A DNA stretch of 64,000 bases from NCBI RefSeq assembly GCF_963678225.1, contig NZ_OY782764.1:1927001-1991000 (forward strand). The letters run 5' to 3'. Made by a program: the position numbers and the translations under genes. Position 1 is the stretch's first letter. Each line of letters opens with the position of its first letter. The notes below the pieces were generated by a model. It was given only the letters and a program-made list of their open reading frames with translations. It was not told where the DNA came from and did no database searches. Positions 1 through 64,000 of this stretch are shown here, piece after piece. This stretch comes from an uncultured Cohaesibacter sp. GTDB lineage: Bacteria; Pseudomonadota; Alphaproteobacteria; Rhizobiales; Cohaesibacteraceae.

Positions 1-2
1 AG

Positions 3-689
3 ACCCGCACCAAGCTCAAACAGGCCGGTTTTCGTCTTGAAAAGCATGTCATGACTTTCACCTTCGCACGTATCATAGGGCCTTTCGCCGGCTTGCTGAT
101 ATCGCTGTTCTATGTCTTCGTCATGTTGAAGCCTGACTATCCGCCGATGGTAAACCTGTTTATGTGCGTGCTGTTTGCCTATGCCTGCTATTATGCGCCC
201 TTGCTCTATTTGCAGAATGTGAGAAACAAGAGGCAGGCGTCCATCACAAGGGCTTGGCCGGATGCGCTGGATCTGCTCCTGATATGTGTGGAATCCGGCA
301 TGACCGCCGAAATGGGTTTCCAGAAGGTTGCTACCGAGATCGGAACCGCCAGCGTCGAGCTGGCAGAGGAATTGACCATCCTGACTGCAGAGCTGTCCTA
401 TTTGCAGGACCGGCGGATTGCCTATGAAAATATCTCAGATCGTACCGGGCTGGAAGGGGTCCGCGGTGTGATGACGTCGCTCATTCAGGCCGAGCGCTAC
501 GGAACGCCCCTGGGGGACGCTATTCGCGTGATGGCCGAAGAAAACCGCTTGGCCCGCATGACGGCTGCCGAGAAAAAGGCCGCTGCCCTACCGCCAAAGC
601 TGACCGTGCCGATGATCCTGTTTTTCCTGCCTGCGATTTTCATCGTGGTTCTGGGGCCAATTGCCGTGCAGTATTTCACGACCCACTAG
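3..689 (+). CDS. tadC: TadC-type pilus assembly inner-membrane protein (5' end outside window)
   Basis: The reading frame is open from the left edge, so the gene is truncated at its 5' end; the first ATG at 51 is internal. The visible 228 residues hold a type II secretion F (GspF/TadC) domain, with a soluble stretch containing LDLLLICVESGMTAEMGF and a C-terminal hydrophobic segment ending a few residues before the stop. TadC pairs with TadB as the inner-membrane platform of tight-adherence (Flp) pili. The next gene, a TadD-like lipoprotein, points the other way, and the two share a hairpin between them. The family assignment is strong; the N-terminal length cannot be given. Confidence 0.9.
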   Translation, partial: TRTKLKQAGFRLEKHVMTFTFARIIGPFAGLLISLFYVFVMLKPDYPPMVNLFMCVLFAYACYYAPLLYLQNVRNKRQASITRAWPDALDLLLICVESGMTAEMGFQKVATEIGTASVELAEELTILTAELSYLQDRRIAYENISDRTGLEGVRGVMTSLIQAERYGTPLGDAIRVMAEENRLARMTAAEKKAAALPPKLTVPMILFFLPAIFIVVLGPIAVQYFTTH

Positions 690-752
690 CTGGACCGGCC
701 TTTAAGGGGCTATCTGGGGGTAAGGAAGTAAAAGAACTCGATATGTAATATT

Positions 753-777
753 TAAAAAAGGGCCGTGAAGGCCCTTT
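753..777 (-). terminator. Hairpin between convergent tadC and tadD-like genes
   Basis: A perfect 8-bp inverted repeat (757-764 with 770-777, 5-base loop) has a T-run after it when read on the minus strand. It therefore best terminates the TadD-like gene. On the plus strand only three Ts follow the stem, so termination of tadC would be weaker. Confidence 0.7.
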
Positions 778-844
778 GTCATGTGTTCAGTCTGCAGTGT
801 TAGACGCGCATACCGCATTGAGGCAGCAAACCTGAGATCCTAGA

Positions 845-1639
845 TCAGCCTTGCTTTTTGATCTTGTCCCAATTGTTGCGCTGGCTCATCATCTGTTTGA
901 GATAGGCCATGTTCTCAGCGGCTTGCTGAGGAGACAACTCGTTGCTGGCGATAGCCTCAGCTTCTCCGAACTTGCCTTGTAGCCCCAGCGCCAGTGCCAG
1001 ATTTTGCCGGACGCGGCTGTCTGCCTTGGGGTTCTTTGCGGCACGGCGCAGATAGCTTTCAGCCGATACCAGATCGCCTTCCAACAAGTAGGACAGACCA
1101 TAGTTGCTCAAAACACTGGGAGCGTCTGGAGCCTGCAGCAAGGCCTTGTCATAATGGCTGCGGGCTTTCTGGAAGTTGCCGGTCTGGTCATAGATCGCAC
1201 CCATGGCGCTATCCAGCCGCCAGTCTGGCGTCGTTGGGGTCTGGGCGGTCTGCAACACTTGCAGTGCTTGTTGGAAGCGGCCCACGGTGGCCAGCGCCTT
1301 GCCATAGGCGGCCAGAACCACGCGGTCTTTCGGTTGCTCGGTTGCCAGCTTCTCCAAAACGGCAAGCGCCTGATCATGACGGCCGAGCAGGCGCAGAGAC
1401 TGCCCATAATTGAGGGCGGTCTTGGTATCCTTGTTATTGTTGCGATAGCGCTTTTCCCAATAGGTCACCGAGGCTCTGAGGGCTTCCTCAGTGGCATAAC
1501 TCGCACCCTGATGGGTCGAGGACGATGTGCTTTTCTTGTTCGAGGAGCACCCCGCAACGGCGATGACCAGAGCGATGGAGCCTGCGAGCATGATCTTGCG
1601 CATGGCGTGGGATGGCTTGGCATTCAATTGAGTATTCAT
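845..1639 (-). CDS. tadD: TadD-like tetratricopeptide lipoprotein
   Basis: A 264-residue protein with a lipoprotein signal (hydrophobic core, lipobox VAGC, Cys at about residue 31) followed by tandem TPR helices, for example the repeat around YDQTGNFQKARSHYDKALLQ. TadD lipoproteins are thought to help assemble the outer-membrane secretin of Flp pili. I chose the ATG at 1639 because an AGAGG sits 8 bases before it; the frame is open 65 codons further upstream, but that part looks non-coding. A second possible start is the Met that begins the signal sequence 12 codons later. Its position opposite tadC supports the tad assignment. Confidence 0.85.
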   Translation of the reverse strand: MNTQLNAKPSHAMRKIMLAGSIALVIAVAGCSSNKKSTSSSTHQGASYATEEALRASVTYWEKRYRNNNKDTKTALNYGQSLRLLGRHDQALAVLEKLATEQPKDRVVLAAYGKALATVGRFQQALQVLQTAQTPTTPDWRLDSAMGAIYDQTGNFQKARSHYDKALLQAPDAPSVLSNYGLSYLLEGDLVSAESYLRRAAKNPKADSRVRQNLALALGLQGKFGEAEAIASNELSPQQAAENMAYLKQMMSQRNNWDKIKKQG

Positions 1640-1951
1640 GGAGCAAACCTCTGAAATCGGCACCGCAGGCGAAACCCGCAACAATCGCACCATCTCCGGC
1701 GCGGGATCGCATATGCTCCAGAAATAAAGTATTAACCCTAATGCTTGGTTAATTCTCGCAATTTGCACGCATTTGGACTGTGTGGGTTTCTGACTTTTTC
1801 TCTTCTGTGGGAGAGAAAATCGGGCAGGGCGCATGTCCAGCCATTGCCTTTGCGAATTTTGTCAAATGCATTAGGGTTGTTCGTCATTGGCGGATTGATT
1901 CCGGTCGCTCGAAAGCCCATCTTGATAACAAGCAATGATAAATGAGAAAGA
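1640..1951. other. Divergent intergenic region, tadD-like / aminopeptidase
   Basis: 312 bases between two divergent start codons, so it must hold promoters for both. The half nearest the aminopeptidase is AT-rich. I see no convincing -35/-10 pair or operator. Short open frames run through it on both strands but have no recognisable product. Confidence 0.5.
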
Positions 1952-3352
1952 ATGACAATGCCGATTAAACCTGATTCCTGTCCTGTTTATTTCATCAATA
2001 GTGATTCCGAAGCGCTCGTGCCCAAAGCGCTGTCCGCTCAGGCGACCCAATGGATTGAAGCGACAGGCTTTGCCGCCAAGGAAGGCGAGGTTTGTTTGGT
2101 GCCCGGCCCGTCAGGCGCGTGCGAAGCGGTCCTGTTTGGCCTTGGCAAGAAAGATAGCAAGACAGCGTCTCCCCTGCTGCCCGGGCTTTTGCCGGTCAAG
2201 CTGCCTGCTGGGCGCTATCATTTTGCAGATACTGACAGGTTTGTTGAAGATCCGCAGGCGCTGTTTCTGGCGACACTGGCCTGGCATTTGGGCTGCTATC
2301 GCTTTGATCGCTACAAGGAAAACGCCAAGGAAATGCCTCAACTCGATTGGCCAGAAGGCGTGGATAATGATGAAGTCCTGCGTCAGGCCAAGGGGTGCAA
2401 TCTGGCCCGCGACCTGATCAATGTGCCATCCAATGATATGGGCCCCGATGAGCTTGAGGCGGTGACGCGCGGGCTGGTCGATACCCACGGCGCTAAGCTT
2501 GAAGTCACCACGGGTGACGCCCTGCTTGAGAAGAATTTCCCGATGATCCATGCCGTGGGCCGTGCATCCCCGCGCGCACCCCGCCTGCTTGATTTCATCT
2601 GGGGCAAGGAGAGCGATCCGAAAGTGACCCTGGTAGGCAAGGGCGTTTGCTTTGATACCGGCGGGCTCAATATCAAGCCGGGTAACTCCATGGCGCTGAT
2701 GAAAAAGGATATGGGCGGGGCCGCCAACGTTCTTGGGCTTGCGTCTATGATCATGTCCGCAAAGCTGCCGGTGCGGTTGCGCGTTCTGATCCCTGCCGTG
2801 GAGAACTCCATTGCGGGCGATGCTTTCCGGCCCGGGGATGTGCTGCAGAGTCACAAAGGCCTGACGGTCGAGATAGGGAATACCGACGCCGAAGGGCGCC
2901 TCATTCTTGCCGATGCGCTGTCGTTGGCTGACGATGAAGAGCCTGAAATGCTGATCGACATGGCCACCCTGACCGGCGCAGCGCGCGTGGCGCTTGGTCC
3001 GGATCTGCCGCCATTCTATAGTGACGATTCCGAATTGGTGCACGCCATTGCCAGCGAAAGCCATAGGCAGTGGGATCCGCTCTGGAATATGCCGCTGTGG
3101 AATGCCTATGACGCCAAGCTTTCCTCCGATATTGCCGATGTGAACCACATCTCCTCTGACGGTTTTGCAGGCTCGATCACCGCCGCTCTTTTCCTGCGTC
3201 GTTTTGTGGCCAAGACCAAGAGCTGGGTGCATTTCGACATCTTCGGCTGGGCCCCTGCAGCTCAGGCTGCCCGCCCCAAAGGGGGCGAAGCGCAAGGTAT
3301 TCGTGCGCTTTATAACCTTATCCGCAATCGCTACGATGTGAGTTGGTCATAA
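1952..3352 (+). CDS. M17 leucyl aminopeptidase family protein
   Basis: 466-residue cytosolic metallopeptidase that removes N-terminal amino acids from peptides. The C-terminal catalytic domain has the complete M17 metal and catalytic set: GKGVCFDTGGLNIKPG (Lys and Asp ligands, about residue 227), MKKDMGG (Asp), and NTDAEGRL (Asp, Glu and catalytic Arg, about residue 310). The N-terminal domain is shorter than in E. coli PepA (503 residues), typical of the second alphaproteobacterial M17 branch, so I do not give it the pepA symbol. The start could also be the ATG two codons later. The gene stands alone, with a MarR gene 177 bases downstream. Confidence 0.93.
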   Translation: MTMPIKPDSCPVYFINSDSEALVPKALSAQATQWIEATGFAAKEGEVCLVPGPSGACEAVLFGLGKKDSKTASPLLPGLLPVKLPAGRYHFADTDRFVEDPQALFLATLAWHLGCYRFDRYKENAKEMPQLDWPEGVDNDEVLRQAKGCNLARDLINVPSNDMGPDELEAVTRGLVDTHGAKLEVTTGDALLEKNFPMIHAVGRASPRAPRLLDFIWGKESDPKVTLVGKGVCFDTGGLNIKPGNSMALMKKDMGGAANVLGLASMIMSAKLPVRLRVLIPAVENSIAGDAFRPGDVLQSHKGLTVEIGNTDAEGRLILADALSLADDEEPEMLIDMATLTGAARVALGPDLPPFYSDDSELVHAIASESHRQWDPLWNMPLWNAYDAKLSSDIADVNHISSDGFAGSITAALFLRRFVAKTKSWVHFDIFGWAPAAQAARPKGGEAQGIRALYNLIRNRYDVSWS

Positions 3353-3529
3353 CAGAACAATACATCATCAAAGTTGTTATTTGCGGGAATTGAGCCTTTG
3401 GCTCGGTTCCCGCATCTTGCTTGCGGGCCATGAATCTGCATTAATCACACAGGGGCACGAGCAGGAAACCGGAATATACGTGGATTCCGGGATGGGGTTG
3501 GCCATAGTGCCCGGGGGTTTTGTGAATTG

Positions 3530-3880
3530 ATGTCTATGGATATTTGCGCTGGCCAGGCGCTGAAATTATGGCACGACGTGACCCATGATATGGTGCTGGA
3601 AGATGAAAGCGACCTCTCTGCACGGCAGATGATGGTGCTTCTCACAGTCTATATGGAAACGCCGCCTCATACGGTGCGAGGCCTTGCGGCGAAGCTCGGG
3701 GTCACCAAGCCTGCCATCACCCGTGCACTGGACACAATGGGCCGCAATGGCCTTCTGACCCGCCGCCGTGACGACATGGACAAGCGCAACGTGGTTATCT
3801 TGCGCACTGTCAAGGGCGCGCTCTATGTTGAAAAACTCGGCCACAAGATCGTTCACAAAGCCCACCAGATTAGCTACTGA
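3530..3880 (+). CDS. MarR-family transcriptional regulator
   Basis: 116-residue winged-helix DNA-binding protein. The recognition part reads GLAAKLGVTKPAITRALDTM, followed by the wing RRRDDMDKRNV, which is classic MarR. It is short, with little sequence for the N-terminal dimerisation helices, and ends directly after the C-terminal helix. I start at ATG 3530; a TTG one codon earlier is possible. The NlpC/P60 gene begins 65 bases downstream on the same strand, so co-transcription is plausible. The ligand and targets cannot be read from the sequence. Confidence 0.85.
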   Translation: MSMDICAGQALKLWHDVTHDMVLEDESDLSARQMMVLLTVYMETPPHTVRGLAAKLGVTKPAITRALDTMGRNGLLTRRRDDMDKRNVVILRTVKGALYVEKLGHKIVHKAHQISY

Positions 3881-3945
3881 CCCTCCAGGCCATCGCCCCA
3901 CACAGACAGCGCCTCTCGAGGAGCCTCAATGAGTAAAGAAAGTTC

Positions 3946-4860
3946 ATGTTGAATTCGTCCCTGAATGCCTTCCGCCCGGATCTTGCCGACAAACGCCTTG
4001 AAGGGCAGGTGGAGGCTGAACGCTTCGTTGATCCCGTCATCAAGCGGGTGCAGGTGCCCGTTGCACCGCTCAAATCCGGTCCGGACGGACGCAGTGGCCT
4101 TGATACGCAAGCCATGCTCGGCGAAGTGGCCAAGGTTTTTGAAGAAGGCGCCAACGGCTGGAGCTGGGTGCAACTGGATGATGACGGCTATGTAGGGTAC
4201 ATACCCTCCAACGCGCTGGGGCCGTTTGGCGGTTCTCTCAATGATGAATTCATCGCCGGAGCGCCGACCCACAAGGTGAGCGCCGTGCGCACCTTTGTCT
4301 ATCCGGGGCCGGATCTGAAATATCCCGCAGCCGTTTTCCTGTCGATGGGCGCAGGACTCATCCTTGGCGAAGAGCAGGAGGTGCGCGGCACCCGCTATCG
4401 CAAGCTGCTAAACATGCCAACGCCCAACGGGGAAGCTGGCTGGGTGGTTGCCCAACATGTGTGCGAGGTCGATAGCAAGGCGGATGATTTCGTCGCCGTT
4501 GCAGAAAGCCTGATCGGCACGCCCTATCTATGGGGTGGCAAAAGCTCGCTTGGCATCGATTGCTCCGGGCTGGTGCAATTGGCCGCAGAAATGGCAGGCA
4601 TTGAGATGCTGCGGGACGCCTCCATGCAGGAAAAGGAAGCAGGCGTTGCGCTGGATATCTCCGCGGGGCTCCCTGAATTGACGCGCGGCGACCTCATTTT
4701 CTGGCCCGGCCATGTGGGCATCATGACCGATCCAGACACTCTGCTCCATGCCAACGGCCATCATATGGCGGTGGCAAAAGAACCGCTCGCCGGAGCGATT
4801 GAGCGCATAGCCCAGAATGAATATGGCAAGCTCAGAACGATCCGGCGGCTGACAAAATAG
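3946..4860 (+). CDS. NlpC/P60 (C40) cysteine peptidase with SH3 domains
   Basis: 304-residue protein with two SH3-like regions (about residues 30-90 and 105-170) and a C-terminal NlpC/P60 domain. The catalytic Cys lies in GIDCSGLV (about residue 206), the His in GHVGIM (about 255) and a second polar residue in LLHANGHH. Such enzymes cleave the D-iso-Glu to diamino acid bond of cell-wall peptides, like dipeptidyl peptidase VI. There is no signal peptide, which fits a role in muropeptide recycling in the cytosol. A seven-codon open frame with its own GAGGAG overlaps the start region at 3929. Confidence 0.9.
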   Translation: MLNSSLNAFRPDLADKRLEGQVEAERFVDPVIKRVQVPVAPLKSGPDGRSGLDTQAMLGEVAKVFEEGANGWSWVQLDDDGYVGYIPSNALGPFGGSLNDEFIAGAPTHKVSAVRTFVYPGPDLKYPAAVFLSMGAGLILGEEQEVRGTRYRKLLNMPTPNGEAGWVVAQHVCEVDSKADDFVAVAESLIGTPYLWGGKSSLGIDCSGLVQLAAEMAGIEMLRDASMQEKEAGVALDISAGLPELTRGDLIFWPGHVGIMTDPDTLLHANGHHMAVAKEPLAGAIERIAQNEYGKLRTIRRLTK

Positions 4861-4872
4861 CAAAGGGTGGGC

Positions 4873-5814
4873 TTAATAGCCCACACCCCGATCAACGATA
4901 CCGACCATCGGTTCGCCCGCTTCGTTGCGCTTGATCTGCTCGGCGATGCATTTCGTTGTGGCATATGGCGCGCTGACGGCAGCAATGTGCGGCGTGATGA
5001 TGACGTTGGGCAGCTCCCATAGCGGGCTGTCAGTGGGCAGGGGCTCCTGCTCGAACACATCCAGCGACGCGCCTGCCAGAATGCCCTGATTGATTGCAGT
5101 GGTAATATCGTCTTCCACCTGAAGCTTGCCGCGCCCCGCATTGATGATCACCCCGCCGCCAAGAGGGCCATCCTTGGCCAGCTTCTTGAACAGATCGAGA
5201 TTGAGAATGCCCTCGGTTTCCGGCGTGTGCGGTAGCAGGGAAACGAGAATGTCGGTCTTGCCCAACATGGCGTCAAGGCCGTCCGCGCCATGATAGGTCT
5301 CAAGGTCTTCGATTTCTTTGGGCGAACGGCTCCAGCCGGAGACGCGATAGCCCAGATTTTGCAGCTTGCGCGCCGCTGCCAGACCCAGAACGCCGATCCC
5401 CAGCACGCCCACACGGAATTCTTCTGCGGCAGCATCTGCTATCTGTGTCCAATCCTTGCGGGACTGAAGGTCAAGGCTGCGCAGGCTGTGGCGGTGATGC
5501 ATCAGAACATTGAGCACTACATATTCGCACATGCGGGCGGTGAGATCATCGCCGATAACCCGCACAATGGGCACGTCTGGTAGGTTTGGCTCTTGCGTCA
5601 GGAATTCGACTCCAGCCCCCAGAGAAAAAATGGCTTTCAGGTTCGGCAGATCATTGAGAAAGGCCGTGTCGCCTTTCCATGCGAGGGCATACTCGATCTC
5701 TTCAAGATTGCCAAGGTCATCAGACAGGCGGACTTCAGCTTCGGGCAGCAGTTTATTCAGATTCTCGATCCAGGCGGGAATCTCCCAGCCCTTGGCGGTC
5801 AGTGCAATTTTCAT
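4873..5814 (-). CDS. ghrA: Glyoxylate/hydroxypyruvate reductase A-like 2-hydroxyacid dehydrogenase
   Basis: 313-residue NAD(P)H-dependent D-2-hydroxyacid dehydrogenase. The Rossmann motif GVLGIGVLGLAAARKL is followed by GWSRSPKE, where the Arg after the second beta strand suggests NADPH preference. Catalytic parts include NAGRGK (Arg), DVFEQEPLP (Glu region) and TPHIAA (His). The family reduces glyoxylate and hydroxypyruvate. The ATG at 5814 has AAGGA 9 bases upstream; the frame extends further upstream without a sensible product. It is divergent from a small exported protein and convergent with the NlpC/P60 gene, with only 12 bases between the stops. Confidence 0.9.
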   Translation of the reverse strand: MKIALTAKGWEIPAWIENLNKLLPEAEVRLSDDLGNLEEIEYALAWKGDTAFLNDLPNLKAIFSLGAGVEFLTQEPNLPDVPIVRVIGDDLTARMCEYVVLNVLMHHRHSLRSLDLQSRKDWTQIADAAAEEFRVGVLGIGVLGLAAARKLQNLGYRVSGWSRSPKEIEDLETYHGADGLDAMLGKTDILVSLLPHTPETEGILNLDLFKKLAKDGPLGGGVIINAGRGKLQVEDDITTAINQGILAGASLDVFEQEPLPTDSPLWELPNVIITPHIAAVSAPYATTKCIAEQIKRNEAGEPMVGIVDRGVGY

Positions 5815-5930
5815 GAAATGGTGTCCTTTGGAGGCTATGGCTCTTTTGGTCGGAACAATAAAGTTTGTTTGAACCCAATGGCAAGTCAAAGCGACCAAAA
5901 GGAAAGCACAGTTCACAAAAGGAGCCCACC

Positions 5931-6176
5931 ATGACATGCAAGACTTGCAGCTTTCTCTTAATTTTACTTTTGGCAACCCCGGTTTCTGCTCGCTCGATAG
6001 TGCCCGCAGGTGATGCAGTATCAGATTTGAAACGCTGCGAGCAGATCCGCAAGGAAGCGATAAAACACAATGATCGGCATCTGATGAAAGAATATACCGC
6101 TTGTATGAACCGCATTCTCCGCGGAGAACCGGCTTTCCCCTCAGGGCCGGTGCAACTGCCAAGTGACGATGAATAA
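5931..6176 (+). CDS. Small exported protein of unknown function
   Basis: 81 residues, with a clear signal peptide (hydrophobic core FLLILLLATPVSA, probable cleavage after about residue 21). The mature part is short and charged, with two Cys residues (RCEQIR and TACMNR) that could form a disulfide in the periplasm. AAAAGGAG stands 8 bases before the ATG, a strong ribosome binding site that fixes the start. It is divergent from ghrA. I recognise no family. Confidence 0.7.
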   Translation: MTCKTCSFLLILLLATPVSARSIVPAGDAVSDLKRCEQIRKEAIKHNDRHLMKEYTACMNRILRGEPAFPSGPVQLPSDDE

Positions 6177-6318
6177 CATGGTAGTGAAGGTGCGGAGCTG
6201 GATGCGTGATCAGCTTAATGACTTGTTAACCATGTAAAGATTGGTCGAAGGATATTAAGGTTGTTTAAAGCTCGATGGTGCAATTTCAGGTGGTTTTGAC
6301 CTCAGATGACCTTTTGCC

Positions 6319-7848
6319 ATGTTTTTCAAACAATTTTCCAATGTTCTAATCATTCCGGTTGCCCTGTTTGGCCTCATTGCCTTTGGGCTCGTGAATATCA
6401 ACGGAGTCTGGCAGAAGAAGCTGGATGCAGAAGCCGAAGGTGTTCATCTAAGCCGCCAGCAAATGTCTGAAGAGCTGGATGAAGCCTACGATCTTCTCAA
6501 CCGCTATCATCCTTACGCCCATCTCTACCGCTCAAGGAAAGAGCTCGATCTGGTCTATGCTGCGATCAAGAATGATGTTCGCCAAGACAATGATCTGGCG
6601 ACAGCCTACATGCTGCATGCGCGCATGATGGCGTCTGTCTGCGATTATCACACCAGTATTTTCGTGGGCGAGCATCGGTTGCCACGGGCATTTGAGCTTT
6701 ACCGCGCCAAATCAACCTTGTGGCCGGTCAGGACTCGACCGCTGGAGATTCGTGATGGCGAGCTGATGGTTGAGGTCGATGGAGCCATGCGGTCGTTAGT
6801 AGAGATCAATGGAACATCACGAGAAGCATTGCGCGACATGCTGCAGGCGGTTTGGCCCAAGGATGGGTGTCTTGCGCCAGACACCGTGAATACGCAGCAA
6901 TTTCAACTGCTCTATGAAATGGTTTTGCATGGCATGTGGGGAGAGAGGCGCGAGGCTGCCTACAGTTACACCGACCCCGACAGCACGGATGAGATCAAGG
7001 GAACGCTGGATTTCGAGGCGAAACGAAAAAGGCAAACGCGACAGAACAAATATATGTCCCAGATTCAATTGTTGCACCAATCCGGGTTTGAAAGGCTGCA
7101 AAGAAAATCGCAGCGGGGACTATCTGTTGCACAGCCCTATGCTTTCTTTTCCAACCAGAAGGCCGCAGTCTATCTCCACCTCCCAAACTTCAAGAGTTAT
7201 GAAGCTGTAGGGAACGATTATAAAGCGATATTCAGCACTATTCGTGCCCATGAGCCAAAAACCCTAATCCTGGATTTGAGAGACAGCGGTGGTGGAAAAA
7301 GCCGGACCGAAATGCTCATAGCGGCACTGCTTGGCGTCGATACTTCCAAACTTGTGAGCTATAATGTCTATCGTCATGGAGCGCTTCATCTTCCTGAAAA
7401 TTACGAGTCCGATGGAATGCTGGAAAATTGGGCTCTTAAATTGGAGGCGGAAGTCGCTCAAACAGAGCCAAGGGTTGGCGACAATCATATGATTGCGATA
7501 AAACCGGAGACATTTGATGTGCCGGGCCTTGAAAGCAAGCTTTATGTGCTGATCGGGCAACGCACGGCCTCAGCTGCCGGTATTTTGGCAGCGCAACTCA
7601 GGCAGTTTCGTGGAGCCACCCTTGTGGGCATGCCAACCACCGTACGCGCCAATCGCATGTGCGAGAGGGCTCCGGGCACGTTCGAGATGCCCTATAGCAA
7701 ACTGAAACTGAGGATCCCGATCGTCTGTCTGGTGGATGAGACTTTGCCTGACGGCCGGGTCGAACCGGACATCCTGATCGATGGCTATCCGGCCAGTTTC
7801 ATCGATCGAGAGAGAAAAGCCTTGGAATTTGTGCTTGATAAGCTTTAG
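6319..7848 (+). CDS. Membrane-anchored S41 (tail-specific protease) family protein
   Basis: 509 residues with an N-terminal hydrophobic segment (about residues 8-26) that is probably a membrane anchor. The C-terminal half is an S41 peptidase core: LILDLRDSGGGKS (about residue 315) and QRTASAAGIL, with Ser418 in the position of the S41 nucleophile, then LPDGRVEPDI near the end. I do not see a PDZ domain, which CtpA-type enzymes carry between anchor and core; the middle region 60-270 is unassigned. It may degrade periplasmic proteins. No operon partner; yejF converges 24 bases after its stop. Confidence 0.8.
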   Translation: MFFKQFSNVLIIPVALFGLIAFGLVNINGVWQKKLDAEAEGVHLSRQQMSEELDEAYDLLNRYHPYAHLYRSRKELDLVYAAIKNDVRQDNDLATAYMLHARMMASVCDYHTSIFVGEHRLPRAFELYRAKSTLWPVRTRPLEIRDGELMVEVDGAMRSLVEINGTSREALRDMLQAVWPKDGCLAPDTVNTQQFQLLYEMVLHGMWGERREAAYSYTDPDSTDEIKGTLDFEAKRKRQTRQNKYMSQIQLLHQSGFERLQRKSQRGLSVAQPYAFFSNQKAAVYLHLPNFKSYEAVGNDYKAIFSTIRAHEPKTLILDLRDSGGGKSRTEMLIAALLGVDTSKLVSYNVYRHGALHLPENYESDGMLENWALKLEAEVAQTEPRVGDNHMIAIKPETFDVPGLESKLYVLIGQRTASAAGILAAQLRQFRGATLVGMPTTVRANRMCERAPGTFEMPYSKLKLRIPIVCLVDETLPDGRVEPDILIDGYPASFIDRERKALEFVLDKL

Positions 7849-7872
7849 TCCACCTCTTTTACCCCAATCTCT

Positions 7873-9516
7873 TTAATCTGCCACCACACCTTCCGGCGCC
7901 GTTTCCATGCGCAAGGCGGCTGCCATCAGGGCCTTGGTATAGTCGGTTTCCGGTGCGTCGAAAATCCGCTCGACTGTGCCTTCCTCAACCACCTTTCCAT
8001 TGCGCATGACGATCACGCGGTTGGAGAGGGCCCGCACCACTTTAAGGTCATGGCTAATGAACAGGTAGGTGAGATCATGCTTGGCCTGCAGATCGCGCAA
8101 AAGATCGACCACCTGTGCCTGCACGCTCATATCCAGGGCACTGGTCGGCTCGTCCAGCATGACGAATTTGGGTTCCAGCACCATGGCGCGAGCAATGGAA
8201 ATGCGCTGGCGCTGCCCACCGGAAAATTCGTGCGGATAGCGATGGCGGGTTTCCGGATCAATGCCCACTTCCTTGAGCACGGCGACAACCTTGGCGTCAC
8301 GCTCTTCTGCACTGAGATGGGGAGCATGGATCTCAAGACCCTCATCTACGATCTGGGCAATGGACATGCGCGGAGACAGGGAGCCGAAGGGGTCCTGAAA
8401 GACGATCTGCAAGTCACCGCGTTTCTCCCGCATGGCCTTGCTGTCGAGGCCATCAAGCGCGTTGCCTTGAAAGACAATCGGGCCCTTCGATGAAATCATG
8501 CGCAACAGGGCCAGCCCAAGCGTTGTCTTACCCGAACCGGATTCTCCCACGATGCCCAGAGTTTCGCCGGAACGAATGGCAAGGGATATACCATCCACGG
8601 CTTTGATATGCCCCACCGTCTTGCGCAGGAAACCGCGCTTGATCGGGAACCAGACCTTGAGATCATCGGTTTCAAGCACGATCGGTGCATCATCTGCCAC
8701 CGGTCGCGCTCGTCCGCTTGGTTCGGAATTGAGTAGATGCTTGGTATAGGCATGGGAAGGGGTGGCGAAAATCTGCTCGGTCGGCCCGTGCTCGACAATC
8801 TGCCCCTTGGTCATGACACAGACCTTGTCTGCCAGCTTTTCAACGATGCCCAGATCATGGGTGATGAACAACAGCGCCATGCCATGGGTCTTTTGCAGGT
8901 TGCGCAGAAGCTCAAGGATCTGGGCCTGAACCGTGACGTCAAGCGCCGTGGTTGGCTCATCGGCGATGAGCAGCTCGGGCTCGTTGGCAAGTGCCATGGC
9001 GATCATCACGCGCTGGCGCTGGCCACCCGAAAGCTGATGCGGATAGCTCTTCAGCCGCTTCTCCGGCTCACGAATGCCCACGTCATTAAGCAGCTCAAGC
9101 ACCCGGGCGCGCGCCTGTTTTTCGCCCATGCCATGATGGATCGAAAGCACTTCGCCAATCTGCTTTTCTACCGTATGCAGCGGGTTAAGCGAGCTCATGG
9201 GTTCCTGAAAAATCATGGAAATGCGGTTGCCGCGCACCGAACGCAGCGTCTTGTCTGGCGCATTGAGCAGGTCGACGCCATCGAACAACACTTGCCCGGA
9301 AGGGTGAGACGCCGCCGGATAGGGCAACAGCTTGAGGATCGATAGAGCCGAGACAGACTTGCCCGAACCGGACTCGCCCACCAGTGCCATGGTCTCCCCT
9401 TTTTCCAGATTAAAGGAGATGCGATCAACGGCCAGCTGTTCCTTGCCCTCCTGCATGAAGGCAACGGACAGTTCCTTGACGGAAAGAAGCGGTGAAGAAG
9501 AATGGGGCTTGGTCAT
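7873..9516 (-). CDS. yejF: Microcin C/oligopeptide ABC transporter, double ATP-binding protein
   Basis: 547 residues with two complete ABC cassettes. Each has a Walker A ([16 protein letters not shown]), a signature ([16 protein letters not shown]) and a Walker B ending LLIADEPT or VMLDEPT. Fusion of both ATPases in one chain is the YejF arrangement, unlike the separate DppD/DppF or OppD/OppF. It energises uptake of peptides, including microcin C-type compounds, through YejB/YejE. It is the last gene of yejABEF; a GGAGGGA stands before its ATG, 12 bases after the yejE stop. Confidence 0.95.
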
Positions 9517-9528
9517 TGGCTTCCCTCC

Positions 9529-10668
9529 TTAGTGAAATGTCTTGCGCGGATCAAAGGCATCGCGCACCGCTTCGCCAATAAAGATCAACAGGCTCAGCAT
9601 GATGGAAATGGACAGGAACCCGGTAATCCCGAGCCACGGAGCCTCGATATTTTTCTTGCCCTGCGCCAACAGCTCGCCCAGCGATGGTGAGCCGGGAGGC
9701 AAACCGAAACCAAGGAAATCGAGCGATGTGAGCGTCGTGATGGAGCCATTGAGGATAAAAGGCATGAAGGTGAGCGTTGCCACCATGGCGTTGGGCAGCA
9801 GATGTCTGAGCATGATGGTGCGGTTGGAAACCCCCAGAGCACGGGCCGCCGAAACATATTCGAAATTGCGCGCGCGCAGAAATTCGGCGCGCACCACCCC
9901 CACAAGCGCCACCCAACTGAAGAGCAGCAGGATGGAAAGCAAGATCCAGAAGCTTGGCGTAATGATGGCCGCGATGATGAGCAGCAGATAGAGCTGCGGC
10001 ACCGAGGTCCAGATTTCGATGAAACGCTGGAAAATGAGGTCCGTCAGGCCGCCGAAATAGCCCTGAACAGCGCCTGCCGTCACCCCGATGATCGAGGAGA
10101 AGAAGGTCAGCGTCAAACCGAACAGAACCGAAATGCGGAAGCCATAGATGAGGCGAGCCAACACGTCGCGCCCCTGGTCATCCGTACCGATCCAGTTCCA
10201 GTTGCCAATGGTGCAGTTGCGGTCATTGACCCCTTCATCAAAAGGCGCGCAACGCACCTCTTTATCAAGCATCCAGCTTGGCGGGGCAGGGGCCGGGACA
10301 GGCAGATCCATATTGACGGTCTTGTAGCTATAGCGGATCGGCGCCCACAATATCCAGCCGTTGGTGTCGATTTCATCCTGAATGAACGGATCGCGATAGT
10401 CGGTTACCGGCAGGAAGCCGCCAAATTTGGTTTCCGGATAATCCGTCATCAAGGGCGAGAGGATCTCGCCCTTGTAGGAGACCAGAAGCGGCTTGTCGTT
10501 TGCGATCAATTCGGCAAACAGCGTCACCAGAAACAGGGCGAGGAACAGCCATAGCGAGATGTAACCGCGTCGGTTGGCCTTGAAACTCTTGAGGCGTCGC
10601 TGGTTAAGCGGAGAAAGGCGATCACGAAAGCTTGGTTTGGCTGGTTTTGTCATGTCTTTGTTGCTCAT
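9529..10668 (-). CDS. yejE: Microcin C/oligopeptide ABC transporter permease
   Basis: 379-residue inner-membrane permease of the DppC/OppC class. The N-terminal OppC segment is followed by a long periplasmic loop (to about residue 150), which is characteristic of YejE, and then five hydrophobic segments. The EAA loop, which contacts the ATPase, reads RARNFEYVSAARALGVSN. The start lies only 2 bases after the yejB stop, with GGAGG inside the yejB end, so the two are very likely translationally coupled. Confidence 0.95.
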   Translation of the reverse strand: MSNKDMTKPAKPSFRDRLSPLNQRRLKSFKANRRGYISLWLFLALFLVTLFAELIANDKPLLVSYKGEILSPLMTDYPETKFGGFLPVTDYRDPFIQDEIDTNGWILWAPIRYSYKTVNMDLPVPAPAPPSWMLDKEVRCAPFDEGVNDRNCTIGNWNWIGTDDQGRDVLARLIYGFRISVLFGLTLTFFSSIIGVTAGAVQGYFGGLTDLIFQRFIEIWTSVPQLYLLLIIAAIITPSFWILLSILLLFSWVALVGVVRAEFLRARNFEYVSAARALGVSNRTIMLRHLLPNAMVATLTFMPFILNGSITTLTSLDFLGFGLPPGSPSLGELLAQGKKNIEAPWLGITGFLSISIMLSLLIFIGEAVRDAFDPRKTFH

Positions 10669-10670
10669 TC

Positions 10671-11780
10671 CTATACCTCCCTGCTCTCGAAATCGATCCG
10701 GGGATCGATGAGCATGTAGGTGATATCGGAAACAAGACTGATGAGCAGGCCCATCAGCGAGAAAATGTAGAGCGTGGCGAAGACCACGGCATAATCGCGG
10801 TTGATCACGCTTTCAAAGGACAAAAGGCCCAATCCATCGAGCGAGAAGATCGTCTCGATGAGCAGAGATCCGCCAAAGAAGGCGCCAATGAAAGCTCCGG
10901 GGAAACCGGCGATGATGATGAGCATGGCATTGCGGAACACATGGCCATAAAGCACCTGATGTTCGGTGAGCCCCTTGGCGCGGGCCGTTACCACATATTG
11001 CTTGCGGATTTCATCAAGGAAAGAGTTCTTGGTCAAAAGCGTCGTGGTGGCAAAGGCAGAAAGCGCCATGGCTGTGAGCGGCAAGGCCAGATGCCAGAAA
11101 TAGTCGAGGATCTTTTCCCACCAACTGAGATCGGCGAAATTGTCCGAGACAAGTCCGCGCAGGGGGAACAGATCGAAGAAAGAACCACCAGCAAATAGCA
11201 CGATCAGCAAGACCGCAAACAGGAAGCCCGGAATGGCATAGCCGACGATGATGACTGCGCTGGTCCAGACATCAAATTTAGACCCATCGGACACCGCCTT
11301 GCGAATGCCCAGCGGGATGGAAATCATGTAGGAGATCAGCGTCATCCAGAGGCCAAGGGAAATAGAAACCGGCATCTTTTCCTTGACCAACTGCAACACG
11401 CTGATATCGCGGAAATAGCTGTTGCCGAAATCGAAAGTGGCGTAGCTGCGCAACATGCCGAGGAAGCGTTCCAGAGGGGGCTTGTCAAAGCCGAACTGCT
11501 TTTCCAGATCCTTGATGAAATCCGGGTCCAACCCCTGTGCGCCACGATATTTGGAGGTGATATCCTCACCACCTCCACCGCCGCCGGTGCCCGTTCCGGC
11601 AAAATCGCTGCCGCTGCCGGAAATGCGCGCTGTGGCCGACACATCGGTGCCTGTGACCTGTGCGATAACGCGCTCGACCGGCCCGCCGGGGGCAAACTGG
11701 ATGACCGCGAAATTGATTGCCATGATCCCGATCAGCGTCGGAATGATCAAGAGGAGACGTCGCAGAATATAAGCGCCCAA
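10671..11780 (-). CDS. yejB: Microcin C/oligopeptide ABC transporter permease
   Basis: 369-residue permease of the DppB/OppB class: N-terminal membrane segment [17 protein letters not shown], a glycine-rich periplasmic insertion ([12 protein letters not shown], about residue 60), then five further hydrophobic segments with the EAA loop at [13 protein letters not shown]. The start is TTG, with GGAGAG 6 bases upstream; no ATG gives the first membrane helix. The gap to the upstream yejA is 319 bases, far larger than within yejBEF. Confidence 0.93.
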
Positions 11781-12099
11781 AAAGTCTCTCCATCCTCTGG
11801 TCCGGCTTTCTGTCTGATTGCTTGCCGGTTTTGTTTGGTCTCTATCGGGCTTTTACCCGTTGTGGCTCTGGCGGATTGAAAAGGGCCCATCATGAGCCAT
11901 AACCCTTTGGTAACCATAAATCAGAATTTGGTTACCGAATTGCTCAAAGAGACGAAAGAGAGGGCCTCCTGTCCACCATTCCATCTCTGTTGAGCCATAT
12001 CGCGCCCTTGCTCGGGCATTTGTGCTTTTCCGCAAATGCGGCAAAGCACCGATCCATGAAGCCTTTTCTCCTCACAAGGCCCCATGGAAAACAGGTCAT
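11781..12099 (-). other. yejA-yejB intergenic region with stem-loops
   Basis: 319 bases inside the yej operon. I see three inverted repeats: a strong one at 12022-12049 just after yejA, a perfect 7-bp pair GGTAACC/GGTTACC at 11909-11915 and 11930-11936, and a loose AAAGGG/CCCTTT pair around 11880-11908. None is followed by a T-run in the direction of transcription, so they do not look like terminators. A 63-codon open frame at 11853-12044 has no recognisable product. Confidence 0.55.
12022..12049 (-). other. Stem-loop just downstream of yejA
   Basis: Arms 12022-12033 and 12038-12049 pair over 11 of 12 positions (a single T-C mismatch) around an AAAT loop. It begins about 50 bases after the yejA stop in the direction of transcription and lacks a T-run. 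A role in protecting the yejA transcript 3' end, as at other binding-protein genes, is inference. Confidence 0.6.
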
Positions 12100-14049
12100 T
12101 TATTGCGTGGCTTCATCAGACCACCAGATTGTGGGGAAGCCTACCGTCATCCTTGGTAGCGGGTTCGGATGTTTGAACTTGCTCCAATAGGCGATGCGCG
12201 TTGCCGGCATGGTCCAACCGGGAATGATATAATGGTTGGCCAGCAGAACCCGGTCCATTGCCTTGACAGCGTTGATCAGTCCTGCGCGATCCTTGGCATA
12301 GACAACCTTGTCGATGAGGGCGTCCACGGCCGGATTCTTGATGCCCGCATAGTTGGCCGAGCCGTCCCGATCCGCAGAGGTAGATCCAAAATATTCGCGC
12401 TGCTCGTTGCCCGGAGACAGGCTCTGCCCCCAGCCCAGATACACCATGTCATAATCGCGGTTGCGTACGCGGTTGACATATTGGGCACTGTCCACCACAC
12501 GCGGGATCAGCTTGATGCCGACACGCTCCAGAGAAGCCTGAAGGCGCAGGGCCACTCGCTCGAAAGCGCCGCCATTGAGCAGATATTCGATCTCGAAGGC
12601 TTCGCCCTTGGCGTTACGCATGACGATTTTCGTCGGGTCGCTGGCAAGCCCTACGGCCACCATAATCTTATGCAAAAAGCCGTTGTCGCGCTTTTCCTCG
12701 TCCACTTCGGTACGTGGCTCCCAGCCTGCTTCCTTGAAGAGATCAAGAGCCTTCTTGAGATTATCCCGTAGGTCTTCGCGGCTTTCCACCTTGGGGTTGG
12801 TGTATGGCTCGAAGGCCGATGCCGGAATCTGGTCGCGCAGAGGTTCCAAGAGATCAAGCACCGCCCCATCGACCTCGCCGGAAGACGCCAGCTCGGTTCC
12901 GAAGAAATAGCTGTTGATGCGGCTATATTGATCATAGAAGAGTGTGCGGTTCATTTCCTCGAAATTGAACACATAATTGAGCGCTTCGCGAACCTTTGGA
13001 TCCTGGAATTTTTCACGCCGCAGGTTCGGGATAAAGCCAACCATTACGCCGGACGATTCATCCGGAACCACTTCCTTGACGACCTTACCTTCTTCCAGAG
13101 CAGGGAAATCATAACCGGTGGCCCATGTCTTTGCGGTGGTTTCGATCCGGAAATCATATGCGCCAGACTTGAAAGCCTCGAACATCACCGTATTGTCGCG
13201 GAAGAATTCATAGCGCACCATGTCGAAGTTGTTCTCACCGACATTGATGTTGAGGTCTTTGCCCCAATAGTCGTCCACGCGCTCATATTCGACATATTTG
13301 CCGGGGGAGAAATCCTTGACCTCATAGGGTCCTGAGCCAAGCGGTGGTTCCAGCGTTGCGTGGCTGATATCGCGCTGTTCGCCTTTGTCATCGACCCCGG
13401 TCCACCAGTGCTTGGGCAGAATCAGCAATTCGCCAACGATGAAAGGCAATTCGCGGTTGCCGGTCTGGTCGAAGGTGAAGGTCACCTCCCGCTCGCCGGT
13501 AATCTCGGCAGATTTAACATGCGAATAATAGAATTTGCGCTGGGGGTTCAGTTCTATGGATTTCTCGAAAGACCAGATGACGTCTTCCGGCGTTACCGCA
13601 ACACCATCATGCCAGTGAGCATCCTCACGCAAGCGGTATTTCACATAAGAAAAATCCGGTCCCACATACATGGCTTCAGCCAAGAGCCCATAGCTGGTGG
13701 AGACTTCATCATAGGAGGGCGTGAACAGGGTTTCATAAATGAGCCCCAACCCGGATGCGGCTTCGCCCTTGGTCAGGATCGGGTTGAAACTGTCATAGCT
13801 CCCTGTGACCGCAAGCCGTGCGGTGCCGCCCTTCGGGGCGTCGGCGTTGACATAATCGAAATGGGCGAAATCGCCTGTATATTTAGGTTCACCCATGAGG
13901 GATGAACCACTGACCCATGTCTCGAATTCTACCGCGCTTGCCGTGCCGTCTCCGTCGATCAGGTTGAGTGCGCCACTCGATAAGAGCGCAAGGGAAAGGA
14001 ACCCGGCTCGGAGGGCTGAAAGGCCGCGACTAGGTAAAGATTGAGACAC
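12100..14049 (-). CDS. yejA: Extracellular solute-binding protein, microcin C/oligopeptide importer
   Basis: 649-residue periplasmic binding protein (family 5, SBP_bac_5). The N-terminal signal peptide (Arg at 8, 15, hydrophobic LSLALLSSGALNL) probably ends near residue 38. The mature protein contains typical family features such as ADAPKGGTARLAVTGSYDSF, REDAHWHDGVAVTPEDV and YDMVYLGWGQSLSPGN. It delivers peptides to YejBE. It is first in the operon and probably the most abundant product. It reads as a standard YejA in length and order. Confidence 0.93.
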   Translation of the reverse strand: MSQSLPSRGLSALRAGFLSLALLSSGALNLIDGDGTASAVEFETWVSGSSLMGEPKYTGDFAHFDYVNADAPKGGTARLAVTGSYDSFNPILTKGEAASGLGLIYETLFTPSYDEVSTSYGLLAEAMYVGPDFSYVKYRLREDAHWHDGVAVTPEDVIWSFEKSIELNPQRKFYYSHVKSAEITGEREVTFTFDQTGNRELPFIVGELLILPKHWWTGVDDKGEQRDISHATLEPPLGSGPYEVKDFSPGKYVEYERVDDYWGKDLNINVGENNFDMVRYEFFRDNTVMFEAFKSGAYDFRIETTAKTWATGYDFPALEEGKVVKEVVPDESSGVMVGFIPNLRREKFQDPKVREALNYVFNFEEMNRTLFYDQYSRINSYFFGTELASSGEVDGAVLDLLEPLRDQIPASAFEPYTNPKVESREDLRDNLKKALDLFKEAGWEPRTEVDEEKRDNGFLHKIMVAVGLASDPTKIVMRNAKGEAFEIEYLLNGGAFERVALRLQASLERVGIKLIPRVVDSAQYVNRVRNRDYDMVYLGWGQSLSPGNEQREYFGSTSADRDGSANYAGIKNPAVDALIDKVVYAKDRAGLINAVKAMDRVLLANHYIIPGWTMPATRIAYWSKFKHPNPLPRMTVGFPTIWWSDEATQ

Positions 14050-14379
14050 TCTGTTTCTCCTGTGGCACCTTCTTCATCTGGCATAGCGCTTCAAACGCCG
14101 CACCGGGAAGAAGTGTCGTTACATGATTGCGTTGTATATCCAGTCACGCAAAGGCGATGAGCCTGAAGGCACTGCCCTTACGGTCCTTCGAAATCATTCC
14201 GATTTGGACCACCTTAGCAAAGCTGACAATGGTCGAGTAGCCGCAATTTCAGGCAAATATTGGCTTAAAAAGTCAACGCAACATATGATGAAAATGTTCA
14301 AAAGCAATTGGACCGGAATATGGCATTTTGTGCCATATTCCGTGAATTTTTCGTAATAATGTCAATAATCGCGCCGGTT
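14050..14379. other. Upstream region of yejA
   Basis: 330 bases between the yejA start and the end of the ybaK-like gene, clearly AT-rich near 14220-14370. It must contain the yej promoter. I see no convincing operator, terminator hairpin or small gene; a 77-codon frame at 14123 has no recognisable features. Confidence 0.45.
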
Positions 14380-14856
14380 TTAGTCCACGCTGAGCGGCTT
14401 GGCGTCTGTTGCCTTCATCAGCGCTTGCGGCTCTACCTTGAATACAGCGTTGGGAGCACCTGCTGCTGCCCAGACTGTCTCGAAAGTAAGCAAATGTGGG
14501 TCAATATAGACCTCCATGGGGCAAAGATGACCCACCGGCGCAACGCCCCCGATAGCAAAGCCGGTTTCCGAGCGCACCTTCTTTGGGTCGGCCCGATCAA
14601 GCGTGGAACCGATCACTTTGGCGGCAAGGTCCATGTCAGCCCTGTTGCTGCCTGCGATGAGTAGAAGCACCAGATGCTGGTTGTCGTGACGTTCGAAAAT
14701 GAGGCTTTTGACGATTTGGTCCACTGCGCATCCGCAGGCAGCAGCTGCGTCTTCCGCAGTCCGTGTCGTATCCGGCATGGTGACCACTTCGCTTTCGAGC
14801 CCTAGGGCATCGATGGCTTCCTGAACGCGTACCTTTGAACTTTTCTTGCCTGCCAT
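14380..14856 (-). CDS. YbaK/EbsC-family aminoacyl-tRNA deacylase
   Basis: 158-residue single-domain protein of the YbaK/ProX fold, which hydrolyses mischarged aminoacyl-tRNA in trans. Family landmarks are CAVDQIVKSLIFE (the Lys is catalytic in relatives), GSNRADM, TGFAIGGVAPVGH and YIDPHLL. I use the ATG at 14856, which has GGAG 12 bases before it; a GTG four codons upstream is too close to that site. pncB starts upstream on the same strand with 29 bases between, so it is probably the third gene of a pncA-pncB-ybaK run. The substrate cannot be fixed from sequence. Confidence 0.88.
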   Translation of the reverse strand: MAGKKSSKVRVQEAIDALGLESEVVTMPDTTRTAEDAAAACGCAVDQIVKSLIFERHDNQHLVLLLIAGSNRADMDLAAKVIGSTLDRADPKKVRSETGFAIGGVAPVGHLCPMEVYIDPHLLTFETVWAAAGAPNAVFKVEPQALMKATDAKPLSVD

Positions 14857-14885
14857 TATCAAAATCACTCCAAAATCAAACGGAA

Positions 14886-16181
14886 TTATACAATTACATC
14901 CATGGCCTTCTGTTCGCCAACGTTAAACACACGCTTGTATCGTGTGATTTCGTCGGCAGGCCCCATGGCTTTATTCGGATTGTCCGAAAGCTTGACAGTC
15001 GGCTGGCCATTGGCCGAGACCGCTTTGCAAACCAGCGAGAAGGGCGACAGCTCGTCATCGGGCACCAGCCCTCTGAAATCATTGGTCAGCAACGTGCCCC
15101 AGCCAAAGGATACCCGCACCCGACCATGAAATTTGTTATAAAGGGCACCGATCTGATCCACATCCAGACCATCTGAGAAGATGATCAGTTTCTTGCGCGG
15201 ATCTTCGCCACGATCCTTCCACCATTGGATGGCGGTCTCGGCGGCTTCTTCTGGCTGGCCGCTATCCACGCGGATGCCGGTCCAGCTGGTCAGCCAGTCT
15301 GGCGCGCGCTCGAGGAACCCTTTGGTGCCATAGGTATCGGGCAGGATGACGCGTAGATTGCCATCATGCTCGCGCTGCCAGTCTTCCAGCACTCTGTAGG
15401 GCGCATAGGCCAGCTCTTCATCATTTTGCGCAAGGGCCGAATAGACCATCGGCAGCTCATGGGCATTGGTGCCAATGGCTTCCATCTCGCGGCGCATGGC
15501 GATGAGGCAGTTGGAGGTGCCGGTAAAATTATCTCCGAGCCCCTCCTGCATGGCCTGCACGCACCAGTCTTGCCAGAGGAAGGAGTGGCGCCGCCGGGTG
15601 CCGAAATCTGCTACGCGCACATCGCCGATTGCCCGCAGGCGCTCGACCTTTTCCCATAGGCGGGTCATGGCGCGGGCATAGAGAATTTGCAGTTCGAACC
15701 GCTTCATCTTGTGCAAAATCGCACGCGAGCGCAGCTCCATGATGACCGAAAGGGCCGGAATCTCCCATAGCATGACTTCAGGCCATGACCCCTCGAAGGT
15801 CAGCTCATACTGGTCGCCCACCCGTTCAAGATTATAGGGAGGCAGGGTGAGATTCTCGAACCACTCCATAAAATCGGGATGGAACATGGAGCGCTTGCCA
15901 TAGAACATGTTGCCACGCAGCCATGTGCTCTCACCGCGTGAGAGTTTCAGCCCACGGATATAATCAAGTTGGGCACGCAGCTCTCCCTCGTCGATCAATT
16001 TGGCGAGGGGAACATCCTTGGATCGGTTGATCAGGCTGAACTCGACATGCACGTCGGGCTTGTTGTGAAAAACCGATTGGGCCATCAGAAGCTTGTAGAA
16101 ATCCGTGTCGATAAGGGACCGGACGATGGGGTCGATTTTCCAGCGGTGACTATAAACGCGAGATGCAAGATCGATGGTCAT
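14886..16181 (-). CDS. pncB: Nicotinate phosphoribosyltransferase
   Basis: 431-residue cytosolic enzyme that joins nicotinate and PRPP to nicotinate mononucleotide in the Preiss-Handler NAD salvage path. Recognisable pieces are LIDTDFYKLLMAQ near the N-terminus, FGTRRRHS in the active site (the His is the one phosphorylated in relatives), and GIRVDSGQPEE with LIIFSDGLD in the phosphate-binding half. Length matches the bacterial PncB family. It sits 85 bases after pncA, which makes its substrate from nicotinamide. Confidence 0.95.
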   Translation of the reverse strand: MTIDLASRVYSHRWKIDPIVRSLIDTDFYKLLMAQSVFHNKPDVHVEFSLINRSKDVPLAKLIDEGELRAQLDYIRGLKLSRGESTWLRGNMFYGKRSMFHPDFMEWFENLTLPPYNLERVGDQYELTFEGSWPEVMLWEIPALSVIMELRSRAILHKMKRFELQILYARAMTRLWEKVERLRAIGDVRVADFGTRRRHSFLWQDWCVQAMQEGLGDNFTGTSNCLIAMRREMEAIGTNAHELPMVYSALAQNDEELAYAPYRVLEDWQREHDGNLRVILPDTYGTKGFLERAPDWLTSWTGIRVDSGQPEEAAETAIQWWKDRGEDPRKKLIIFSDGLDVDQIGALYNKFHGRVRVSFGWGTLLTNDFRGLVPDDELSPFSLVCKAVSANGQPTVKLSDNPNKAMGPADEITRYKRVFNVGEQKAMDVIV

Positions 16182-16266
16182 GATCTATCCTGAATGAAGA
16201 AATACGCAGGCAGGCTGGACCGGCAGGGCCCGCTTTGCAAGCGCAAGCTTTGGCAATGGGTGAAGC

Positions 16267-16881
16267 CTATTGGCCAATGATGTGGATATTATGGGCTCGC
16301 ATATCGTCCAGAGCGTCCTTGAGCGAACCATTAAGATCAATGGCGCGGCATGCGGAAAGATCGACTGACACATCAAACCCGAGTTTGGCAGCGTCTACAG
16401 CCGAATAACGCACGCAGAAGTCTGTCGCAAGTCCTACGAAAAGCAAGGAAACCACGCCCTTGTCCCGTAAATAGCCCTCAAGCCCCGTCGTTGTCTGGTG
16501 GTCATTTTCGAAAAAGGCTGAATAGCTGTCTATCTGCGGGTTGGAGCCTTTGCGCAGGATCAGATCAGCCATGTCTGTTTCAAGTTCGGCATGGAAGGCG
16601 GCTCCAGAGGTGCCCTGAATGCAGTGATCGGGCCAGAGGACCTGCTCGCCATATGGCATTTGCATCATGTCATAGGGGGATTTGCTGTCATGAGCGCTGG
16701 CGAAGGAGCTGTGAGAAGCCGGGTGCCAGTCCTGTGTCAGGACGATTTGCGCATAGCTTTGCTGTATCAGGTTGATTTTGGAGATGATCTCGTCTCCACC
16801 GGGCACAGCCAGAGCGCCTCCGGGGCAGAAGTCATTCTGAACATCAACAATGACAAGCGCTTGATGTTGTGAGCGTTCCAT
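16267..16881 (-). CDS. pncA: Nicotinamidase
   Basis: 204-residue isochorismatase-fold amidohydrolase converting nicotinamide to nicotinate. The catalytic triad is visible as Asp13 (VDVQNDF), Lys111 (LRKG) and Cys156 (ATDFCVRYSA). Metal-binding residues are Asp51 and His53 in TQDWHP and His86 in WPDHC. The next gene on the strand is pncB, giving a two-step NAD salvage unit. The same family also deaminates pyrazinamide. The upstream 150 bases hold its promoter and, beyond that, the terminator of the cytochrome gene. Confidence 0.95.
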   Translation of the reverse strand: MERSQHQALVIVDVQNDFCPGGALAVPGGDEIISKINLIQQSYAQIVLTQDWHPASHSSFASAHDSKSPYDMMQMPYGEQVLWPDHCIQGTSGAAFHAELETDMADLILRKGSNPQIDSYSAFFENDHQTTTGLEGYLRDKGVVSLLFVGLATDFCVRYSAVDAAKLGFDVSVDLSACRAIDLNGSLKDALDDMRAHNIHIIGQ

Positions 16882-17027
16882 AATGGGCGCCTTTCCAGAT
16901 ACTCAACTGGTAACCTACGAAATTAGCGCTACTAAATCAAAGAACGGCGCCCGGCGCCAGATGGTGCCTGCAAGAAAAGATAAAAAGTTGCCCAAACATA
17001 AAAGGGGCTGCAAAAAGAAAACAAAGA

Positions 17028-17053
17028 AAAAGGCCGGATGGTTCCGGCCCTTT
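17028..17053 (-). terminator. Intrinsic terminator of the cytochrome c gene
   Basis: A 7-bp GC-rich inverted repeat (17032-17038 with 17043-17049, 4-base loop). On the minus strand it is followed by TTTTTCTTTGTTTT, 36 bases after the cytochrome c stop. Confidence 0.8.
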
Positions 17054-17088
17054 GATATCGTCAGAATTTCCACGCCAATGGAGAAGCG

Positions 17089-17610
17089 CTATTCTGTCAA
17101 CGTCTGCAAATAGCTGATCAGGTTGGCGCGATCTTCCGGTTTTTTCAGGCCAGCAAAGGCCATGGCGGTACCGGGCACCAGATCTTTTGGTTTGGTCAGA
17201 TATACATTGAGTGTTTCCGGGTCCCACACCTTGCCATCGCCGAATTCGACCATCGCATCAGAATATTTGAAATCATCAACCGAGGCGATGGCACGGTCGA
17301 CAACGCCAAACAGATGCGGGCCGGTCTTGTTGGCCATTTCAGCGTCAAAGGTGTGGCAGGCTGCGCATTTCTTGGCTACGCGCTCGCCTCTTCCAGCGTC
17401 AGCAGAAGCGAGAAGGGTGGCAAAATCCACCTCTGGTTCGGGTTCTGTGGCTGCACCACCGCCGGACCCGTCTGCAACTTCAATCGCATAGCCGGGCTGG
17501 TCCGGGGCGTCATCACTGAAGATGTAGCCCGTTGCCATCCCTGTAACCATAATAAAAATAAGGGCCATCAAAACAGCGCCAGCCATTTTGTTGAATTCGA
17601 AAAAGTTCAT
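17089..17610 (-). CDS. cycM: Membrane-anchored cytochrome c (CycM type)
   Basis: 173 residues. An uncleaved N-terminal membrane helix (about residues 9-31) is followed by an acidic, glycine-rich linker and a class I cytochrome c domain. The heme is bound through KCAACH (Cys82, Cys85, His86), and the Met ligand is in PGTAMAF. Such membrane-bound cytochrome c proteins carry electrons between the bc1 complex and terminal oxidase at the periplasmic face. In many Hyphomicrobiales cycM lies next to kdsB and pheA; here pheA is divergent and kdsB is not in between. Confidence 0.92.
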   Translation of the reverse strand: MNFFEFNKMAGAVLMALIFIMVTGMATGYIFSDDAPDQPGYAIEVADGSGGGAATEPEPEVDFATLLASADAGRGERVAKKCAACHTFDAEMANKTGPHLFGVVDRAIASVDDFKYSDAMVEFGDGKVWDPETLNVYLTKPKDLVPGTAMAFAGLKKPEDRANLISYLQTLTE

Positions 17611-17777
17611 AGGTCCTTGCTCCCGGTCTTTGAAGGACGAAACGGATTACCTAGGATTGGTCCTAAGGTTCACTCGGTAATTCTTCCTGCGGAAACTACT
17701 AGCTTTTCCTGATGGATGTCCATAGGAATAGCGGCTAACAGGGCTCGACTTTCGCCATAGACCGGGCCCTTTTCAAC

Positions 17778-17801
17778 AACATAAGGAAGAATCCTTATGT
17801 T
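17778..17801 (+). promoter_or_regulatory. Perfect hairpin hiding a ribosome site and ATG before pheA
   Basis: Arms 17778-17787 and 17792-17801 are perfectly complementary (10 bp) with the 4-base loop AGAA. The left arm contains AAGGA and the right arm contains the ATG at 17797, so translation of the leader frame that starts there would be blocked while the stem is closed. There is no T-run, so it is not a terminator on the plus strand. Confidence 0.5.
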
Positions 17802-17988
17802 TGCAAAGGAGATAGACGCAGAGCCTATCCTTTTGTTTTTTGTTTTCCCGCCTGCTGGTTCTGCTGCAAGCGTGACAGGCTTGGCCGTATCCGGCCATAA
17901 AAGGCGCGTGACATTGGTGCCTCCAAAGCGTAAAGCAGGCAGACGAAATACACTCTATCCAAGGAAGGGGCACGAGGGTGCCCGGTAA
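17797..17988 (+). other. Candidate leader frame directly upstream of pheA
   Basis: A 63-codon open frame begins inside the hairpin at 17778-17801. Residues 12-17 read LLFFVF, rich in Phe. Its TAA stop (17986-17988) overlaps the ribosome binding site TAAGGAG of pheA, whose ATG follows 9 bases later; this is a layout used for translational coupling. Against a real protein: it uses many AGG, AGA and CGA codons and ATA, unlike the neighbours, and matches no family I know. Recorded as a possible regulatory leader only. Confidence 0.3.
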
Positions 17989-17997
17989 GGAGCCATT

Positions 17998-18885
17998 ATG
18001 ATCGCCAAGAAAGTCGTTTTTCAGGGGGAACCTGGTGCCAACTCGCACACCGCCTGTAACAATGTATTTCCAGATGCAGAGGCGGTTCCGATGGCAACCT
18101 TTGAAGACTGCTTTAATGCGGTTCAGAATGACCTTGCCGATCTGGCCATGATCCCGATTGAAAACTCGGTTGCAGGCCGTGTGGCCGATATCCATCATTT
18201 GATGCCTACTTCCGATCTGCACATTATCGGCGAATATTTCCTGCCCATTCATCATCAACTGCTCGGCCTGCGCGGCGCACGCCTTGAGGACATTACGTCC
18301 GTTCAAAGCCATGTGATGGCGCTGGGACAGTGCCGCAAGATCATACGCGACCGCAAGCTGCAGGCGATCGTCGGGGCCGATACGGCAGGCTCGGCTCATC
18401 AGATTTCCAATCAGGGGGACAAGACCAAAGCGGCGATTGCCTCCGAGCTGGCTGCCGATATCTACGACCTGGATATCCTGAAAGCCGATATCGAAGATGA
18501 AGACCACAACACGACGCGCTTCATCGTGTTGTCCAAATATCCTATCAAGGCAGATAAAAGCACCGATCTTGTTGTAACCACATTCGTGTTCCGTGTGCGC
18601 AACGTGCCAGCTGCTCTCTATAAGGCGCTGGGCGGTTTTGCCACCAACGGCGTCAACATGACCAAGCTGGAAAGCTATCAGACCGGCGGCAAGTTTTTCG
18701 CAACGCAATTCTATGCTGACATCGAAGGTCACCCAGACGATATCAATGTGCGTTTGGCGCTTGAGGAACTGCGCTTTTTCTCGGCCGAACTCAAGATTCT
18801 CGGCATTTATCCGGCACATGAATATCGCAAAAGAAATCACGAACCTGAGGCCAACCGGGATTTGCGGCCAAGCCCCGACCTGTGA
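17998..18885 (+). CDS. pheA: Prephenate dehydratase
   Basis: 295-residue monofunctional enzyme converting prephenate to phenylpyruvate in phenylalanine synthesis. The catalytic domain begins with FQGEPGANSH and contains IPIENSVAGRV and the key Thr-Arg-Phe motif in HNTTRFIVLSK. A C-terminal ACT domain follows, with the Phe-binding ESYQTGGKF, so feedback inhibition by phenylalanine is expected. There is no chorismate mutase domain. AAGGAG before the ATG fixes the start. A strong terminator lies 40 bases after the stop. Confidence 0.95.
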   Translation: MIAKKVVFQGEPGANSHTACNNVFPDAEAVPMATFEDCFNAVQNDLADLAMIPIENSVAGRVADIHHLMPTSDLHIIGEYFLPIHHQLLGLRGARLEDITSVQSHVMALGQCRKIIRDRKLQAIVGADTAGSAHQISNQGDKTKAAIASELAADIYDLDILKADIEDEDHNTTRFIVLSKYPIKADKSTDLVVTTFVFRVRNVPAALYKALGGFATNGVNMTKLESYQTGGKFFATQFYADIEGHPDDINVRLALEELRFFSAELKILGIYPAHEYRKRNHEPEANRDLRPSPDL

Positions 18886-18925
18886 AAGGGATAGGCAACA
18901 AGCCTTCTTAAGTGGTGTCGATATG

Positions 18926-18960
18926 AAACGGGCGCGTCCAGATGGGCGCGCCCGTTTTCT
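18926..18960 (+). terminator. Intrinsic terminator of pheA
   Basis: An 11-bp perfect stem, 18926-18936 with 18947-18957, has a 10-base loop and TTTTCT at its 3' side. It stands about 40 bases after the pheA stop. Confidence 0.85.
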
Positions 18961-19353
18961 GTTGCAGATTTGCTGTATCCAGCTGCGCACAGGTATTCAA
19001 ACATATGATGAGGTAAATAGGCGCAGGTAAAAAATAAGGAGATAAACCGAGCTGCTGGCGTCTATTCCCAAGGTAGGAGGAGTATTTAATTTGGGAACTT
19101 TGTTGATAGTCAACACGTCTATAAAGTGTGTGAGACGATTTTGCGCCACCAAAAAGAGTGTTTTGTAGGAAAAACGAGTAATTTGTAGCTGCTTAATAAT
19201 GGCGCAAGCATAGTTCTTGCTAAACAAAAAGTTAAACCGAACTCTGTCCAAAAACAAATCTAAGTACTTGGAATTAATGGAATTCGTTGCTCACCAATTT
19301 TCAACTTTTTCTGCGTAGTTTACTTTGGTGATAGAAAATCGGGACCAAACACA
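18961..19353. other. AT-rich upstream region of the c-di-GMP gene
   Basis: 393 bases, visibly poorer in G+C than the flanking genes, especially 19000-19330. I find no gene: an 86-codon minus-strand frame at 18997-19257 is hydrophobic low-complexity sequence of the kind AT-rich DNA encodes by chance. A weak CGTCT/AGACG inverted repeat lies near 19120-19145. No clear promoter is visible. Confidence 0.45.
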
Positions 19354-22047
19354 TTGAACAATGAGCGGAATGGAAAGTGGTTGAAGCGTTGGGCTGCTTT
19401 AAGGGAGCGTTTTTGGAACGTGGCCCATCTGCCTGTTGTTGTCGCTACCCTTGTGATCGTGGCTGTTACCCTTATTGCTGAAGATATTAGCAAAGATGCC
19501 TATCTGGAAAAATCGCGGGCTGAATTACGCAACAAAGCCACTCAGGTCGCCCTTTCCATTCAGGGTGCTATCATAGCCAATATTGAGACCGGTAGAGGCC
19601 TTGCCAATGTGATCCGGACCGAACCGGATATGGACACCGAACGCTTCAATCAGCTCGCCAAACAGATCTTTCACAGATATTCATCCATGAAGGTTATCGC
19701 GATCGCACCAGACCTAGTTGTCTCCAATGTCTATCCGCTGGAGGGCAATGAAAGCGTGATCGGGCTTGATTACCGGAAGGTGGAAGATCAGAAAGATCTT
19801 GTTATCGAGGCTCGAGACAACAATGAGCTGACCATGGCTGGCCCGATCAAGCTGGTGCAGGGCGGCATCGGGCTGATTGTGCGCTATCCGATCTATATCG
19901 ATTCTCCTGACAAGGGGCGTTATTTCTGGGGCATTGTGTCTGCCGTTCTGGATGCCAAATCTTTCTATCGATATGCAGGGCTGCTCGATGAAGGCGCCGA
20001 TATCGATTATGCCATCGTTGGGAAGGACGGGATGGGAGCCGCTGGCGATCAGTTTTTCGGATCTGAAGATATCAACGAGATGGATCCAATCAGAGTACCC
20101 GTGGATTTCCGCATCGCGCAGTGGGAACTGCGCGTTGTGCCTCATGGTGGTTGGAGCGTTCCTGCATCGATCTTTTGGCTCATCCGGGCGATTGCCTTTG
20201 CTGCCTTTTTGCTGGTGGTTATCCCCATGGCCATCGTGTTCAAACTGTCGCGCGAGCGCATGGCGCACCTGGATGCCCATATCGAAAGCCAGCGCCAGCT
20301 TGCCAGCGTCTCCAAACGCTTCGAATTGGCTGTGGATGCCCTCAAACTCGGAGTTTGGGAATATGATCCGGAGGTGCGCAAGTTCAAATGGGATCAGCAA
20401 ACGCGCGAGATCTATGGCATCGACCCAGATTACGACGTTAATATACTGGACTGGAAAGATCGCCTGTTCCCTGAGGACAGGGAACGTCTGTTTGTCGAGG
20501 GGCGGCAAGCCATCGCGTGCGATGGCAAATATTGCACAGACTACCGTCTAAAATTGCCGGACGGGACGGTCAAGACCGTGCGCGTGTCAGCTTTGGGCTG
20601 GACGGATGATGATGGCAAAATGATTTATGTCGGGGTCAATTGGGATATTTCCAAACATGTTGCCCGCGAAGAAGCTTTGCAGGATGCGCGCGCCGAAAGC
20701 GAAAAGCGCTATCAGGAACTCGCCAAAGCCAAAACCCGCATAGAATTCAACGCCTTGCATGATTTCCTCACCAAGTTGCCCAACCGTCGCTATGTCGATG
20801 AATTCCTAAACGGTGAAAATGGTGCGCCTTGGCCATTTGAGGATGCCGAGAATAGCTGGCTTTTGAAAGTCGATCTGGATGGCTTCAAGGAGATCAATGA
20901 TAGCTTCGGCCATGCAGCCGGGGATGCCATGTTGCTCAAGGTAGCCGATATGCTCCGGTCTCTGAAGCAGGACGAAGAATTCATTGCCCGTGTTGGTGGC
21001 GATGAATTCATCATGCTGTGCTCAAGTGCACAGAACAGAAACAGACCTCAGGAACTGGCCGAAAAACTCATTGCCATGATGCATGGGCCACAGAATTATA
21101 AGGGCCTTACCTGTCGATTGGGCGCGAGCATTGGCCTGTCCAACTGGGCCGATGCCAAGGAAAATCCTGACAAGCTGCGTTCCAATGCGGACCTCGCCCT
21201 GTATCAGTCCAAGCAGAATGGCAAGGGATGCTTCACATTCTTCAGCCAGCCACTGTTCCAGACGGCCAATGAGAAACGCCGCCTTGCCGATGATCTGCTG
21301 CGCGGCATCGAAAACCGCGAATTCATTGCCTATTATCAAGGCCAATATAATGCAGAGACTCATCGTCTTGTTGGTGCCGAGGCTCTGGCGCGCTGGGCGC
21401 ACCCCAAGCGTGGGCTGGTCTATCCAGACATGTTCATCGAGCTGGCCGACAGTCTTGGCGTAACCGGCGATATCGATGCCATGGTCATGGAGCATGCTCT
21501 GGAGACGAAACAAATCTGGGCAGACAAGGGGCTCAACCTTGATCGTGTGTCGGTCAATGTCTCGGCCAAGCGATTGAGCGACAGGGATCTGATCCCAGGT
21601 CTCAAGGCAATGGACTTCGATCCTTCGCATCTGACTTTCGAACTGGTGGAGTCGACCTTCCTGGATCGTAGTGCGCCACAAGTGGCCGCCAACATTCGTC
21701 GGCTAAGGGAGATGGGGATTGAAATCGAGATCGATGATTTCGGCACTGCCTATGCCTCCATTGTCAGCCTGACGCATCTGCTACCGAACCGATTGAAAAT
21801 CGATCGTGAACTGATCCTGCCTGTAACGTCAAGCGAGCATCAGCGCGAGCTTGTGCACTCCATCATCCACATCGGGCGGACGCTGGGCATCGGTGTGGTT
21901 GCCGAAGGCATTGAATCCCTTGAGCATGCGGAAATTTTGCGTGTCATGGGGGCAGATCTGCTGCAGGGATACGCCTTCAGTCGGCCGATGACGCGCGAAA
22001 AATTCTTCACCCATCATGCGAAAGGCAGCCGGTTTCACGTCGCTTGA
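19354..22047 (+). CDS. CHASE/PAS/GGDEF/EAL cyclic-di-GMP regulator
   Basis: 897 residues: membrane helix (about 26-46), periplasmic CHASE-like sensor (about 50-260), second helix (about 270-292), PAS/PAC region (about 320-440), GGDEF (RVGGDEF, about residue 548) and EAL (GAEALARW, about residue 676). The EAL domain keeps its catalytic set (NVSAKRL, FELVEST, DDFGTAYAS, LKIDREL, VAEGIES), so phosphodiesterase activity is likely. GGDEF is intact, but the inhibitory RxxD site is replaced by Gln and Glu. The start is TTG at 19354: no in-frame ATG exists before the first helix, and a stop closes the frame upstream. The ligand of the sensor is unknown. Confidence 0.9.
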   Translation: MNNERNGKWLKRWAALRERFWNVAHLPVVVATLVIVAVTLIAEDISKDAYLEKSRAELRNKATQVALSIQGAIIANIETGRGLANVIRTEPDMDTERFNQLAKQIFHRYSSMKVIAIAPDLVVSNVYPLEGNESVIGLDYRKVEDQKDLVIEARDNNELTMAGPIKLVQGGIGLIVRYPIYIDSPDKGRYFWGIVSAVLDAKSFYRYAGLLDEGADIDYAIVGKDGMGAAGDQFFGSEDINEMDPIRVPVDFRIAQWELRVVPHGGWSVPASIFWLIRAIAFAAFLLVVIPMAIVFKLSRERMAHLDAHIESQRQLASVSKRFELAVDALKLGVWEYDPEVRKFKWDQQTREIYGIDPDYDVNILDWKDRLFPEDRERLFVEGRQAIACDGKYCTDYRLKLPDGTVKTVRVSALGWTDDDGKMIYVGVNWDISKHVAREEALQDARAESEKRYQELAKAKTRIEFNALHDFLTKLPNRRYVDEFLNGENGAPWPFEDAENSWLLKVDLDGFKEINDSFGHAAGDAMLLKVADMLRSLKQDEEFIARVGGDEFIMLCSSAQNRNRPQELAEKLIAMMHGPQNYKGLTCRLGASIGLSNWADAKENPDKLRSNADLALYQSKQNGKGCFTFFSQPLFQTANEKRRLADDLLRGIENREFIAYYQGQYNAETHRLVGAEALARWAHPKRGLVYPDMFIELADSLGVTGDIDAMVMEHALETKQIWADKGLNLDRVSVNVSAKRLSDRDLIPGLKAMDFDPSHLTFELVESTFLDRSAPQVAANIRRLREMGIEIEIDDFGTAYASIVSLTHLLPNRLKIDRELILPVTSSEHQRELVHSIIHIGRTLGIGVVAEGIESLEHAEILRVMGADLLQGYAFSRPMTREKFFTHHAKGSRFHVA

Positions 22048-22149
22048 CGCTGCAAACGCATGGTCTGTACCGCTTGTTATAAATGAAGGCCCTTGAAGCG
22101 GCAGGCGGTGCTCTATCCTCCGCCTGCCAATTGGGATCAGCAGGACCGA

Positions 22150-23073
22150 TCACCCCATCAACTGATAGCTGACGGGCACAAAGTGGAAGCCCTGATCGCG
22201 GGTTTCAACGAAGCCGGCAGCCGGGAAGGGCATGTGATAGCCAATCAGCGGGATGCGGTCGGTTGCCAACATGCCCAGAACCTTGCGGCGGGTCTGCACG
22301 GCCATTGCTTTGTCCATGTCATATTTAACCTCCCAATCAGGATAGGCCAGCGACCATACATAATGGTTCGCCAGATCGGCCATCAGCAGCAATTGCTTGC
22401 CCATGCTGTCCAGCATGAATGTCATATGCCCCGGTGTATGGCCAAAGGCTGCCATGGCGGTGATGCCCGGTGCAACCGAGTCTCCATCCTTGAGGAAGGT
22501 CATCTTCTCGGCCAGAGGTTTGACATTCTTGGCGAAACCGGCATTGTCGGTTTTAGACCATGCGTCATACTCAACCTGCCCGGTCAGATAGGCCGCATTG
22601 GCAAAGGTTGGGGCGCCATCCTTCATCAAGCCGCCAATATGGTCGCCATGCATATGCGTGATCACCACATGGGTCACATCCTCGGGCTTGTGGCCAGCCT
22701 GAGCCAGAGCCGCCGTTATGCCCTCAGCATTGAGGCCCGTATCAAACAGGATGACATTCTTTCCGGAGCGCACCAGCGTTGGCGTGAAATAGAATTGAGC
22801 CATATCCGTGCCGATGAAATTCTTGGCGCTGACTTCGGCGAAGACATCATCGGAGACATTGATGCCGAAAATCCCATGCGGATTGTCGCGCGGGGCAGAG
22901 CCGGCCAGCAGCGTGATGACATCCAGTTCTCCGAGTTTGAAGCCACGGGCCTTGGCCATGGGCAGAGCCGGTTTCATCATGTCTTCGGCAAGGGAAATTC
23001 TGGGTGCAAGCATCAGCCCGGCGGCGCCCGCAGCACCAACCATCGCCATGCGTCGATCAATCGAAATGGTCAT
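22150..23073 (-). CDS. Exported metallo-beta-lactamase-fold hydrolase
   Basis: 307 residues with an N-terminal twin-arginine-like signal (DRRMAMVGAAGAAGLML, likely cleaved after about residue 30). The zinc motif HMHGDH is followed by AAFGHTPGHMTF, both standard for the fold. Substrates of the family range from lactones to phosphonates and cannot be told here. GGGGAG before the ATG at 23073 fixes the start. It is convergent with the GGDEF/EAL gene and divergent from the acyltransferase. Confidence 0.88.
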   Translation of the reverse strand: MTISIDRRMAMVGAAGAAGLMLAPRISLAEDMMKPALPMAKARGFKLGELDVITLLAGSAPRDNPHGIFGINVSDDVFAEVSAKNFIGTDMAQFYFTPTLVRSGKNVILFDTGLNAEGITAALAQAGHKPEDVTHVVITHMHGDHIGGLMKDGAPTFANAAYLTGQVEYDAWSKTDNAGFAKNVKPLAEKMTFLKDGDSVAPGITAMAAFGHTPGHMTFMLDSMGKQLLLMADLANHYVWSLAYPDWEVKYDMDKAMAVQTRRKVLGMLATDRIPLIGYHMPFPAAGFVETRDQGFHFVPVSYQLMG

Positions 23074-23388
23074 AGTGTTTCTCCCCTGATCACTATTCGC
23101 GTCAAAAAACAGGTTCAAGGCAGGCCTTCTCGAGGCGTGCCCTCAATCGCCTTGGGCGTGAATGGTAGTCGAGGATACGAACGCTGGCGAAACACTATCC
23201 TGTGATGAAATCGTGTTCGGTTTTTCACGCGGCTCAGTGTCGCAACTATTTCCTTCTATTTCCGCCCTTAACGGGATTTCAATCGAATTGCGCTAAGACA
23301 TAATACGCATCAAGCAATGGGGACTGCTTATGGAACACAGGGCACACCTCACGAACCTTTCGGCATCAGCAAAGAGCAGGAGCAGAAT

Positions 23389-24510
23389 GTGAGCGGAGAA
23401 AAAAGGCCTGTTTTCGCCCTCTTTGCCGTCTGGCGCCTGCTCGCGGCGCTCATGGTGATGCTCTATCATTTCTGCGCTTTCGGGCCGGAAGCCTACCGCC
23501 AGTTCGCAATGGATGCAGAAGTCTTCACAGCTCTGCTTGATCTGTTCTTCATCGTTTCGGGTTTTCTGATCTGGGTGCATTATTCCAAACGGCTGACGGG
23601 GCCGGGGGCCTATGGCGTCTTTCTGCTGCGCCGTCTGGCTCGGCTCTATCCCTTGCATCTTCTGACATTGGGAATTTTCTGCATGGCCTGGCTGATCATC
23701 TCGGTCGCCGGACTGTCGGTCGAATTGACGGATTATTACTCCTTTCCAGAACTGGTACGTCAGCTTCTCCTGGTCAATGCCTGGGGATTATCGGACGGGC
23801 TCGCCTTCAACTTCGTTTCATGGTCACTGTCGGCGGAATGGTTCTGCTATCTCACTTTACCGGTCATCGTGTTCATATTCCGCAAAAGTGGATTGTGGGG
23901 GCTCGTTATTCTACTGGCGTTCTGTGTGATCGCTCTTGAAGGGCTCACTTACCTCAAGGTCATACCCTTCCCCACATGGCTGGACGCCAACACATGGGGC
24001 GCTTATCGCGTTTTCGCTGATTTCGTGCTGGGGGCCATCATAGCCATCGTCGCTTCCATACGCCTGATAAGGGTGCAGAGCCACTGGTATGCATGGGGCG
24101 CGCTGCTATTTGCGCTGCTGGTTATGTTCATGGATTTCCGCTTTGGCTATGCCAATATTGTGGCCATAACAATCGCGCTCTATCTCGCAGCACAGGTGGA
24201 AACCAACGCACCGGAACGCAGCGCCTATCTCATGCCGCTGATGCCTCTGGCTGCTGTTTCCTTCGGCATCTATATGTGGCACCCGGTCTTTACCGTGTCC
24301 ATTCTGGGATTGGGCTGGCTGATGATACTTGAACCCATGCAGATCATTGGATTTGCACCGGTGCTGGCCTTTGCCTTGATCGTAACGATTGCCACGGCGC
24401 TATTGTCCGCGCGCTTCTTTGAAGCTCCGGTGCGCAAGAAACTCCTCTCGCTTGGCGAGGGCAATGGGGTCGAGAGCATGGCTCTGCATCCCTCCAAAAA
24501 CCCCTCCTGA
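23389..24510 (+). CDS. Acyltransferase 3 family membrane protein
   Basis: About 373 residues with ten or so hydrophobic segments. The first one carries the family motif FALFAVWRLLAALMVMLYHF, whose Arg and His are thought to act in acyl transfer, followed by FIVSGFLI. OafA/WecH-type enzymes O-acetylate or acylate surface sugars such as lipopolysaccharide or exopolysaccharide. I prefer the GTG at 23389 because AGGAG lies 7 bases before it and it puts the motif close to the N-terminus; an ATG at 23317 would add 24 residues. The acceptor is unknown. Confidence 0.87.
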   Translation: MSGEKRPVFALFAVWRLLAALMVMLYHFCAFGPEAYRQFAMDAEVFTALLDLFFIVSGFLIWVHYSKRLTGPGAYGVFLLRRLARLYPLHLLTLGIFCMAWLIISVAGLSVELTDYYSFPELVRQLLLVNAWGLSDGLAFNFVSWSLSAEWFCYLTLPVIVFIFRKSGLWGLVILLAFCVIALEGLTYLKVIPFPTWLDANTWGAYRVFADFVLGAIIAIVASIRLIRVQSHWYAWGALLFALLVMFMDFRFGYANIVAITIALYLAAQVETNAPERSAYLMPLMPLAAVSFGIYMWHPVFTVSILGLGWLMILEPMQIIGFAPVLAFALIVTIATALLSARFFEAPVRKKLLSLGEGNGVESMALHPSKNPS

Positions 24511-24526
24511 TCAAAGGCGCGTGGGC

Positions 24527-25525
24527 CTACTCGACCATATTGACCCAGCTCCGGATCAACCAGGCCGCGATGGAGAAGGGGCCCGGCGTGTGGGGCAGGT
24601 CGCTATCAGTGCCGCGATCCATCAGCGTTCGCACTTCGTCGCGCGTGAACCAACGGGCATCTGTCAGTTCTGTCGGGTCCACAGTGATGTCGCTGGATAG
24701 CGCTTCGCCATAGCAGCCGATCATCAAGGACGCCGGGAAAGGCCATGGCTGACTGGCCATATAACGCACGGCTCCTACACGGATCGCCGATTCTTCAAAG
24801 ACTTCCCGCCGCACCGCCGCTTCAATTGTTTCGCCCTGCTCCATAAAGCCGGCGAGCGTGGTGTAGATCGGGCCGGTGAAGCGCGTGTGATGCGCCAACA
24901 GGCAGCGCTCGACGCCCGCATCATCCTTGTGCAGTACCAGCATGATGACCGCAGGGTCCGTGCGCGGGAAATGAACGGCGGAACAGTTGGGGCAGTCACG
25001 ACGGGCACCGCCAAGAGTGACCACTGTCTTGCTGCCGCATCTGGAACAGTAAGGGTGGGTATCGTGCCAGTTGAGCAGACCGCGCGCCTGTGCGATGGCG
25101 CCCAGCTGATCGTTTGGCAGCATGCCGTGCAGGCCCAAGGTACGCACGGATTCAAACCCGTAGCCGTCGGTTCCTTCCAGTTTGTCTGCTGCGTCATCAG
25201 TAAGCAGCATGGCAAGGCGCGGAGCGTCTCCTTCTTCGGGATCGGTGCCAAGAATGATCGCCGTTTCCATATCTGCGCCCAGGGTTTCTGCTTCTGCCCT
25301 GCTAAAGATGGCCCTGGAGGTCTCTTCCTGTGTGGCCAGTAGAAGGGTGTCCTTGTAAAACAGATAGAACCCCGCATTGTACTGCGCCATCATGGCCGGG
25401 ATGCTGTCCCCATCGCGATGCTCGGTGTCTCTGCTAAGGCGGTTATGCATGAATCCGACGCCCTCGACAGTCGGGGAGGAGCGGACAGGAGCAAAGGGAT
25501 CGGATGAGAAAGAAAAATCATTCAT
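24527..25525 (-). CDS. nudC: NAD+ diphosphatase (NADH pyrophosphatase / RNA deNADding enzyme)
   Basis: 332 residues. The central four-Cys zinc ribbon (YCSRCG and DCPNCS) is followed by a Nudix box GFMEQGETIEAAVRREVFEE and the NudC-specific SQPWPFPASLM. The Nudix box ends ESAI rather than ESGI, a mild change. The enzyme hydrolyses NAD(H) to NMN and AMP and in E. coli removes NAD caps from RNA. ATG 25525 is used; a TTG two codons upstream is possible. The HIT-family gene lies upstream on the same strand, 102 bases away. Confidence 0.94.
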   Translation of the reverse strand: MNDFSFSSDPFAPVRSSPTVEGVGFMHNRLSRDTEHRDGDSIPAMMAQYNAGFYLFYKDTLLLATQEETSRAIFSRAEAETLGADMETAIILGTDPEEGDAPRLAMLLTDDAADKLEGTDGYGFESVRTLGLHGMLPNDQLGAIAQARGLLNWHDTHPYCSRCGSKTVVTLGGARRDCPNCSAVHFPRTDPAVIMLVLHKDDAGVERCLLAHHTRFTGPIYTTLAGFMEQGETIEAAVRREVFEESAIRVGAVRYMASQPWPFPASLMIGCYGEALSSDITVDPTELTDARWFTRDEVRTLMDRGTDSDLPHTPGPFSIAAWLIRSWVNMVE

Positions 25526-25627
25526 GGTCAATGAGTGTCCAGAAGCAGGTCGGTATGGGGAAGGCTACAAGGCCGTAGGGCAAGCGAAAGAAAATGCGGT
25601 GGCAAAGGAGAGTGCGAGTCTGGCTTT

Positions 25628-26035
25628 TTAGAGCAGGGCTGCGGCAATCCTTTCGATCAAAGTGCATGCGGACGTCTTTTCATAAGGTCGGGCAGGCACC
25701 TTGCCCCAGATCGGGCCAGCCCAGGCCGCATCGCTTTCAAAGCGGGCAATAACATGAATATGGAGCTGACGCACCTGATTTCCAAGGCTGGCGACATTGA
25801 GTTTATCGCATCCGGTTTCCGCTTGCAGCACTTTGGAGACATGCGTGATCTCGTCCATCAAACGATGTTGATCCTTTGGGACAAGATCAATCAATTCCTC
25901 GGCACCTGCGATCTGCGGCACCATCACCAGCCATGGAAAATTGGAATCATTCATGAGCCGCACAGTGCAGAGCTTTAACTCGGTCAGAGGCAGGCTATCA
26001 GCCTTCAATTGGGGATCAAGTGTGAATTCAACCAT
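25628..26035 (-). CDS. HIT-family nucleotide-binding protein
   Basis: 135 residues. The histidine triad region reads QLHIHVIAR (His92, His94); the third His of the usual HxHxH pattern is Ile96. That form, followed by WAGPIWG, is what I recall for a HIT branch common in alphaproteobacteria, so hydrolase activity may differ from Hint or Fhit. ATG 26035 has GGAG 7 bases upstream. It lies upstream of nudC on the same strand; a shared role in nucleotide turnover is inference. Confidence 0.85.
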   Translation of the reverse strand: MVEFTLDPQLKADSLPLTELKLCTVRLMNDSNFPWLVMVPQIAGAEELIDLVPKDQHRLMDEITHVSKVLQAETGCDKLNVASLGNQVRQLHIHVIARFESDAAWAGPIWGKVPARPYEKTSACTLIERIAAALL

Positions 26036-26121
26036 CTTTTTGCTCCATATGCCCAATTTTGCTGACAAGGAATCGCCTATTGCCTCTTGCATTAGCATGT
26101 CACAAGTGACATATGAACAGA

Positions 26122-26222
26122 CGGAAGGCTGGCAATGGACGTTCCCCTCGCCAATCGGGTCAGGTCCGGAAGGAAGCAGCCCTAACGAGTTTCAGAGCGG
26201 GTCATCTGTTCAGTCTTCCACT
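26122..26222 (+). ncRNA. ffs: Signal recognition particle RNA (small bacterial type)
   Basis: The universally conserved apical domain is present as GTCAGGTCCGGAAGGAAGCA and continues to CCCTAACGAG, including the GGAA tetraloop and the asymmetric loop bound by Ffh. The ends close by a 9-bp helix (26124-26132 with 26212-26220, one G-T pair), giving an RNA of about 100 nt without an Alu domain. It lies just upstream of dnaX on the same strand. Exact ends are approximate to a few bases. Confidence 0.93.
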
Positions 26223-26443
26223 CTTCCCACAACATTTGACAAATCGCACAATAAAGCGTTCTAAGTCCGTTCTCCAACGGCCCTTTTCGCATTGCTCCCT
26301 TGCACGGTGCGGGAAATGACAGCGCCTGCTGCATTCCTTTCAACAACAAAGACGTATCCTGTGACAAGATAGGTGACGCAGCGCGCGTTCCTCTGCTATG
26401 GATAGCGATATTCGGTTTTTGCAAGAAGGCGCAGGATTCCCTT

Positions 26444-28450
26444 ATGGACGATCAAGAACATCAATCAGCTGAAGGTTATCGCGTACTGGCGCGCAAATAC
26501 CGCCCTGCGAGCTTTGATGATCTGATTGGTCAAGGCCCGATGGTTCGCACCCTGACCAATGCCTTCAAAACCGGGCGCATCGCACAGGCCTATATGCTGA
26601 CCGGTGTGCGCGGGGTGGGCAAAACCACCACCGCTCGTATTCTGGCCCGCGCGCTCAACTATGAGATACCCGGCGAGATCAGCAGCCCTACCATCGAGAT
26701 GCCGCGCCTTGGCACCCACTGTCAGGCCATCATGGAAGGCCGCCATGTGGACATCATGGAGATGGACGCCGCCTCCCACACCTCAATCAACGATATCCGT
26801 GAGATCATTGAAGCGGCGCGCTACAAACCGGTGAGCGCGCGCTACAAAGTCTACATCATCGACGAGGTGCACATGCTTTCCACGGCAGCCTTCAACGGAC
26901 TGCTCAAGACGCTCGAGGAGCCGCCCGAGCATGTGAAATTCATTTTCGCCACGACCGAAATTCGCAAGGTGCCCGTCACCGTGCTCTCCCGCTGTCAGCG
27001 CTTCGATTTGCGCCGCATTGATGCAGGCGAAATGGCGACTTACATGCAGAGCATGTGCGACAAGGAGCAGGTGGAAATCGAGGAAGATGCCTTGCAGATG
27101 ATCGCAAGGGCAGGGGAAGGCTCGGTGCGCGACTCGCTCTCGCTGCTTGATCAGGCCATCTCTCATGGCGCCGGCAAGATCACCGCCGAGACCACCCGTC
27201 AGATGTTGGGCCTTGCAGACCGGGCGCGTATCATCGATCTGTTTGAAGCCCTGATGAAGGGTGATATCGCCAAGGCTCTGGAAGAACTCAAGAGCCAGTA
27301 TGATATTGGCGCAGAACCTGCGGTGGTTCTCTCCGACCTTGCCGACTTTGTGCATCTGGTTACCCGCCTCAAGCTGACGCCTGATGCCAGCTCGGAGGCT
27401 GCCGCGACCGAAGCGGAAAAAACCCGCGGGCGCGAATTTTCTACCCATCTGTCCGTGCGCGTGCTCTCACGGGCCTGGCAGATGCTGCTCAAGGGGTTGG
27501 CCGAAGTGCAGTCTTCGCCACGCCCTCTGGCCTCGGCTGAAATGGTGCTGGTGCGCATGGCCTATGTCGCTGATCTGCCAAGTCCGGACGAAGCGCTGCG
27601 TATGCTCGCCAACCGAGATTTCCGACCTCCGATGCCCACCGGCGCGGGATCAGGCCCCTCGATCCCGCCAGATGCAACACTTCCGCCCCATTCTGGCCCG
27701 CAGGACCAGCAGGATATGCCACCGCAAGGCATGCCCCATCAAGGGCCCTCCGACCCATCGCAAGGGGGGAGCCCATCCGCCATGCAGGCCGGGTCGGGCA
27801 TGAATTCGGGCGCTAATCCGGCCAACCAGCCAACTCAGGAACTTCAGCGCGGCCATGCCGATCCGGCTCAGGCGGAAAAAACCAATCTGCGGCTGGTCTC
27901 CAGCCAAAGCGAAGCTCAGGTAGCCCGTCAGGCCCGCGCCAATCCCTCGTCGGGTCATGAGAATACCGGTTCACCGGTCAAACCCGTGATCACACGCTTT
28001 GAGCAGATCATTGCGCTGGCCAAGTCTCATCGCGATATCGCGCTGCAATTCACTCTGGAGTCGGCCGTTCGCCCTGTCAGTGTTGAGCCTGGACGTGTAG
28101 TGGTCGCCTATGATGGCGCCGATGGCGAGGCTTTCCAGACCAAACTCTCGCGCAAGCTTTCTGAATGGACCGGCGAACGCTGGCTCGTCGACCTCGCAAA
28201 GGAAGGTGGCGGAGCTACCCTGTTCGAGCGCAAGGAAGAGCGCGAAAAGCAGGCCCGCGAAGAAGCTGACAACCATCCTCTGGTTGAAGCTGTGCGCAAG
28301 GCTTTCCCCGGTTCCAAGGTCGTCGACGTGCGCATCAATCGCGACTTTGAAGAAGAATTTCTGGCGCCGGTCATTGAAGACCCGGATGAAGAGGGCGATA
28401 TGTCTTTGACAATCGATGACGCGGACGAGTTCGGGCTCGACAATTTATAG
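26444..28450 (+). CDS. dnaX: DNA polymerase III subunits gamma/tau
   Basis: 668-residue clamp-loader ATPase. N-terminal RuvB-like AAA+ core: YRPASFDDLIGQ, Walker A GVRGVGKTT, DEVHMLS and sensor 1 FATTEIRK, SRC arginine finger region. A Pro/Gln/Gly-rich linker (about 400-510) leads to a C-terminal tau-like domain. Of the four zinc-binding Cys found in E. coli DnaX only one remains (GTHCQAI), as I recall for rhizobial homologues. I start at ATG 26444 (MDDQEHQ); the frame is open further upstream but reads as non-coding. ybaB and recR follow, the usual recombination-replication trio. Confidence 0.95.
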   Translation: MDDQEHQSAEGYRVLARKYRPASFDDLIGQGPMVRTLTNAFKTGRIAQAYMLTGVRGVGKTTTARILARALNYEIPGEISSPTIEMPRLGTHCQAIMEGRHVDIMEMDAASHTSINDIREIIEAARYKPVSARYKVYIIDEVHMLSTAAFNGLLKTLEEPPEHVKFIFATTEIRKVPVTVLSRCQRFDLRRIDAGEMATYMQSMCDKEQVEIEEDALQMIARAGEGSVRDSLSLLDQAISHGAGKITAETTRQMLGLADRARIIDLFEALMKGDIAKALEELKSQYDIGAEPAVVLSDLADFVHLVTRLKLTPDASSEAAATEAEKTRGREFSTHLSVRVLSRAWQMLLKGLAEVQSSPRPLASAEMVLVRMAYVADLPSPDEALRMLANRDFRPPMPTGAGSGPSIPPDATLPPHSGPQDQQDMPPQGMPHQGPSDPSQGGSPSAMQAGSGMNSGANPANQPTQELQRGHADPAQAEKTNLRLVSSQSEAQVARQARANPSSGHENTGSPVKPVITRFEQIIALAKSHRDIALQFTLESAVRPVSVEPGRVVVAYDGADGEAFQTKLSRKLSEWTGERWLVDLAKEGGGATLFERKEEREKQAREEADNHPLVEAVRKAFPGSKVVDVRINRDFEEEFLAPVIEDPDEEGDMSLTIDDADEFGLDNL

Positions 28451-28536
28451 AGGCCGCGATCCGTCTCCTGCACAAGCCACAAATGTGAGAAAAGCCCGTT
28501 GGCGCTTGTAAGCCGCCGGGGCGCGAACGAAAAAGG

Positions 28537-28866
28537 ATGATCCCCATGGACATGATGAAGATGATGAAGAAGGCGAAGGAAATGCAGGCCAAGATGGCCG
28601 AGATGCAGGAAGAAGTCGCCGAAATGGAAGCAACAGGCGTAGCCGGGGGCGATATGGTCAAGGTGACGGTTACCGGTAAGGGACAGATGAAATCCCTCTT
28701 TATCGATCCATCCATGATCAATGCAGATGATGCCGAAATCCTTGAAGACTTGATCATCGCCGCCCATAACGACGCCAAAGCCAAGGTTGAAGCCGCCATG
28801 CAGGAAAAAATGCAGGCAATGGCTGGTGATCTGGGACTGCCAGCAGGCATGAATCTGCCATTCTGA
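28537..28866 (+). CDS. ybaB: YbaB/EbfC nucleoid-associated protein
   Basis: 109 residues. A charged Met/Lys-rich helix at the N-terminus ([20 protein letters not shown]) is followed by the small beta domain with [19 protein letters not shown] and the C-terminal helix. The family forms tweezer-like dimers that bind DNA. It lies between dnaX and recR, 86 bases after dnaX, in the common bacterial order. Confidence 0.95.
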
Positions 28867-28925
28867 TTGCGCTTGCATAGACAAGAGCCGCCTGATGCAA
28901 TCGCGGTACTGAGATGAGGTGTGGT

Positions 28926-29570
28926 ATGGCAAGTCATGTTGCCGGTCCGGAAATTGAAAAACTGATCAAGCTTCTGGCGCGCCTGCCCGGTCTTGGGCCG
29001 CGCTCGGCCCGTCGGGTGGCGCTGCATCTGATCAAGAACAAGGACCAGCTTCTTGTCCCGTTGTCCGAGGCGATGACGGTCGCGGTTGAAAAGGTTCAAG
29101 TATGCGAAATCTGTGGCAATATCGATAGCGCCAGCCCTTGCACCATCTGCACCGACACCCGCCGCGATTCGTCCGTTCTGGTCGTGGTGGAAGATGTCTC
29201 CGATCTCTGGGCATTGGAGCGGGCCTCAGTCATCAATGCCGCCTATCATGTGCTGGGCGGAACGTTAAGCCCTCTGGATGGTGTGGGGCCTGATGATCTC
29301 AATATCGCCGGGCTCCTCAAGCGCACTGCCAAGGGCGAAATTCGCGAAATCATTCTGGCGGTCAATGCCACGGTGGAAGGCCAGACCACGGCCCACTATA
29401 TCACCGATCAATTGCAGGAACAGGCCAAGGAGCTGAAGGCCTCCAACCCTGCCTATGAGCCGATCCGGATATCCCAGTTGGCTCATGGTGTGCCCATCGG
29501 TGGGGAGCTTGATTATCTCGATGAAGGTACCCTGTTACAGGCGATCCGCAGCCGCAAAGCTTTTGAATAA
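28926..29570 (+). CDS. recR: Recombination mediator RecR
   Basis: 214 residues. Order of parts: helix-hairpin-helix ([20 protein letters not shown]), C4 zinc finger (CEICGNI and CTIC), Toprim domain ([15 protein letters not shown]) and a Walker B-like C-terminus. RecR forms ring tetramers that with RecF or RecO load RecA at gaps. The ATG at 28926 has GAGG 7 bases upstream and gives the usual N-terminus; an ATG four codons earlier is less well placed. Confidence 0.95.
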
Positions 29571-29617
29571 GGAGATGGGGCGCGGCTTTCTTCGAAGCGT
29601 CCCACATCATTCTGCTT

Positions 29618-30958
29618 TCAGCGTTCTTCCTCATCCATGCTGAATAGGGAGCGCGAGGTACCCGGCTCTGCAATCTTGGGGCCGGCAATGCCATAAGGTC
29701 CCTTCAAGGGAAAGGTGGGCGTATCCTCAACAGGAGCTGACGTCTCGGATTCTAGTGTTTCCTCATTCTCGCTTTTGTCGGCTATTTGATCGGAATTGTC
29801 CCTTGCAGCCGCTTGCAGCTCGGCTTCGCTGACATCGATCTCCTCGATCTTGCGCCCGCGTTTGACGATCTTGCCGGTCGAGGTGAGAATCTGGTCGACA
29901 TCCTTTTGCGTCTGCCCGAAATGGGCCTGTAGCTTTGAGACCCGATCATCAAGCCGCGTTACATCTTCCATCAGGAGGGTCACTTCGCGCTGGATAATGT
30001 GGGCCTGTTCGCGCATGCGGGCATCTTTGAGGATCGACTGGATGACCTGAATGGACAATGTCAGCAGGGAAGGCGAAACGATGACAATCCGCGCCCGATA
30101 CGCCGTTTGCACCACATCGTCAAATTGCTCATGCAGATCGGCAAACAGGCTCTCGGATGGTACGAACATGAAGGCCGTATCCTGCGTTTCACCCACCAGG
30201 AAATAACGCTCCGATATATCCTTGATATGCTTTTTGACATCATTGCGAAAACGGCTTCGGGCGGCCTTGTCCTCATCCGGATTGGCCGCTTCCTTTACCG
30301 CCGTCCAGCCTTCAAGTGGAAACTTGGCATCAATCACCAGCACGGCCGTGTCATTGGGGATATGAACCACGCAATCAGGCCGCTTGCCGTTTGATAAGGT
30401 GAACTGGAAATCATAGGCATGTTTGGGCAGGGCATCCTCGATAATGGCTTCCATGCGCCCTTGCCCGAAGGTCCCGCGCGCCTGCTTGTTGGCGAGGATC
30501 TGCTGCAGCTCGACCACCCGTCCGGAAAGCTCGGTGATATTGCCTTGCGCCTTGTCGATCAGGGCCAAACGCTCATGCAGCGCCCGCAAATGGTCGCCTG
30601 TCATCTTCTGTTGATCACCAAGGCTCTTGGTTACCGTCTGGCTCAGCCGGTGGCCCATGCCGTCCATCCGGTTGGTCAGAGCCTGCGACATCTCTGTCTG
30701 TCGTGTCGAGAAGATCTCTGCCATGGTCTGCATGCGGCCCGTCATCTCGGCCTGAAGCCGGGAGAGTTCATCCACCTGTGCTCTTTGGCGGCGGGCCTGT
30801 TCCTGCGCGTCAAACAGCTCCTGCGCCCGCACGGTATTCTGTCGCGACAGGCTGATGAGAAGCCAAAGCACCAGCAGCCCGATCAGCGCCAAGGCGCAGA
30901 TCAGGATCTGGAAGGTCGATATGCCATGCTGGCCCAGTGTGATCACAATGTCATTCAT
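29618..30958 (-). CDS. rmuC: DNA recombination protein RmuC
   Basis: 446 residues. An N-terminal membrane helix (about 14-34) is followed by a long coiled coil (about 35-160) and the RmuC nuclease-like domain with PDCVVHIPNDTAVLVIDAKFPLEG, the Asp-x-Lys of a PD-(D/E)XK core. The C-terminal 80 residues are acidic and low in complexity. RmuC limits inversions at inverted repeats in E. coli. ATG 30958 is the first ATG of the frame; no clear ribosome site precedes it. It converges on recR. Confidence 0.92.
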   Translation of the reverse strand: MNDIVITLGQHGISTFQILICALALIGLLVLWLLISLSRQNTVRAQELFDAQEQARRQRAQVDELSRLQAEMTGRMQTMAEIFSTRQTEMSQALTNRMDGMGHRLSQTVTKSLGDQQKMTGDHLRALHERLALIDKAQGNITELSGRVVELQQILANKQARGTFGQGRMEAIIEDALPKHAYDFQFTLSNGKRPDCVVHIPNDTAVLVIDAKFPLEGWTAVKEAANPDEDKAARSRFRNDVKKHIKDISERYFLVGETQDTAFMFVPSESLFADLHEQFDDVVQTAYRARIVIVSPSLLTLSIQVIQSILKDARMREQAHIIQREVTLLMEDVTRLDDRVSKLQAHFGQTQKDVDQILTSTGKIVKRGRKIEEIDVSEAELQAAARDNSDQIADKSENEETLESETSAPVEDTPTFPLKGPYGIAGPKIAEPGTSRSLFSMDEEER

Positions 30959-31113
30959 GGCGCGACTATAGAGCGATTCGGAAGTGGAGCGAAACAAAGT
31001 GTGAACATGGATGTGTGTGCTTTGGTCGGCATTGGTTAGAAAAGCATAGGAATTTCCTATTCTTTCGCGCCTTTGAGATTGACGCTTGAAGCTGAAAAGC
31101 TTATGTCAGCTTC

Positions 31114-31632
31114 ATGGCTGTGATGGATATTGTAACATTGCCGGATCCGATCCTGCGAAAGCAATCGCTTCCGGTTGAGCGCGTAGACGATGAGCTGCGC
31201 ACTTTGATCGACAACATGATTGAAACCATGTACAAGGCCCCGGGCATTGGTCTGGCGGGCATACAGGTGGGCGTGGACAGACGCCTCTTCGTGATGGATG
31301 TGTCTCGCGAAGAGAATTCCCCCATCTGCATGATCAATCCAAAGATCATTTTTCAGTCTGAAGAGCTGAATACCCACGAGGAAGGCTGCCTGTCGATCCC
31401 TGAATATTACGCAGAAGTGGATCGTCCCAAGCAGGTGACGATGGAATTTCTCGATCGCGATGGCAAGCCGCAGACCCTCGAGCTGGATGAGCTGGCAGCA
31501 ACCTGCGCCCAGCATGAGTTTGATCATCTCAATGGGGCTCTCTTCATCGACTATCTCTCGAAGCTGCGCCGGGATCGGGTGATCAAGAAATTCACCAAGC
31601 TGGCCAAACAGAAAGAGAAGATCGTCCTGTAA
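31114..31632 (+). CDS. def: Peptide deformylase
   Basis: 172 residues. All three family motifs are present: GIGLAGIQ (44-51), EEGCLS with metal ligand Cys92, and QHEFDHLNG with His134, His138 and catalytic Glu135. It removes the formyl group from the initiator Met of new proteins. The ATG at 31114 or the one three codons later may be used. fmt starts 39 bases downstream, so attachment and removal of the formyl group are encoded together. Confidence 0.96.
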   Translation: MAVMDIVTLPDPILRKQSLPVERVDDELRTLIDNMIETMYKAPGIGLAGIQVGVDRRLFVMDVSREENSPICMINPKIIFQSEELNTHEEGCLSIPEYYAEVDRPKQVTMEFLDRDGKPQTLELDELAATCAQHEFDHLNGALFIDYLSKLRRDRVIKKFTKLAKQKEKIVL

Positions 31633-31671
31633 CGGTCTTCCATCATCACTGCAACGCAACGAGGGTATGCC

Positions 31672-32601
31672 ATGCTGCGCGTCGTCTTTATGGGAACGCC
31701 GGATTTTTCTGTTCCGACCCTGATGGAAATTGTTGGGCAAGGCCATGAAGTGGTCGCTGTCTATAGCCAGCCACCGCGCCCGGCCGGTCGCGGCATGGAA
31801 GAACGCAAGACGCCGGTGCATCAGGCCGCCGATCAGCTCGGGCTTCCCGTTTTCACGCCAATGTCGCTGAAGTCTGAAGAAGAGCAGGAAAAATTCCGCG
31901 CCCTTGATGCGGACGTGGCTGTGGTTGTGGCCTATGGCTTGTTGCTGCCCAAGGCCATTCTTGATGCGCCTCAAGAAGGCTGCCTCAATCTGCATGGCTC
32001 GCTTCTGCCGCGCTGGCGCGGGGCTGCTCCCATCCAGCGTGCCATCATGGCGGGTGACGCCGAAACCGGTGTTCAGGTCATGCGCATGGACGAGGGGCTT
32101 GATACCGGCGACATCTGCATGTCAGAGACCATCCCCATCACAGAACAGATGACGGCTGAAGACCTGCATGACAAGATGATGGTACTGGGAGCCGACCTGA
32201 TGGTGCGGGCGCTCGGCGCCCTGTCGCGCGGGCTGCTTACCTCCCGGCCTCAGGCCGAAGAGGGCGTAACCTACGCCAAGAAAATCGACAAGGCCGAAAG
32301 CCGCATTGATTTTTCGATAAGCGCGAAAGAAGTCCATAACATCATTCGTGGTCTGTCGCCGTTCCCCGGAGCATGGGTCATGATGACCATTCGCGGCAAG
32401 GAGCAACGAGTCAAGCTTCTGCGCTCCGAGCTGGCCGATGGCTCTGGCACTCCGGGCACTCTGCTCGATGATGCCATGACCATAGCCTGCGGCGAGGGGG
32501 CGGTGCGCCTTGCCAAGCTGCAGCGCGCCGGCAAGGGCGCCATGAATGCAGATGAGTTCCTGCGCGGTGCCGATTTGACCATCGGCGACGTGATCGCATA
32601 A
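31672..32601 (+). CDS. fmt: Methionyl-tRNA formyltransferase
   Basis: 309 residues. The N-terminal formyltransferase domain starts [12 protein letters not shown] and holds the catalytic Asn and His in [18 protein letters not shown] and the Asp in DEGLDTGDI. The C-terminal oligonucleotide-binding-like domain starts near residue 205. It uses 10-formyl-THF to formylate Met-tRNA(fMet). The def-fmt-truA order is common in alphaproteobacteria; truA starts 15 bases after the stop. Confidence 0.96.
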
Positions 32602-32616
32602 CCGGTTAAAGATTTC

Positions 32617-33411
32617 ATGCCTCGTTACAAGCTTTTGATCGAATATGACGGACGCCCCTTTTCTGGCTGGCAGCGGCAGGATAATGCGCCCTCTGTCATG
32701 GGCCTGATCGAGGAGTCTCTGTTCAAATTCACGCATGAACGAGTGACGCTGTTTGGTGCGGGGCGCACGGATTCAGGGGTTCACGCCACCGGGCAGGTCG
32801 CGCATATGGATCTGGAGCGCGATTGGCACAGCCTCAAGCTGAATGAGGCGCTGAATTTCTTCCTCAAGGAAACCGGCGTGGCCATACTCAAGGTCTGGAA
32901 GGTGACGGACGCCTTTGACAGCCGCTTCGAGGCCGTCAAACGCTATTACCGTTACCGCATCTGCAATCGTCGTGCGCCGCTGACCTTCGAAATCGGGCGT
33001 GCCTGGCAATATAGCTACGCGATTGATGTGGAGCGGATGCAGGCCGGTGCCGATCTGCTGGTCGGGCATTATGATTTCACCACCTTCCGCGCCACGGCCT
33101 GTCAGGCCAAGAGCCCATGGCGTACCATGGAAAAACTCACCATCAGCCGCGAGGGCGAGTGGGTCTATATGGATGCGATGGCACGGTCCTTCCTGCATAA
33201 CCAGATCCGTTCTTTTGTTGGCTCTCTGGTGGAAGTGGGCTCCGGACGCAAACCGGTCGAATGGATCAGCGAAATTCTGGAGGCCCGCGATCGCCGCGCC
33301 TGCGGCCCTGTCGCGCCACCCGATGGGCTTTACCTCACGCAGGTCGATTACCGCCAAGACATTGATTATGTCATTCCGGAAGAGCCATGGCAGGGCCACG
33401 GTCACAAGTAA
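32617..33411 (+). CDS. truA: tRNA pseudouridine(38-40) synthase
   Basis: 264 residues. The catalytic Asp lies in GAGRTDSGVHATGQV (about residue 51). Other family signs are YDGRPFSGWQRQ near the start and SFLHNQIRSFVGSLVEVGSG near the end. It isomerises uridines in the anticodon arm of many tRNAs. Last gene of def-fmt-truA; the next gene converges 18 bases away. Confidence 0.96.
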   Translation: MPRYKLLIEYDGRPFSGWQRQDNAPSVMGLIEESLFKFTHERVTLFGAGRTDSGVHATGQVAHMDLERDWHSLKLNEALNFFLKETGVAILKVWKVTDAFDSRFEAVKRYYRYRICNRRAPLTFEIGRAWQYSYAIDVERMQAGADLLVGHYDFTTFRATACQAKSPWRTMEKLTISREGEWVYMDAMARSFLHNQIRSFVGSLVEVGSGRKPVEWISEILEARDRRACGPVAPPDGLYLTQVDYRQDIDYVIPEEPWQGHGHK

Positions 33412-33429
33412 GGGCTGCGGGAGAGATGC

Positions 33430-34005
33430 TTAGGCGCTGACTATGGCCAGACTGACGCTATGCAGCCAGAAGGCTGAGGCAATGCCGATAATGACCATCA
33501 GAATAGCCAGTCCAAGCGCAGTAAAGGGCGGACATTCCAGCACGAAGCTATAAAGCCGATAGGCCACCCACATGGCAAAGCCATAGATGCCGAGCATCAG
33601 CATGATGGAAAGCTGGGGCGGAATGAGTTGCGTTGTCATCATTGCGCCGGGCAGCATGGTGATCAGAACCATGATCACGCTCAGCCAGTTGTAACTCACG
33701 ATCAGCGGAATGAACCGGTCCCGGTAGCCCAGAACCGAAATGATTGCATAAAGGATCAGCGGCGGCAGGCCCCAATCCAGAAACAGCTGCAACAGATAAA
33801 GCGTGCCCCCGCCAGAGCGAAAGAGCAGCACCTCATCGAGATAGCCGAACAACAGCGCATAGAACAGGCTGAGCGGCTCGACGATCAGCATCGCGATGAA
33901 GGAAAGCCAGAAGCCCCGTCGGGTGGCATCAATGCCATAAAGGGCGTCGTCCTTGCCGCGCACAAAAGACCACAACAGTTCAAGATGATAGAAAATATAG
34001 GTCAT
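33430..34005 (-). CDS. Integral membrane protein of unknown function
   Basis: 191 residues with about five hydrophobic segments (near 28-52, 68-90, 100-122, 130-150 and 162-185). The N-terminus is short and cytosolic (LLWSFVRGKDDALYGIDATRR). A gene of this kind between truA and dapE is, as far as I recall, seen in other Hyphomicrobiales, but its role is not known to me. It might be related to Yip1-type membrane proteins; I cannot support that by motifs. It could be co-transcribed with dapE, although a hairpin lies between. Confidence 0.7.
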   Translation of the reverse strand: MTYIFYHLELLWSFVRGKDDALYGIDATRRGFWLSFIAMLIVEPLSLFYALLFGYLDEVLLFRSGGGTLYLLQLFLDWGLPPLILYAIISVLGYRDRFIPLIVSYNWLSVIMVLITMLPGAMMTTQLIPPQLSIMLMLGIYGFAMWVAYRLYSFVLECPPFTALGLAILMVIIGIASAFWLHSVSLAIVSA

Positions 34006-34127
34006 TGAGTGCCTGTCAGGTGAGGAGCAATGCGTCGAACACTATGGATAGATCAACAAGCGGCAGATGTCCAAACGCGGCCATTCTGCATACCCAGAAA
34101 AAACTGCACTATGCATTAGCTGATACA

Positions 34128-34158
34128 AAACTAGGTCAGCATAGCTGACCCCGTCTTT
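34128..34158 (-). terminator. Hairpin downstream of dapE
   Basis: A 7-bp perfect inverted repeat GGTCAGC/GCTGACC (34134-34140 and 34144-34150) has a tight loop. On the minus strand TAGTTTTG follows, and on the plus strand CCGTCTTTT. It lies 35 bases past the dapE stop and is a moderate terminator candidate. Confidence 0.5.
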
Positions 34159-34184
34159 TAATCAACTTGAGAGCGCAAACGCGA

Positions 34185-35354
34185 TTAACGCTCGAAATAC
34201 TGCATCATGAATTCATAATAGACCTCGGCGAGCTGCTCGATGTCGGCCACGGCGACATGTTCATCGACCATATGCATGGTCTGGCCAACAAGGCCGAACT
34301 CGATCACCGGGCAATAATTCTTGATGAAGCGGGCATCCGATGTGCCGCCGCCGGTTGAAAGCTCCGGAACTTTGCCCGTGACGGTTTCGACCGCCTTGGA
34401 GAAGCGATCAATCAGGCTATCCGAGCGCGTCAGAAAAGCCTCGCTGCCATCCGCTTCGAGCGAAACAGAGAGCTTGAAGGCATCGCCCGAGAGGCAGTCT
34501 GTAGCGTGCTTGGTAACAAATTGGCCCAGCGTTTCGGCAGTCCAGAGGTCATTGAAGCGCACATTGAAGCGGGCGGATGCCTGCTCGGGAATGACATTCC
34601 AGGCCGGATTGCCCACGTCGAAGGAAATGAATTCCAGATTGCTCGGCTGGAAAAAGTCCGTGCCCTCGTCCAGCGTCTGGGCGCTGACATGCTCGACGAT
34701 TTTAGCCAGAACCGGCACCGGATTGTTGGCCAGATGCGGATAGGCCACATGGCCTTGTTTGCCGGAGATGGTCACCGTGCCCGACTGGCTGCCACGACGC
34801 CCGACCTTGATCATGTCGCCCATGCTGTTCGGATTGGTTGGCTCGCCAAGAACAGAATCGGTGAATTTTTCACCCCGTTCGGCCGCCCACTGCATGAGCT
34901 TGACGGTGCCATTGACTGCCGGTCCTTCTTCATCACCGGTAAGCACGAAGGAAACGGTGCCCTTCGGCGCGCCGTGGGTCTCGACATAACGCAAGGCCGC
35001 GGCAACAAAGGCAGCGACGCCGCCTTTCATGTCAGCTGCGCCGCGTCCATACAGCTTGCCATCCTTCACTGCGCCACTGAAAGGCGGCTGCTGCCAAATG
35101 GATTCCTCTCCCACCGGCACCACATCCACATGACCGGCAAAGGCCAGATGCGGCCCCTCGCCACCGGAGATCTTGGCGAACATGTTTTCAACGTCTGAAT
35201 AGCCGTCTTGAGAAAAAGTGGGACGATGCACCTCAAACCCGAAAGGGGAGAGCAAATCATCAAGCAGGGTGAGAACGCCAGCCTCAGCGGGCGTGACGCT
35301 GGGGCATTGGATCAGGGCGCTGGCAAGGTCCGTGGCTGTTGGAGCTTTTGTCAT
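34185..35354 (-). CDS. dapE: Succinyl-diaminopimelate desuccinylase
   Basis: 389-residue M20 zinc amidohydrolase of lysine/diaminopimelate synthesis. Metal-binding and catalytic parts are LAFAGHVDVVP (His, Asp), AADMKGGVAAF (bridging Asp) and TGDEEGPAVNGT (catalytic and metal Glu); GGGTSDARFI and the C-terminal His (MHMVDEH) complete the site. I use ATG 35354; a 20-codon upstream extension lacks support. It acts after DapD, whose gene lies 1.7 kb upstream on the same strand, separated by unrelated genes. Confidence 0.95.
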   Translation of the reverse strand: MTKAPTATDLASALIQCPSVTPAEAGVLTLLDDLLSPFGFEVHRPTFSQDGYSDVENMFAKISGGEGPHLAFAGHVDVVPVGEESIWQQPPFSGAVKDGKLYGRGAADMKGGVAAFVAAALRYVETHGAPKGTVSFVLTGDEEGPAVNGTVKLMQWAAERGEKFTDSVLGEPTNPNSMGDMIKVGRRGSQSGTVTISGKQGHVAYPHLANNPVPVLAKIVEHVSAQTLDEGTDFFQPSNLEFISFDVGNPAWNVIPEQASARFNVRFNDLWTAETLGQFVTKHATDCLSGDAFKLSVSLEADGSEAFLTRSDSLIDRFSKAVETVTGKVPELSTGGGTSDARFIKNYCPVIEFGLVGQTMHMVDEHVAVADIEQLAEVYYEFMMQYFER

Positions 35355-35511
35355 GTCGCAGGAGCGCTTTCTTTCGGATAGAAAAGATATGGAGGGCGTC
35401 GTTCTACGGATCAAGTCGGCAGGACGCAGGGTCTGGCGCGAGCATAGAAGACCGCGCGGCGGCCTTCAACCAGCTTTCTGCACTAGAGCAATCATGTTTG
35501 ATGATAAGCGG

Positions 35512-35988
35512 CTAGATCGCTGTAATTTGCGGCTCCCCATCCTCTTCAAGGGCGGCTCTTTTGGGCGCGCGTAGGCCCAGATCATAGAAATAGATCAGCC
35601 AGAAGGGGATGAGTGGCGCCAAAAACATCAGGCGGGTGGAAAAGCCAACCGAGCAGGACAGCGGGAAATGTGGGGCCAGAGCACTCAAAGTGAGCAAGAT
35701 GGGAATGGCATAGGCAAAGAAACTCTTGTGGCCACGCCCCATCTTGCGCAGGCGCTTGATCACGAGGCAATACCACATGAATAAAAAGACAAGGGCCATG
35801 ACGCCAAGTGCGCCATAATAGGCCATGCCAAGAAAGGTAGACGGGTCTTGCGAGCAGAGCTGGTTTTGCGGCACTCGAAACAGATAGGCCGCTCCGATCT
35901 CCATGGGAAACAGGAACAGATGGCCAAACCAGAAGTCCCTTTTTCCGATCTCGCCGCGACTATCAAACAACAGGCCTTCAAACGTCAT
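35512..35988 (-). CDS. DUF805-like membrane protein
   Basis: 158 residues. The N-terminus LLFDSRGEIGKRDFWFG resembles the DUF805 start (FxGRixRxxfW), and VIKRLRKMGRGHKSFFAY resembles its cytosolic loop IKRlhDxgxsgw, with four hydrophobic segments around them. DUF805 proteins have no settled role. GGGAGA 6 bases before the ATG at 35988 fixes the start. The family call is by pattern and moderate. Confidence 0.65.
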   Translation of the reverse strand: MTFEGLLFDSRGEIGKRDFWFGHLFLFPMEIGAAYLFRVPQNQLCSQDPSTFLGMAYYGALGVMALVFLFMWYCLVIKRLRKMGRGHKSFFAYAIPILLTLSALAPHFPLSCSVGFSTRLMFLAPLIPFWLIYFYDLGLRAPKRAALEEDGEPQITAI

Positions 35989-36118
35989 CTCATTCTCCCC
36001 CAAATCCCCATTTGAAGGGCGTTGCCATGGCTTCGCTCTTCAAACAGATGATAAGACAAGCCTAGCGCGGCTCATCGCTCGGGACAAATGATAAGACGCT
36101 TTCCACCGGCCCGTTAGA

Positions 36119-36544
36119 CTATCGCTTAGTCTGTTCTCTGGCCGCAAACACCTCCTTGGCCACGTTGAGGCCGTTGATCGCGGCTGGCAATCCGCCATAG
36201 ACGGCCATTTGCCAGATGACTTCGACGATCTCCTGTTCGCTCGCCCCTACGGCAAGGGTATGCTCGATATTGATCTTGAGCTGTGGCGCAGTCTGTCCGC
36301 CCAATACCGTCAACGCGGCTACGGTCGCCAGCTGTCGGCTTTTGCTATCAAGGCCCGGGCGGGAATAATGCCGACCATAGGCCCATTCGATCAGGCTCTC
36401 GCCAAAGTCTGGCAGCATGTCGCCAAACCAAGCATTCAGATTGTCTTCAAGGCCGGGGTGGTGCGCGTCGCAATAGGCACGGGCTCGTTCAAGAGCGCTT
36501 GTCTGGCTGTTGGATGCGGGGGATTTTGCTTGTGTCTCTTGCAT
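36119..36544 (-). CDS. Carboxymuconolactone decarboxylase (AhpD-like) family protein
   Basis: 141 residues. The core SKSRQLATVAALTVLGGQTAPQLKINIEHTL with the later EIVEVIWQMAVYGG is typical of the CMD fold; the CxxC of AhpD-type peroxidase partners is absent, so redox activity is unlikely. GGAGG stands 6 bases before the ATG at 36544, inside the upstream merR gene, giving a 56-base overlap. The pair merR-CMD is probably co-transcribed and the regulator likely controls it. Substrate unknown. Confidence 0.85.
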   Translation of the reverse strand: MQETQAKSPASNSQTSALERARAYCDAHHPGLEDNLNAWFGDMLPDFGESLIEWAYGRHYSRPGLDSKSRQLATVAALTVLGGQTAPQLKINIEHTLAVGASEQEIVEVIWQMAVYGGLPAAINGLNVAKEVFAAREQTKR

Positions 36545-36917
36545 GATCTGCCTCCATGACATGGGCTTTTTCCATGTCCTTGTAGATTTCGATTTTGTTA
36601 TCGAGAACGGGAAGCGTCGCTTGCAGAGCGTCTATCTGTTGCTGCACGGTCCTGCGCTGGTCCTCCAGCATCTGGCGTCGCGCCGCAGCAGTTTGCGGAC
36701 CTTCGGCCCTCAATTGGGCATAACGAACCATGTTGGATATGCCCATGCCGGTGGCCTTGAGATGCTTGAGGAAGGTCAGCCAATTGGCGATGTCCATACC
36801 ATATTGTCGCCGCCCACCTGCATCTCGAGAGGCGTCGGGCAACAGGCCGATCTTCTCGTAATAGCGGATGGTATGGACGGACAGGCCGGTCAGATGTGCC
36901 AGATTTCCGATCTTCAA
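36489..36917 (-). CDS. MerR-family transcriptional regulator
   Basis: 142 residues. The N-terminal winged helix MKIGNLAHLTGLSVHTIRYY with IGLLPDASRDAGGRRQY is standard MerR, and a dimerisation helix follows (about 85-118). No metal-binding Cys pattern is seen, so it is probably one of the MerR proteins that sense small organic molecules or stress. Its 3' end overlaps the AhpD-like gene by 56 bases. Confidence 0.9.
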   Translation of the reverse strand: MKIGNLAHLTGLSVHTIRYYEKIGLLPDASRDAGGRRQYGMDIANWLTFLKHLKATGMGISNMVRYAQLRAEGPQTAAARRQMLEDQRRTVQQQIDALQATLPVLDNKIEIYKDMEKAHVMEADHARDTSKIPRIQQPDKRS

Positions 36918-36987
36918 GGGTCAGCTCCTGTTTCGATAATTCGGGAGGCTAGATGTTCGAGTGCACTCTAGGTCAAGCGATAAAATA

Positions 36988-37022
36988 AAAAAAGTCCCGC
37001 CATCAGTGCAATGGCGGGACTT
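36988..37022 (-). terminator. Intrinsic terminator of dapD
   Basis: A perfect 10-bp GC-rich stem (36994-37003 with 37011-37020, 7-base loop) is followed on the minus strand by a run of seven Ts. It is 30 bases after the dapD stop. Confidence 0.88.
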
Positions 37023-37049
37023 CGTATATTTGTTGTTGCTTACGGACAG

Positions 37050-37904
37050 TTAGTCGCGCAGCAGCTCGTTGATCGAGGTTTTCGAGCGGGTGCGCTCGTC
37101 CACGCGCTTCACGATAACGGCGCAGTAAAGGTTCGGGCCCGGCGTGCCATCTGGCAGCGGTTTGCCCGGCATGGTGCCCGAGACAACAACAGAGTAAGGC
37201 GGTACTTCACCCATGAAGATTTCGCCGGTGGCGCGGTCAACGATCTTGGTGGATGCACCAAGATAAACGCCCATGGACAACACAGAGCCTTCACGCACGA
37301 TGACGCCTTCGGCCACTTCGGCGCGGGCTCCGATGAAGCAATTGTCCTCGATCACCACAGGGCCAGCCTGCAGCGGCTCCAGAACGCCGCCGATGCCAGC
37401 GCCGCCGGAAAGATGCACATGCTTGCCGATCTGTGCGCAGGAGCCGACTGTTGCCCATGTGTCGATCATGGTGCCTTCATCAACATAGGCGCCCAGATTG
37501 ACGAAAGATGGCATCAGCACAACGCCCTTGCCGATGAAGGCGGAGCGACGCACGGTGCAGTTCGGTACAGCGCGGAAGCCAGCATTTTCAAAGTCGATGC
37601 CGCCCCAGCCTTCAAACTTGGAAGGAACCTTGTCCCACCATGTTGCTTCGCCCGGGCCACCCTTGATCACTTCCATGGCATTGAGCCGGAACGACAGGAG
37701 CACGGCTTTCTTCAGCCACTGATTGACAACCCAGTTGCCGTCTTCTGCCTTTTCCGCAACACGCGCATGGCCATTGTCGAGCAGGGTCAGCGCCTTTTCG
37801 ACTGCGTCCCTGATGTCGCCGGTCGTGTTGCTATTGATGGATTCGCGAGCCTCGAAGCCTGCTTCGATCGTGCTTTGGAGCGCGCTCAGATCAACTTGGG
37901 TCAT
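37050..37904 (-). CDS. dapD: Tetrahydrodipicolinate N-succinyltransferase
   Basis: 284-residue trimeric left-handed beta-helix enzyme that transfers succinate from succinyl-CoA in lysine/diaminopimelate synthesis. Hexapeptide repeats run from about residue 110 to 240 (for example [40 protein letters not shown]). The N-terminal helical domain contains the usual [16 protein letters not shown]. Length is as expected. A strong terminator follows. Confidence 0.96.
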
Positions 37905-38140
37905 GTCACTTGCTTTCAGCTTGTCATGTTGATGGTGATGAAGCTTGCAAGATCAATCCTGCCTCCGGCTGCCAAAGGCGCAAGGCTGGACGATCCCGCT
38001 GTCGCGCAAACCATAAGCAATGCGTTTGTGAAGTCAATGCGAGAAGTGGCAAAGACCTTGATTTTGATCAAATGGTTTGGCTGGGGAATGGACGAAGGTC
38101 GCCCAAGACGGGCCCTTTGCCCGGGGGGAGAAACGACAAA

Positions 38141-38165
38141 GGGCCGGCACGATGTGTGCCGACCC
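38141..38165 (-). terminator. Hairpin downstream of the PAS gene
   Basis: An imperfect 10-bp stem (38141-38150 with 38156-38165, one mismatch) has a 5-base loop and only three Ts after it on the minus strand. A second inverted repeat, GGCCCTTTG/CAAAGGGCC (38111-38119 and 38137-38145), overlaps it. Likely the end of the PAS transcript, but a weak T-run. Confidence 0.45.
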
Positions 38166-38197
38166 TTCTTTATGTCTAACCCGGTCGGGTGTTGGTC

Positions 38198-38722
38198 TTA
38201 TAAAGACAATACGAACCGCCGGTAGGACGTCGACTTCTCCTGCAACAAGCCATTCAGATGAGCGCACCCCGCCTCGACGGCCTGTTCCTCATCATCAAAC
38301 CTGTTTTCGATGTCGCAGAGTGTCTTATAAAGAGGAGCTATGACTTCACGCACTGCTGTACGATTGGGTGCACGGCGCGATGCTTCATAGCCGACCACTT
38401 CACCTTTGTCATTTCGAGACGGAGTGACACGGGCAAAGGTCCAATAATGGTCTCCTGTGGTCGTCAGATTCTGCATATAGGCAAACATGTCCCTTCTCTC
38501 TTCAAGGCCATCCCAGAGGAACTTGAAGATGGAGCGAGGCATTTCAGGGTGGCGAACACAATTGTGGGGCTGACCAACCAGGCTCTTGTTGGCATAGCCC
38601 GTGATATCCCGAAAGAACGCATTGCAATAGGTTATGTAACCGTCCTTGTCGGTTCTGCTGACGAGAATTTCACTTTCGCCGAACTGCTTTTCTATACCGG
38701 TAGGAGAAATTGTTATTGTCAT
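38198..38722 (-). CDS. Stand-alone Aer-type PAS domain protein
   Basis: 174 residues with a single PAS domain (about 15-125). The stretch HNCVRHPEMPRSIFKFLWDG matches the FAD-binding PAS of the Aer aerotaxis receptor, and YWTFARVTPSRNDKGEVVGY completes it. Unlike Aer there is no HAMP or signalling domain; the last 45 residues form a helix. It probably senses redox state through FAD and passes it to another protein, possibly a chemoreceptor; this is inference. About 650 bases upstream are non-coding. Confidence 0.85.
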   Translation of the reverse strand: MTITISPTGIEKQFGESEILVSRTDKDGYITYCNAFFRDITGYANKSLVGQPHNCVRHPEMPRSIFKFLWDGLEERRDMFAYMQNLTTTGDHYWTFARVTPSRNDKGEVVGYEASRRAPNRTAVREVIAPLYKTLCDIENRFDDEEQAVEAGCAHLNGLLQEKSTSYRRFVLSL

Positions 38723-39368
38723 TTCGGTCTCCTTGGTTGCGATTTGGCAGACGCCGCTGGGAGGGGCGAAGTCTGCCGGGATGTGCGCCTGTCGTTACTG
38801 AAAAACACCGACCCGGTTGCATTCGACAGGCGCATTGGGGGTCTCAATTTGGGCCTTGTTTTTAGAAGTCCTCAAAAATATAGATTATTTTCACAAAAGG
38901 AAATAAAAATCTTCACGGACCCGTATTGATCAAACGGCACCATGCTTAACTGTCGCAATTTTAATCTGACAGTTGGCTTTTATTCCAGAAAAACACAGAA
39001 TAATCTGACAAATTGATAATAATATTTCGTGATACGAAAGGTCCGCACAAATTAATTGCAAGATATAGTAGCCTGATCAATTTGTGAGCAAGTAATAAGA
39101 AATTTTATGCAGAAAGGCGATTGGTATAGGCTTTTCTCTAAAAGCCATGGTTGCTTGCGCGATCTGGGTTAGTGCGTATCTTTATATATTAGGGCGATTT
39201 TAAGGCTCAGTGTGGCATAAAATGGGTTAACGATGATAGAAATGGTGCAATTATGCCAATCGTCACGAGTCTATTCTCGAATGCCTTGATCGTTTTTAAA
39301 TGGGATTTGACGGGAAAAGACAGGCGCAGAATGAGCCTACGGACCGGGTTGGATTTTTGGGGGACGAA
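38723..39368. other. Long AT-rich intergenic region
   Basis: 646 bases between divergent starts of the PAS gene and the L,D-transpeptidase. From about 38870 to 39300 it is clearly AT-rich. No gene with a credible product, no tRNA and no strong hairpin is visible. An open frame from 39300 reads into the L,D-transpeptidase but is probably its untranslated leader. Confidence 0.5.
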
Positions 39369-40889
39369 ATGAATTATAAAGGGCGATTGCTGTTTACCGC
39401 AGGGTTTATTTTGTCCGCAGGCGGAGCCGCACTGGCGACGGAAAAGCCGCTTGATCCGATGGCCGCGACGGACAGTCCTTCCCAGGCCGTTCAGACTGCT
39501 TTGGAAGCCGATCAGGAGGCGCCACTACAGATCATTGTTTCGCGCAAAGACCAGCGCTTGCGGGTCTATCGTGGACAAGAGGTCATCGCTACGTCTCGCG
39601 TGTCGACCGGCAAGGCGGGGCACTCGACGCCAACTGGCATCTTCTCCATTCTTGAAAAGAGAAGACAGCATTTTTCCAATATCTATGATAGTGCCCCCAT
39701 GCCCTATATGCAGCGCCTGACCTGGTCTGGTATCGCTTTGCATGAATCCGGCTCAGTGCCCAATTATCCCGCATCCCATGGCTGTGTGCGTTTGCCACGC
39801 GGTTTCGCAAGCAAGCTCTTCTCCATGACTGAACGTGGCGCGCATGTCATCATCGCCAATCGGGAAGCCGAGCCGGAGTTGATCCATAACGCACGGCTTT
39901 TCCAACCCGAAGATGTGCAACTGGCCAACAAACTGACGGAATTGAGCCTTGGCCCGACACAGCCGGTCAAGGGGCACGGCAAGATCGCGCTTCTCGATGA
40001 CCGCCCTTCAGAAGATCCGCTTGCTGCGAAAATTTCCATGCGTCTTAATCTGCTTGATCAGGTGAAACGGGATAATTCCCCCATTCGGGTATTCATCACC
40101 CGCCAGCCGCGCGGCAATCTGGTGCGTGAAGTGCAGATCATGCTCAATGAACTGGGCTTTGATGCCGGTGAGCCGGATGGATTGGCTGGCAAGGCCACTT
40201 ATGGGGCCGTGCGCGCCTTCATCAAATCCAGACAAGGCAGCATCGAAGACCAAGCCCAGCCGCTTAAGGCCGTGATCGACAAGACTCTGCTGACCGCGCT
40301 TTATCATGCCGCAGGCAAGGGGGAAGTGCCGACAGGCCACATCTATGTGCGGTCCCGTTTCAAGCCTCTGTTTGATGCGCCGATCATGATCAAGAATCCC
40401 GAGGCGCCTCTTGGGGCGCATCTGCTGACCGCGACCCACTCGCGCACGCAAAGTGGCAAGCTGGATTGGCTGTCCGTCAATTTGACAGATCGCTATGACG
40501 ATAGCATGCAGACCCGCCTTGGTGTTACGCAGGATATGGACAACGAGGCTCTGGTTGCCTCCAGCGCTATTCTCGACCGGATCGAAATTCCCGATGAAGT
40601 GCGCGCCCAAATTGATCTTCTGGTCAACAGCGGCTCTTCAATTACGATCTCTGACAGGGGCTTCAGCCGTGAGACAACCCCTGTCGGCACAGACTTTATT
40701 GTGCTGACCAAGCCGGATCTTCCTTCCGCCAGACCGATCCAGAAGACGGTGGAGCGAAAAAAGCCCGCTAAGCCCAATCAGGTCGCCAGAAGCAAAACCG
40801 AACCCGTGCAGGAAGCCCCCAAGAAGAAGGGGCTGTTCTCCATGCTCATCAATCGCGGTGCGAGTTTGACCGAGGTTAAAACCCGCTGA
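39369..40889 (+). CDS. Exported L,D-transpeptidase (YkuD) with peptidoglycan-binding domain
   Basis: 506 residues with a signal peptide (LLFTAGFILSAGGAALA, cleaved near residue 22). YkuD domain about residues 50-165: catalytic motif HESGSVPNYPASHGCVRL with His125, His137 and nucleophile Cys139. A peptidoglycan-binding helix bundle follows (VREVQIMLNELGFDAGEPDG, about 255-290), then a region of unknown fold and a Lys/Pro-rich tail. Such enzymes make 3-3 cross-links or attach proteins to the wall. GGGGGA before ATG 39369 fixes the start; the frame is open 23 codons further upstream. Confidence 0.9.
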   Translation: MNYKGRLLFTAGFILSAGGAALATEKPLDPMAATDSPSQAVQTALEADQEAPLQIIVSRKDQRLRVYRGQEVIATSRVSTGKAGHSTPTGIFSILEKRRQHFSNIYDSAPMPYMQRLTWSGIALHESGSVPNYPASHGCVRLPRGFASKLFSMTERGAHVIIANREAEPELIHNARLFQPEDVQLANKLTELSLGPTQPVKGHGKIALLDDRPSEDPLAAKISMRLNLLDQVKRDNSPIRVFITRQPRGNLVREVQIMLNELGFDAGEPDGLAGKATYGAVRAFIKSRQGSIEDQAQPLKAVIDKTLLTALYHAAGKGEVPTGHIYVRSRFKPLFDAPIMIKNPEAPLGAHLLTATHSRTQSGKLDWLSVNLTDRYDDSMQTRLGVTQDMDNEALVASSAILDRIEIPDEVRAQIDLLVNSGSSITISDRGFSRETTPVGTDFIVLTKPDLPSARPIQKTVERKKPAKPNQVARSKTEPVQEAPKKKGLFSMLINRGASLTEVKTR

Positions 40890-40955
40890 TATGGGCACCA
40901 GCTTTCGGCCTTGCCCGCTGATGATAAAGCTGATTGCAAACTGAAGAAAACAATA

Positions 40956-40987
40956 GGCCCTGTTTCTGTCGGAAACAGGGCCTTCTT
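40956..40987. terminator. Bidirectional terminator between L,D-transpeptidase and phoB
   Basis: A perfect 11-bp stem, 40956-40966 with 40972-40982, has a 5-base loop and TTCTT on the plus side. On the minus strand TATTGTTTTC follows. It stands between convergent genes and can serve both. Confidence 0.85.
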
Positions 40988-41025
40988 ATTGAATACATGA
41001 GGTCGCAGGGCTTCCTGATGCCGTT

Positions 41026-41724
41026 CTATTCGACTGAGAACTGGTCGTCGAAGCTATAGCCAGAGCCGCGCACTGTGCGGATGGGATCTTTCGCCCGGCC
41101 GCGGTTGATGGTTTTGCGCAACCGACCCACATGCACGTCTACGGTCCGTTCATCGACATAGACATCATGCCCCCAGACGCCATCCAGCAATTGTTCGCGG
41201 GAATAGACCCGCCCCGGATTCTGCATCAGGAATTCCAGCAAGCGATATTCTGTCGGTCCCAGTGTTACCTCGCGGTTGGCGCGCTTGACACGATGGGTTT
41301 CGCGATTGAGCTCCAGATCTCCGGCCTTGAGAATGGTTGCGACTAGATCGGGGCTGGCCCGGCGCAGAATGGCCCGCACACGTGCCATCAATTCAGGAAC
41401 AGAAAACGGTTTGACGACATAGTCATCAGCGCCGGTAGAAAGTCCCCGAATGCGTTCGGATTCCTCGCCACGTGCCGTCAGCATGATGACAGGCAGCTTG
41501 ACTGTTTTGGGCTTGGCGCGCAGGCGTCTGCATAGTTCAATTCCGGACAGGCCCGGCAGCATCCAGTCCAGCAGAAGCAGGTCGGGCAGTGTTTCCTGCA
41601 ACCGGCTTTCGGCTTCATCTCCACGGGCGATCACCTCAACCTGATAGCCTTCGGCTTCCAGATTGTAACGAAGAAGAAGGCTAAGGGCTTCTTCATCTTC
41701 AACGATCATGACTTTGGGGCTCAT
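41026..41724 (-). CDS. phoB: Phosphate regulon response regulator PhoB
   Basis: 232 residues. Receiver domain with the phospho-acceptor Asp53 in LLLLDWMLPG and VMIVEDEE at the start; OmpR-type winged helix with TLGPTEYRLLEFLMQNPGRV and VDVHVGRLRKTI. Length agrees with PhoB, and the position at the end of phoR-pst-phoU confirms the identity. It activates the regulon by binding Pho boxes when phosphate is low. ATG 41724 is chosen as it begins the receiver fold; the frame is open 41 codons more but reads as non-coding. Confidence 0.95.
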   Translation of the reverse strand: MSPKVMIVEDEEALSLLLRYNLEAEGYQVEVIARGDEAESRLQETLPDLLLLDWMLPGLSGIELCRRLRAKPKTVKLPVIMLTARGEESERIRGLSTGADDYVVKPFSVPELMARVRAILRRASPDLVATILKAGDLELNRETHRVKRANREVTLGPTEYRLLEFLMQNPGRVYSREQLLDGVWGHDVYVDERTVDVHVGRLRKTINRGRAKDPIRTVRGSGYSFDDQFSVE

Positions 41725-41885
41725 AACCACTTTTCCGCATTCTGCGATCCGGACGATCGACAGGATCGGATGTCGCTCGGATCTGACATTTGAAGAGAGC
41801 AGGCCGGCGGCAAACGGGCCGAACTGTTCCAGTGTGCGTGCCATCATGGCAAGGAATGGATCGGGCCAAAGCCCGATCCGTTACG

Positions 41886-42557
41886 TTAAAAGGTGCCGTC
41901 TTCCAGAACCTTGCCGGTGTCCACATAGTAGACGCTTTCGGCAATGTTGGTAGCGTGGTCGCCCACGCGTTCCAGATGCTTGGCGGCAAACAGGAGATTG
42001 GCGCAGAAGGTAATATTGCGCGGATCTTCCATCATGTAGGTCAGGAATTCCCGGAACAGGGACTTGTAAATCGCGTCCACTTCGTCATCCCGTTTCACAA
42101 CGGCGATGGCGGCGTTTGAATCCGATGTGGTGTAGGCATCCAGCACCATGCGCATCTGCTCCAGAACGATCTCGGCCATATGCTCGATGCCATGCAGCAG
42201 CTGTTTGGGAGGCGTCTTGCCATCCATGGCGCTGATGGAACGGGCGATATTCTTGCCAAGATCTGCAACGCGCTCCAGATCGGTCGCAATGCGCAAAGCG
42301 GCAATGATCTGACGCAGATCCTGTGCCATAGGCTGGCGGCGCGCGATGATCAGAACGGCGGTTTCTTCGATCTGCTGTTCCATCTTGTTGATGGCGCGGT
42401 CTTTGGCGGCTGTTGCCTGTGCCGCCTTCACGTCCTGACGGACCAGAGCGTTGATGGCGTCCTCGACCATGCTTTCTGCCTGGCCACCCATCTCCGCAAT
42501 GCGACCGGTCAGGTTGCGCAGGTCGTCATCATATGAGCTGACTGTATGTTCGGTCAT
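41886..42557 (-). CDS. phoU: Phosphate signalling protein PhoU
   Basis: 223 residues, all helical, with the two PhoU repeats. The metal-binding motif is visible as IAALRIATDLERVADLGKNI in the first and LLFAAKHLERVGDHATNIAE in the second. PhoU links the state of the PstSCAB transporter to PhoR and keeps the kinase in its phosphatase state when phosphate is plentiful. It lies 77 bases after pstB and before phoB. Confidence 0.96.
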   Translation of the reverse strand: MTEHTVSSYDDDLRNLTGRIAEMGGQAESMVEDAINALVRQDVKAAQATAAKDRAINKMEQQIEETAVLIIARRQPMAQDLRQIIAALRIATDLERVADLGKNIARSISAMDGKTPPKQLLHGIEHMAEIVLEQMRMVLDAYTTSDSNAAIAVVKRDDEVDAIYKSLFREFLTYMMEDPRNITFCANLLFAAKHLERVGDHATNIAESVYYVDTGKVLEDGTF

Positions 42558-42634
42558 CTCGAATCTCTCCTTAAATTCGCATATTTCTCAACAGGATAAA
42601 GCTTTTTGCCTGATAGAGAAGGCGAACAAATTGC

Positions 42635-43441
42635 TTAGCCGAAGCGGCCGGTGATGTAGTCTTGGGTGCGCTTGTCTTTGGGGTTGGTGAAGATGTGGTC
42701 GGTCGGACCTTCCTCAACCAGATTGCCCATATGGAAGAAGGCGGTGCGCTGGGACACACGGGCAGCCTGCTGCATGGAGTGTGTCACGATGACGATCGTG
42801 TAATTCTCGCGCAGCTCATCGATCAATTCCTCAACCTTCGCCGTGGCAATCGGGTCAAGAGCCGAGCAGGGCTCGTCCATCAAAATGACTTCCGGGCTGA
42901 CAGCGATGGCGCGGGCGATGCAAAGGCGCTGTTGCTGCCCACCGGAAAGACCTGTGCCCGGTTCATCAAGACGATCCTTGATCTCTTCGAACAGACCGGC
43001 CTTCTGCAAGGAGGTGACAACCACTTCATCCATTTCTGCCTTGGTGCGGCAGAGGCCATGGATGCGTGGGCCATAGGCCACATTCTCGAAAATGCTTTTC
43101 GGGAACGGGTTTGCCTTCTGGAACACCATGCCAACACGGGCGCGCAGCTCCACAACGTCCACGTCGGCGTCATAGATATCCGTGCTATCGAGCATGATCT
43201 TACCGCCAACGCGGCAGATATCGATGGTGTCATTCATCCGGTTAAGGCATCTCAGGAACGTGGATTTACCACAACCAGACGGCCCGATGAGCGACGTCAC
43301 CTGATTTTCCTCGATTTTCAGATCGACATCAAACAGCGCCTGTTTGGTGCCATAATGAACGGTCACCTTTTCACCCGACATCTTGATCGGGTTGGAGCGG
43401 ATATCGCTATCCTGCTTGAGGTTTGGATTGGTATCCTGCAT
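42635..43441 (-). CDS. pstB: Phosphate ABC transporter ATP-binding protein
   Basis: 268 residues. Walker [10 protein letters not shown], signature [15 protein letters not shown], Walker [13 protein letters not shown] and the H-loop VTHSM are intact. PstB-specific features are [10 protein letters not shown] and [18 protein letters not shown]. It drives high-affinity phosphate uptake. ATG 43441 is used; a TTG two codons upstream is possible. It is 89 bases downstream of pstA. Confidence 0.96.
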
Positions 43442-43530
43442 GGTCAAATGCTTTCTTTATCCTGTGAGCGGGGCGCCGTCTCTTTGGGGCTGCCCGGCCA
43501 TTCAAACCGGTGGTTCAGTGCGTCGCTGGC

Positions 43531-44853
43531 TTACCAGCGGCGCTCAAAGCGGCGACGCAGAAGCACCGCGGAAATATTCATCAGCGCAAGAAACGCCAGA
43601 AGGATCAGGATCGCAGCGGATGTCCGCTCCGTGAAGGCGCGTTGTGCTTCCCCCGACCACATATAGATCTGGACGGGCAGGGCCGTTGCCGGATCAAGAG
43701 GCGTTGCCGGGAAGTCCTTGATGAAGGCCACCATGCCGATCATCAGAAGAGGTGCGGTTTCACCAAGTGCCTGCGCCAGACCGATAATCGTGCCTGTCAG
43801 GATACCCGGTGTTGCCAGGGGCAGGACATGGTGGAAAATCGCCTGTGTCTTGGAAGCGCCCACACCAAGTGCCGCTTCACGAATGGAAGGCGGGACAGCC
43901 TTGAGAGCCGAACGGGTCGCAATGATGATGGTCGGCAGTGTCATGAGCGTCAGAACCAGACCGCCAACAAGCGAAGCGGACCGCGGCAGGCCTGCAAAGT
44001 TGATGAACACAGCCAGCCCCAACAGACCGAACACAATGGAAGGCACCGCCGCGAGGTTGTTGATATTCACCTCGATAAGGTCGGTCCAACGGTTTTTCGG
44101 CGCAAATTCTTCCAGATAGATGGAAGCTGCAACCCCGATTGGCAGAGCCAGAACCAGCACGATGAGCATCATGAAAATGGAGCCCATGACAGCCACGGCA
44201 ATACCGGCCGATTCCGGTCTGGAGGAGGGACCATTGAAGAACAGGTTACTGTTGAATTTCTTTTCCATCGCCCCTTCTTCAACGAGCTGATCGATATAGG
44301 CGATCTGCGCATCTTTGACCAAGCGTTGCTTTTCTGGAACATCGCGTGGGATCTGGCCCTTGACAAAGCTGTCAATGTCGCCATCTGCCAGCGCCCAATA
44401 ATCAATCCGCGTACCGATCAGATCGGGATTTTCAACAACCAGATCGCGCAAATCGACTGATGCTCCCTTGGAAAGCAGGCTCTTTGCCACACGCTGCTGT
44501 TTTCGTGTCGCCTTGTCATTGGGGTCCAGACCAACGGCCTTGGAAACAGCCCGCTCCAGAACCTTGTTATAGCGGATAGGCATCTGGATGGTGCTGATGT
44601 CGCGGTTGCCGGACGGGTCGATCAGCTCGGCATTAAGGTAAAGATCGAGATGAATCTTTGTCTGCTGAAAGGCTGAATAGCCTTTCGTGACGATGGACAG
44701 GAACAGCATCACAAGGAACAGAATACCCAGAATGATGGCTGTGATGCCCAGAGCCTGAAAGCGACGTTCTTTACTATAGCGCTTTTTCAGTCCCAGATCG
44801 CGCTGCGTGCTCGTGGCGATGGTTTCGCCCTGTATGTTGGTTGCATCAGTCAT
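43531..44853 (-). CDS. pstA: Phosphate ABC transporter permease PstA
   Basis: 440 residues, longer than E. coli PstA (296) through a periplasmic N-terminal extension between the first and second hydrophobic segments (about 60-200), as is usual in Hyphomicrobiales. The C-terminal permease part has the EAA loop IREAALGVGASKTQAIFHHV. The ATG overlaps the pstC stop (TGATG), so translation is coupled. Confidence 0.94.
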   Translation of the reverse strand: MTDATNIQGETIATSTQRDLGLKKRYSKERRFQALGITAIILGILFLVMLFLSIVTKGYSAFQQTKIHLDLYLNAELIDPSGNRDISTIQMPIRYNKVLERAVSKAVGLDPNDKATRKQQRVAKSLLSKGASVDLRDLVVENPDLIGTRIDYWALADGDIDSFVKGQIPRDVPEKQRLVKDAQIAYIDQLVEEGAMEKKFNSNLFFNGPSSRPESAGIAVAVMGSIFMMLIVLVLALPIGVAASIYLEEFAPKNRWTDLIEVNINNLAAVPSIVFGLLGLAVFINFAGLPRSASLVGGLVLTLMTLPTIIIATRSALKAVPPSIREAALGVGASKTQAIFHHVLPLATPGILTGTIIGLAQALGETAPLLMIGMVAFIKDFPATPLDPATALPVQIYMWSGEAQRAFTERTSAAILILLAFLALMNISAVLLRRRFERRW

Positions 44854-46400
44854 CAGTCATACTGCTCCCGATATTTCCGCACGATGTGCAGAGCAAAGAT
44901 GTTGAGCCCCAGGGTGATGACAAACAGGGTGATACCCAGCGCAAAGGCCACAAGGGTCTGCGGAGAGTTGAACTCAAGGTCACCAGTCAACTGGCTGACA
45001 ATTTTTACGGTCACGGTGGTCACCGCTTCAAACGGGTTGGCTGTCAGGTTGGCCGCGATGCCTGCGGCCATGACCACGATCATCGTTTCACCAATGGCGC
45101 GGGACGCTGCGAGCAGAACGGAGCCGACGATCCCTGGCAGGGCGGCGGGCAGAATGACCTTCTTGATCGTTTCCGACTTGGTCGCACCCAACCCCAGAGA
45201 CCCATCACGCAGGGATTGCGGCACCGCCGTGATAATGTCATCGGACAGCGAAGAGATGAACGGGATCAGCATGATGCCCATGACAAAGCCTGCCGTCAGC
45301 ACCGAGGTAGCTGAAATATCCAGCCCGATAGCCGCGCCAGCGTCATGAAGGAACGGGCCGACGGTTACCAGCGCAAAGAAACCATAAACAATGGTCGGGA
45401 TACCGGCGAGAATTTCCAGAAGCGGCTTGGCAATGGCACGGACCGAATTGTTGGCATATTCGGCCATATAGATGGCGGCGAACATGCCGATTGGAACCGC
45501 TACGAGCAAGGCGACAAAGGAAATATACAGCGTACCCCAGATCAACGGGATGAGACCGAAGGAGCCTTCGCCCCCGCCTTCACGGCCAGCGGACGTAAAG
45601 CGGGGATCCCACTCGGTGCCAAAGAAGAAGTTGAACGGATGCACCTGACTGAAGAAGTGGATTGCTTCAAACAACATCGAAAGCACGATGCCCACGGTCG
45701 TCAGGATGGCGATGGAGGAAGCCAGCACCAGCGCGACCTTGATGTTGCTTTCAACCAGGTTGCGTGCGCGCAATCGCGGCTTGACGCGCAGATAGGAAAG
45801 GACAAACCCGAGAATGACCAGTAGGACGACCCCGGCGATCAGAACCACATTACCGGTCGCGTTGACCTCATTGAGCCGGTTGGCAGCATCCACAACAGTG
45901 CCGGGCACATCTTCAGCAAGCGCGACACCAACCGATTTGAGAGTCGGGCGCACGGCGACAAGGCCATTGTGAAGCTTGGCAGCGGTGTCTTCGTCCAGAA
46001 GGCTGACACCAATCGCGACACTTTCAACAACGCTACGCATCAGGGCGCGGCGGGTGTCGAGCGTTTCATACTGCTCTTTGTCTTCGCAAATGGCCGGGGT
46101 TTGCGCATCCGCGTCCCCCTCAATCCGCGCCAGTGCGCGATCGCAGGATTGGGTGTAGCCAGTGCGCAACTCGGTGTCGATCACTGAGCTGTTATAGAAT
46201 GGCTGCGCAACGAGAATGGCCACCATGTAGAAAATTGCCGGAAGTGCGGTCCATATCATCACATAGGAACCGTAATATCCGGGACGCGAATGAAGTGTAG
46301 CTATATTTCCGTTGACACAGGAGACGGCGCGATTACGCCCCAGAACTGCACCGACCAGCGCGAAAACGATGATAGCTACCAAAAGCCATAACGGGCTCAT
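44853..46400 (-). CDS. pstC: Phosphate ABC transporter permease PstC
   Basis: 515 residues, with an extended N-terminal half (two hydrophobic segments and a periplasmic domain, about 1-220) and a conserved permease half with WGTLYISFVALLVAVPIGMF and the EAA loop LRDGSLGLGATKSETIKKVI. I use the ATG at 46400, which has AGGGG 10 bases before it; a TTG nine codons upstream is the other choice. It is separated from pstS by a terminator. Confidence 0.93.
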   Translation of the reverse strand: MSPLWLLVAIIVFALVGAVLGRNRAVSCVNGNIATLHSRPGYYGSYVMIWTALPAIFYMVAILVAQPFYNSSVIDTELRTGYTQSCDRALARIEGDADAQTPAICEDKEQYETLDTRRALMRSVVESVAIGVSLLDEDTAAKLHNGLVAVRPTLKSVGVALAEDVPGTVVDAANRLNEVNATGNVVLIAGVVLLVILGFVLSYLRVKPRLRARNLVESNIKVALVLASSIAILTTVGIVLSMLFEAIHFFSQVHPFNFFFGTEWDPRFTSAGREGGGEGSFGLIPLIWGTLYISFVALLVAVPIGMFAAIYMAEYANNSVRAIAKPLLEILAGIPTIVYGFFALVTVGPFLHDAGAAIGLDISATSVLTAGFVMGIMLIPFISSLSDDIITAVPQSLRDGSLGLGATKSETIKKVILPAALPGIVGSVLLAASRAIGETMIVVMAAGIAANLTANPFEAVTTVTVKIVSQLTGDLEFNSPQTLVAFALGITLFVITLGLNIFALHIVRKYREQYD

Positions 46401-46616
46401 AGCGATCTGCCCCTTGAGCGATTTCAATTATCGCATTGTAAATTTACTACGAGATTTCTCTGGCTGCCTGCATCCGACTTCATCTTGAAAAATCGGTGAG
46501 GCCGAGAAAGCCGCTCCAGACGTCTGCCCCATAATCGAGCGCCATGCCCAAGACGGAAAACGGGACTTCACTTTTTCCTTGCGGGCCAACTGACGGAAAA
46601 ACCAGCTGACGGAAGT

Positions 46617-46652
46617 CAAAAAAAACCATGCGCAGGGAAACCCCGCGCATGG
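46617..46652 (-). terminator. Intrinsic terminator between pstS and pstC
   Basis: An 8-bp perfect outer stem (46626-46633 with 46645-46652) carries an inner GGG/CCC pairing and is followed on the minus strand by TTTTTTTTGACTT. It is 17 bases past the pstS stop and inside the pst operon. A partial stop here would leave more pstS than pstCAB transcript. Confidence 0.87.
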
Positions 46653-46668
46653 CTCTAAAGAGCAAAGC

Positions 46669-47709
46669 TTAAAGGGTTTTACCTTCAGCGATCGCAGCTT
46701 TGATAGCTTCGCGTTCTGCTTCCGGAGCAGGAACCAGACCATATTCAGAGGTCGGGGAGCCTTCGCCGGTCATGTCGTCGGACATGAAGAAGTCAACATA
46801 CTCTTTCAGGCCAGGGATAACACCCAGGTGAGATTTCTTGACATAGAAGAACAGCGGACGAGACACAGGATAGGTGCCATCAGCGATCACTTCAGCATTC
46901 GGGGAAATGCCGGACATGGTAGCCACTTTCAGCTTGTCCATGTTGTTTTCATAGAAAGCAAGACCGAAGACGCCGAAGCCGGTTTTGTTGCTGTCGATGC
47001 GAGCGAGGGTTTCGGTGTAATCGCCGTCGATGTCGATGGCTTTACCGTCTTTGCGAACCTTCATGCATTCTTTGCCAGCGGCTTTCTTGTCGAGGCCGGA
47101 AGCAACATACAGATCGAAGGCGCCAGCGGCTTTACAGCCAGCTTCCAGAACCTTGGTTTCGAAAACTTCACGGGTGCCGTGTTTTTCGCCAGGAATGTAA
47201 GCAGCGATTTCCCAGTCAGCAAAGTTGGCGTCAACGTCAGACCATTTGGTGTTGGAGTTGTCGACCAGTTTGCCGTCTTTTACGATTTTTGGAGCCAGAG
47301 CGTTGAACCAGTGGATTGGTTCGAAAGCGAAGTCCGGGCCGTTGACGTCAGAAGCGAATACGATGCCATCGTAGCCGATTTTGACTTCCATGATTTCCTT
47401 GACGCCGTTTTCAGCGCAGGTCGCGATTTCTTTGTCTTTGATCTTACGGGAAGCGTTGGCAACGTCGATGGTGTCTTCACCAGCGCCCTGACAGAACTGT
47501 TTCAGACCAGCAGAAGAACCACCGGATTCAACAACCGGGGTTTTGAAGTCAGGGTAGTTTTCACCAAAAGATTCAGCAACGATGGTTGCGTAAGGAAGAA
47601 CGGTGGAAGAACCAGCAACCTGAACCTGGTCACGAGCCTGTGCGGCGGTACCAGCAAGAACGGCGGTGGCAGCAATAGCAGCTGCACTAGCAAAAGAAGC
47701 GAATTTCAC
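46669..47709 (-). CDS. pstS: Periplasmic phosphate-binding protein PstS
   Basis: 346 residues with signal peptide (FASAAAIAATAVLAGTAAQA, cleaved near residue 23). Phosphate-contact regions are VAGSSTVLPYA near the N-terminus, SGGSSAGL and DVANASRKI; FEPIHWFN follows. The start is the GTG at 47709 with GGAGAGG just upstream; the in-frame ATG 15 codons earlier lies beyond that site. A Pho box is found 170 bases upstream. It captures phosphate for PstCAB. Confidence 0.93.
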   Translation of the reverse strand: MKFASFASAAAIAATAVLAGTAAQARDQVQVAGSSTVLPYATIVAESFGENYPDFKTPVVESGGSSAGLKQFCQGAGEDTIDVANASRKIKDKEIATCAENGVKEIMEVKIGYDGIVFASDVNGPDFAFEPIHWFNALAPKIVKDGKLVDNSNTKWSDVDANFADWEIAAYIPGEKHGTREVFETKVLEAGCKAAGAFDLYVASGLDKKAAGKECMKVRKDGKAIDIDGDYTETLARIDSNKTGFGVFGLAFYENNMDKLKVATMSGISPNAEVIADGTYPVSRPLFFYVKKSHLGVIPGLKEYVDFFMSDDMTGEGSPTSEYGLVPAPEAEREAIKAAIAEGKTL

Positions 47710-47879
47710 TTGACCTCTCCATAAGTCAGTTTTTTCGAGCGACGAGCCACACAATTGGCTTTCAAAGTGCGCTCACGAATATGCCGACCTTCCCGTGAAA
47801 GACTTGCGCCTATCTGTGCAAGCATGATGACCGGGTGGCCGGGACAAGCGCGAACCTATCCTTCGTATGTGATGGGTAT

Positions 47880-47908
47880 ATGACATCTGTATTTCAGTTT
47901 TATGACAA
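47880..47908 (-). promoter_or_regulatory. Pho box (PhoB binding site) upstream of pstS
   Basis: Read on the minus strand there are three 7-base units at exact 11-base spacing: TTGTCAT, CTGAAAT, ATGTCAT, separated by 4-base spacers. The consensus unit is CTGTCAT with 4-base AT-rich spacers. Two of three units match in six of seven positions. It lies 171-199 bases before the pstS GTG in the phoR-pstS gap, indicating a phosphate-controlled promoter internal to the block. I do not see a good -10 behind it. Confidence 0.75.
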
Positions 47909-47967
47909 TTTAAGCAACTGAAATATATGGAGAATTTTTTGGACAATTATAAAACCGTCATAAACTG

Positions 47968-49317
47968 TCACAAATCGGCAGAGTCGCTTACCGGCAAGCG
48001 GACCTGAAAGGTTGCGCCTTCGCCGGGCTGGCTTTCCACCAGCAGCTTGCCGCGGTGCCGCGTAAGAATATGTTTTACAATGGCTAATCCGAGACCGGTG
48101 CCTTTCTGCTCTCTGGAAGAGGCAACATCCACGCGATAAAAGCGCTCTGTCAGGCGGGGCAAATGCTCCTGCGGGATGCCTGCTCCATAATCCCTCACAT
48201 TGACACAATGATAGGGCTTGCCATCTGCAGAATCGATGATCCGGCTATAACTGACATCAATCTTCTCGCCGTCCTTGCCATATTTAAGGGCGTTCTCGAC
48301 CAGGTTCTCGAACACCTGCACGAGTTCATCGCGATCACCGGAGACCCAGAGATCGTCATCAAGCCCATTGGTTTTGATTGCGACATCCAGATCCTTTGCC
48401 AGTGGACTTAGGCTATCTATGACATGACGCATGATCTTGGAGAGATCGACGCGCGTGTCCGGCAACACATGCGCGCGCATTTCGATTCTCGACAGCGACA
48501 AGAGATCCGAAACCAGCCGCGACATGCGCTCGGATTGATCAAGCATGATGCGCAAAAAGCGGTCGCGTGCGACCGGATCATCCTTGGCCGGGCCCAATAG
48601 GGTTTCGATAAAGCCGATGACGGACGCCAGCGGCGTGCGCAATTCATGGCTGGCATTGGCCACGAAATCTGCGCGCATCCGGGCCATATTCTTCTGTTCT
48701 GTCTGATCATGCAGAAGCAACAGGATGAATTCGGGGCGATGCTCCCCTTCAGGATCGGAATTCAGATGAATAGGTGTGACCCATGCCTCATAGAAGCGTT
48801 CGCTATGGCTCTTGAGGGTATAGTCCACCTTTTCGATGGGGCCACCATCGAGCACATTATCCAACGCGGCCAACATGTCCGGCTGTCTGATTCTGAAGGA
48901 CAGCGGGTCGCCTTCTTTTACATTGCCAAAAATGGACGAGCCTGCATGGTTGGCAAAGCGGACGATGCCGCGCCGATCCAGAATGAAGCAGGGGTCAGGC
49001 AGGGCAGATGCCAGTTTGCGCATGTTGACGTCAGGCACGATCGCGCGGCGGCGGGCTTCCACCTTGGCCTTGAGGCGCGTAACCTTGCGGCGGCGCGGCA
49101 GAAACATCGTGGCCATGATCACGGCGACAAGTACCAACCCCACTTGCCACATTTCCCGCTCGTCCTGCATGGCAATCCAGCTTAGGCCAATGGCCATGAC
49201 GATGAGAGACCAACGGGCACCATACAACCGGTTCAGCGGACCTCCGCCCAAAAGGCGGTCCAGATCGGCCGAAGTTCCAAGTCCTGCTTTGCGGTTGTCG
49301 CGTGCCATGTCGTTCAT
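47968..49317 (-). CDS. phoR: Phosphate regulon sensor histidine kinase PhoR
   Basis: 449 residues: two close membrane helices (about 36-50 and 57-74), no large periplasmic domain, a PAS domain (about 100-210), HisKA with phospho-acceptor His224 in ASHELRTP, and HATPase with ENALKYGKDG, GAGIP and GTGLGLAIVKH. The lack of a periplasmic sensor and its place ahead of pstSCAB-phoU fit PhoR, which takes its signal from the transporter via PhoU. First gene of the phosphate block. Confidence 0.94.
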   Translation of the reverse strand: MNDMARDNRKAGLGTSADLDRLLGGGPLNRLYGARWSLIVMAIGLSWIAMQDEREMWQVGLVLVAVIMATMFLPRRRKVTRLKAKVEARRRAIVPDVNMRKLASALPDPCFILDRRGIVRFANHAGSSIFGNVKEGDPLSFRIRQPDMLAALDNVLDGGPIEKVDYTLKSHSERFYEAWVTPIHLNSDPEGEHRPEFILLLLHDQTEQKNMARMRADFVANASHELRTPLASVIGFIETLLGPAKDDPVARDRFLRIMLDQSERMSRLVSDLLSLSRIEMRAHVLPDTRVDLSKIMRHVIDSLSPLAKDLDVAIKTNGLDDDLWVSGDRDELVQVFENLVENALKYGKDGEKIDVSYSRIIDSADGKPYHCVNVRDYGAGIPQEHLPRLTERFYRVDVASSREQKGTGLGLAIVKHILTRHRGKLLVESQPGEGATFQVRLPVSDSADL

Positions 49318-49754
49318 TCCAATTCAACAATAATCAAAAAAGCCGGGGCCTTGTCTCCCCGATTGGCTGGCAAGCACCATGCCAAACAAAAGCAACCATT
49401 TTGCAACAATGACCTGCTGCTCTTATTGCGAAAGCGAAATTCGAACAAAATTTCGCCAATCCGCTCGAAGATGCAACAGGACAAGAGTGGGCCGATGAGC
49501 TAGCGGTAATTGGGACAACGCTCGGCCACTCCCGTTCATCGGCTGGGAAAACATCGGTTACGCTATATATTATAGAGCTTTAAAGAGAAAATGGCACATG
49601 CTCAAGAGGACCAAAACACAGGCAGGCCGCTGGCGTAGGCGCAAGCGGCCGATAAAAGTTTGTTGTTGATATCTCACCTTCAGCCGTCTTTGACGCCCCA
49701 GACCCTGAGAAAGGGCGCTGCAGGTGACGCATTCTCCAGCAAAGCCAAAGGGTA
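49318..49754. other. Intergenic region phoR-apaG
   Basis: 437 bases. It holds the upstream region of phoR and the downstream region of apaG. One inverted repeat GGCCGCT/AGCGGCC (49625-49631 and 49644-49650) might terminate apaG, but no T-run follows on the minus strand. Around 49555-49600 the DNA is AT-rich. No gene or Pho box is visible. Confidence 0.45.
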
Positions 49755-50153
49755 TCAGTTCAGAATTTTGGTTTGGTCTGGAATGTCGAGCGAGAAAGTG
49801 GGAATGGTGACGTCAAATTTCGTCCCGTCATCCAGTTCCATTTCATAGTGGCCAGACATGAAGCCGCTTTCGCTATCGAGCGGACAGCCAGAAGTATATT
49901 GGAAGCTGTTGCCGGCACCAATGTGAGGGCGCTCCCCGACCACACCATGGCCATGGACTTCCTGTATTCGACCCTGACCATCCACTATCCGCCAGAAACG
50001 AGCCTGGAGCTGAATGTTGGATTGGCCGTTATTGCAGATTTCAACATGATAGGTCCAAACATGTTGTCCTCTGTCGGGTGTTGATTGGTCCGGCTGGTAT
50101 TCCGGCACAACCATGACTTGAATCGATCCGGTTGTTGCTGTGTATTTCTGCAC
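49755..50153 (-). CDS. apaG: ApaG domain protein
   Basis: 132 residues of fibronectin-III-like ApaG fold: VVPEYQPDQSTP, VWTYHVEICNNG, VQLQARFW-like core, HGHGVVGERPHIGAGNSFQYTSGC and the conserved C-terminal MSGHYEM with the GTKFDVTIPTF strand. ApaG proteins are linked to cobalt/magnesium efflux in Salmonella, but the biochemical role is uncertain. It stands alone here, without the apaH or ksgA neighbours of enterobacteria. Confidence 0.92.
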   Translation of the reverse strand: MQKYTATTGSIQVMVVPEYQPDQSTPDRGQHVWTYHVEICNNGQSNIQLQARFWRIVDGQGRIQEVHGHGVVGERPHIGAGNSFQYTSGCPLDSESGFMSGHYEMELDDGTKFDVTIPTFSLDIPDQTKILN

Positions 50154-50439
50154 TTGGTCCTCATACTCCGGTGGAACGATGGTTCATGCTAGGCTTGGCC
50201 ATCGGAATAGAATGAAGAAATAAGAGTTATGTTCCGGCAAAACTCGCGAAAAATTCATAGGAATTGTTTAGCAAAGCTTTGTCTAAATTAATATAACCTC
50301 CCTGCTGTATTATAGAACAGGCAGACCAGAAATTGTATTGGTAATAATTCAATCCACAAACAGACATGTCTTACCAATACTAATTAGGTAATTAAATATA
50401 GGCGCACCTAAACTTTAAGAGAAGAAATGGAAGGATCAC

Positions 50440-51090
50440 ATGCTGGATGCCCGGATAAAAAGAATCATAGACCCAACAATTGGGCATATCGGCAAAAGCC
50501 TGCATGCGTTTGGGGTGACTGCCAATCAAATAACGGCGTTTGGTTTGCTTATCGGTGGCGTCGCAGGTCTGTTTATCGCTCAGGAGTTGTATCTTTGGGG
50601 GCTGCTGCTGATTGGCCTCAGCCGTTTGATGGATGGGCTGGACGGTGCGGTCGCCCGCGCAGGGCGAAAAACCGATCTCGGCGGTTATCTCGACATTGTC
50701 TTCGATTTCATTTTCTACGGTCTCGTTCCGCTGGCATTCGCCTTCGCGCGCCCGGAGAATGCTCTGCCTGCCGCTGTACTACTGATGGTCTTTTATGCCA
50801 ATGGGGCAAGCTTTCTTGCCTTTGCCATCATGGCCGAAAAGCGCAGGATCTCAACCGAGAGCCACGGGTCGAAATCGCTCTATTTTACCGGAGGGCTGGC
50901 CGAAGCAGGCGAAACATATGCGGTCTTTGCCCTGTTCTGCCTACTGCCGGACTGGTTCGGCGTGATCGCCTACAGCTTTGCAGCCATAACCGCGATCACC
51001 ACGGTCTCTCGCATTCTTCTGGCTAGAGAATTGTTCTCCGATACAGATCAGCCCGATGGCAAGGCAAATGAAAGTGATGCGCATCCCTGA
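50440..51090 (+). CDS. CDP-alcohol phosphatidyltransferase family protein
   Basis: 216 residues with about six hydrophobic segments. The family signature DGAVARAGRKTDLGGYLDIV ending in FD fits DGx2ARx8Gx3Dx3D, so the metal and CDP site is complete. It resembles the PgsA/PcsA superfamily but not clearly one member, and the head group (glycerol phosphate, inositol, choline or another alcohol) cannot be read off. It stands alone, with AT-rich DNA before it; the ATG at 50440 is preceded by AAGGA. Confidence 0.85.
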   Translation: MLDARIKRIIDPTIGHIGKSLHAFGVTANQITAFGLLIGGVAGLFIAQELYLWGLLLIGLSRLMDGLDGAVARAGRKTDLGGYLDIVFDFIFYGLVPLAFAFARPENALPAAVLLMVFYANGASFLAFAIMAEKRRISTESHGSKSLYFTGGLAEAGETYAVFALFCLLPDWFGVIAYSFAAITAITTVSRILLARELFSDTDQPDGKANESDAHP

Positions 51091-51149
51091 TCATCGAGTA
51101 CCGCAAGCAACCGAGACGAGGTACTCCTTGGCATTATAGGCAAAATGCC

Positions 51150-51578
51150 TCAAGGCAGTACCAGATGGCCGTCTTCTCCAATTGGGAAGGCTCCCCAGGC
51201 AACTTCCCACAGATAGCCATCGGGGTCGGCAAAATAGCCACTGTAGCCGCCCCAGAAGGTGTCGCTGGCTGCCTTTCTGATCTCGGCACCCGCTTTCTGG
51301 GCCAACTGCAACACACTGTCCACCTCATCCCGTTCACGACAATTATGCGCCAGCGTGATGCCGCAAGCGCCTGCTTGTGGTTTGAACGTTCCGCCGGGAA
51401 GCTCCTCGGCCATTTTCTCGATTGGACAGAGTGCAAACACCGTGCCCCATGTCTTGAAAAAGGCAACGCCATCGCCAGCTTCATAGCTTGAGGGCCAGCT
51501 CAGGCCATCACGATAGAAATGCACGGATTGCTCAAGATCGGTGACGCCAAGGGTGACCAGTGATAGCCGCGGTTCCAT
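51150..51578 (-). CDS. VOC-superfamily (glyoxalase-like) protein
   Basis: 142 residues of two beta-alpha-beta-beta-beta units: LVTLGVTDLEQSVHFYRDGL opens the first, and GGYSGYFADPDGYLWEVAW closes the second. The Glu before the final strand (LWEV) is the usual metal ligand, while the first-half ligand is less clear. VOC proteins include lyases, dioxygenases and antibiotic-resistance proteins; the substrate is unknown. GGGAGGA just before the ATG at 51578 fixes the start. Confidence 0.87.
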   Translation of the reverse strand: MEPRLSLVTLGVTDLEQSVHFYRDGLSWPSSYEAGDGVAFFKTWGTVFALCPIEKMAEELPGGTFKPQAGACGITLAHNCRERDEVDSVLQLAQKAGAEIRKAASDTFWGGYSGYFADPDGYLWEVAWGAFPIGEDGHLVLP

Positions 51579-51917
51579 GCATATCCTCCCAATCGGGCAG
51601 AATGATCCTGCCACTATCTTGCTGCGTTATAAGCCCTAGAATAATACGCAATTAGGAAAAGCAATTTTCTCAATTTGTGAGCAGGAGCTGACACAGTGGC
51701 AAAATTTATCAAGATATGCAGGCAAGGGCGCAGGATATTCTAATTTAAAAATGAACTTTAAGATCCTCTTTCTTGTAAATACAGAGCGTAAAAGCACAAT
51801 AGCTCCAACAAAAAACGCTGGGGCCGGGGAGGCTTCTGGCTGCTTGAGACATCACGTTCAAACAATTCGCAAATGCAGCGATGCTGATAGACCGAATTGG
51901 CTCACACGGAGACACTT
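51579..51917. other. Divergent intergenic region before the rhodanese operon
   Basis: 339 AT-rich bases between the VOC gene and the rhodanese operon, so promoters of both lie here. I see no inverted repeat, operator or small gene that stands out. Confidence 0.45.
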
Positions 51918-52862
51918 ATGAAAAAAATGCTATCCCAGGCCTTCGTTGCATTCGGGCTGTTTGTAACCCCGACCTTCGCCGCAACCTTCGGGCCTCTGGT
52001 TTCCCCTCAGGATCTCAATGCTGTTGCAGATGCTGACAAACCTCTGATCATCGATATTCGCGGTAATAGTAAAGACGGCGCCAGCCTGTTTGAACAGGGC
52101 CATATTGCAGGGTCAGTCAACGCTCCTTATGGGCTGTTTCGTGGTCCAAAGGAAAATCCAGGCCAGCTGGTAACCGAAGAGCATTTGGAACAAGTACTCG
52201 GTGACATCGGAGCGGAAAAAGACCGTGCCACGGTCATTGCCTATCAGGGGGCAAACATCTCTGATTTTGGTGCGGCGGCCCGCGTCTACTGGACGCTGAA
52301 ATCAGCAGGCTTTACCGATATTGCCATTCTCAATGGCGGACTGGATAACTGGGAACAACAGGGCCTTTCCTTTGAGGCTGGTGCAGTATCTCCCCAGAAA
52401 ACCACCATTGATGTGAGCTTCTCTGATGAATGGCGTGCTTCTCGCGAAGAGATCCTGAAGATCGTCAATGGTGAAGAGAAGGCCCGTCTGGTCGACGCCC
52501 GCCCGGAAGAATTCTGGAAAGGCGAGAAGAAGCATCCTGCTGCGGCCAAGCCTGGCACATTGCCCCACTCTGAATATTTCGTGCATTCAAGCTGGTTCGA
52601 TAACAAGCCGGTCATCGCCGATGCGGCCAAGGTCAAGCAACTGGCCAATGAAGCCGGCTTCAAGGGTGGCGAAGAGCTGGTGAGCTTCTGCAATACCGGT
52701 CACTGGGCCGCAACCAACTGGTTCGCCCTTTCCGAACTGGCCGAGCTGGACAATGTGAAGCTCTATCCGGAATCTTTGGTGGGCTATTCCAACGCTGGCT
52801 ATGATCTGGCCAACACGCCAGGCCTTGTTCAGACCCTCATCAAACAGGTAACCGGCGGCTAA
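51918..52862 (+). CDS. Exported two-domain sulfurtransferase (rhodanese)
   Basis: 314 residues with a signal peptide (MLSQAFVAFGLFVTPTFA, cleaved near residue 22). Two rhodanese domains: the first (about 30-155) has YQGANISDFGAA in place of the active-site loop and no Cys, so it is structural; the second (about 175-305) has the catalytic Cys258 in VSFCNTGHWAATNW. It moves sulfane sulfur, for example from thiosulfate, in the periplasm. GGAGA before ATG 51918 fixes the start. A YeeE/YedE transporter follows after 4 bases. Confidence 0.9.
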   Translation: MKKMLSQAFVAFGLFVTPTFAATFGPLVSPQDLNAVADADKPLIIDIRGNSKDGASLFEQGHIAGSVNAPYGLFRGPKENPGQLVTEEHLEQVLGDIGAEKDRATVIAYQGANISDFGAAARVYWTLKSAGFTDIAILNGGLDNWEQQGLSFEAGAVSPQKTTIDVSFSDEWRASREEILKIVNGEEKARLVDARPEEFWKGEKKHPAAAKPGTLPHSEYFVHSSWFDNKPVIADAAKVKQLANEAGFKGGEELVSFCNTGHWAATNWFALSELAELDNVKLYPESLVGYSNAGYDLANTPGLVQTLIKQVTGG

Positions 52863-52866
52863 TCCA

Positions 52867-53994
52867 GTGACTGATATAAGCGCATCTTTTGAGACCCCTT
52901 CCAAGGGGTCTCGTCTGTTTACTAGGGCCGCTCTTATAGGCGTTGCTCTTGCTGCGATTCTGACCCTGATTGCTGCTGCGGGCGTCCGATACGGGCTGCT
53001 ACTGGCCATCGGCATCGGGTTCGGCCTGACGCTTGAGGGCTTGCGGTTCGGCTTTGCCGGACCATGGCGGGCGATGATCCTGCGGCGTGAACCGGCGGGC
53101 CTTCTTGCACAGCTTATTGCCATTGCTCTGGTGGCTGTGGTCGCGTTTCCGCTGCTCTCGGGAGATCATCCCGAATTGATCGGGGCACATGCCGCCATTG
53201 GCTGGGCCATGGTCGGGGGCGCTGTTGTCTTTGGAGCGGCCATGCAGCTTGTGCTTGGCTGTGGCTCGGGGACGCTGGTCAATGCTGGCAGCGGCAATCC
53301 GGTGAGCGTGGTTGCGCTTCCCTTCTTCATCATCGGAGCCTTTGCCGGATCATATCATCTGCTCTGGTGGACGGAACTGGGGCAGCTGCCACTGGTCGCT
53401 CTGCAAGGTACAAGTGGTCTGGGTATTACTGTGCTGGGGTTGCTGATCGTGGGAGGCGTGGCTCTGGCCATTGCACCAAAGCATGCGCGCAAGGTGCCGC
53501 GCCGATTGCTCATTGCTGCGCTTTTGCTCGCCGCGCTGGCCGTCGCCAACTTTGTCGTGGCGGGTCAGCCCTGGGGTGTCGTCTATGGCCTCGGGCTGTG
53601 GGGGGCAAAAGTCACCAGCGCGCTTGGTGCCGATCTGTCTGCCTCTCCCTATTGGGCAAGTGCTGCTCATCAGGAGCGGCTCGCGGCCAGCCTTCTGACC
53701 GACTACACATCGCTGACCAACCTCGGGATCATTCTGGGCGCCTTCATCGTGGCAGTCTGGCGGTCTGGCCTCTCGGCGAAACTGCCCTCCCTATCTGCAA
53801 AGGCATGGATTGCAGCTATCGTGGCGGGGTTCCTGTTGGGCTATTCGTCCCGTCTGGCGTTAGGCTGTAATGTCGGCGCCTTCTTCTCGGGCATCTCGAC
53901 AGGCAGCCTGCATGGTTGGGCCTGGTTCGTGGCCGCCTTTGCCGGTTCGTGGGTTGGCATCCGCCTACGCAAACCGTTGGGGCTGGAGGGATAG
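52867..53994 (+). CDS. YeeE/YedE-family sulfur transporter (TsuA-like)
   Basis: 375 residues with about nine or ten hydrophobic segments. The inner repeats carry the family cysteines: LVLGCGSGTLVNAGSGN (Cys132) and LALGCNVGAFFSGIS (Cys334), both in the YeeE/YedE pattern. TsuA from this family imports thiosulfate through a Cys relay. The start is the GTG at 52867, 4 bases after the rhodanese stop, without a good ribosome site, so it is probably translated by coupling. Coupling of transporter and rhodanese indicates uptake or handling of thiosulfate or persulfide; the exact substrate is inference. Confidence 0.88.
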   Translation: MTDISASFETPSKGSRLFTRAALIGVALAAILTLIAAAGVRYGLLLAIGIGFGLTLEGLRFGFAGPWRAMILRREPAGLLAQLIAIALVAVVAFPLLSGDHPELIGAHAAIGWAMVGGAVVFGAAMQLVLGCGSGTLVNAGSGNPVSVVALPFFIIGAFAGSYHLLWWTELGQLPLVALQGTSGLGITVLGLLIVGGVALAIAPKHARKVPRRLLIAALLLAALAVANFVVAGQPWGVVYGLGLWGAKVTSALGADLSASPYWASAAHQERLAASLLTDYTSLTNLGIILGAFIVAVWRSGLSAKLPSLSAKAWIAAIVAGFLLGYSSRLALGCNVGAFFSGISTGSLHGWAWFVAAFAGSWVGIRLRKPLGLEG

Positions 53995-53997
53995 AAA

Positions 53998-54186
53998 ATG
54001 ACTGGATTCTTTACAAGCCGGGCGCTGCCCGCGTCAGCAACCCTGCTGGCACTTGGCGCACTTCTGGTTTTCGATCTTAAAACAAGTCAGCCGCTCAATC
54101 CTTATACGGCACCCGCTGCCATTATGCTGGGTTCAGATGAAGCAGCCAGCGGAGCTTTTTGCGCGCTGGTTCCGCCCAAGAAATGA
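53998..54186 (+). CDS. Small single-span protein of the sulfur operon
   Basis: 62 residues. One hydrophobic segment (about 9-26, LPASATLLALGALLVFDL) is followed by a short tail with one Cys (GAFCALVPPKK). GGAGGG stands 7 bases before the ATG, which lies 3 bases after the transporter stop, and a terminator follows the gene; both facts support a real gene and membership of the operon. It may be a membrane-bound or exported accessory peptide. No family is recognised. Confidence 0.65.
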   Translation: MTGFFTSRALPASATLLALGALLVFDLKTSQPLNPYTAPAAIMLGSDEAASGAFCALVPPKK

Positions 54187-54215
54187 GTTTTTGGAATAAG
54201 ACGGTGGCAAGCATG

Positions 54216-54247
54216 GTCCGGGCGGGTTTCTCGTCCGGACTTTTATT
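54216..54247 (+). terminator. Terminator of the rhodanese operon
   Basis: A 9-bp stem (54216-54224 with 54232-54240, one G-T pair, 7-base loop) is followed by TTTTATTT. It lies 30 bases after the 62-residue gene. Confidence 0.85.
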
Positions 54248-54294
54248 TGGAAGAACAATACAGAAATTGGTGAGGCCTGATCAGCAAGGAATGA

Positions 54295-54735
54295 TCAGGC
54301 AGGCTTGCGCCCCTTGGAATAGCGCCCGATCTGCTCATCAGAGAGTCGCACTGTGCGTTTTGTTTCCAGACTGATCGGGCACCAAAGTGTTCTGACGCTG
54401 GCCAGAATGCGGTTGTCGCTCAAGCGGATAATTTCGGTGAAGCGTTCGCATTTATGGTGCTCATAATAGCCAACCCATGTACGGGCAACCAGCTTGTCAC
54501 CTTCAAAAGCAGGGCGCTTATAGTCTATTTCGTGGCGGGTGATGAGCCAGACCATCGCTGCGTGATCATCTTCATGGGCAACAGCATCCCAATGCTCGGT
54601 CGCCGCTTCCTGAACCCAGCGCAAATAGATGGTGTTATTGACATGCCCCATCATGTCGATATCGGAAGGCAGAACCTCGATCGGCATGTCATAGGGAATG
54701 GTCGGGTCTTTTTCAGAGGAAGAATTCTGGGACAT
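54295..54735 (-). CDS. Acyl-CoA thioesterase (4HBT hotdog fold)
   Basis: 146 residues. The motif DIDMMGHVNNTIYLRWVQEA contains the catalytic Asp and the GHVNN of the 4-hydroxybenzoyl-CoA thioesterase/YbgC branch, and ITRHEIDYKRPAFEGDKL is the next conserved strand. It cleaves short- or medium-chain acyl-CoA, substrate unknown. It is downstream of metZ on the same strand but separated by a hairpin. Confidence 0.87.
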   Translation of the reverse strand: MSQNSSSEKDPTIPYDMPIEVLPSDIDMMGHVNNTIYLRWVQEAATEHWDAVAHEDDHAAMVWLITRHEIDYKRPAFEGDKLVARTWVGYYEHHKCERFTEIIRLSDNRILASVRTLWCPISLETKRTVRLSDEQIGRYSKGRKPA

Positions 54736-54809
54736 CTATCTTTGCCTTTTGGACGTGATGCGGCCAGTCTATTCGAGGAAAGGGGGCAGCTTCAAGGCAA
54801 GCGGTAACG

Positions 54810-54838
54810 CAAAAGAGGCGCTTTTGGAAAAGCGCCCC
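54810..54838 (-). terminator. Terminator downstream of metZ
   Basis: The inverted repeat GGCGCTTTT/AAAAGCGCC (54817-54825 and 54828-54836) is followed on the minus strand by TCTTTTGCG. It is about 35 bases after the metZ stop. The loop is tight, so the inner pairs probably open. Confidence 0.75.
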
Positions 54839-54870
54839 TGAAATTGGTGAATAGCTCTGTTGGATGACGA

Positions 54871-56067
54871 TCAGAGGCTCGCAAGTGCCTGCTCAAAGTC
54901 TTCCCAAAGATCTTCTACATCTTCAAGACCAACCGAGAAGCGCAGTGTACCCTGACCGATGCCAGCCGCAGCCAGTTGATCGTCGGTGAGGCGCTGATGT
55001 GTGGTGGTGGCCGGATGGGTGATCAGGCTTTTGGCGTCGCCCAGATTGTTGGAAATCTTGATGACCTTGAGGGCATTTTCCAGCTGGAAGGCTTTTTCCT
55101 TGCCGCCAGCCACGTTGAGCGCAACCATGGTAGAGCCGCCACGCATCTGCTTCTTGCAGACGTCAGCCTGCGGATGATCTTCTCGGCCGGGATAGAAAAT
55201 GCGCTCGATGGCTTTGTGCTCTGCCAGACGGTCGGCAAGAATGCCCGCGCTCAGGGTCTGTTCCTTCACACGCAGAGGGAAGGTTTCCAGCCCCTTGAGC
55301 ATGATCCATGCATTGAACGGGGAAAGCGACGGGCCGGTATGGCGATGGATATCCTTGAATTCTTCTTCCAAAAACTGTTCGGTCGACAACACGACACCAC
55401 CCAGACATCGACCCTGACCATCAATATGCTTGGTGGCAGAGTAGATGACCACGTCAGCACCAAGCGCCAGCGGGCTTTGCCACATGGCCGTAGCAAACAC
55501 GTTATCGACAACCAGCTTCGCACCGGCTTCATGCGCAATTTCGGCAACGCCGGCAATATCGATGACGGACAGAACCGGGTTGGTCGGGCTTTCAAGGAAA
55601 CAGGCGCGGGTGTTTGGCCGCATCGCTGCTTTCCATTCCTCAAGATTGGTGCCATCGACCAAAGTGCATTCAACGCCGAAGCGGGGCAGCAACTCCGAAA
55701 CGATGTAAAGACAGGAGCCGAACAGGGCACTGGCAGCCACGACATGGTCTCCTGCCTTCACGCAAGAGAGCATCGCCGATGAAACAGCCGCCATGCCGGA
55801 GGCCGTGCCGCGTGCGCCTTCTGCGCCTTCCAGCAGCGCCATACGGCTTTCGAACATGGAGACGGTCGGGTTGGCATACCGCGAATAGACATAGCCCGGT
55901 TCCTCGCCATTGAAGCGGGCCTCCTGAGCTTCCGCACTGTCATAGACGTAACCCTGCGTCATGAAAAGCGCTTCGGATGTTTCCCCCCACTGCGAACGCA
56001 TAGCGCCTCCATGGACCATTTCGGTCGCTGGGCGGTAACCGGTTTCGGGCTTTTTGGTCTCAGACAT
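54871..56067 (-). CDS. metZ: O-succinylhomoserine sulfhydrylase
   Basis: 398-residue PLP enzyme of the Cys/Met metabolism family. The PLP Lys213 is in SATKHIDGQGR; other parts are YSRYANPTVSMFE, GTASGMAA, ESPTNPVL and DNVFATA. The N-terminal YRPATEMVHGGAMRSQWGETSEA is typical of the MetZ branch rather than MetB or MetY. It makes homocysteine directly from O-succinylhomoserine and sulfide for methionine synthesis. AGGA precedes the ATG at 56067. A SAM-II riboswitch and terminator lie in its leader, so methionine (SAM) represses it. Confidence 0.95.
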   Translation of the reverse strand: MSETKKPETGYRPATEMVHGGAMRSQWGETSEALFMTQGYVYDSAEAQEARFNGEEPGYVYSRYANPTVSMFESRMALLEGAEGARGTASGMAAVSSAMLSCVKAGDHVVAASALFGSCLYIVSELLPRFGVECTLVDGTNLEEWKAAMRPNTRACFLESPTNPVLSVIDIAGVAEIAHEAGAKLVVDNVFATAMWQSPLALGADVVIYSATKHIDGQGRCLGGVVLSTEQFLEEEFKDIHRHTGPSLSPFNAWIMLKGLETFPLRVKEQTLSAGILADRLAEHKAIERIFYPGREDHPQADVCKKQMRGGSTMVALNVAGGKEKAFQLENALKVIKISNNLGDAKSLITHPATTTHQRLTDDQLAAAGIGQGTLRFSVGLEDVEDLWEDFEQALASL

Positions 56068-56161
56068 GGCTCAATCCTGTTCTTGTTTTGCCCACACGCC
56101 GTCCGGAGCAGAACACCGCGAGACGTCGGGCTCATTCTTCGTGAGTGGCCGGATTTTGGGC

Positions 56162-56198
56162 AAAATAAAACCCGGCGTCATAGGTTAGTATGGCCGGG
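56162..56198 (-). terminator. Riboswitch terminator in the metZ leader
   Basis: The stem CCCGGC/GCCGGG (56193-56198 with 56171-56176, 16-base loop) is followed on the minus strand by TTTTATTTTG. It stands between the SAM-II aptamer and metZ, about 95 bases before the start codon. Its 5' arm (56192-56200) can pair instead with 56213-56222, the 3' end of the aptamer. Confidence 0.8.
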
Positions 56199-56212
56199 AT
56201 AGACTGTTTTTC

Positions 56213-56278
56213 ATCCCCGACCTTTTAGCAACATTCTTTTACGTGGCGGCAAGCCGGTCGGCTCAAATGACCACAAGT
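56213..56278 (-). promoter_or_regulatory. SAM-II riboswitch aptamer
   Basis: On the minus strand the leader reads GTGGTCATTTGAGCCGACC, then GGCTTGCCGCCACG, then a short A-rich linker and GCTAAAAGGTCGG, a close match to the SAM-II consensus. The H-type pseudoknot is perfect: CCGACC (56256-56261) with GGTCGG (56217-56222). The P1 arms GTGG and CCAC lie at 56271-56274 and 56243-56246. SAM-II binds S-adenosylmethionine and is known before met genes of alphaproteobacteria. It begins at the predicted transcript start. Confidence 0.93.
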
Positions 56279-56285
56279 GCGACAT

Positions 56286-56314
56286 TCTGTACGCTCAAAG
56301 ACCCCACCTGTCAA
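56286..56314 (-). promoter_or_regulatory. Probable promoter of the metZ leader
   Basis: On the minus strand a perfect -35 TTGACA (56309-56314) is separated by 17 bases from a weak -10 TACAGA (56286-56291). Transcription would start near 56279, exactly where the SAM-II aptamer begins. Confidence 0.6.
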
Positions 56315-56369
56315 TGGCACGGCTCCGGGCACCAGTGTCCCGCCAGAGGCATGCCGCTAGCAAGGCAGC

Positions 56370-57041
56370 TTATGAATCCGAGGAAACACAATATTGGTGA
56401 TAGGATTTGATGACCCGTCCCAGCTCTCTGGAATCGCCACTCAGAATATAGGTTCCCAGCTTCTCGGGCAGATGACGCATCTTCTTGCTGGAGCCGCAGG
56501 TCTGGGTGACATCATAGCTGCCCAGTTTGTCAAAGCCATATTGCTTGACAAGGCGTTGCTCTGCTGATTCCGCAAACTCGCCCCAGACAGCGCCGCGCAA
56601 CCCGTGTTTGTCGCTCACATACTCCCAGATCTGCTGCTTGGCACTCTGCACCTTCTGCTCGATCTCTGGAGTGAAGTGAAATTTCAGGAGGCTCTGACGA
56701 CCCGGCTTGCTGGAAACCAGACTAGACTGGGTGACAGATGCGGTTTCCCTGATGTCGAGCCGGAATTCCTGCAAGCGAAGGGAATAGGGATCTGCGCAAT
56801 TGCGTGCGGTTTCAACCCGATTGACGATCTCGCAATCCTTCACCACCAGATCACTACCATAAGCGACGTTGGAGGTCTCTGAAAGCGCCTTCTGAATGGT
56901 GCTTTCCATCCGCGCCACTTCTCTCTTGCTGAAAAGCGGTTTGATCTTGGCAAAGCTCTTTCCTTCGAAAAGGGCCAGAAAGCAGATGGCAACAATGATC
57001 ACCGAGAATAAGGAGGTTAAGACAATAATGTTCTTTTTCAT
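56370..57041 (-). CDS. Exported or membrane-anchored protein of unknown function, paralogue A
   Basis: 223 residues. The N-terminal hydrophobic segment (IIVLTSLFSVIIVAICFLALF) may be an anchor or uncleaved signal. The rest is likely periplasmic, with Cys in VVKDCEIV, ARNCADPY, TQTCGSSK and YHQYCVSS. It aligns over its length with the gene at 57277-57945: shared order is Cys, R-N/G-x-C, EF-x-D/I, F-F/H-F-T, SAEQ, Y-x-x-TQ-x-C, HLP-x-x-LGT and YH-x-x-C at the end. No known domain recognised. It stops 302 bases before the metZ start region on the same strand. Confidence 0.7.
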   Translation of the reverse strand: MKKNIIVLTSLFSVIIVAICFLALFEGKSFAKIKPLFSKREVARMESTIQKALSETSNVAYGSDLVVKDCEIVNRVETARNCADPYSLRLQEFRLDIRETASVTQSSLVSSKPGRQSLLKFHFTPEIEQKVQSAKQQIWEYVSDKHGLRGAVWGEFAESAEQRLVKQYGFDKLGSYDVTQTCGSSKKMRHLPEKLGTYILSGDSRELGRVIKSYHQYCVSSDS

Positions 57042-57220
57042 TTTTTCGCAGAATGTCTTTGTCTGGTGGAACTAATCAATGAAGGGATTTTGGACGAAAC
57101 TGTTTTAAAGGCGCATAGCAGAATGATTAAAATTGAATCTATCTCGCGATTGGTGTGGAAAGTTTCAATCTAAAGTTTAGGCAATTTTGACAGGTATCTA
57201 AGTGATGTCCGATTGTCGAA

Positions 57221-57267
57221 GCAGCCAAGCAGCCAAGCAGCCAAGCAGCCAAGCAGCCAAGCTGCCA
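57221..57267. repeat. 8-bp tandem repeat (GCAGCCAA)
   Basis: Five perfect copies of GCAGCCAA run from 57221 to 57260, followed by one degenerate copy (57261-57267). The repeat ends 10 bases beyond the stop of the paralogue B gene, in the gap between the two paralogous genes. Such arrays change length by slippage. Confidence 0.9.
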
Positions 57268-57276
57268 GCGTTAGAC

Positions 57277-57945
57277 TTAGCTGTTGATGCAGCTGGCGTG
57301 GTAATTTTTCAGGCTGTAGGCTGCACCGCGATCCACCGTTGACAGGCTGATGGTGCCCAGTGTTTTGGGCAGATGGAACTGCTGAATGCTCCGTGAGCAA
57401 TTCTGTGTTTTGGCATAACTGCGCATGCTGGGCAGACCTGCGCCTTTCACAGCATTCTGTTCTGCCGAATAGGCTTCCTGTGCCCACATGGAACCGGTAT
57501 AGCCATTGTTATGCTGATTGTAGCGCTTGAACAGCTGTTTGGCTCGATCAAATCGCTTTTGAACGTCTTCGGTAAACTCGAAGCGGATGGACCCTGCAGC
57601 ACCGGTGCCGCGACGCGAATTTTCAAAGATCCGCACCTTGCGAACATCCTTGAGATCTATCTGGAACTCGTTAAAACGTGCCGTCGGAGAACCTTCGCAA
57701 TCGCCCGTGCTGTTCAGCCTATAGGTGATCCGGCAATTGTTGACCTGCACCTGATCGCTGAAGGGATTGAAATAGGCCATATTCGATTCAAGGAAGGATT
57801 CAATCTTGCTTTCCGCTTCCTGCTTCTCGGCTGAAGTCAAACGTGTACCATTGAGCTGATTGGAGTTTGCCGGAGTCTCGTAAGTGAGAATGATACCTGT
57901 GATAAAGCAGGCCGTTAAAATGCAAACTGCTAAGAGCTTTTTCAT
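57277..57945 (-). CDS. Exported protein of unknown function, paralogue B
   Basis: 222 residues with a signal peptide-like start (MKKLLAVCILTACFITGIIL). Four Cys in the mature part match those of the neighbour at 56370-57041: VNNCRITY, TGDCEGSP, TQNCSRSI and YHASCINS. Both share HLP-x-x-LGT before the C-terminus and a SAEQ helix in the middle. The two genes are tandem on the same strand, 235 bases apart, suggesting an old duplication. I recognise no family; a disulfide-bonded periplasmic role is inference. Confidence 0.72.
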   Translation of the reverse strand: MKKLLAVCILTACFITGIILTYETPANSNQLNGTRLTSAEKQEAESKIESFLESNMAYFNPFSDQVQVNNCRITYRLNSTGDCEGSPTARFNEFQIDLKDVRKVRIFENSRRGTGAAGSIRFEFTEDVQKRFDRAKQLFKRYNQHNNGYTGSMWAQEAYSAEQNAVKGAGLPSMRSYAKTQNCSRSIQQFHLPKTLGTISLSTVDRGAAYSLKNYHASCINS

Positions 57946-58283
57946 CTAAGACACTATTGTTCCTGGTTGGCCATATAGCAATGGCGCCTGCTGGTGTCAG
58001 ACGCCTTCTGTCAAGTTGTGTCCAATATTAGTAGACTTCCCTATTTCTGCGGTAAAAATAAAAGGTAAAATTTGAAACAACTGCCCATTTGTGCACAACT
58101 ACAAATGTGTCTATGCATTTCTGGAATATCTGCTCGCGCAATGAGGGCATGGCGCTGCCGGTATGCGTGTGGTGAGCAGGGCGTTCGCCTCTCTATGGGC
58201 CTTATCTGGCCCGCTTTCAGGCTGGTTGCCCAAGGGCACTATCCCTGTTAAACAACATAAAAACGCAATCAACAGGCCTATGC
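57946..58283. other. Divergent intergenic region before dcd
   Basis: 338 bases between paralogue B and dcd, AT-rich near paralogue B (58020-58110) and again just before dcd. Promoters for both must lie here. No hairpin, repeat or gene is seen. Confidence 0.45.
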
Positions 58284-59384
58284 ATGACTGATTTCTCCTT
58301 TGCCGGAAGCGGTATTCTCAATGACGCCGATATTGCCCAACTGGTTGAAGGCGAGGGGGTCCGGTTTGCCTGCCCTCCCGATGCCGATCAGATCCAGCCT
58401 GCCAGTCTGGATTTGCGCCTTGGTGCGACGGCCTATCGTGTGCGCGCTTCCTTTCTTCCTGGTCCTAACGAGACTGTAGAAGAAAAACTACGCCGATTGC
58501 AGCTCCACCAGATTGACCTCGCCGAGGGCGCCGTGCTGGAAACTGGCTGTGTTTACATTGTTCCGCTTATGGAAAGTCTGGCCTTGCCCGAAGGCATTGA
58601 GGCGGTGGCTAACCCGAAAAGCTCGACCGGACGGTTGGACATCTTTACTCGGGTTATTGCGGATCGATCCCGCCAGTTCGACACCATTCCTGCCGGTTAT
58701 CGTGGTCAGCTCTTTCTGGAAGTCAGTCCGCGCACATTTCCCATTGTGGTCCGTGCCGGTAGCCGCTTGACACAGATCCGCTTCCGGCAGGGGCGTTCGC
58801 GCCTCAGTGATACCGAACATCTGGCGCTCCATAACAGCGAAAGCCTTGTCATTGCCTCCGATGACCCCTTTATCGACAACGGCATTGCAGTATCGATCGA
58901 TCTGGAAGGCGAGGGTATCATCGGCTATCGCGCCAAGCGTCACAGCGCTGTCATTGATGTCGACAAGCGCGATGCACTCGATATGCTCGATTTCTGGGAA
59001 CCTATAGCGGGGCGCGGCAAGAATGCGCTTATTCTGGACCCGGACCAGTTCTATATTCTGGTCTCCCGCGAAGCAGTGCATGTTCCTCCCGGCTATGCCG
59101 CCGAAATGGTGCCGTTCGATCCGCTGATGGGCGAATTCCGGGTGCATTATGCTGGTTTCTTCGACCCCGGCTTCGGCGCCTCAGAAGCTGGAGGCAAGGG
59201 GAGCCGTGCCGTGCTGGAAGTGCGCAGCCATGAAGTGCCCTTCATTGTGGAGCATGGCCAGTTGATCGGACGTCTCGCCTATGAACGCATGCGGGAGCGC
59301 CCGACCCGCCTTTATGGCACGGGTATCGGGTCCAACTATCAGGCGCAGGGGCTGAAACTCTCCAAGCATTTCCGGATGGCATAA
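58284..59384 (+). CDS. dcd: dCTP deaminase, long alphaproteobacterial form
   Basis: 366 residues, about twice the 190 of E. coli Dcd. The N-terminal half has QIQPASLDLRLGATAYRVRA, VANPKSSTGRLDIFTRVIAD and GYRGQLFLEVSP of the dUTPase/Dcd fold. The C-terminal half repeats the fold (LDPDQFYILVSREAVHVPPGYAAEM and YAGFFDPGFG), which looks like a fusion or duplication. It supplies dUTP for thymidylate synthesis; whether the long form also cleaves dUTP is not known to me. An IMPACT-family gene starts 4 bases after the stop. Confidence 0.92.
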   Translation: MTDFSFAGSGILNDADIAQLVEGEGVRFACPPDADQIQPASLDLRLGATAYRVRASFLPGPNETVEEKLRRLQLHQIDLAEGAVLETGCVYIVPLMESLALPEGIEAVANPKSSTGRLDIFTRVIADRSRQFDTIPAGYRGQLFLEVSPRTFPIVVRAGSRLTQIRFRQGRSRLSDTEHLALHNSESLVIASDDPFIDNGIAVSIDLEGEGIIGYRAKRHSAVIDVDKRDALDMLDFWEPIAGRGKNALILDPDQFYILVSREAVHVPPGYAAEMVPFDPLMGEFRVHYAGFFDPGFGASEAGGKGSRAVLEVRSHEVPFIVEHGQLIGRLAYERMRERPTRLYGTGIGSNYQAQGLKLSKHFRMA

Positions 59385-59388
59385 GGCC

Positions 59389-59964
59389 ATGCTGCAAACA
59401 ATCGAAACCGAATTCTATGCCGAGCTTGAGGAAAAAAAGTCGAAATTTCTCGCTTTCCTCGTGCCTATTGAGCAGTTTGAGGCCCGGCTTGAACAATTGC
59501 GCATTGAGCATCGCAAGGCTAACCATCATGTCACCGCTTTCCGCCTCATTCACGAAGATGATCATATCGAGGAAGGCGCCAAGGATGACGGGGAACCGGC
59601 GGGCACCTCTGGCATGCCGATGCTCAAGGTGTTGATCGGGCGTGAAATCATCAATTGTGGCGTGATCGTTGTGCGCTATTTCGGTGGCACCAAGCTGGGG
59701 GCTGGCGGATTGGCACGCGCCTATTCCGGAGTTGCCTCCATGGCGCTTGATGCTGCCGCGCTGGTGCCTTGGCAACGCATCGTTCAAAAGACCTTTACGG
59801 GCCGGTTCGAACAAACCAGCGAAATAGAGCGGCAGATCGCCTTGCTACAGCTGACCGTGCTTGATCGCAGTTATCATGAAGCCGGCGTCGATATCCTGCT
59901 AGAAGGGCCGAAGACAACCATTGAGAGTATGGATGCTTTCATGCATGAGCTAAATCTCTACTGA
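59389..59964 (+). CDS. IMPACT/YigZ-family protein
   Basis: 191 residues. The N-terminal UPF0029 domain is marked by KFLAFLVPIE, HHVTAFRL, DDGEPAGTSGMPMLKVL, VVRYFGGTKLGAGGLARAYSG and the C-terminal domain is ferredoxin-like. In eukaryotes IMPACT acts on translation control; in bacteria YigZ function is unclear. It lies 4 bases after dcd and is probably co-transcribed. Confidence 0.92.
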   Translation: MLQTIETEFYAELEEKKSKFLAFLVPIEQFEARLEQLRIEHRKANHHVTAFRLIHEDDHIEEGAKDDGEPAGTSGMPMLKVLIGREIINCGVIVVRYFGGTKLGAGGLARAYSGVASMALDAAALVPWQRIVQKTFTGRFEQTSEIERQIALLQLTVLDRSYHEAGVDILLEGPKTTIESMDAFMHELNLY

Positions 59965-60169
59965 CATTCTTGAATTTCTCCTCAAACTCCCCCGAATTTT
60001 CGTCGCAGTTACAGCGCGTATCTCAAAAATGTGTGTAAACAGGCAAATAAAATGCCTGTTATGCAACTTTCTGGTGTTTTTGCGTAGCCGATTCACGATT
60101 GCTTATCTTCTCTATGAAATGGTTAGGTCGTAACACTTCTCACTGACCAAAAAGTTGCAGGCAATTGTT

Positions 60170-61258
60170 ATGCTTGAGTTGAGCGTATGTTCAAGTTTTG
60201 ATTTTTGTTCCGATGAATATAAGGCCCTGTTTGATCAGGCTGATGTGACTGCATTCCAACATCCGGTCTGGCATCATGCGATGCAGCAGTATCTGAAGAA
60301 TTTTCCGGACATTGAGGAGCGCACATTGCAAATGCGCTGCAAGAAATCCGGCTGTCTTGTTGGGCTCGTCCCTCTGATCGCTCGCAAAAAGCTCGGGGCG
60401 ACCATCCTCGAATATGCCAATATGTGTCTGGTCGACTATGCTTTGCCGACGATGCACAAGGATATCGGAAACTGGATCCCCGATCCGGACTATCTTAGCA
60501 AACGACTCCTTGAAACGTTGGGAGCCTACGATGTGCTGCGTGTCAAGCACATGCCTGTCAACGATCCTGCTGTTTTGCGACTGTTCCCTTCGGGGCATTT
60601 CCAGCGTGCGGAATTTTCCGCCTATATCACGGAACTCGGTCCGGACTATCAGGAATGGCGCCTTGCCAATATTTCCAAAAGCGAGCGCAAACATCGTGAC
60701 AAGAAAAGACGCGCCATGTTGCGTGAGGGCAATTGGCAAATGCGTCGCCTTGTCGATGAAGAACCCATCCGCCTGGCCATGGATCGTCTGAGAGAGTTCC
60801 ATAAGGAGCGCTACAAGGATCGCCCAGGTGAGGACCTCATCCAGACTCCGCACACCTTCGACTTCTATGTCAATCTGGCAATCGAGAATGCCGCCAACGG
60901 CTATGTGCGCCTGTATCAGTTCACCTACGACGACCAGATTGTCGCCGTGCAATATGCCATTGAGCATAATGGTCGCTATCTGATGCTCATGATGGGGCTC
61001 GATTTCGAACGGGTGGGGCGCTATTCCCCCGGTCTGCTCATGACGGAAGACCTGATTGAGGAATGCATCAGGGAAGGAATGAAGGTCTTTGACTTCACGG
61101 TTGGAGATGAACCCTACAAGCTCAAATTCGGTACAAGCAAGGTGCCTATTTTTACGCTTTGGCATACCCATTCCATGCTTGGCAATGTCGGTCTTACAGT
61201 CGCCGAAGCCGTGAACAAGACGGCTATGTCCGAGCGTTTACGGCGCTGGGTATCCTGA
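60170..61258 (+). CDS. GNAT-family N-acetyltransferase (CelD/BioF2-like)
   Basis: 362 residues. The C-terminal half holds an Acetyltransf_6 (CelD/FemAB-like) domain: FHKERYKDRPGED, QIVAVQYAIEHNGRYLMLMMG, SPGLLMTEDLIEECIREG and FDFTVGDEPYKLKFG, the usual end of the family. The N-terminal part is also typical (QHPVWHHAMQQYL). Members are linked with cellulose or exopolysaccharide synthesis, but no such genes are nearby, so the substrate is unknown. Start ATG 60170 or a TTG five codons earlier; no clear ribosome site. Confidence 0.85.
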   Translation: MLELSVCSSFDFCSDEYKALFDQADVTAFQHPVWHHAMQQYLKNFPDIEERTLQMRCKKSGCLVGLVPLIARKKLGATILEYANMCLVDYALPTMHKDIGNWIPDPDYLSKRLLETLGAYDVLRVKHMPVNDPAVLRLFPSGHFQRAEFSAYITELGPDYQEWRLANISKSERKHRDKKRRAMLREGNWQMRRLVDEEPIRLAMDRLREFHKERYKDRPGEDLIQTPHTFDFYVNLAIENAANGYVRLYQFTYDDQIVAVQYAIEHNGRYLMLMMGLDFERVGRYSPGLLMTEDLIEECIREGMKVFDFTVGDEPYKLKFGTSKVPIFTLWHTHSMLGNVGLTVAEAVNKTAMSERLRRWVS

Positions 61259-61292
61259 TCGTGTGAGGCGAGCGTTCTGCTCGCCTTCATAG

Positions 61293-61964
61293 TCAAGGGT
61301 GCTCGGGAGCAGGGAACAGTGTAACGGGGTCGCCTTCCTTCCACACAGGCCACTTGCAGAAAATGCTCATGAACAATTCGGACGTTTCATGCCCGACCAG
61401 CCACTTACGCAGGGCTATTGGTGCATTGGTATCAAACCAGTCCCGGTCGGTATTGGCAAATTGCCGAACAAATGGAAAAAGCGCGATATCGGCAAGGCTC
61501 GGGCGCGAGCCGAACAAATGCGGTGAAAGCTCAAGGCGCGCCTGTAGCGAGGCCAGAGCCACCATGGCCATGGACCGATGCACTACCTCATCGGCATTCT
61601 CATATCGACTTGAATATTTGTAGCGGTCCAGATGATGCTTGAAGGAGCCATCTAGCTCCGCAATCAGGGCCAGCATGTCATCCAGCGTCTCTTCTTCTGG
61701 CGAGAGCCAGTCCTGCGGGTCATTCTGTTTGAGGGCCCAGAGCATGATATCAAGGCTCTCATCGATCACCGTCCCGTCTGGCAAGAGCAGCACCGGTACC
61801 GTGCCCTTGGGAGAGATTTCCAGCATATGGGCCGGTTTGTCCCTTAGAACAATCTCTCTGAGTTCAACAGCAGTGCCAGACGCAAACAGCCCCATTCGTC
61901 CGCGCATGGCATAGGGGCAGCGTCGAAAGGAATAGAGAATGGGAAGGGTATTGTAGCTAGGCAT
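61293..61964 (-). CDS. Glutathione S-transferase family protein
   Basis: 223 residues. The thioredoxin-like N-domain has LPILYSFRRCPYAMRGRMGL with Cys near residue 14 in the active-site position, and the cis-Pro region reads KGTVPVLLLPDGTVIDES, which binds glutathione. A helical C-domain follows. A Cys at the active position resembles the Omega/Beta classes and could give thiol transferase rather than conjugation activity. The frame is open 18 codons upstream of ATG 61964, but no better start is visible. Confidence 0.88.
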   Translation of the reverse strand: MPSYNTLPILYSFRRCPYAMRGRMGLFASGTAVELREIVLRDKPAHMLEISPKGTVPVLLLPDGTVIDESLDIMLWALKQNDPQDWLSPEEETLDDMLALIAELDGSFKHHLDRYKYSSRYENADEVVHRSMAMVALASLQARLELSPHLFGSRPSLADIALFPFVRQFANTDRDWFDTNAPIALRKWLVGHETSELFMSIFCKWPVWKEGDPVTLFPAPEHP

Positions 61965-62098
61965 TCTGGTTGTAAATCCCGTCTTGTGGATGGTCCGCTG
62001 ACCAAAGCCCCCAATCAAGGCAGCAAAATGACTGCGTGCTGCAGGGTGTGAAAAGCCCGTTGCTCACATTCTGCTTTTCAAGCCCATTCTAGAAGCTG

Positions 62099-62932
62099 TT
62101 ACTTGCCGCTGCCTTGCGCCTTGATTAGCGCGCGCAGCTCGGAAATCTCGGTGCGCAAGGCCTTCACCTCAGCCATCACACCTTCGGTCTCCGAATGCAG
62201 CGCCGCACGGTCAGCTTCTGCCGTGGCTTCATGTTCAGACTGCATCGCCGAAACGATGATACCGATAAAGAGGTTCAACACCGTAAAGGAGGTCGCAAGA
62301 ATGAAGGGCACAAAGAAGAGCCAGGCATAGGGATGGGCTTCCATAACCGGTCGCACGATGCCCATGGACCAGCTTTCCAGCGTCATTACCTGAAACAGCG
62401 TATAGGCCGACTCGCCAAGGTTGCCGAACCAGTCGGGGAACTCTGCGCCATAAAGCTTGGTCGCCATCACGGCGAACACGAAATAGAGCAAGCCCAGAAG
62501 CAAGGTGATAGACCCCAGACCGGGCAGCGCCTCGAGCAACGCACCCACCACGCGCCGCAAGGATGGCACGAAACTGATAAGCCGCAGAACACGTAGCACT
62601 CTGAAGGCACGCAACACCGAAAGTGCGCCGGTCGTCGGCATCAGGGAAACGGCCACCACCGAGAAATCAAACAGGGACCATGGATCGGTGAAAAAGCGCA
62701 GCCGGTGAACCAGCAGCCGCATGGCTATTTCCACCACAAAGACCACGAGAATGGTCCGATCGACAATATGGAACAGGCCACCAAAACGGGCTTCCGCCGC
62801 AGGCCAAGTTTCCAGCGCCAGCGTGATCGCATTCAGAACGATAAGCCCGGTAATGCCAAGTTCGAAGGGCCGGGAGCCGAGAATTGTTTTGATGCGGTCC
62901 AACATACGAATGAAATCCTGTCGCAAAGCCAT
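62099..62932 (-). CDS. Bacterial voltage-gated sodium channel (NavAb/NaChBac type)
   Basis: 277 residues: one six-helix channel domain. S4 carries Arg at 108, 111, 114 and 117, every third residue (LRAFRVLRVLRL). The selectivity filter is TLESWSM (184-190), identical to the NavAb filter and close to NaChBac, so Na+ selectivity is expected. S6 (about 205-229) leads into a C-terminal four-helix coiled coil (about 240-272). Four subunits make the pore. In some bacteria such channels serve motility and pH balance; the role here is unknown. It stands alone. Confidence 0.95.
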   Translation of the reverse strand: MALRQDFIRMLDRIKTILGSRPFELGITGLIVLNAITLALETWPAAEARFGGLFHIVDRTILVVFVVEIAMRLLVHRLRFFTDPWSLFDFSVVAVSLMPTTGALSVLRAFRVLRVLRLISFVPSLRRVVGALLEALPGLGSITLLLGLLYFVFAVMATKLYGAEFPDWFGNLGESAYTLFQVMTLESWSMGIVRPVMEAHPYAWLFFVPFILATSFTVLNLFIGIIVSAMQSEHEATAEADRAALHSETEGVMAEVKALRTEISELRALIKAQGSGK

Positions 62933-63217
62933 TTCGGTTTAAAGAAACAAAAGGGTTAACTGGCAGAAATTGGGTACTTGAAAAGAGAATTCAAGATGGA
63001 AATAGGTAGTTTCATGCATAAGGAGCTGCTGTTTGTCAATGGACGCGCGCAAAGCCCGTTCTCTCTTCCGAGCGTTAAGCGGACGGGAGGCATAAAAGAA
63101 AACTGTTCGCACCGTCAAAAAACTGACAAAAAAGCAGCTCTGCCATCTTGAGCAAATGGCTCAGTGTGATAGATACACTCTATCCTGATGCGATGCCCGA
63201 TAGGGCGTTGCCAGAAG

Positions 63218-63291
63218 GCGGGTGTAGCTCAATGGTAGAGCAGGAGCTTCCCAAGCTTAAGACGAGGGTTCGATTCCCTTCACCCGCTCCA
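63218..63291 (+). tRNA. tRNA-Gly (anticodon CCC)
   Basis: A 74-base cloverleaf with CCA encoded: acceptor GCGGGTG with CACCCGC, D-arm GCTCAATGGTAGAGC, anticodon loop TTCCCAA with anticodon CCC, T-arm GAGGGTTCGATTCCCTT and CCA. It reads GGG codons. The first anticodon-stem pair (27-43) is G-A rather than Watson-Crick; the other four pairs hold, one as G-T. Confidence 0.95.
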
Positions 63292-63334
63292 ACAAGCCCT
63301 TCCCAAACAAGCAAACTCGGCTCGATCCTTCAGA

Positions 63335-64000
63335 TCACAGCCACTCGACAAACTGGCCATGCGGACCGGTGCAGGCAATCGCGCGTCCATTGCGAGACAG
63401 GACAAAGGCGCCCGGATGAGCCTCGAGAATTGAAGCGGGTGCCACATCGGGAAGCGTACGCACGCTTTCATTGGCCAGCCATTCTGCTCCAAGATCTTTC
63501 ACCAGCACTGCAAATTCCTTTCGCGTCTCCGGTGAGACATAGTTCAGCACAGCCGTATGGAAGATAACGAGACGCGTTCCGTACGGGGCCTCAGAGGCTA
63601 GGGCTTCAGTCTGCGCAATAAGATCACCGGTGACGACGCGGGGCGGATGGCTCTTTGCTATCTCGATCGCTGCTTCCAGCCTAGTGCGCCGTGCTTTCTG
63701 TTCCGGCCAGACAAGCGTCTTCAGCCAGCTCATGTCTTCTTCCTTGCCAACATCCAGGGGATTGAGATCCAGCCCCGCTCGCCAAGCGATTTGTGGATGG
63801 GCCTGCGGGAGCGGCGTTTGTGCCGAGGCTTTGCAAGGGAAGATGGGACCATCCGGCCTAGCCGGGGCCAGAACCGATTGTCCATAGTCGTAGCCATATA
63901 GGTCTGGCAACAGGCAAAGGCCAGCGGATGCCCCGACCTCAAGGATTGAAAGGGGACCCTCGATCTGTGCGAAGGCTGGCAGAAAACAGGCACAACGCCC
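63335..64000 (-). CDS. DUF2332 family protein (5' end outside window)
   Basis: The frame is open to the right edge, giving the last 221 residues. Signs of DUF2332 are SILEVGASAGL near the cut, then a Gly/Tyr-rich stretch (DLYGYDYGQSVLAP), GLDLNPLDV, TGDLIAQTEALA and LVIFHTAVLNYVSPETR. The domain resembles SAM-dependent methyltransferases in the GASAG loop, but the function is not known. It converges on tRNA-Gly with 43 bases between. Confidence 0.82.
   Translation of the reverse strand, partial: GRCACFLPAFAQIEGPLSILEVGASAGLCLLPDLYGYDYGQSVLAPARPDGPIFPCKASAQTPLPQAHPQIAWRAGLDLNPLDVGKEEDMSWLKTLVWPEQKARRTRLEAAIEIAKSHPPRVVTGDLIAQTEALASEAPYGTRLVIFHTAVLNYVSPETRKEFAVLVKDLGAEWLANESVRTLPDVAPASILEAHPGAFVLSRNGRAIACTGPHGQFVEWL

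Follow-up and report, generated by a model that had tools for sequence, protein, structure and literature searches.

The window analysed here, a stretch of 64,000 nucleotides from a marine bacterium, an uncultured Cohaesibacter sp. (contig NZ_OY782764.1), carries metZ on the minus strand, preceded by a promoter-like pair, a SAM-II aptamer and an intrinsic terminator. These elements lie in the order and at the minus-strand coordinates given by an original prediction made from the sequence, whose observation on the element set is confirmed. The features of the locus are as follows.

56309–56314, minus strand: -35 box TTGACA, assigned from its position and from the conservation of TTGAC among leaders
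56286–56291, minus strand: -10-like TACAGA, a weak consensus match (3/6), with a 17-base spacer from the -35 box
56205–56284, minus strand: SAM-II (SAM_alpha) aptamer, Rfam RF00521
56270–56275, minus strand: P1 5' strand UGUGGU, from the RF00521 structure line
56242–56247, minus strand: P1 3' strand GCCACG, from the RF00521 structure line
56256–56261, minus strand: P2 pseudoknot 5' strand CCGACC, with six perfect pairs to 56217–56222
56213–56222, minus strand: P2 3' strand GGTCGG (56217–56222) plus GGAT, also the putative antiterminator 5' strand, from own-versus-swapped pairing and two-sided pair changes
56192–56200, minus strand: terminator 5' arm region ATCCCGGCC, core CCCGGC at 56193–56198, able to pair with the P2 3' strand or, alternatively, with the terminator 3' arm
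56171–56176, minus strand: terminator 3' arm GCCGGG, within GC[CT]GGGTTTT in the 17 genus leaders
56162–56170, minus strand: U-tract TTTTATTTT, the expected end of the short RNA, from sequence position
56148–56157, minus strand: AAAATCCGGC, which may pair with 56167–56176 as the 3' arm of a read-through hairpin, from dinucleotide shuffles, less clearly so in the swap test (357/5000)
56075–56078, minus strand: Shine-Dalgarno-like AGGA, from sequence position
54871–56067, minus strand: metZ, O-succinylhomoserine sulfhydrylase, 398 aa, start codon at 56067, by NF005696 and TIGR01325

The metZ product scored 688.3 bits against NF005696 (cut-off 675) and 547 against TIGR01325 (cut-off 510.05), and the gene was 99% identical to metZ of C. 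marisflavi; the search of named genomes returned 5 loci, three of them from Cohaesibacter. A terminator-like hairpin of 11 pairs lies just after metZ (54814–54839, minus strand), so the gene may stand alone as a transcription unit. Approximately 0.9 kb past the metZ end, the opposite strand encodes a sulphur-transport family protein (PF04143; 52867–53994, plus strand). On the other side of the leader, 56370–57041 and 57277–57945 (both minus strand) encode neighbouring paralogues of 223 and 222 aa, 31% identical and with hydrophobic N-termini by eye, neither of which had an NCBIfam or Pfam match at E 0.001. The leader also holds a 9-codon frame (56185–56214, minus strand), with its ATG directly after the GGGG of the P2 3' strand and its stop in the terminator loop; by eye, similar frames occur in several close relatives and are absent from others, and the Shine-Dalgarno spacing looks wrong.

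Aptamer identity and distribution

RF00521 matched 56284–56205 on the minus strand over model positions 1–79 of 79 (59.6 bits against a gathering threshold of 36; E 7.3e-11), and its structure line gives a P1 stem of 6 pairs. The perfect CCGACC/GGTCGG pseudoknot that had been predicted was found in the sequence as six pairs. The score lies above the family cut-off, P1 and P2 are both present and a methionine-synthesis gene, metZ, lies downstream, as expected of the SAM-II class. Single-sequence folding was uninformative as evidence, the stability of the 161-nt leader fold being not unusual (z -0.97). The RF00521 match is the only one found in the genome (assembly of 4.94 Mb in two contigs). 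The aptamer was found in 17 of 18 genomes of the genus Cohaesibacter, the exception being a genome that is 64% complete, and RF00521 matches were present in 52 of 61 wider relatives and in at least 130 of 169 genomes sampled across the order.

For comparison, 117 leaders (57 + 60) were collected, the 60 being hand-picked among the order-wide matches listed; one partial RF00521 match among the relatives (30.6 bits) was left out. The motif allowed 114 of the 117 to be oriented (L148, L149 and L152 could not be), and a metZ-like gene lay downstream of the aptamer in 101 of the 114.

Conservation of promoter and terminator

TTGAC upstream of the aptamer was present in 17/17 genus leaders and, order-wide, in 104/114 leaders compared with 73/1140 shuffled sequences. 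At the -10 position, the alignment shows TATAAG or TAAAAA in some relatives. An intrinsic terminator between aptamer and gene, as expected of an OFF riboswitch, is present in the window. When a terminator was defined as a hairpin of -11 kcal/mol or better starting at most 45 bases from the aptamer core, one was called in 17/17 genus leaders against 5/340 shuffled sequences, and in 89/114 order-wide leaders against 33/570. The genus alignment was conserved in blocks at TTGAC, across the aptamer core, in the terminator arms and where the U-tract begins. A generic promoter and terminator scan listed neither the promoter nor the terminator of the window, probably because the -10 element matches 3/6 consensus bases and the terminator loop exceeds the 8-base limit of the scan. 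What supports the element set is the RF00521 match together with conservation.

In 25 of the 114 leaders, the finder called no terminator starting at most 45 bases from the aptamer core. Five metZ-side SAM-II leaders, L049 (from genome G019), L061, L081, L083 and L085, lacked a called terminator close to the aptamer, and in the same five the start codon lies, by eye, within some 70 bases; the ribosome-site mode may be in use there.

Comparative test of the antiterminator pairing

The pairing on which the predicted switch depends, 9 bp with one bulged G between the P2 3' strand region and the terminator 5' arm, can be written from the sequence, and the energy model favours 7 bp without a bulge, GGUCGGG/CCCGGCC, including one U–G pair (-15.2 kcal/mol). 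To compare the pairing of each leader's own strands with that of strands swapped between leaders, the 89 leaders whose terminator starts at most 45 bases from the aptamer core were reduced to 77 distinct leaders; the swap tests thus omit the other 25 of the 114, and in them duplicates were removed and the tree was not modelled. In these 77 leaders, P2 has 6/6 pairs in 47 and 5/6 in 30.

When first run, on 49 leaders and with a less refined terminator finder, the swap test reached only 0.04. The final finder was stricter, hairpins being kept off the P2 strand, and the test was repeated together with a control pairing. The mean energy of the antiterminator duplex was then -13.30 kcal/mol for own pairs and -12.32 kcal/mol (sd 0.21) for swapped pairs (0/20,000 permutations; 77 distinct leaders), whereas the control, the P2 3' strand against the terminator 3' arm in the same leaders, gave no own-leader excess (-9.19 against -9.25). 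The own-leader excess was matched in 1, 7, 1 and 2 of 5000 permutations in four random draws of one leader per genus (49 leaders), in 0/20,000 permutations for the 72 distinct metZ leaders only, and in 37/5000 within the genus (17 leaders).

Changes on both sides of the helix were also seen. A–U replaced G–C at core position 2 in 3/77 leaders, and U–A replaced C–G at position 3 in 7/77 and at position 4 in 1/77; the partner assignments behind these counts lean towards pairing because they were taken from the best duplex, while the swap test treats own and foreign strands alike. Matching terminator arms accompanied diverged P2 strands in L048, L056, L066, L088, L133 and L138, the clearest single compensatory case being L088 (G022; a 1.4-Mb genome), with a matching antiterminator of 12 pairs. 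L086, also with a diverged P2, had no matching arm (duplex -3.7), and the antiterminator duplex was weaker than -10 kcal/mol in 14 of the 89 terminator-bearing leaders.

The swap tests and two-sided changes together indicate a conserved antiterminator competing with the ligand-bound fold. Relatives conserve the mutually exclusive pairing of the P2 3' strand, and its match is specific to each leader, so that the outcome named beforehand as counting against the predicted model, a lack of conservation in related metZ leaders, did not occur. The switching model is thus supported by sequence comparison.

Folding of the leader

The folding programs represent neither the pseudoknot nor SAM. Folded up to the U-tract, corresponding to the absence of SAM, the window leader had the antiterminator in its best fold (-32.0 against -31.4 kcal/mol for the terminator), with pair probabilities of 0.40 for the antiterminator and 0.56 for the terminator; for the remaining 16 genus leaders, equilibrium favoured the terminator, with a pair score of at least 0.75. 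The antiterminator was present when the RNA was folded just before synthesis of the 3' arm, and the best fold contained the terminator when the P2 strands were barred from other pairing, which mimics the SAM-bound state. The SAM-free antiterminator state of the original prediction appears in the fold preceding the 3' arm, but no clear equilibrium 'on' state was seen up to the U-tract. With the terminator level with or ahead of the antiterminator at SAM-free equilibrium, the 'on' state would need kinetic control. The folding models suggest that the decision is probably kinetic, depending on whether or not the P2 3' strand is available at the moment the terminator 5' arm emerges.

A possible hairpin formed after read-through

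In the window, 56167–56176 (the terminator 3' arm and U-tract) can form 10 pairs with 56148–56157, giving a hairpin that spans 56148–56176. This hairpin beat dinucleotide shuffles at p<0.05 in 15 of the 17 genus leaders (the exceptions being G015 and G017), although these leaders are related, and it is formed by several different sequences; in the swap test within the genus, the own pairing was matched in 357/5000 permutations. In full-length folds, the antiterminated fold was favoured in 8 of the 9 leaders sharing the TTTTATTTTG U-tract of the window, a group drawn by eye and not from a tree, and masking 35 downstream bases lowered the antiterminated-fold score in these leaders. In the remaining 8 genus leaders at full length, the terminator stayed ahead, with an antiterminator score of at most 0.31. 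The decision at the U-tract precedes synthesis of the downstream bases, so the hairpin could act only afterwards. It is a tentative and rather unlikely reading that, in one Cohaesibacter clade, a helix between 56148–56157 and 56167–56176 locks the antiterminated fold after read-through; that 56148–56157 is in this latch a downstream near-copy of the antiterminator strand is likewise a speculative suggestion. If it is true, the latch would keep the metZ mRNA leader from falling back into the terminator hairpin, making a two-step riboswitch platform of a kinetic decision followed by a latch. As a general feature, the latch was rejected: outside the genus, 1 of 62 leaders reached p<0.05, and own pairs averaged -7.64 against -7.79 for swapped pairs.

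Discussion

What was observed here is that the parts of the leader are present and conserved and that the competing helices match each other leader by leader. Considered together, these observations make it very probable that a SAM-II riboswitch switches metZ off through intrinsic transcription termination, and we propose the following scenario, in which we infer that SAM binds, where transcription starts, in what kinetic order the helices form and that the stop depends on SAM. RNA polymerase would start near 56279, as judged from the promoter-like pair, and the aptamer would be made first. When SAM is bound, the P2 pseudoknot would hold the strand 56217–56222, leaving the terminator 5' arm (56193–56198) free to pair with the 3' arm (56171–56176); with the terminator formed, transcription would stop in the U-tract and yield an RNA of approximately 115–120 nt. 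When SAM is scarce, the free strand 56217–56222 would capture the terminator 5' arm before the 3' arm exists, and polymerase would read through into metZ.

A different use of the same aptamer is known from S. meliloti metA, where a start codon 74 nt downstream requires a Shine-Dalgarno sequence within the riboswitch and no SAM response is predicted for the terminator (PMC9373788). By analogy, SAM-II in the window could act on translation by masking a ribosome site within P2, with a constitutive terminator, and the P2 3' strand does continue into GGGGATG. No ribosome site was found inside or next to P2, however: P2 ends at 56217, and metZ has its own AGGA (56078–56075) beside its ATG at 56067, approximately 140 bases from P2. 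The poor fit to ribosome-site hiding that had been predicted from a distance of about 150 bases to the start codon is borne out by these coordinates, and the distance argues against such direct hiding. Moreover, P2 3' strand and terminator 5' arm are matched to each other, which a constitutive terminator would not require, and we thus regard translational control of this kind as very improbable. It seems equally improbable that the apparent antiterminator is a mere by-product of GC-rich P2 and terminator sequences. Swapped leaders pair at -12.3 kcal/mol on average even so, GGCCG or GGTCG opens the P2 3' strand in 70 of the 77 distinct leaders, and the diverged P2 of L086 lacks a matching arm; yet own pairs beat swapped pairs in the swap tests of the antiterminator, the equally GC-rich terminator 3' arm showed no such excess, and the six other diverged P2 strands do have matching arms.

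Compatible with the termination model is dual control, in which SAM-dependent termination would be combined with SAM-dependent stability of the leader RNA and the short RNA would have a role of its own. The riboswitch RNAs and mRNAs of S. meliloti are more stable at high SAM, but the same study detected no binding partner relation between the riboswitch RNAs and MetK (PMC9373788), and the window sequence holds nothing bearing on the matter; we consider dual control possible, though doubtful.

The SAM-dependent termination favoured here had been presented as a departure from the habit of the family, a view that does not hold, since terminators have already been described as common in SAM-II leaders (PMC1273637, PMC2258182). 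In many members of the SAM-II class a putative terminator lies between P2 and the ORF, and promoter elements are usually present immediately upstream of P1 (Corbino 2005, PMC1273637); an arrangement with a terminator is the most frequent one for SAM-II in alpha- and beta-Proteobacteria (Barrick & Breaker 2007, PMC2258182). The leaders described in the available portions of these two papers resemble the window leader in the promoter just before P1, the aptamer, the terminator between P2 and the ORF and the OFF switch, and no essential difference was seen there. According to a 2014 survey, the core target of SAM_alpha is metY, which it preceded in 26 of 30 genomes (PMC4239095).

The closest known parallel in gene and aptamer class is Sinorhizobium meliloti metZ, for whose SAM-II leader termination has been predicted (Scheuer et al. 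2022, PMC9373788). The two are alike in the predicted SAM-triggered intrinsic terminator and in the short leader RNA, approximately 100 nt in S. meliloti, where this RNA rises and metZ mRNA falls with the SAM level (PMC9373788). They differ in that 103 bases separate the beginning of the U-tract from the start codon in the window (43–105 in the genus) and in the extra hairpin possible in Cohaesibacter, a comparison in which the S. meliloti leader was not aligned by name. The metX SAM-II (PMC10907184) has the same aptamer class, but its ribosome site lies in P2, whereas P2 of the window is approximately 150 bases from the start codon. The best-studied compact SAM-II originates from the Sargasso Sea (PMC9373788). 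Our search of the literature on Cohaesibacter and riboswitches, which turned up a paper on a denitrifying reactor, found no published SAM measurement for this organism. Among open-licence papers, covered mostly as titles and listings, we saw no test of covariation for the antiterminator of a SAM-II riboswitch; covariation models of whole riboswitches have been built with fluoride as the example (PMC13273304, 2026).

The mechanism of SAM-II termination is not new, and the window leader belongs to an already known kind; since its relatives share the same design, the switch is an ordinary, if well-made, example. Backed by an order-wide comparison, it is a further clean case of SAM-II in alpha-Proteobacteria often acting by transcription termination, in contrast to the translational example described in a review (PMC10907184). 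If the latch is real, it would also show how a leader that has been read through avoids refolding.
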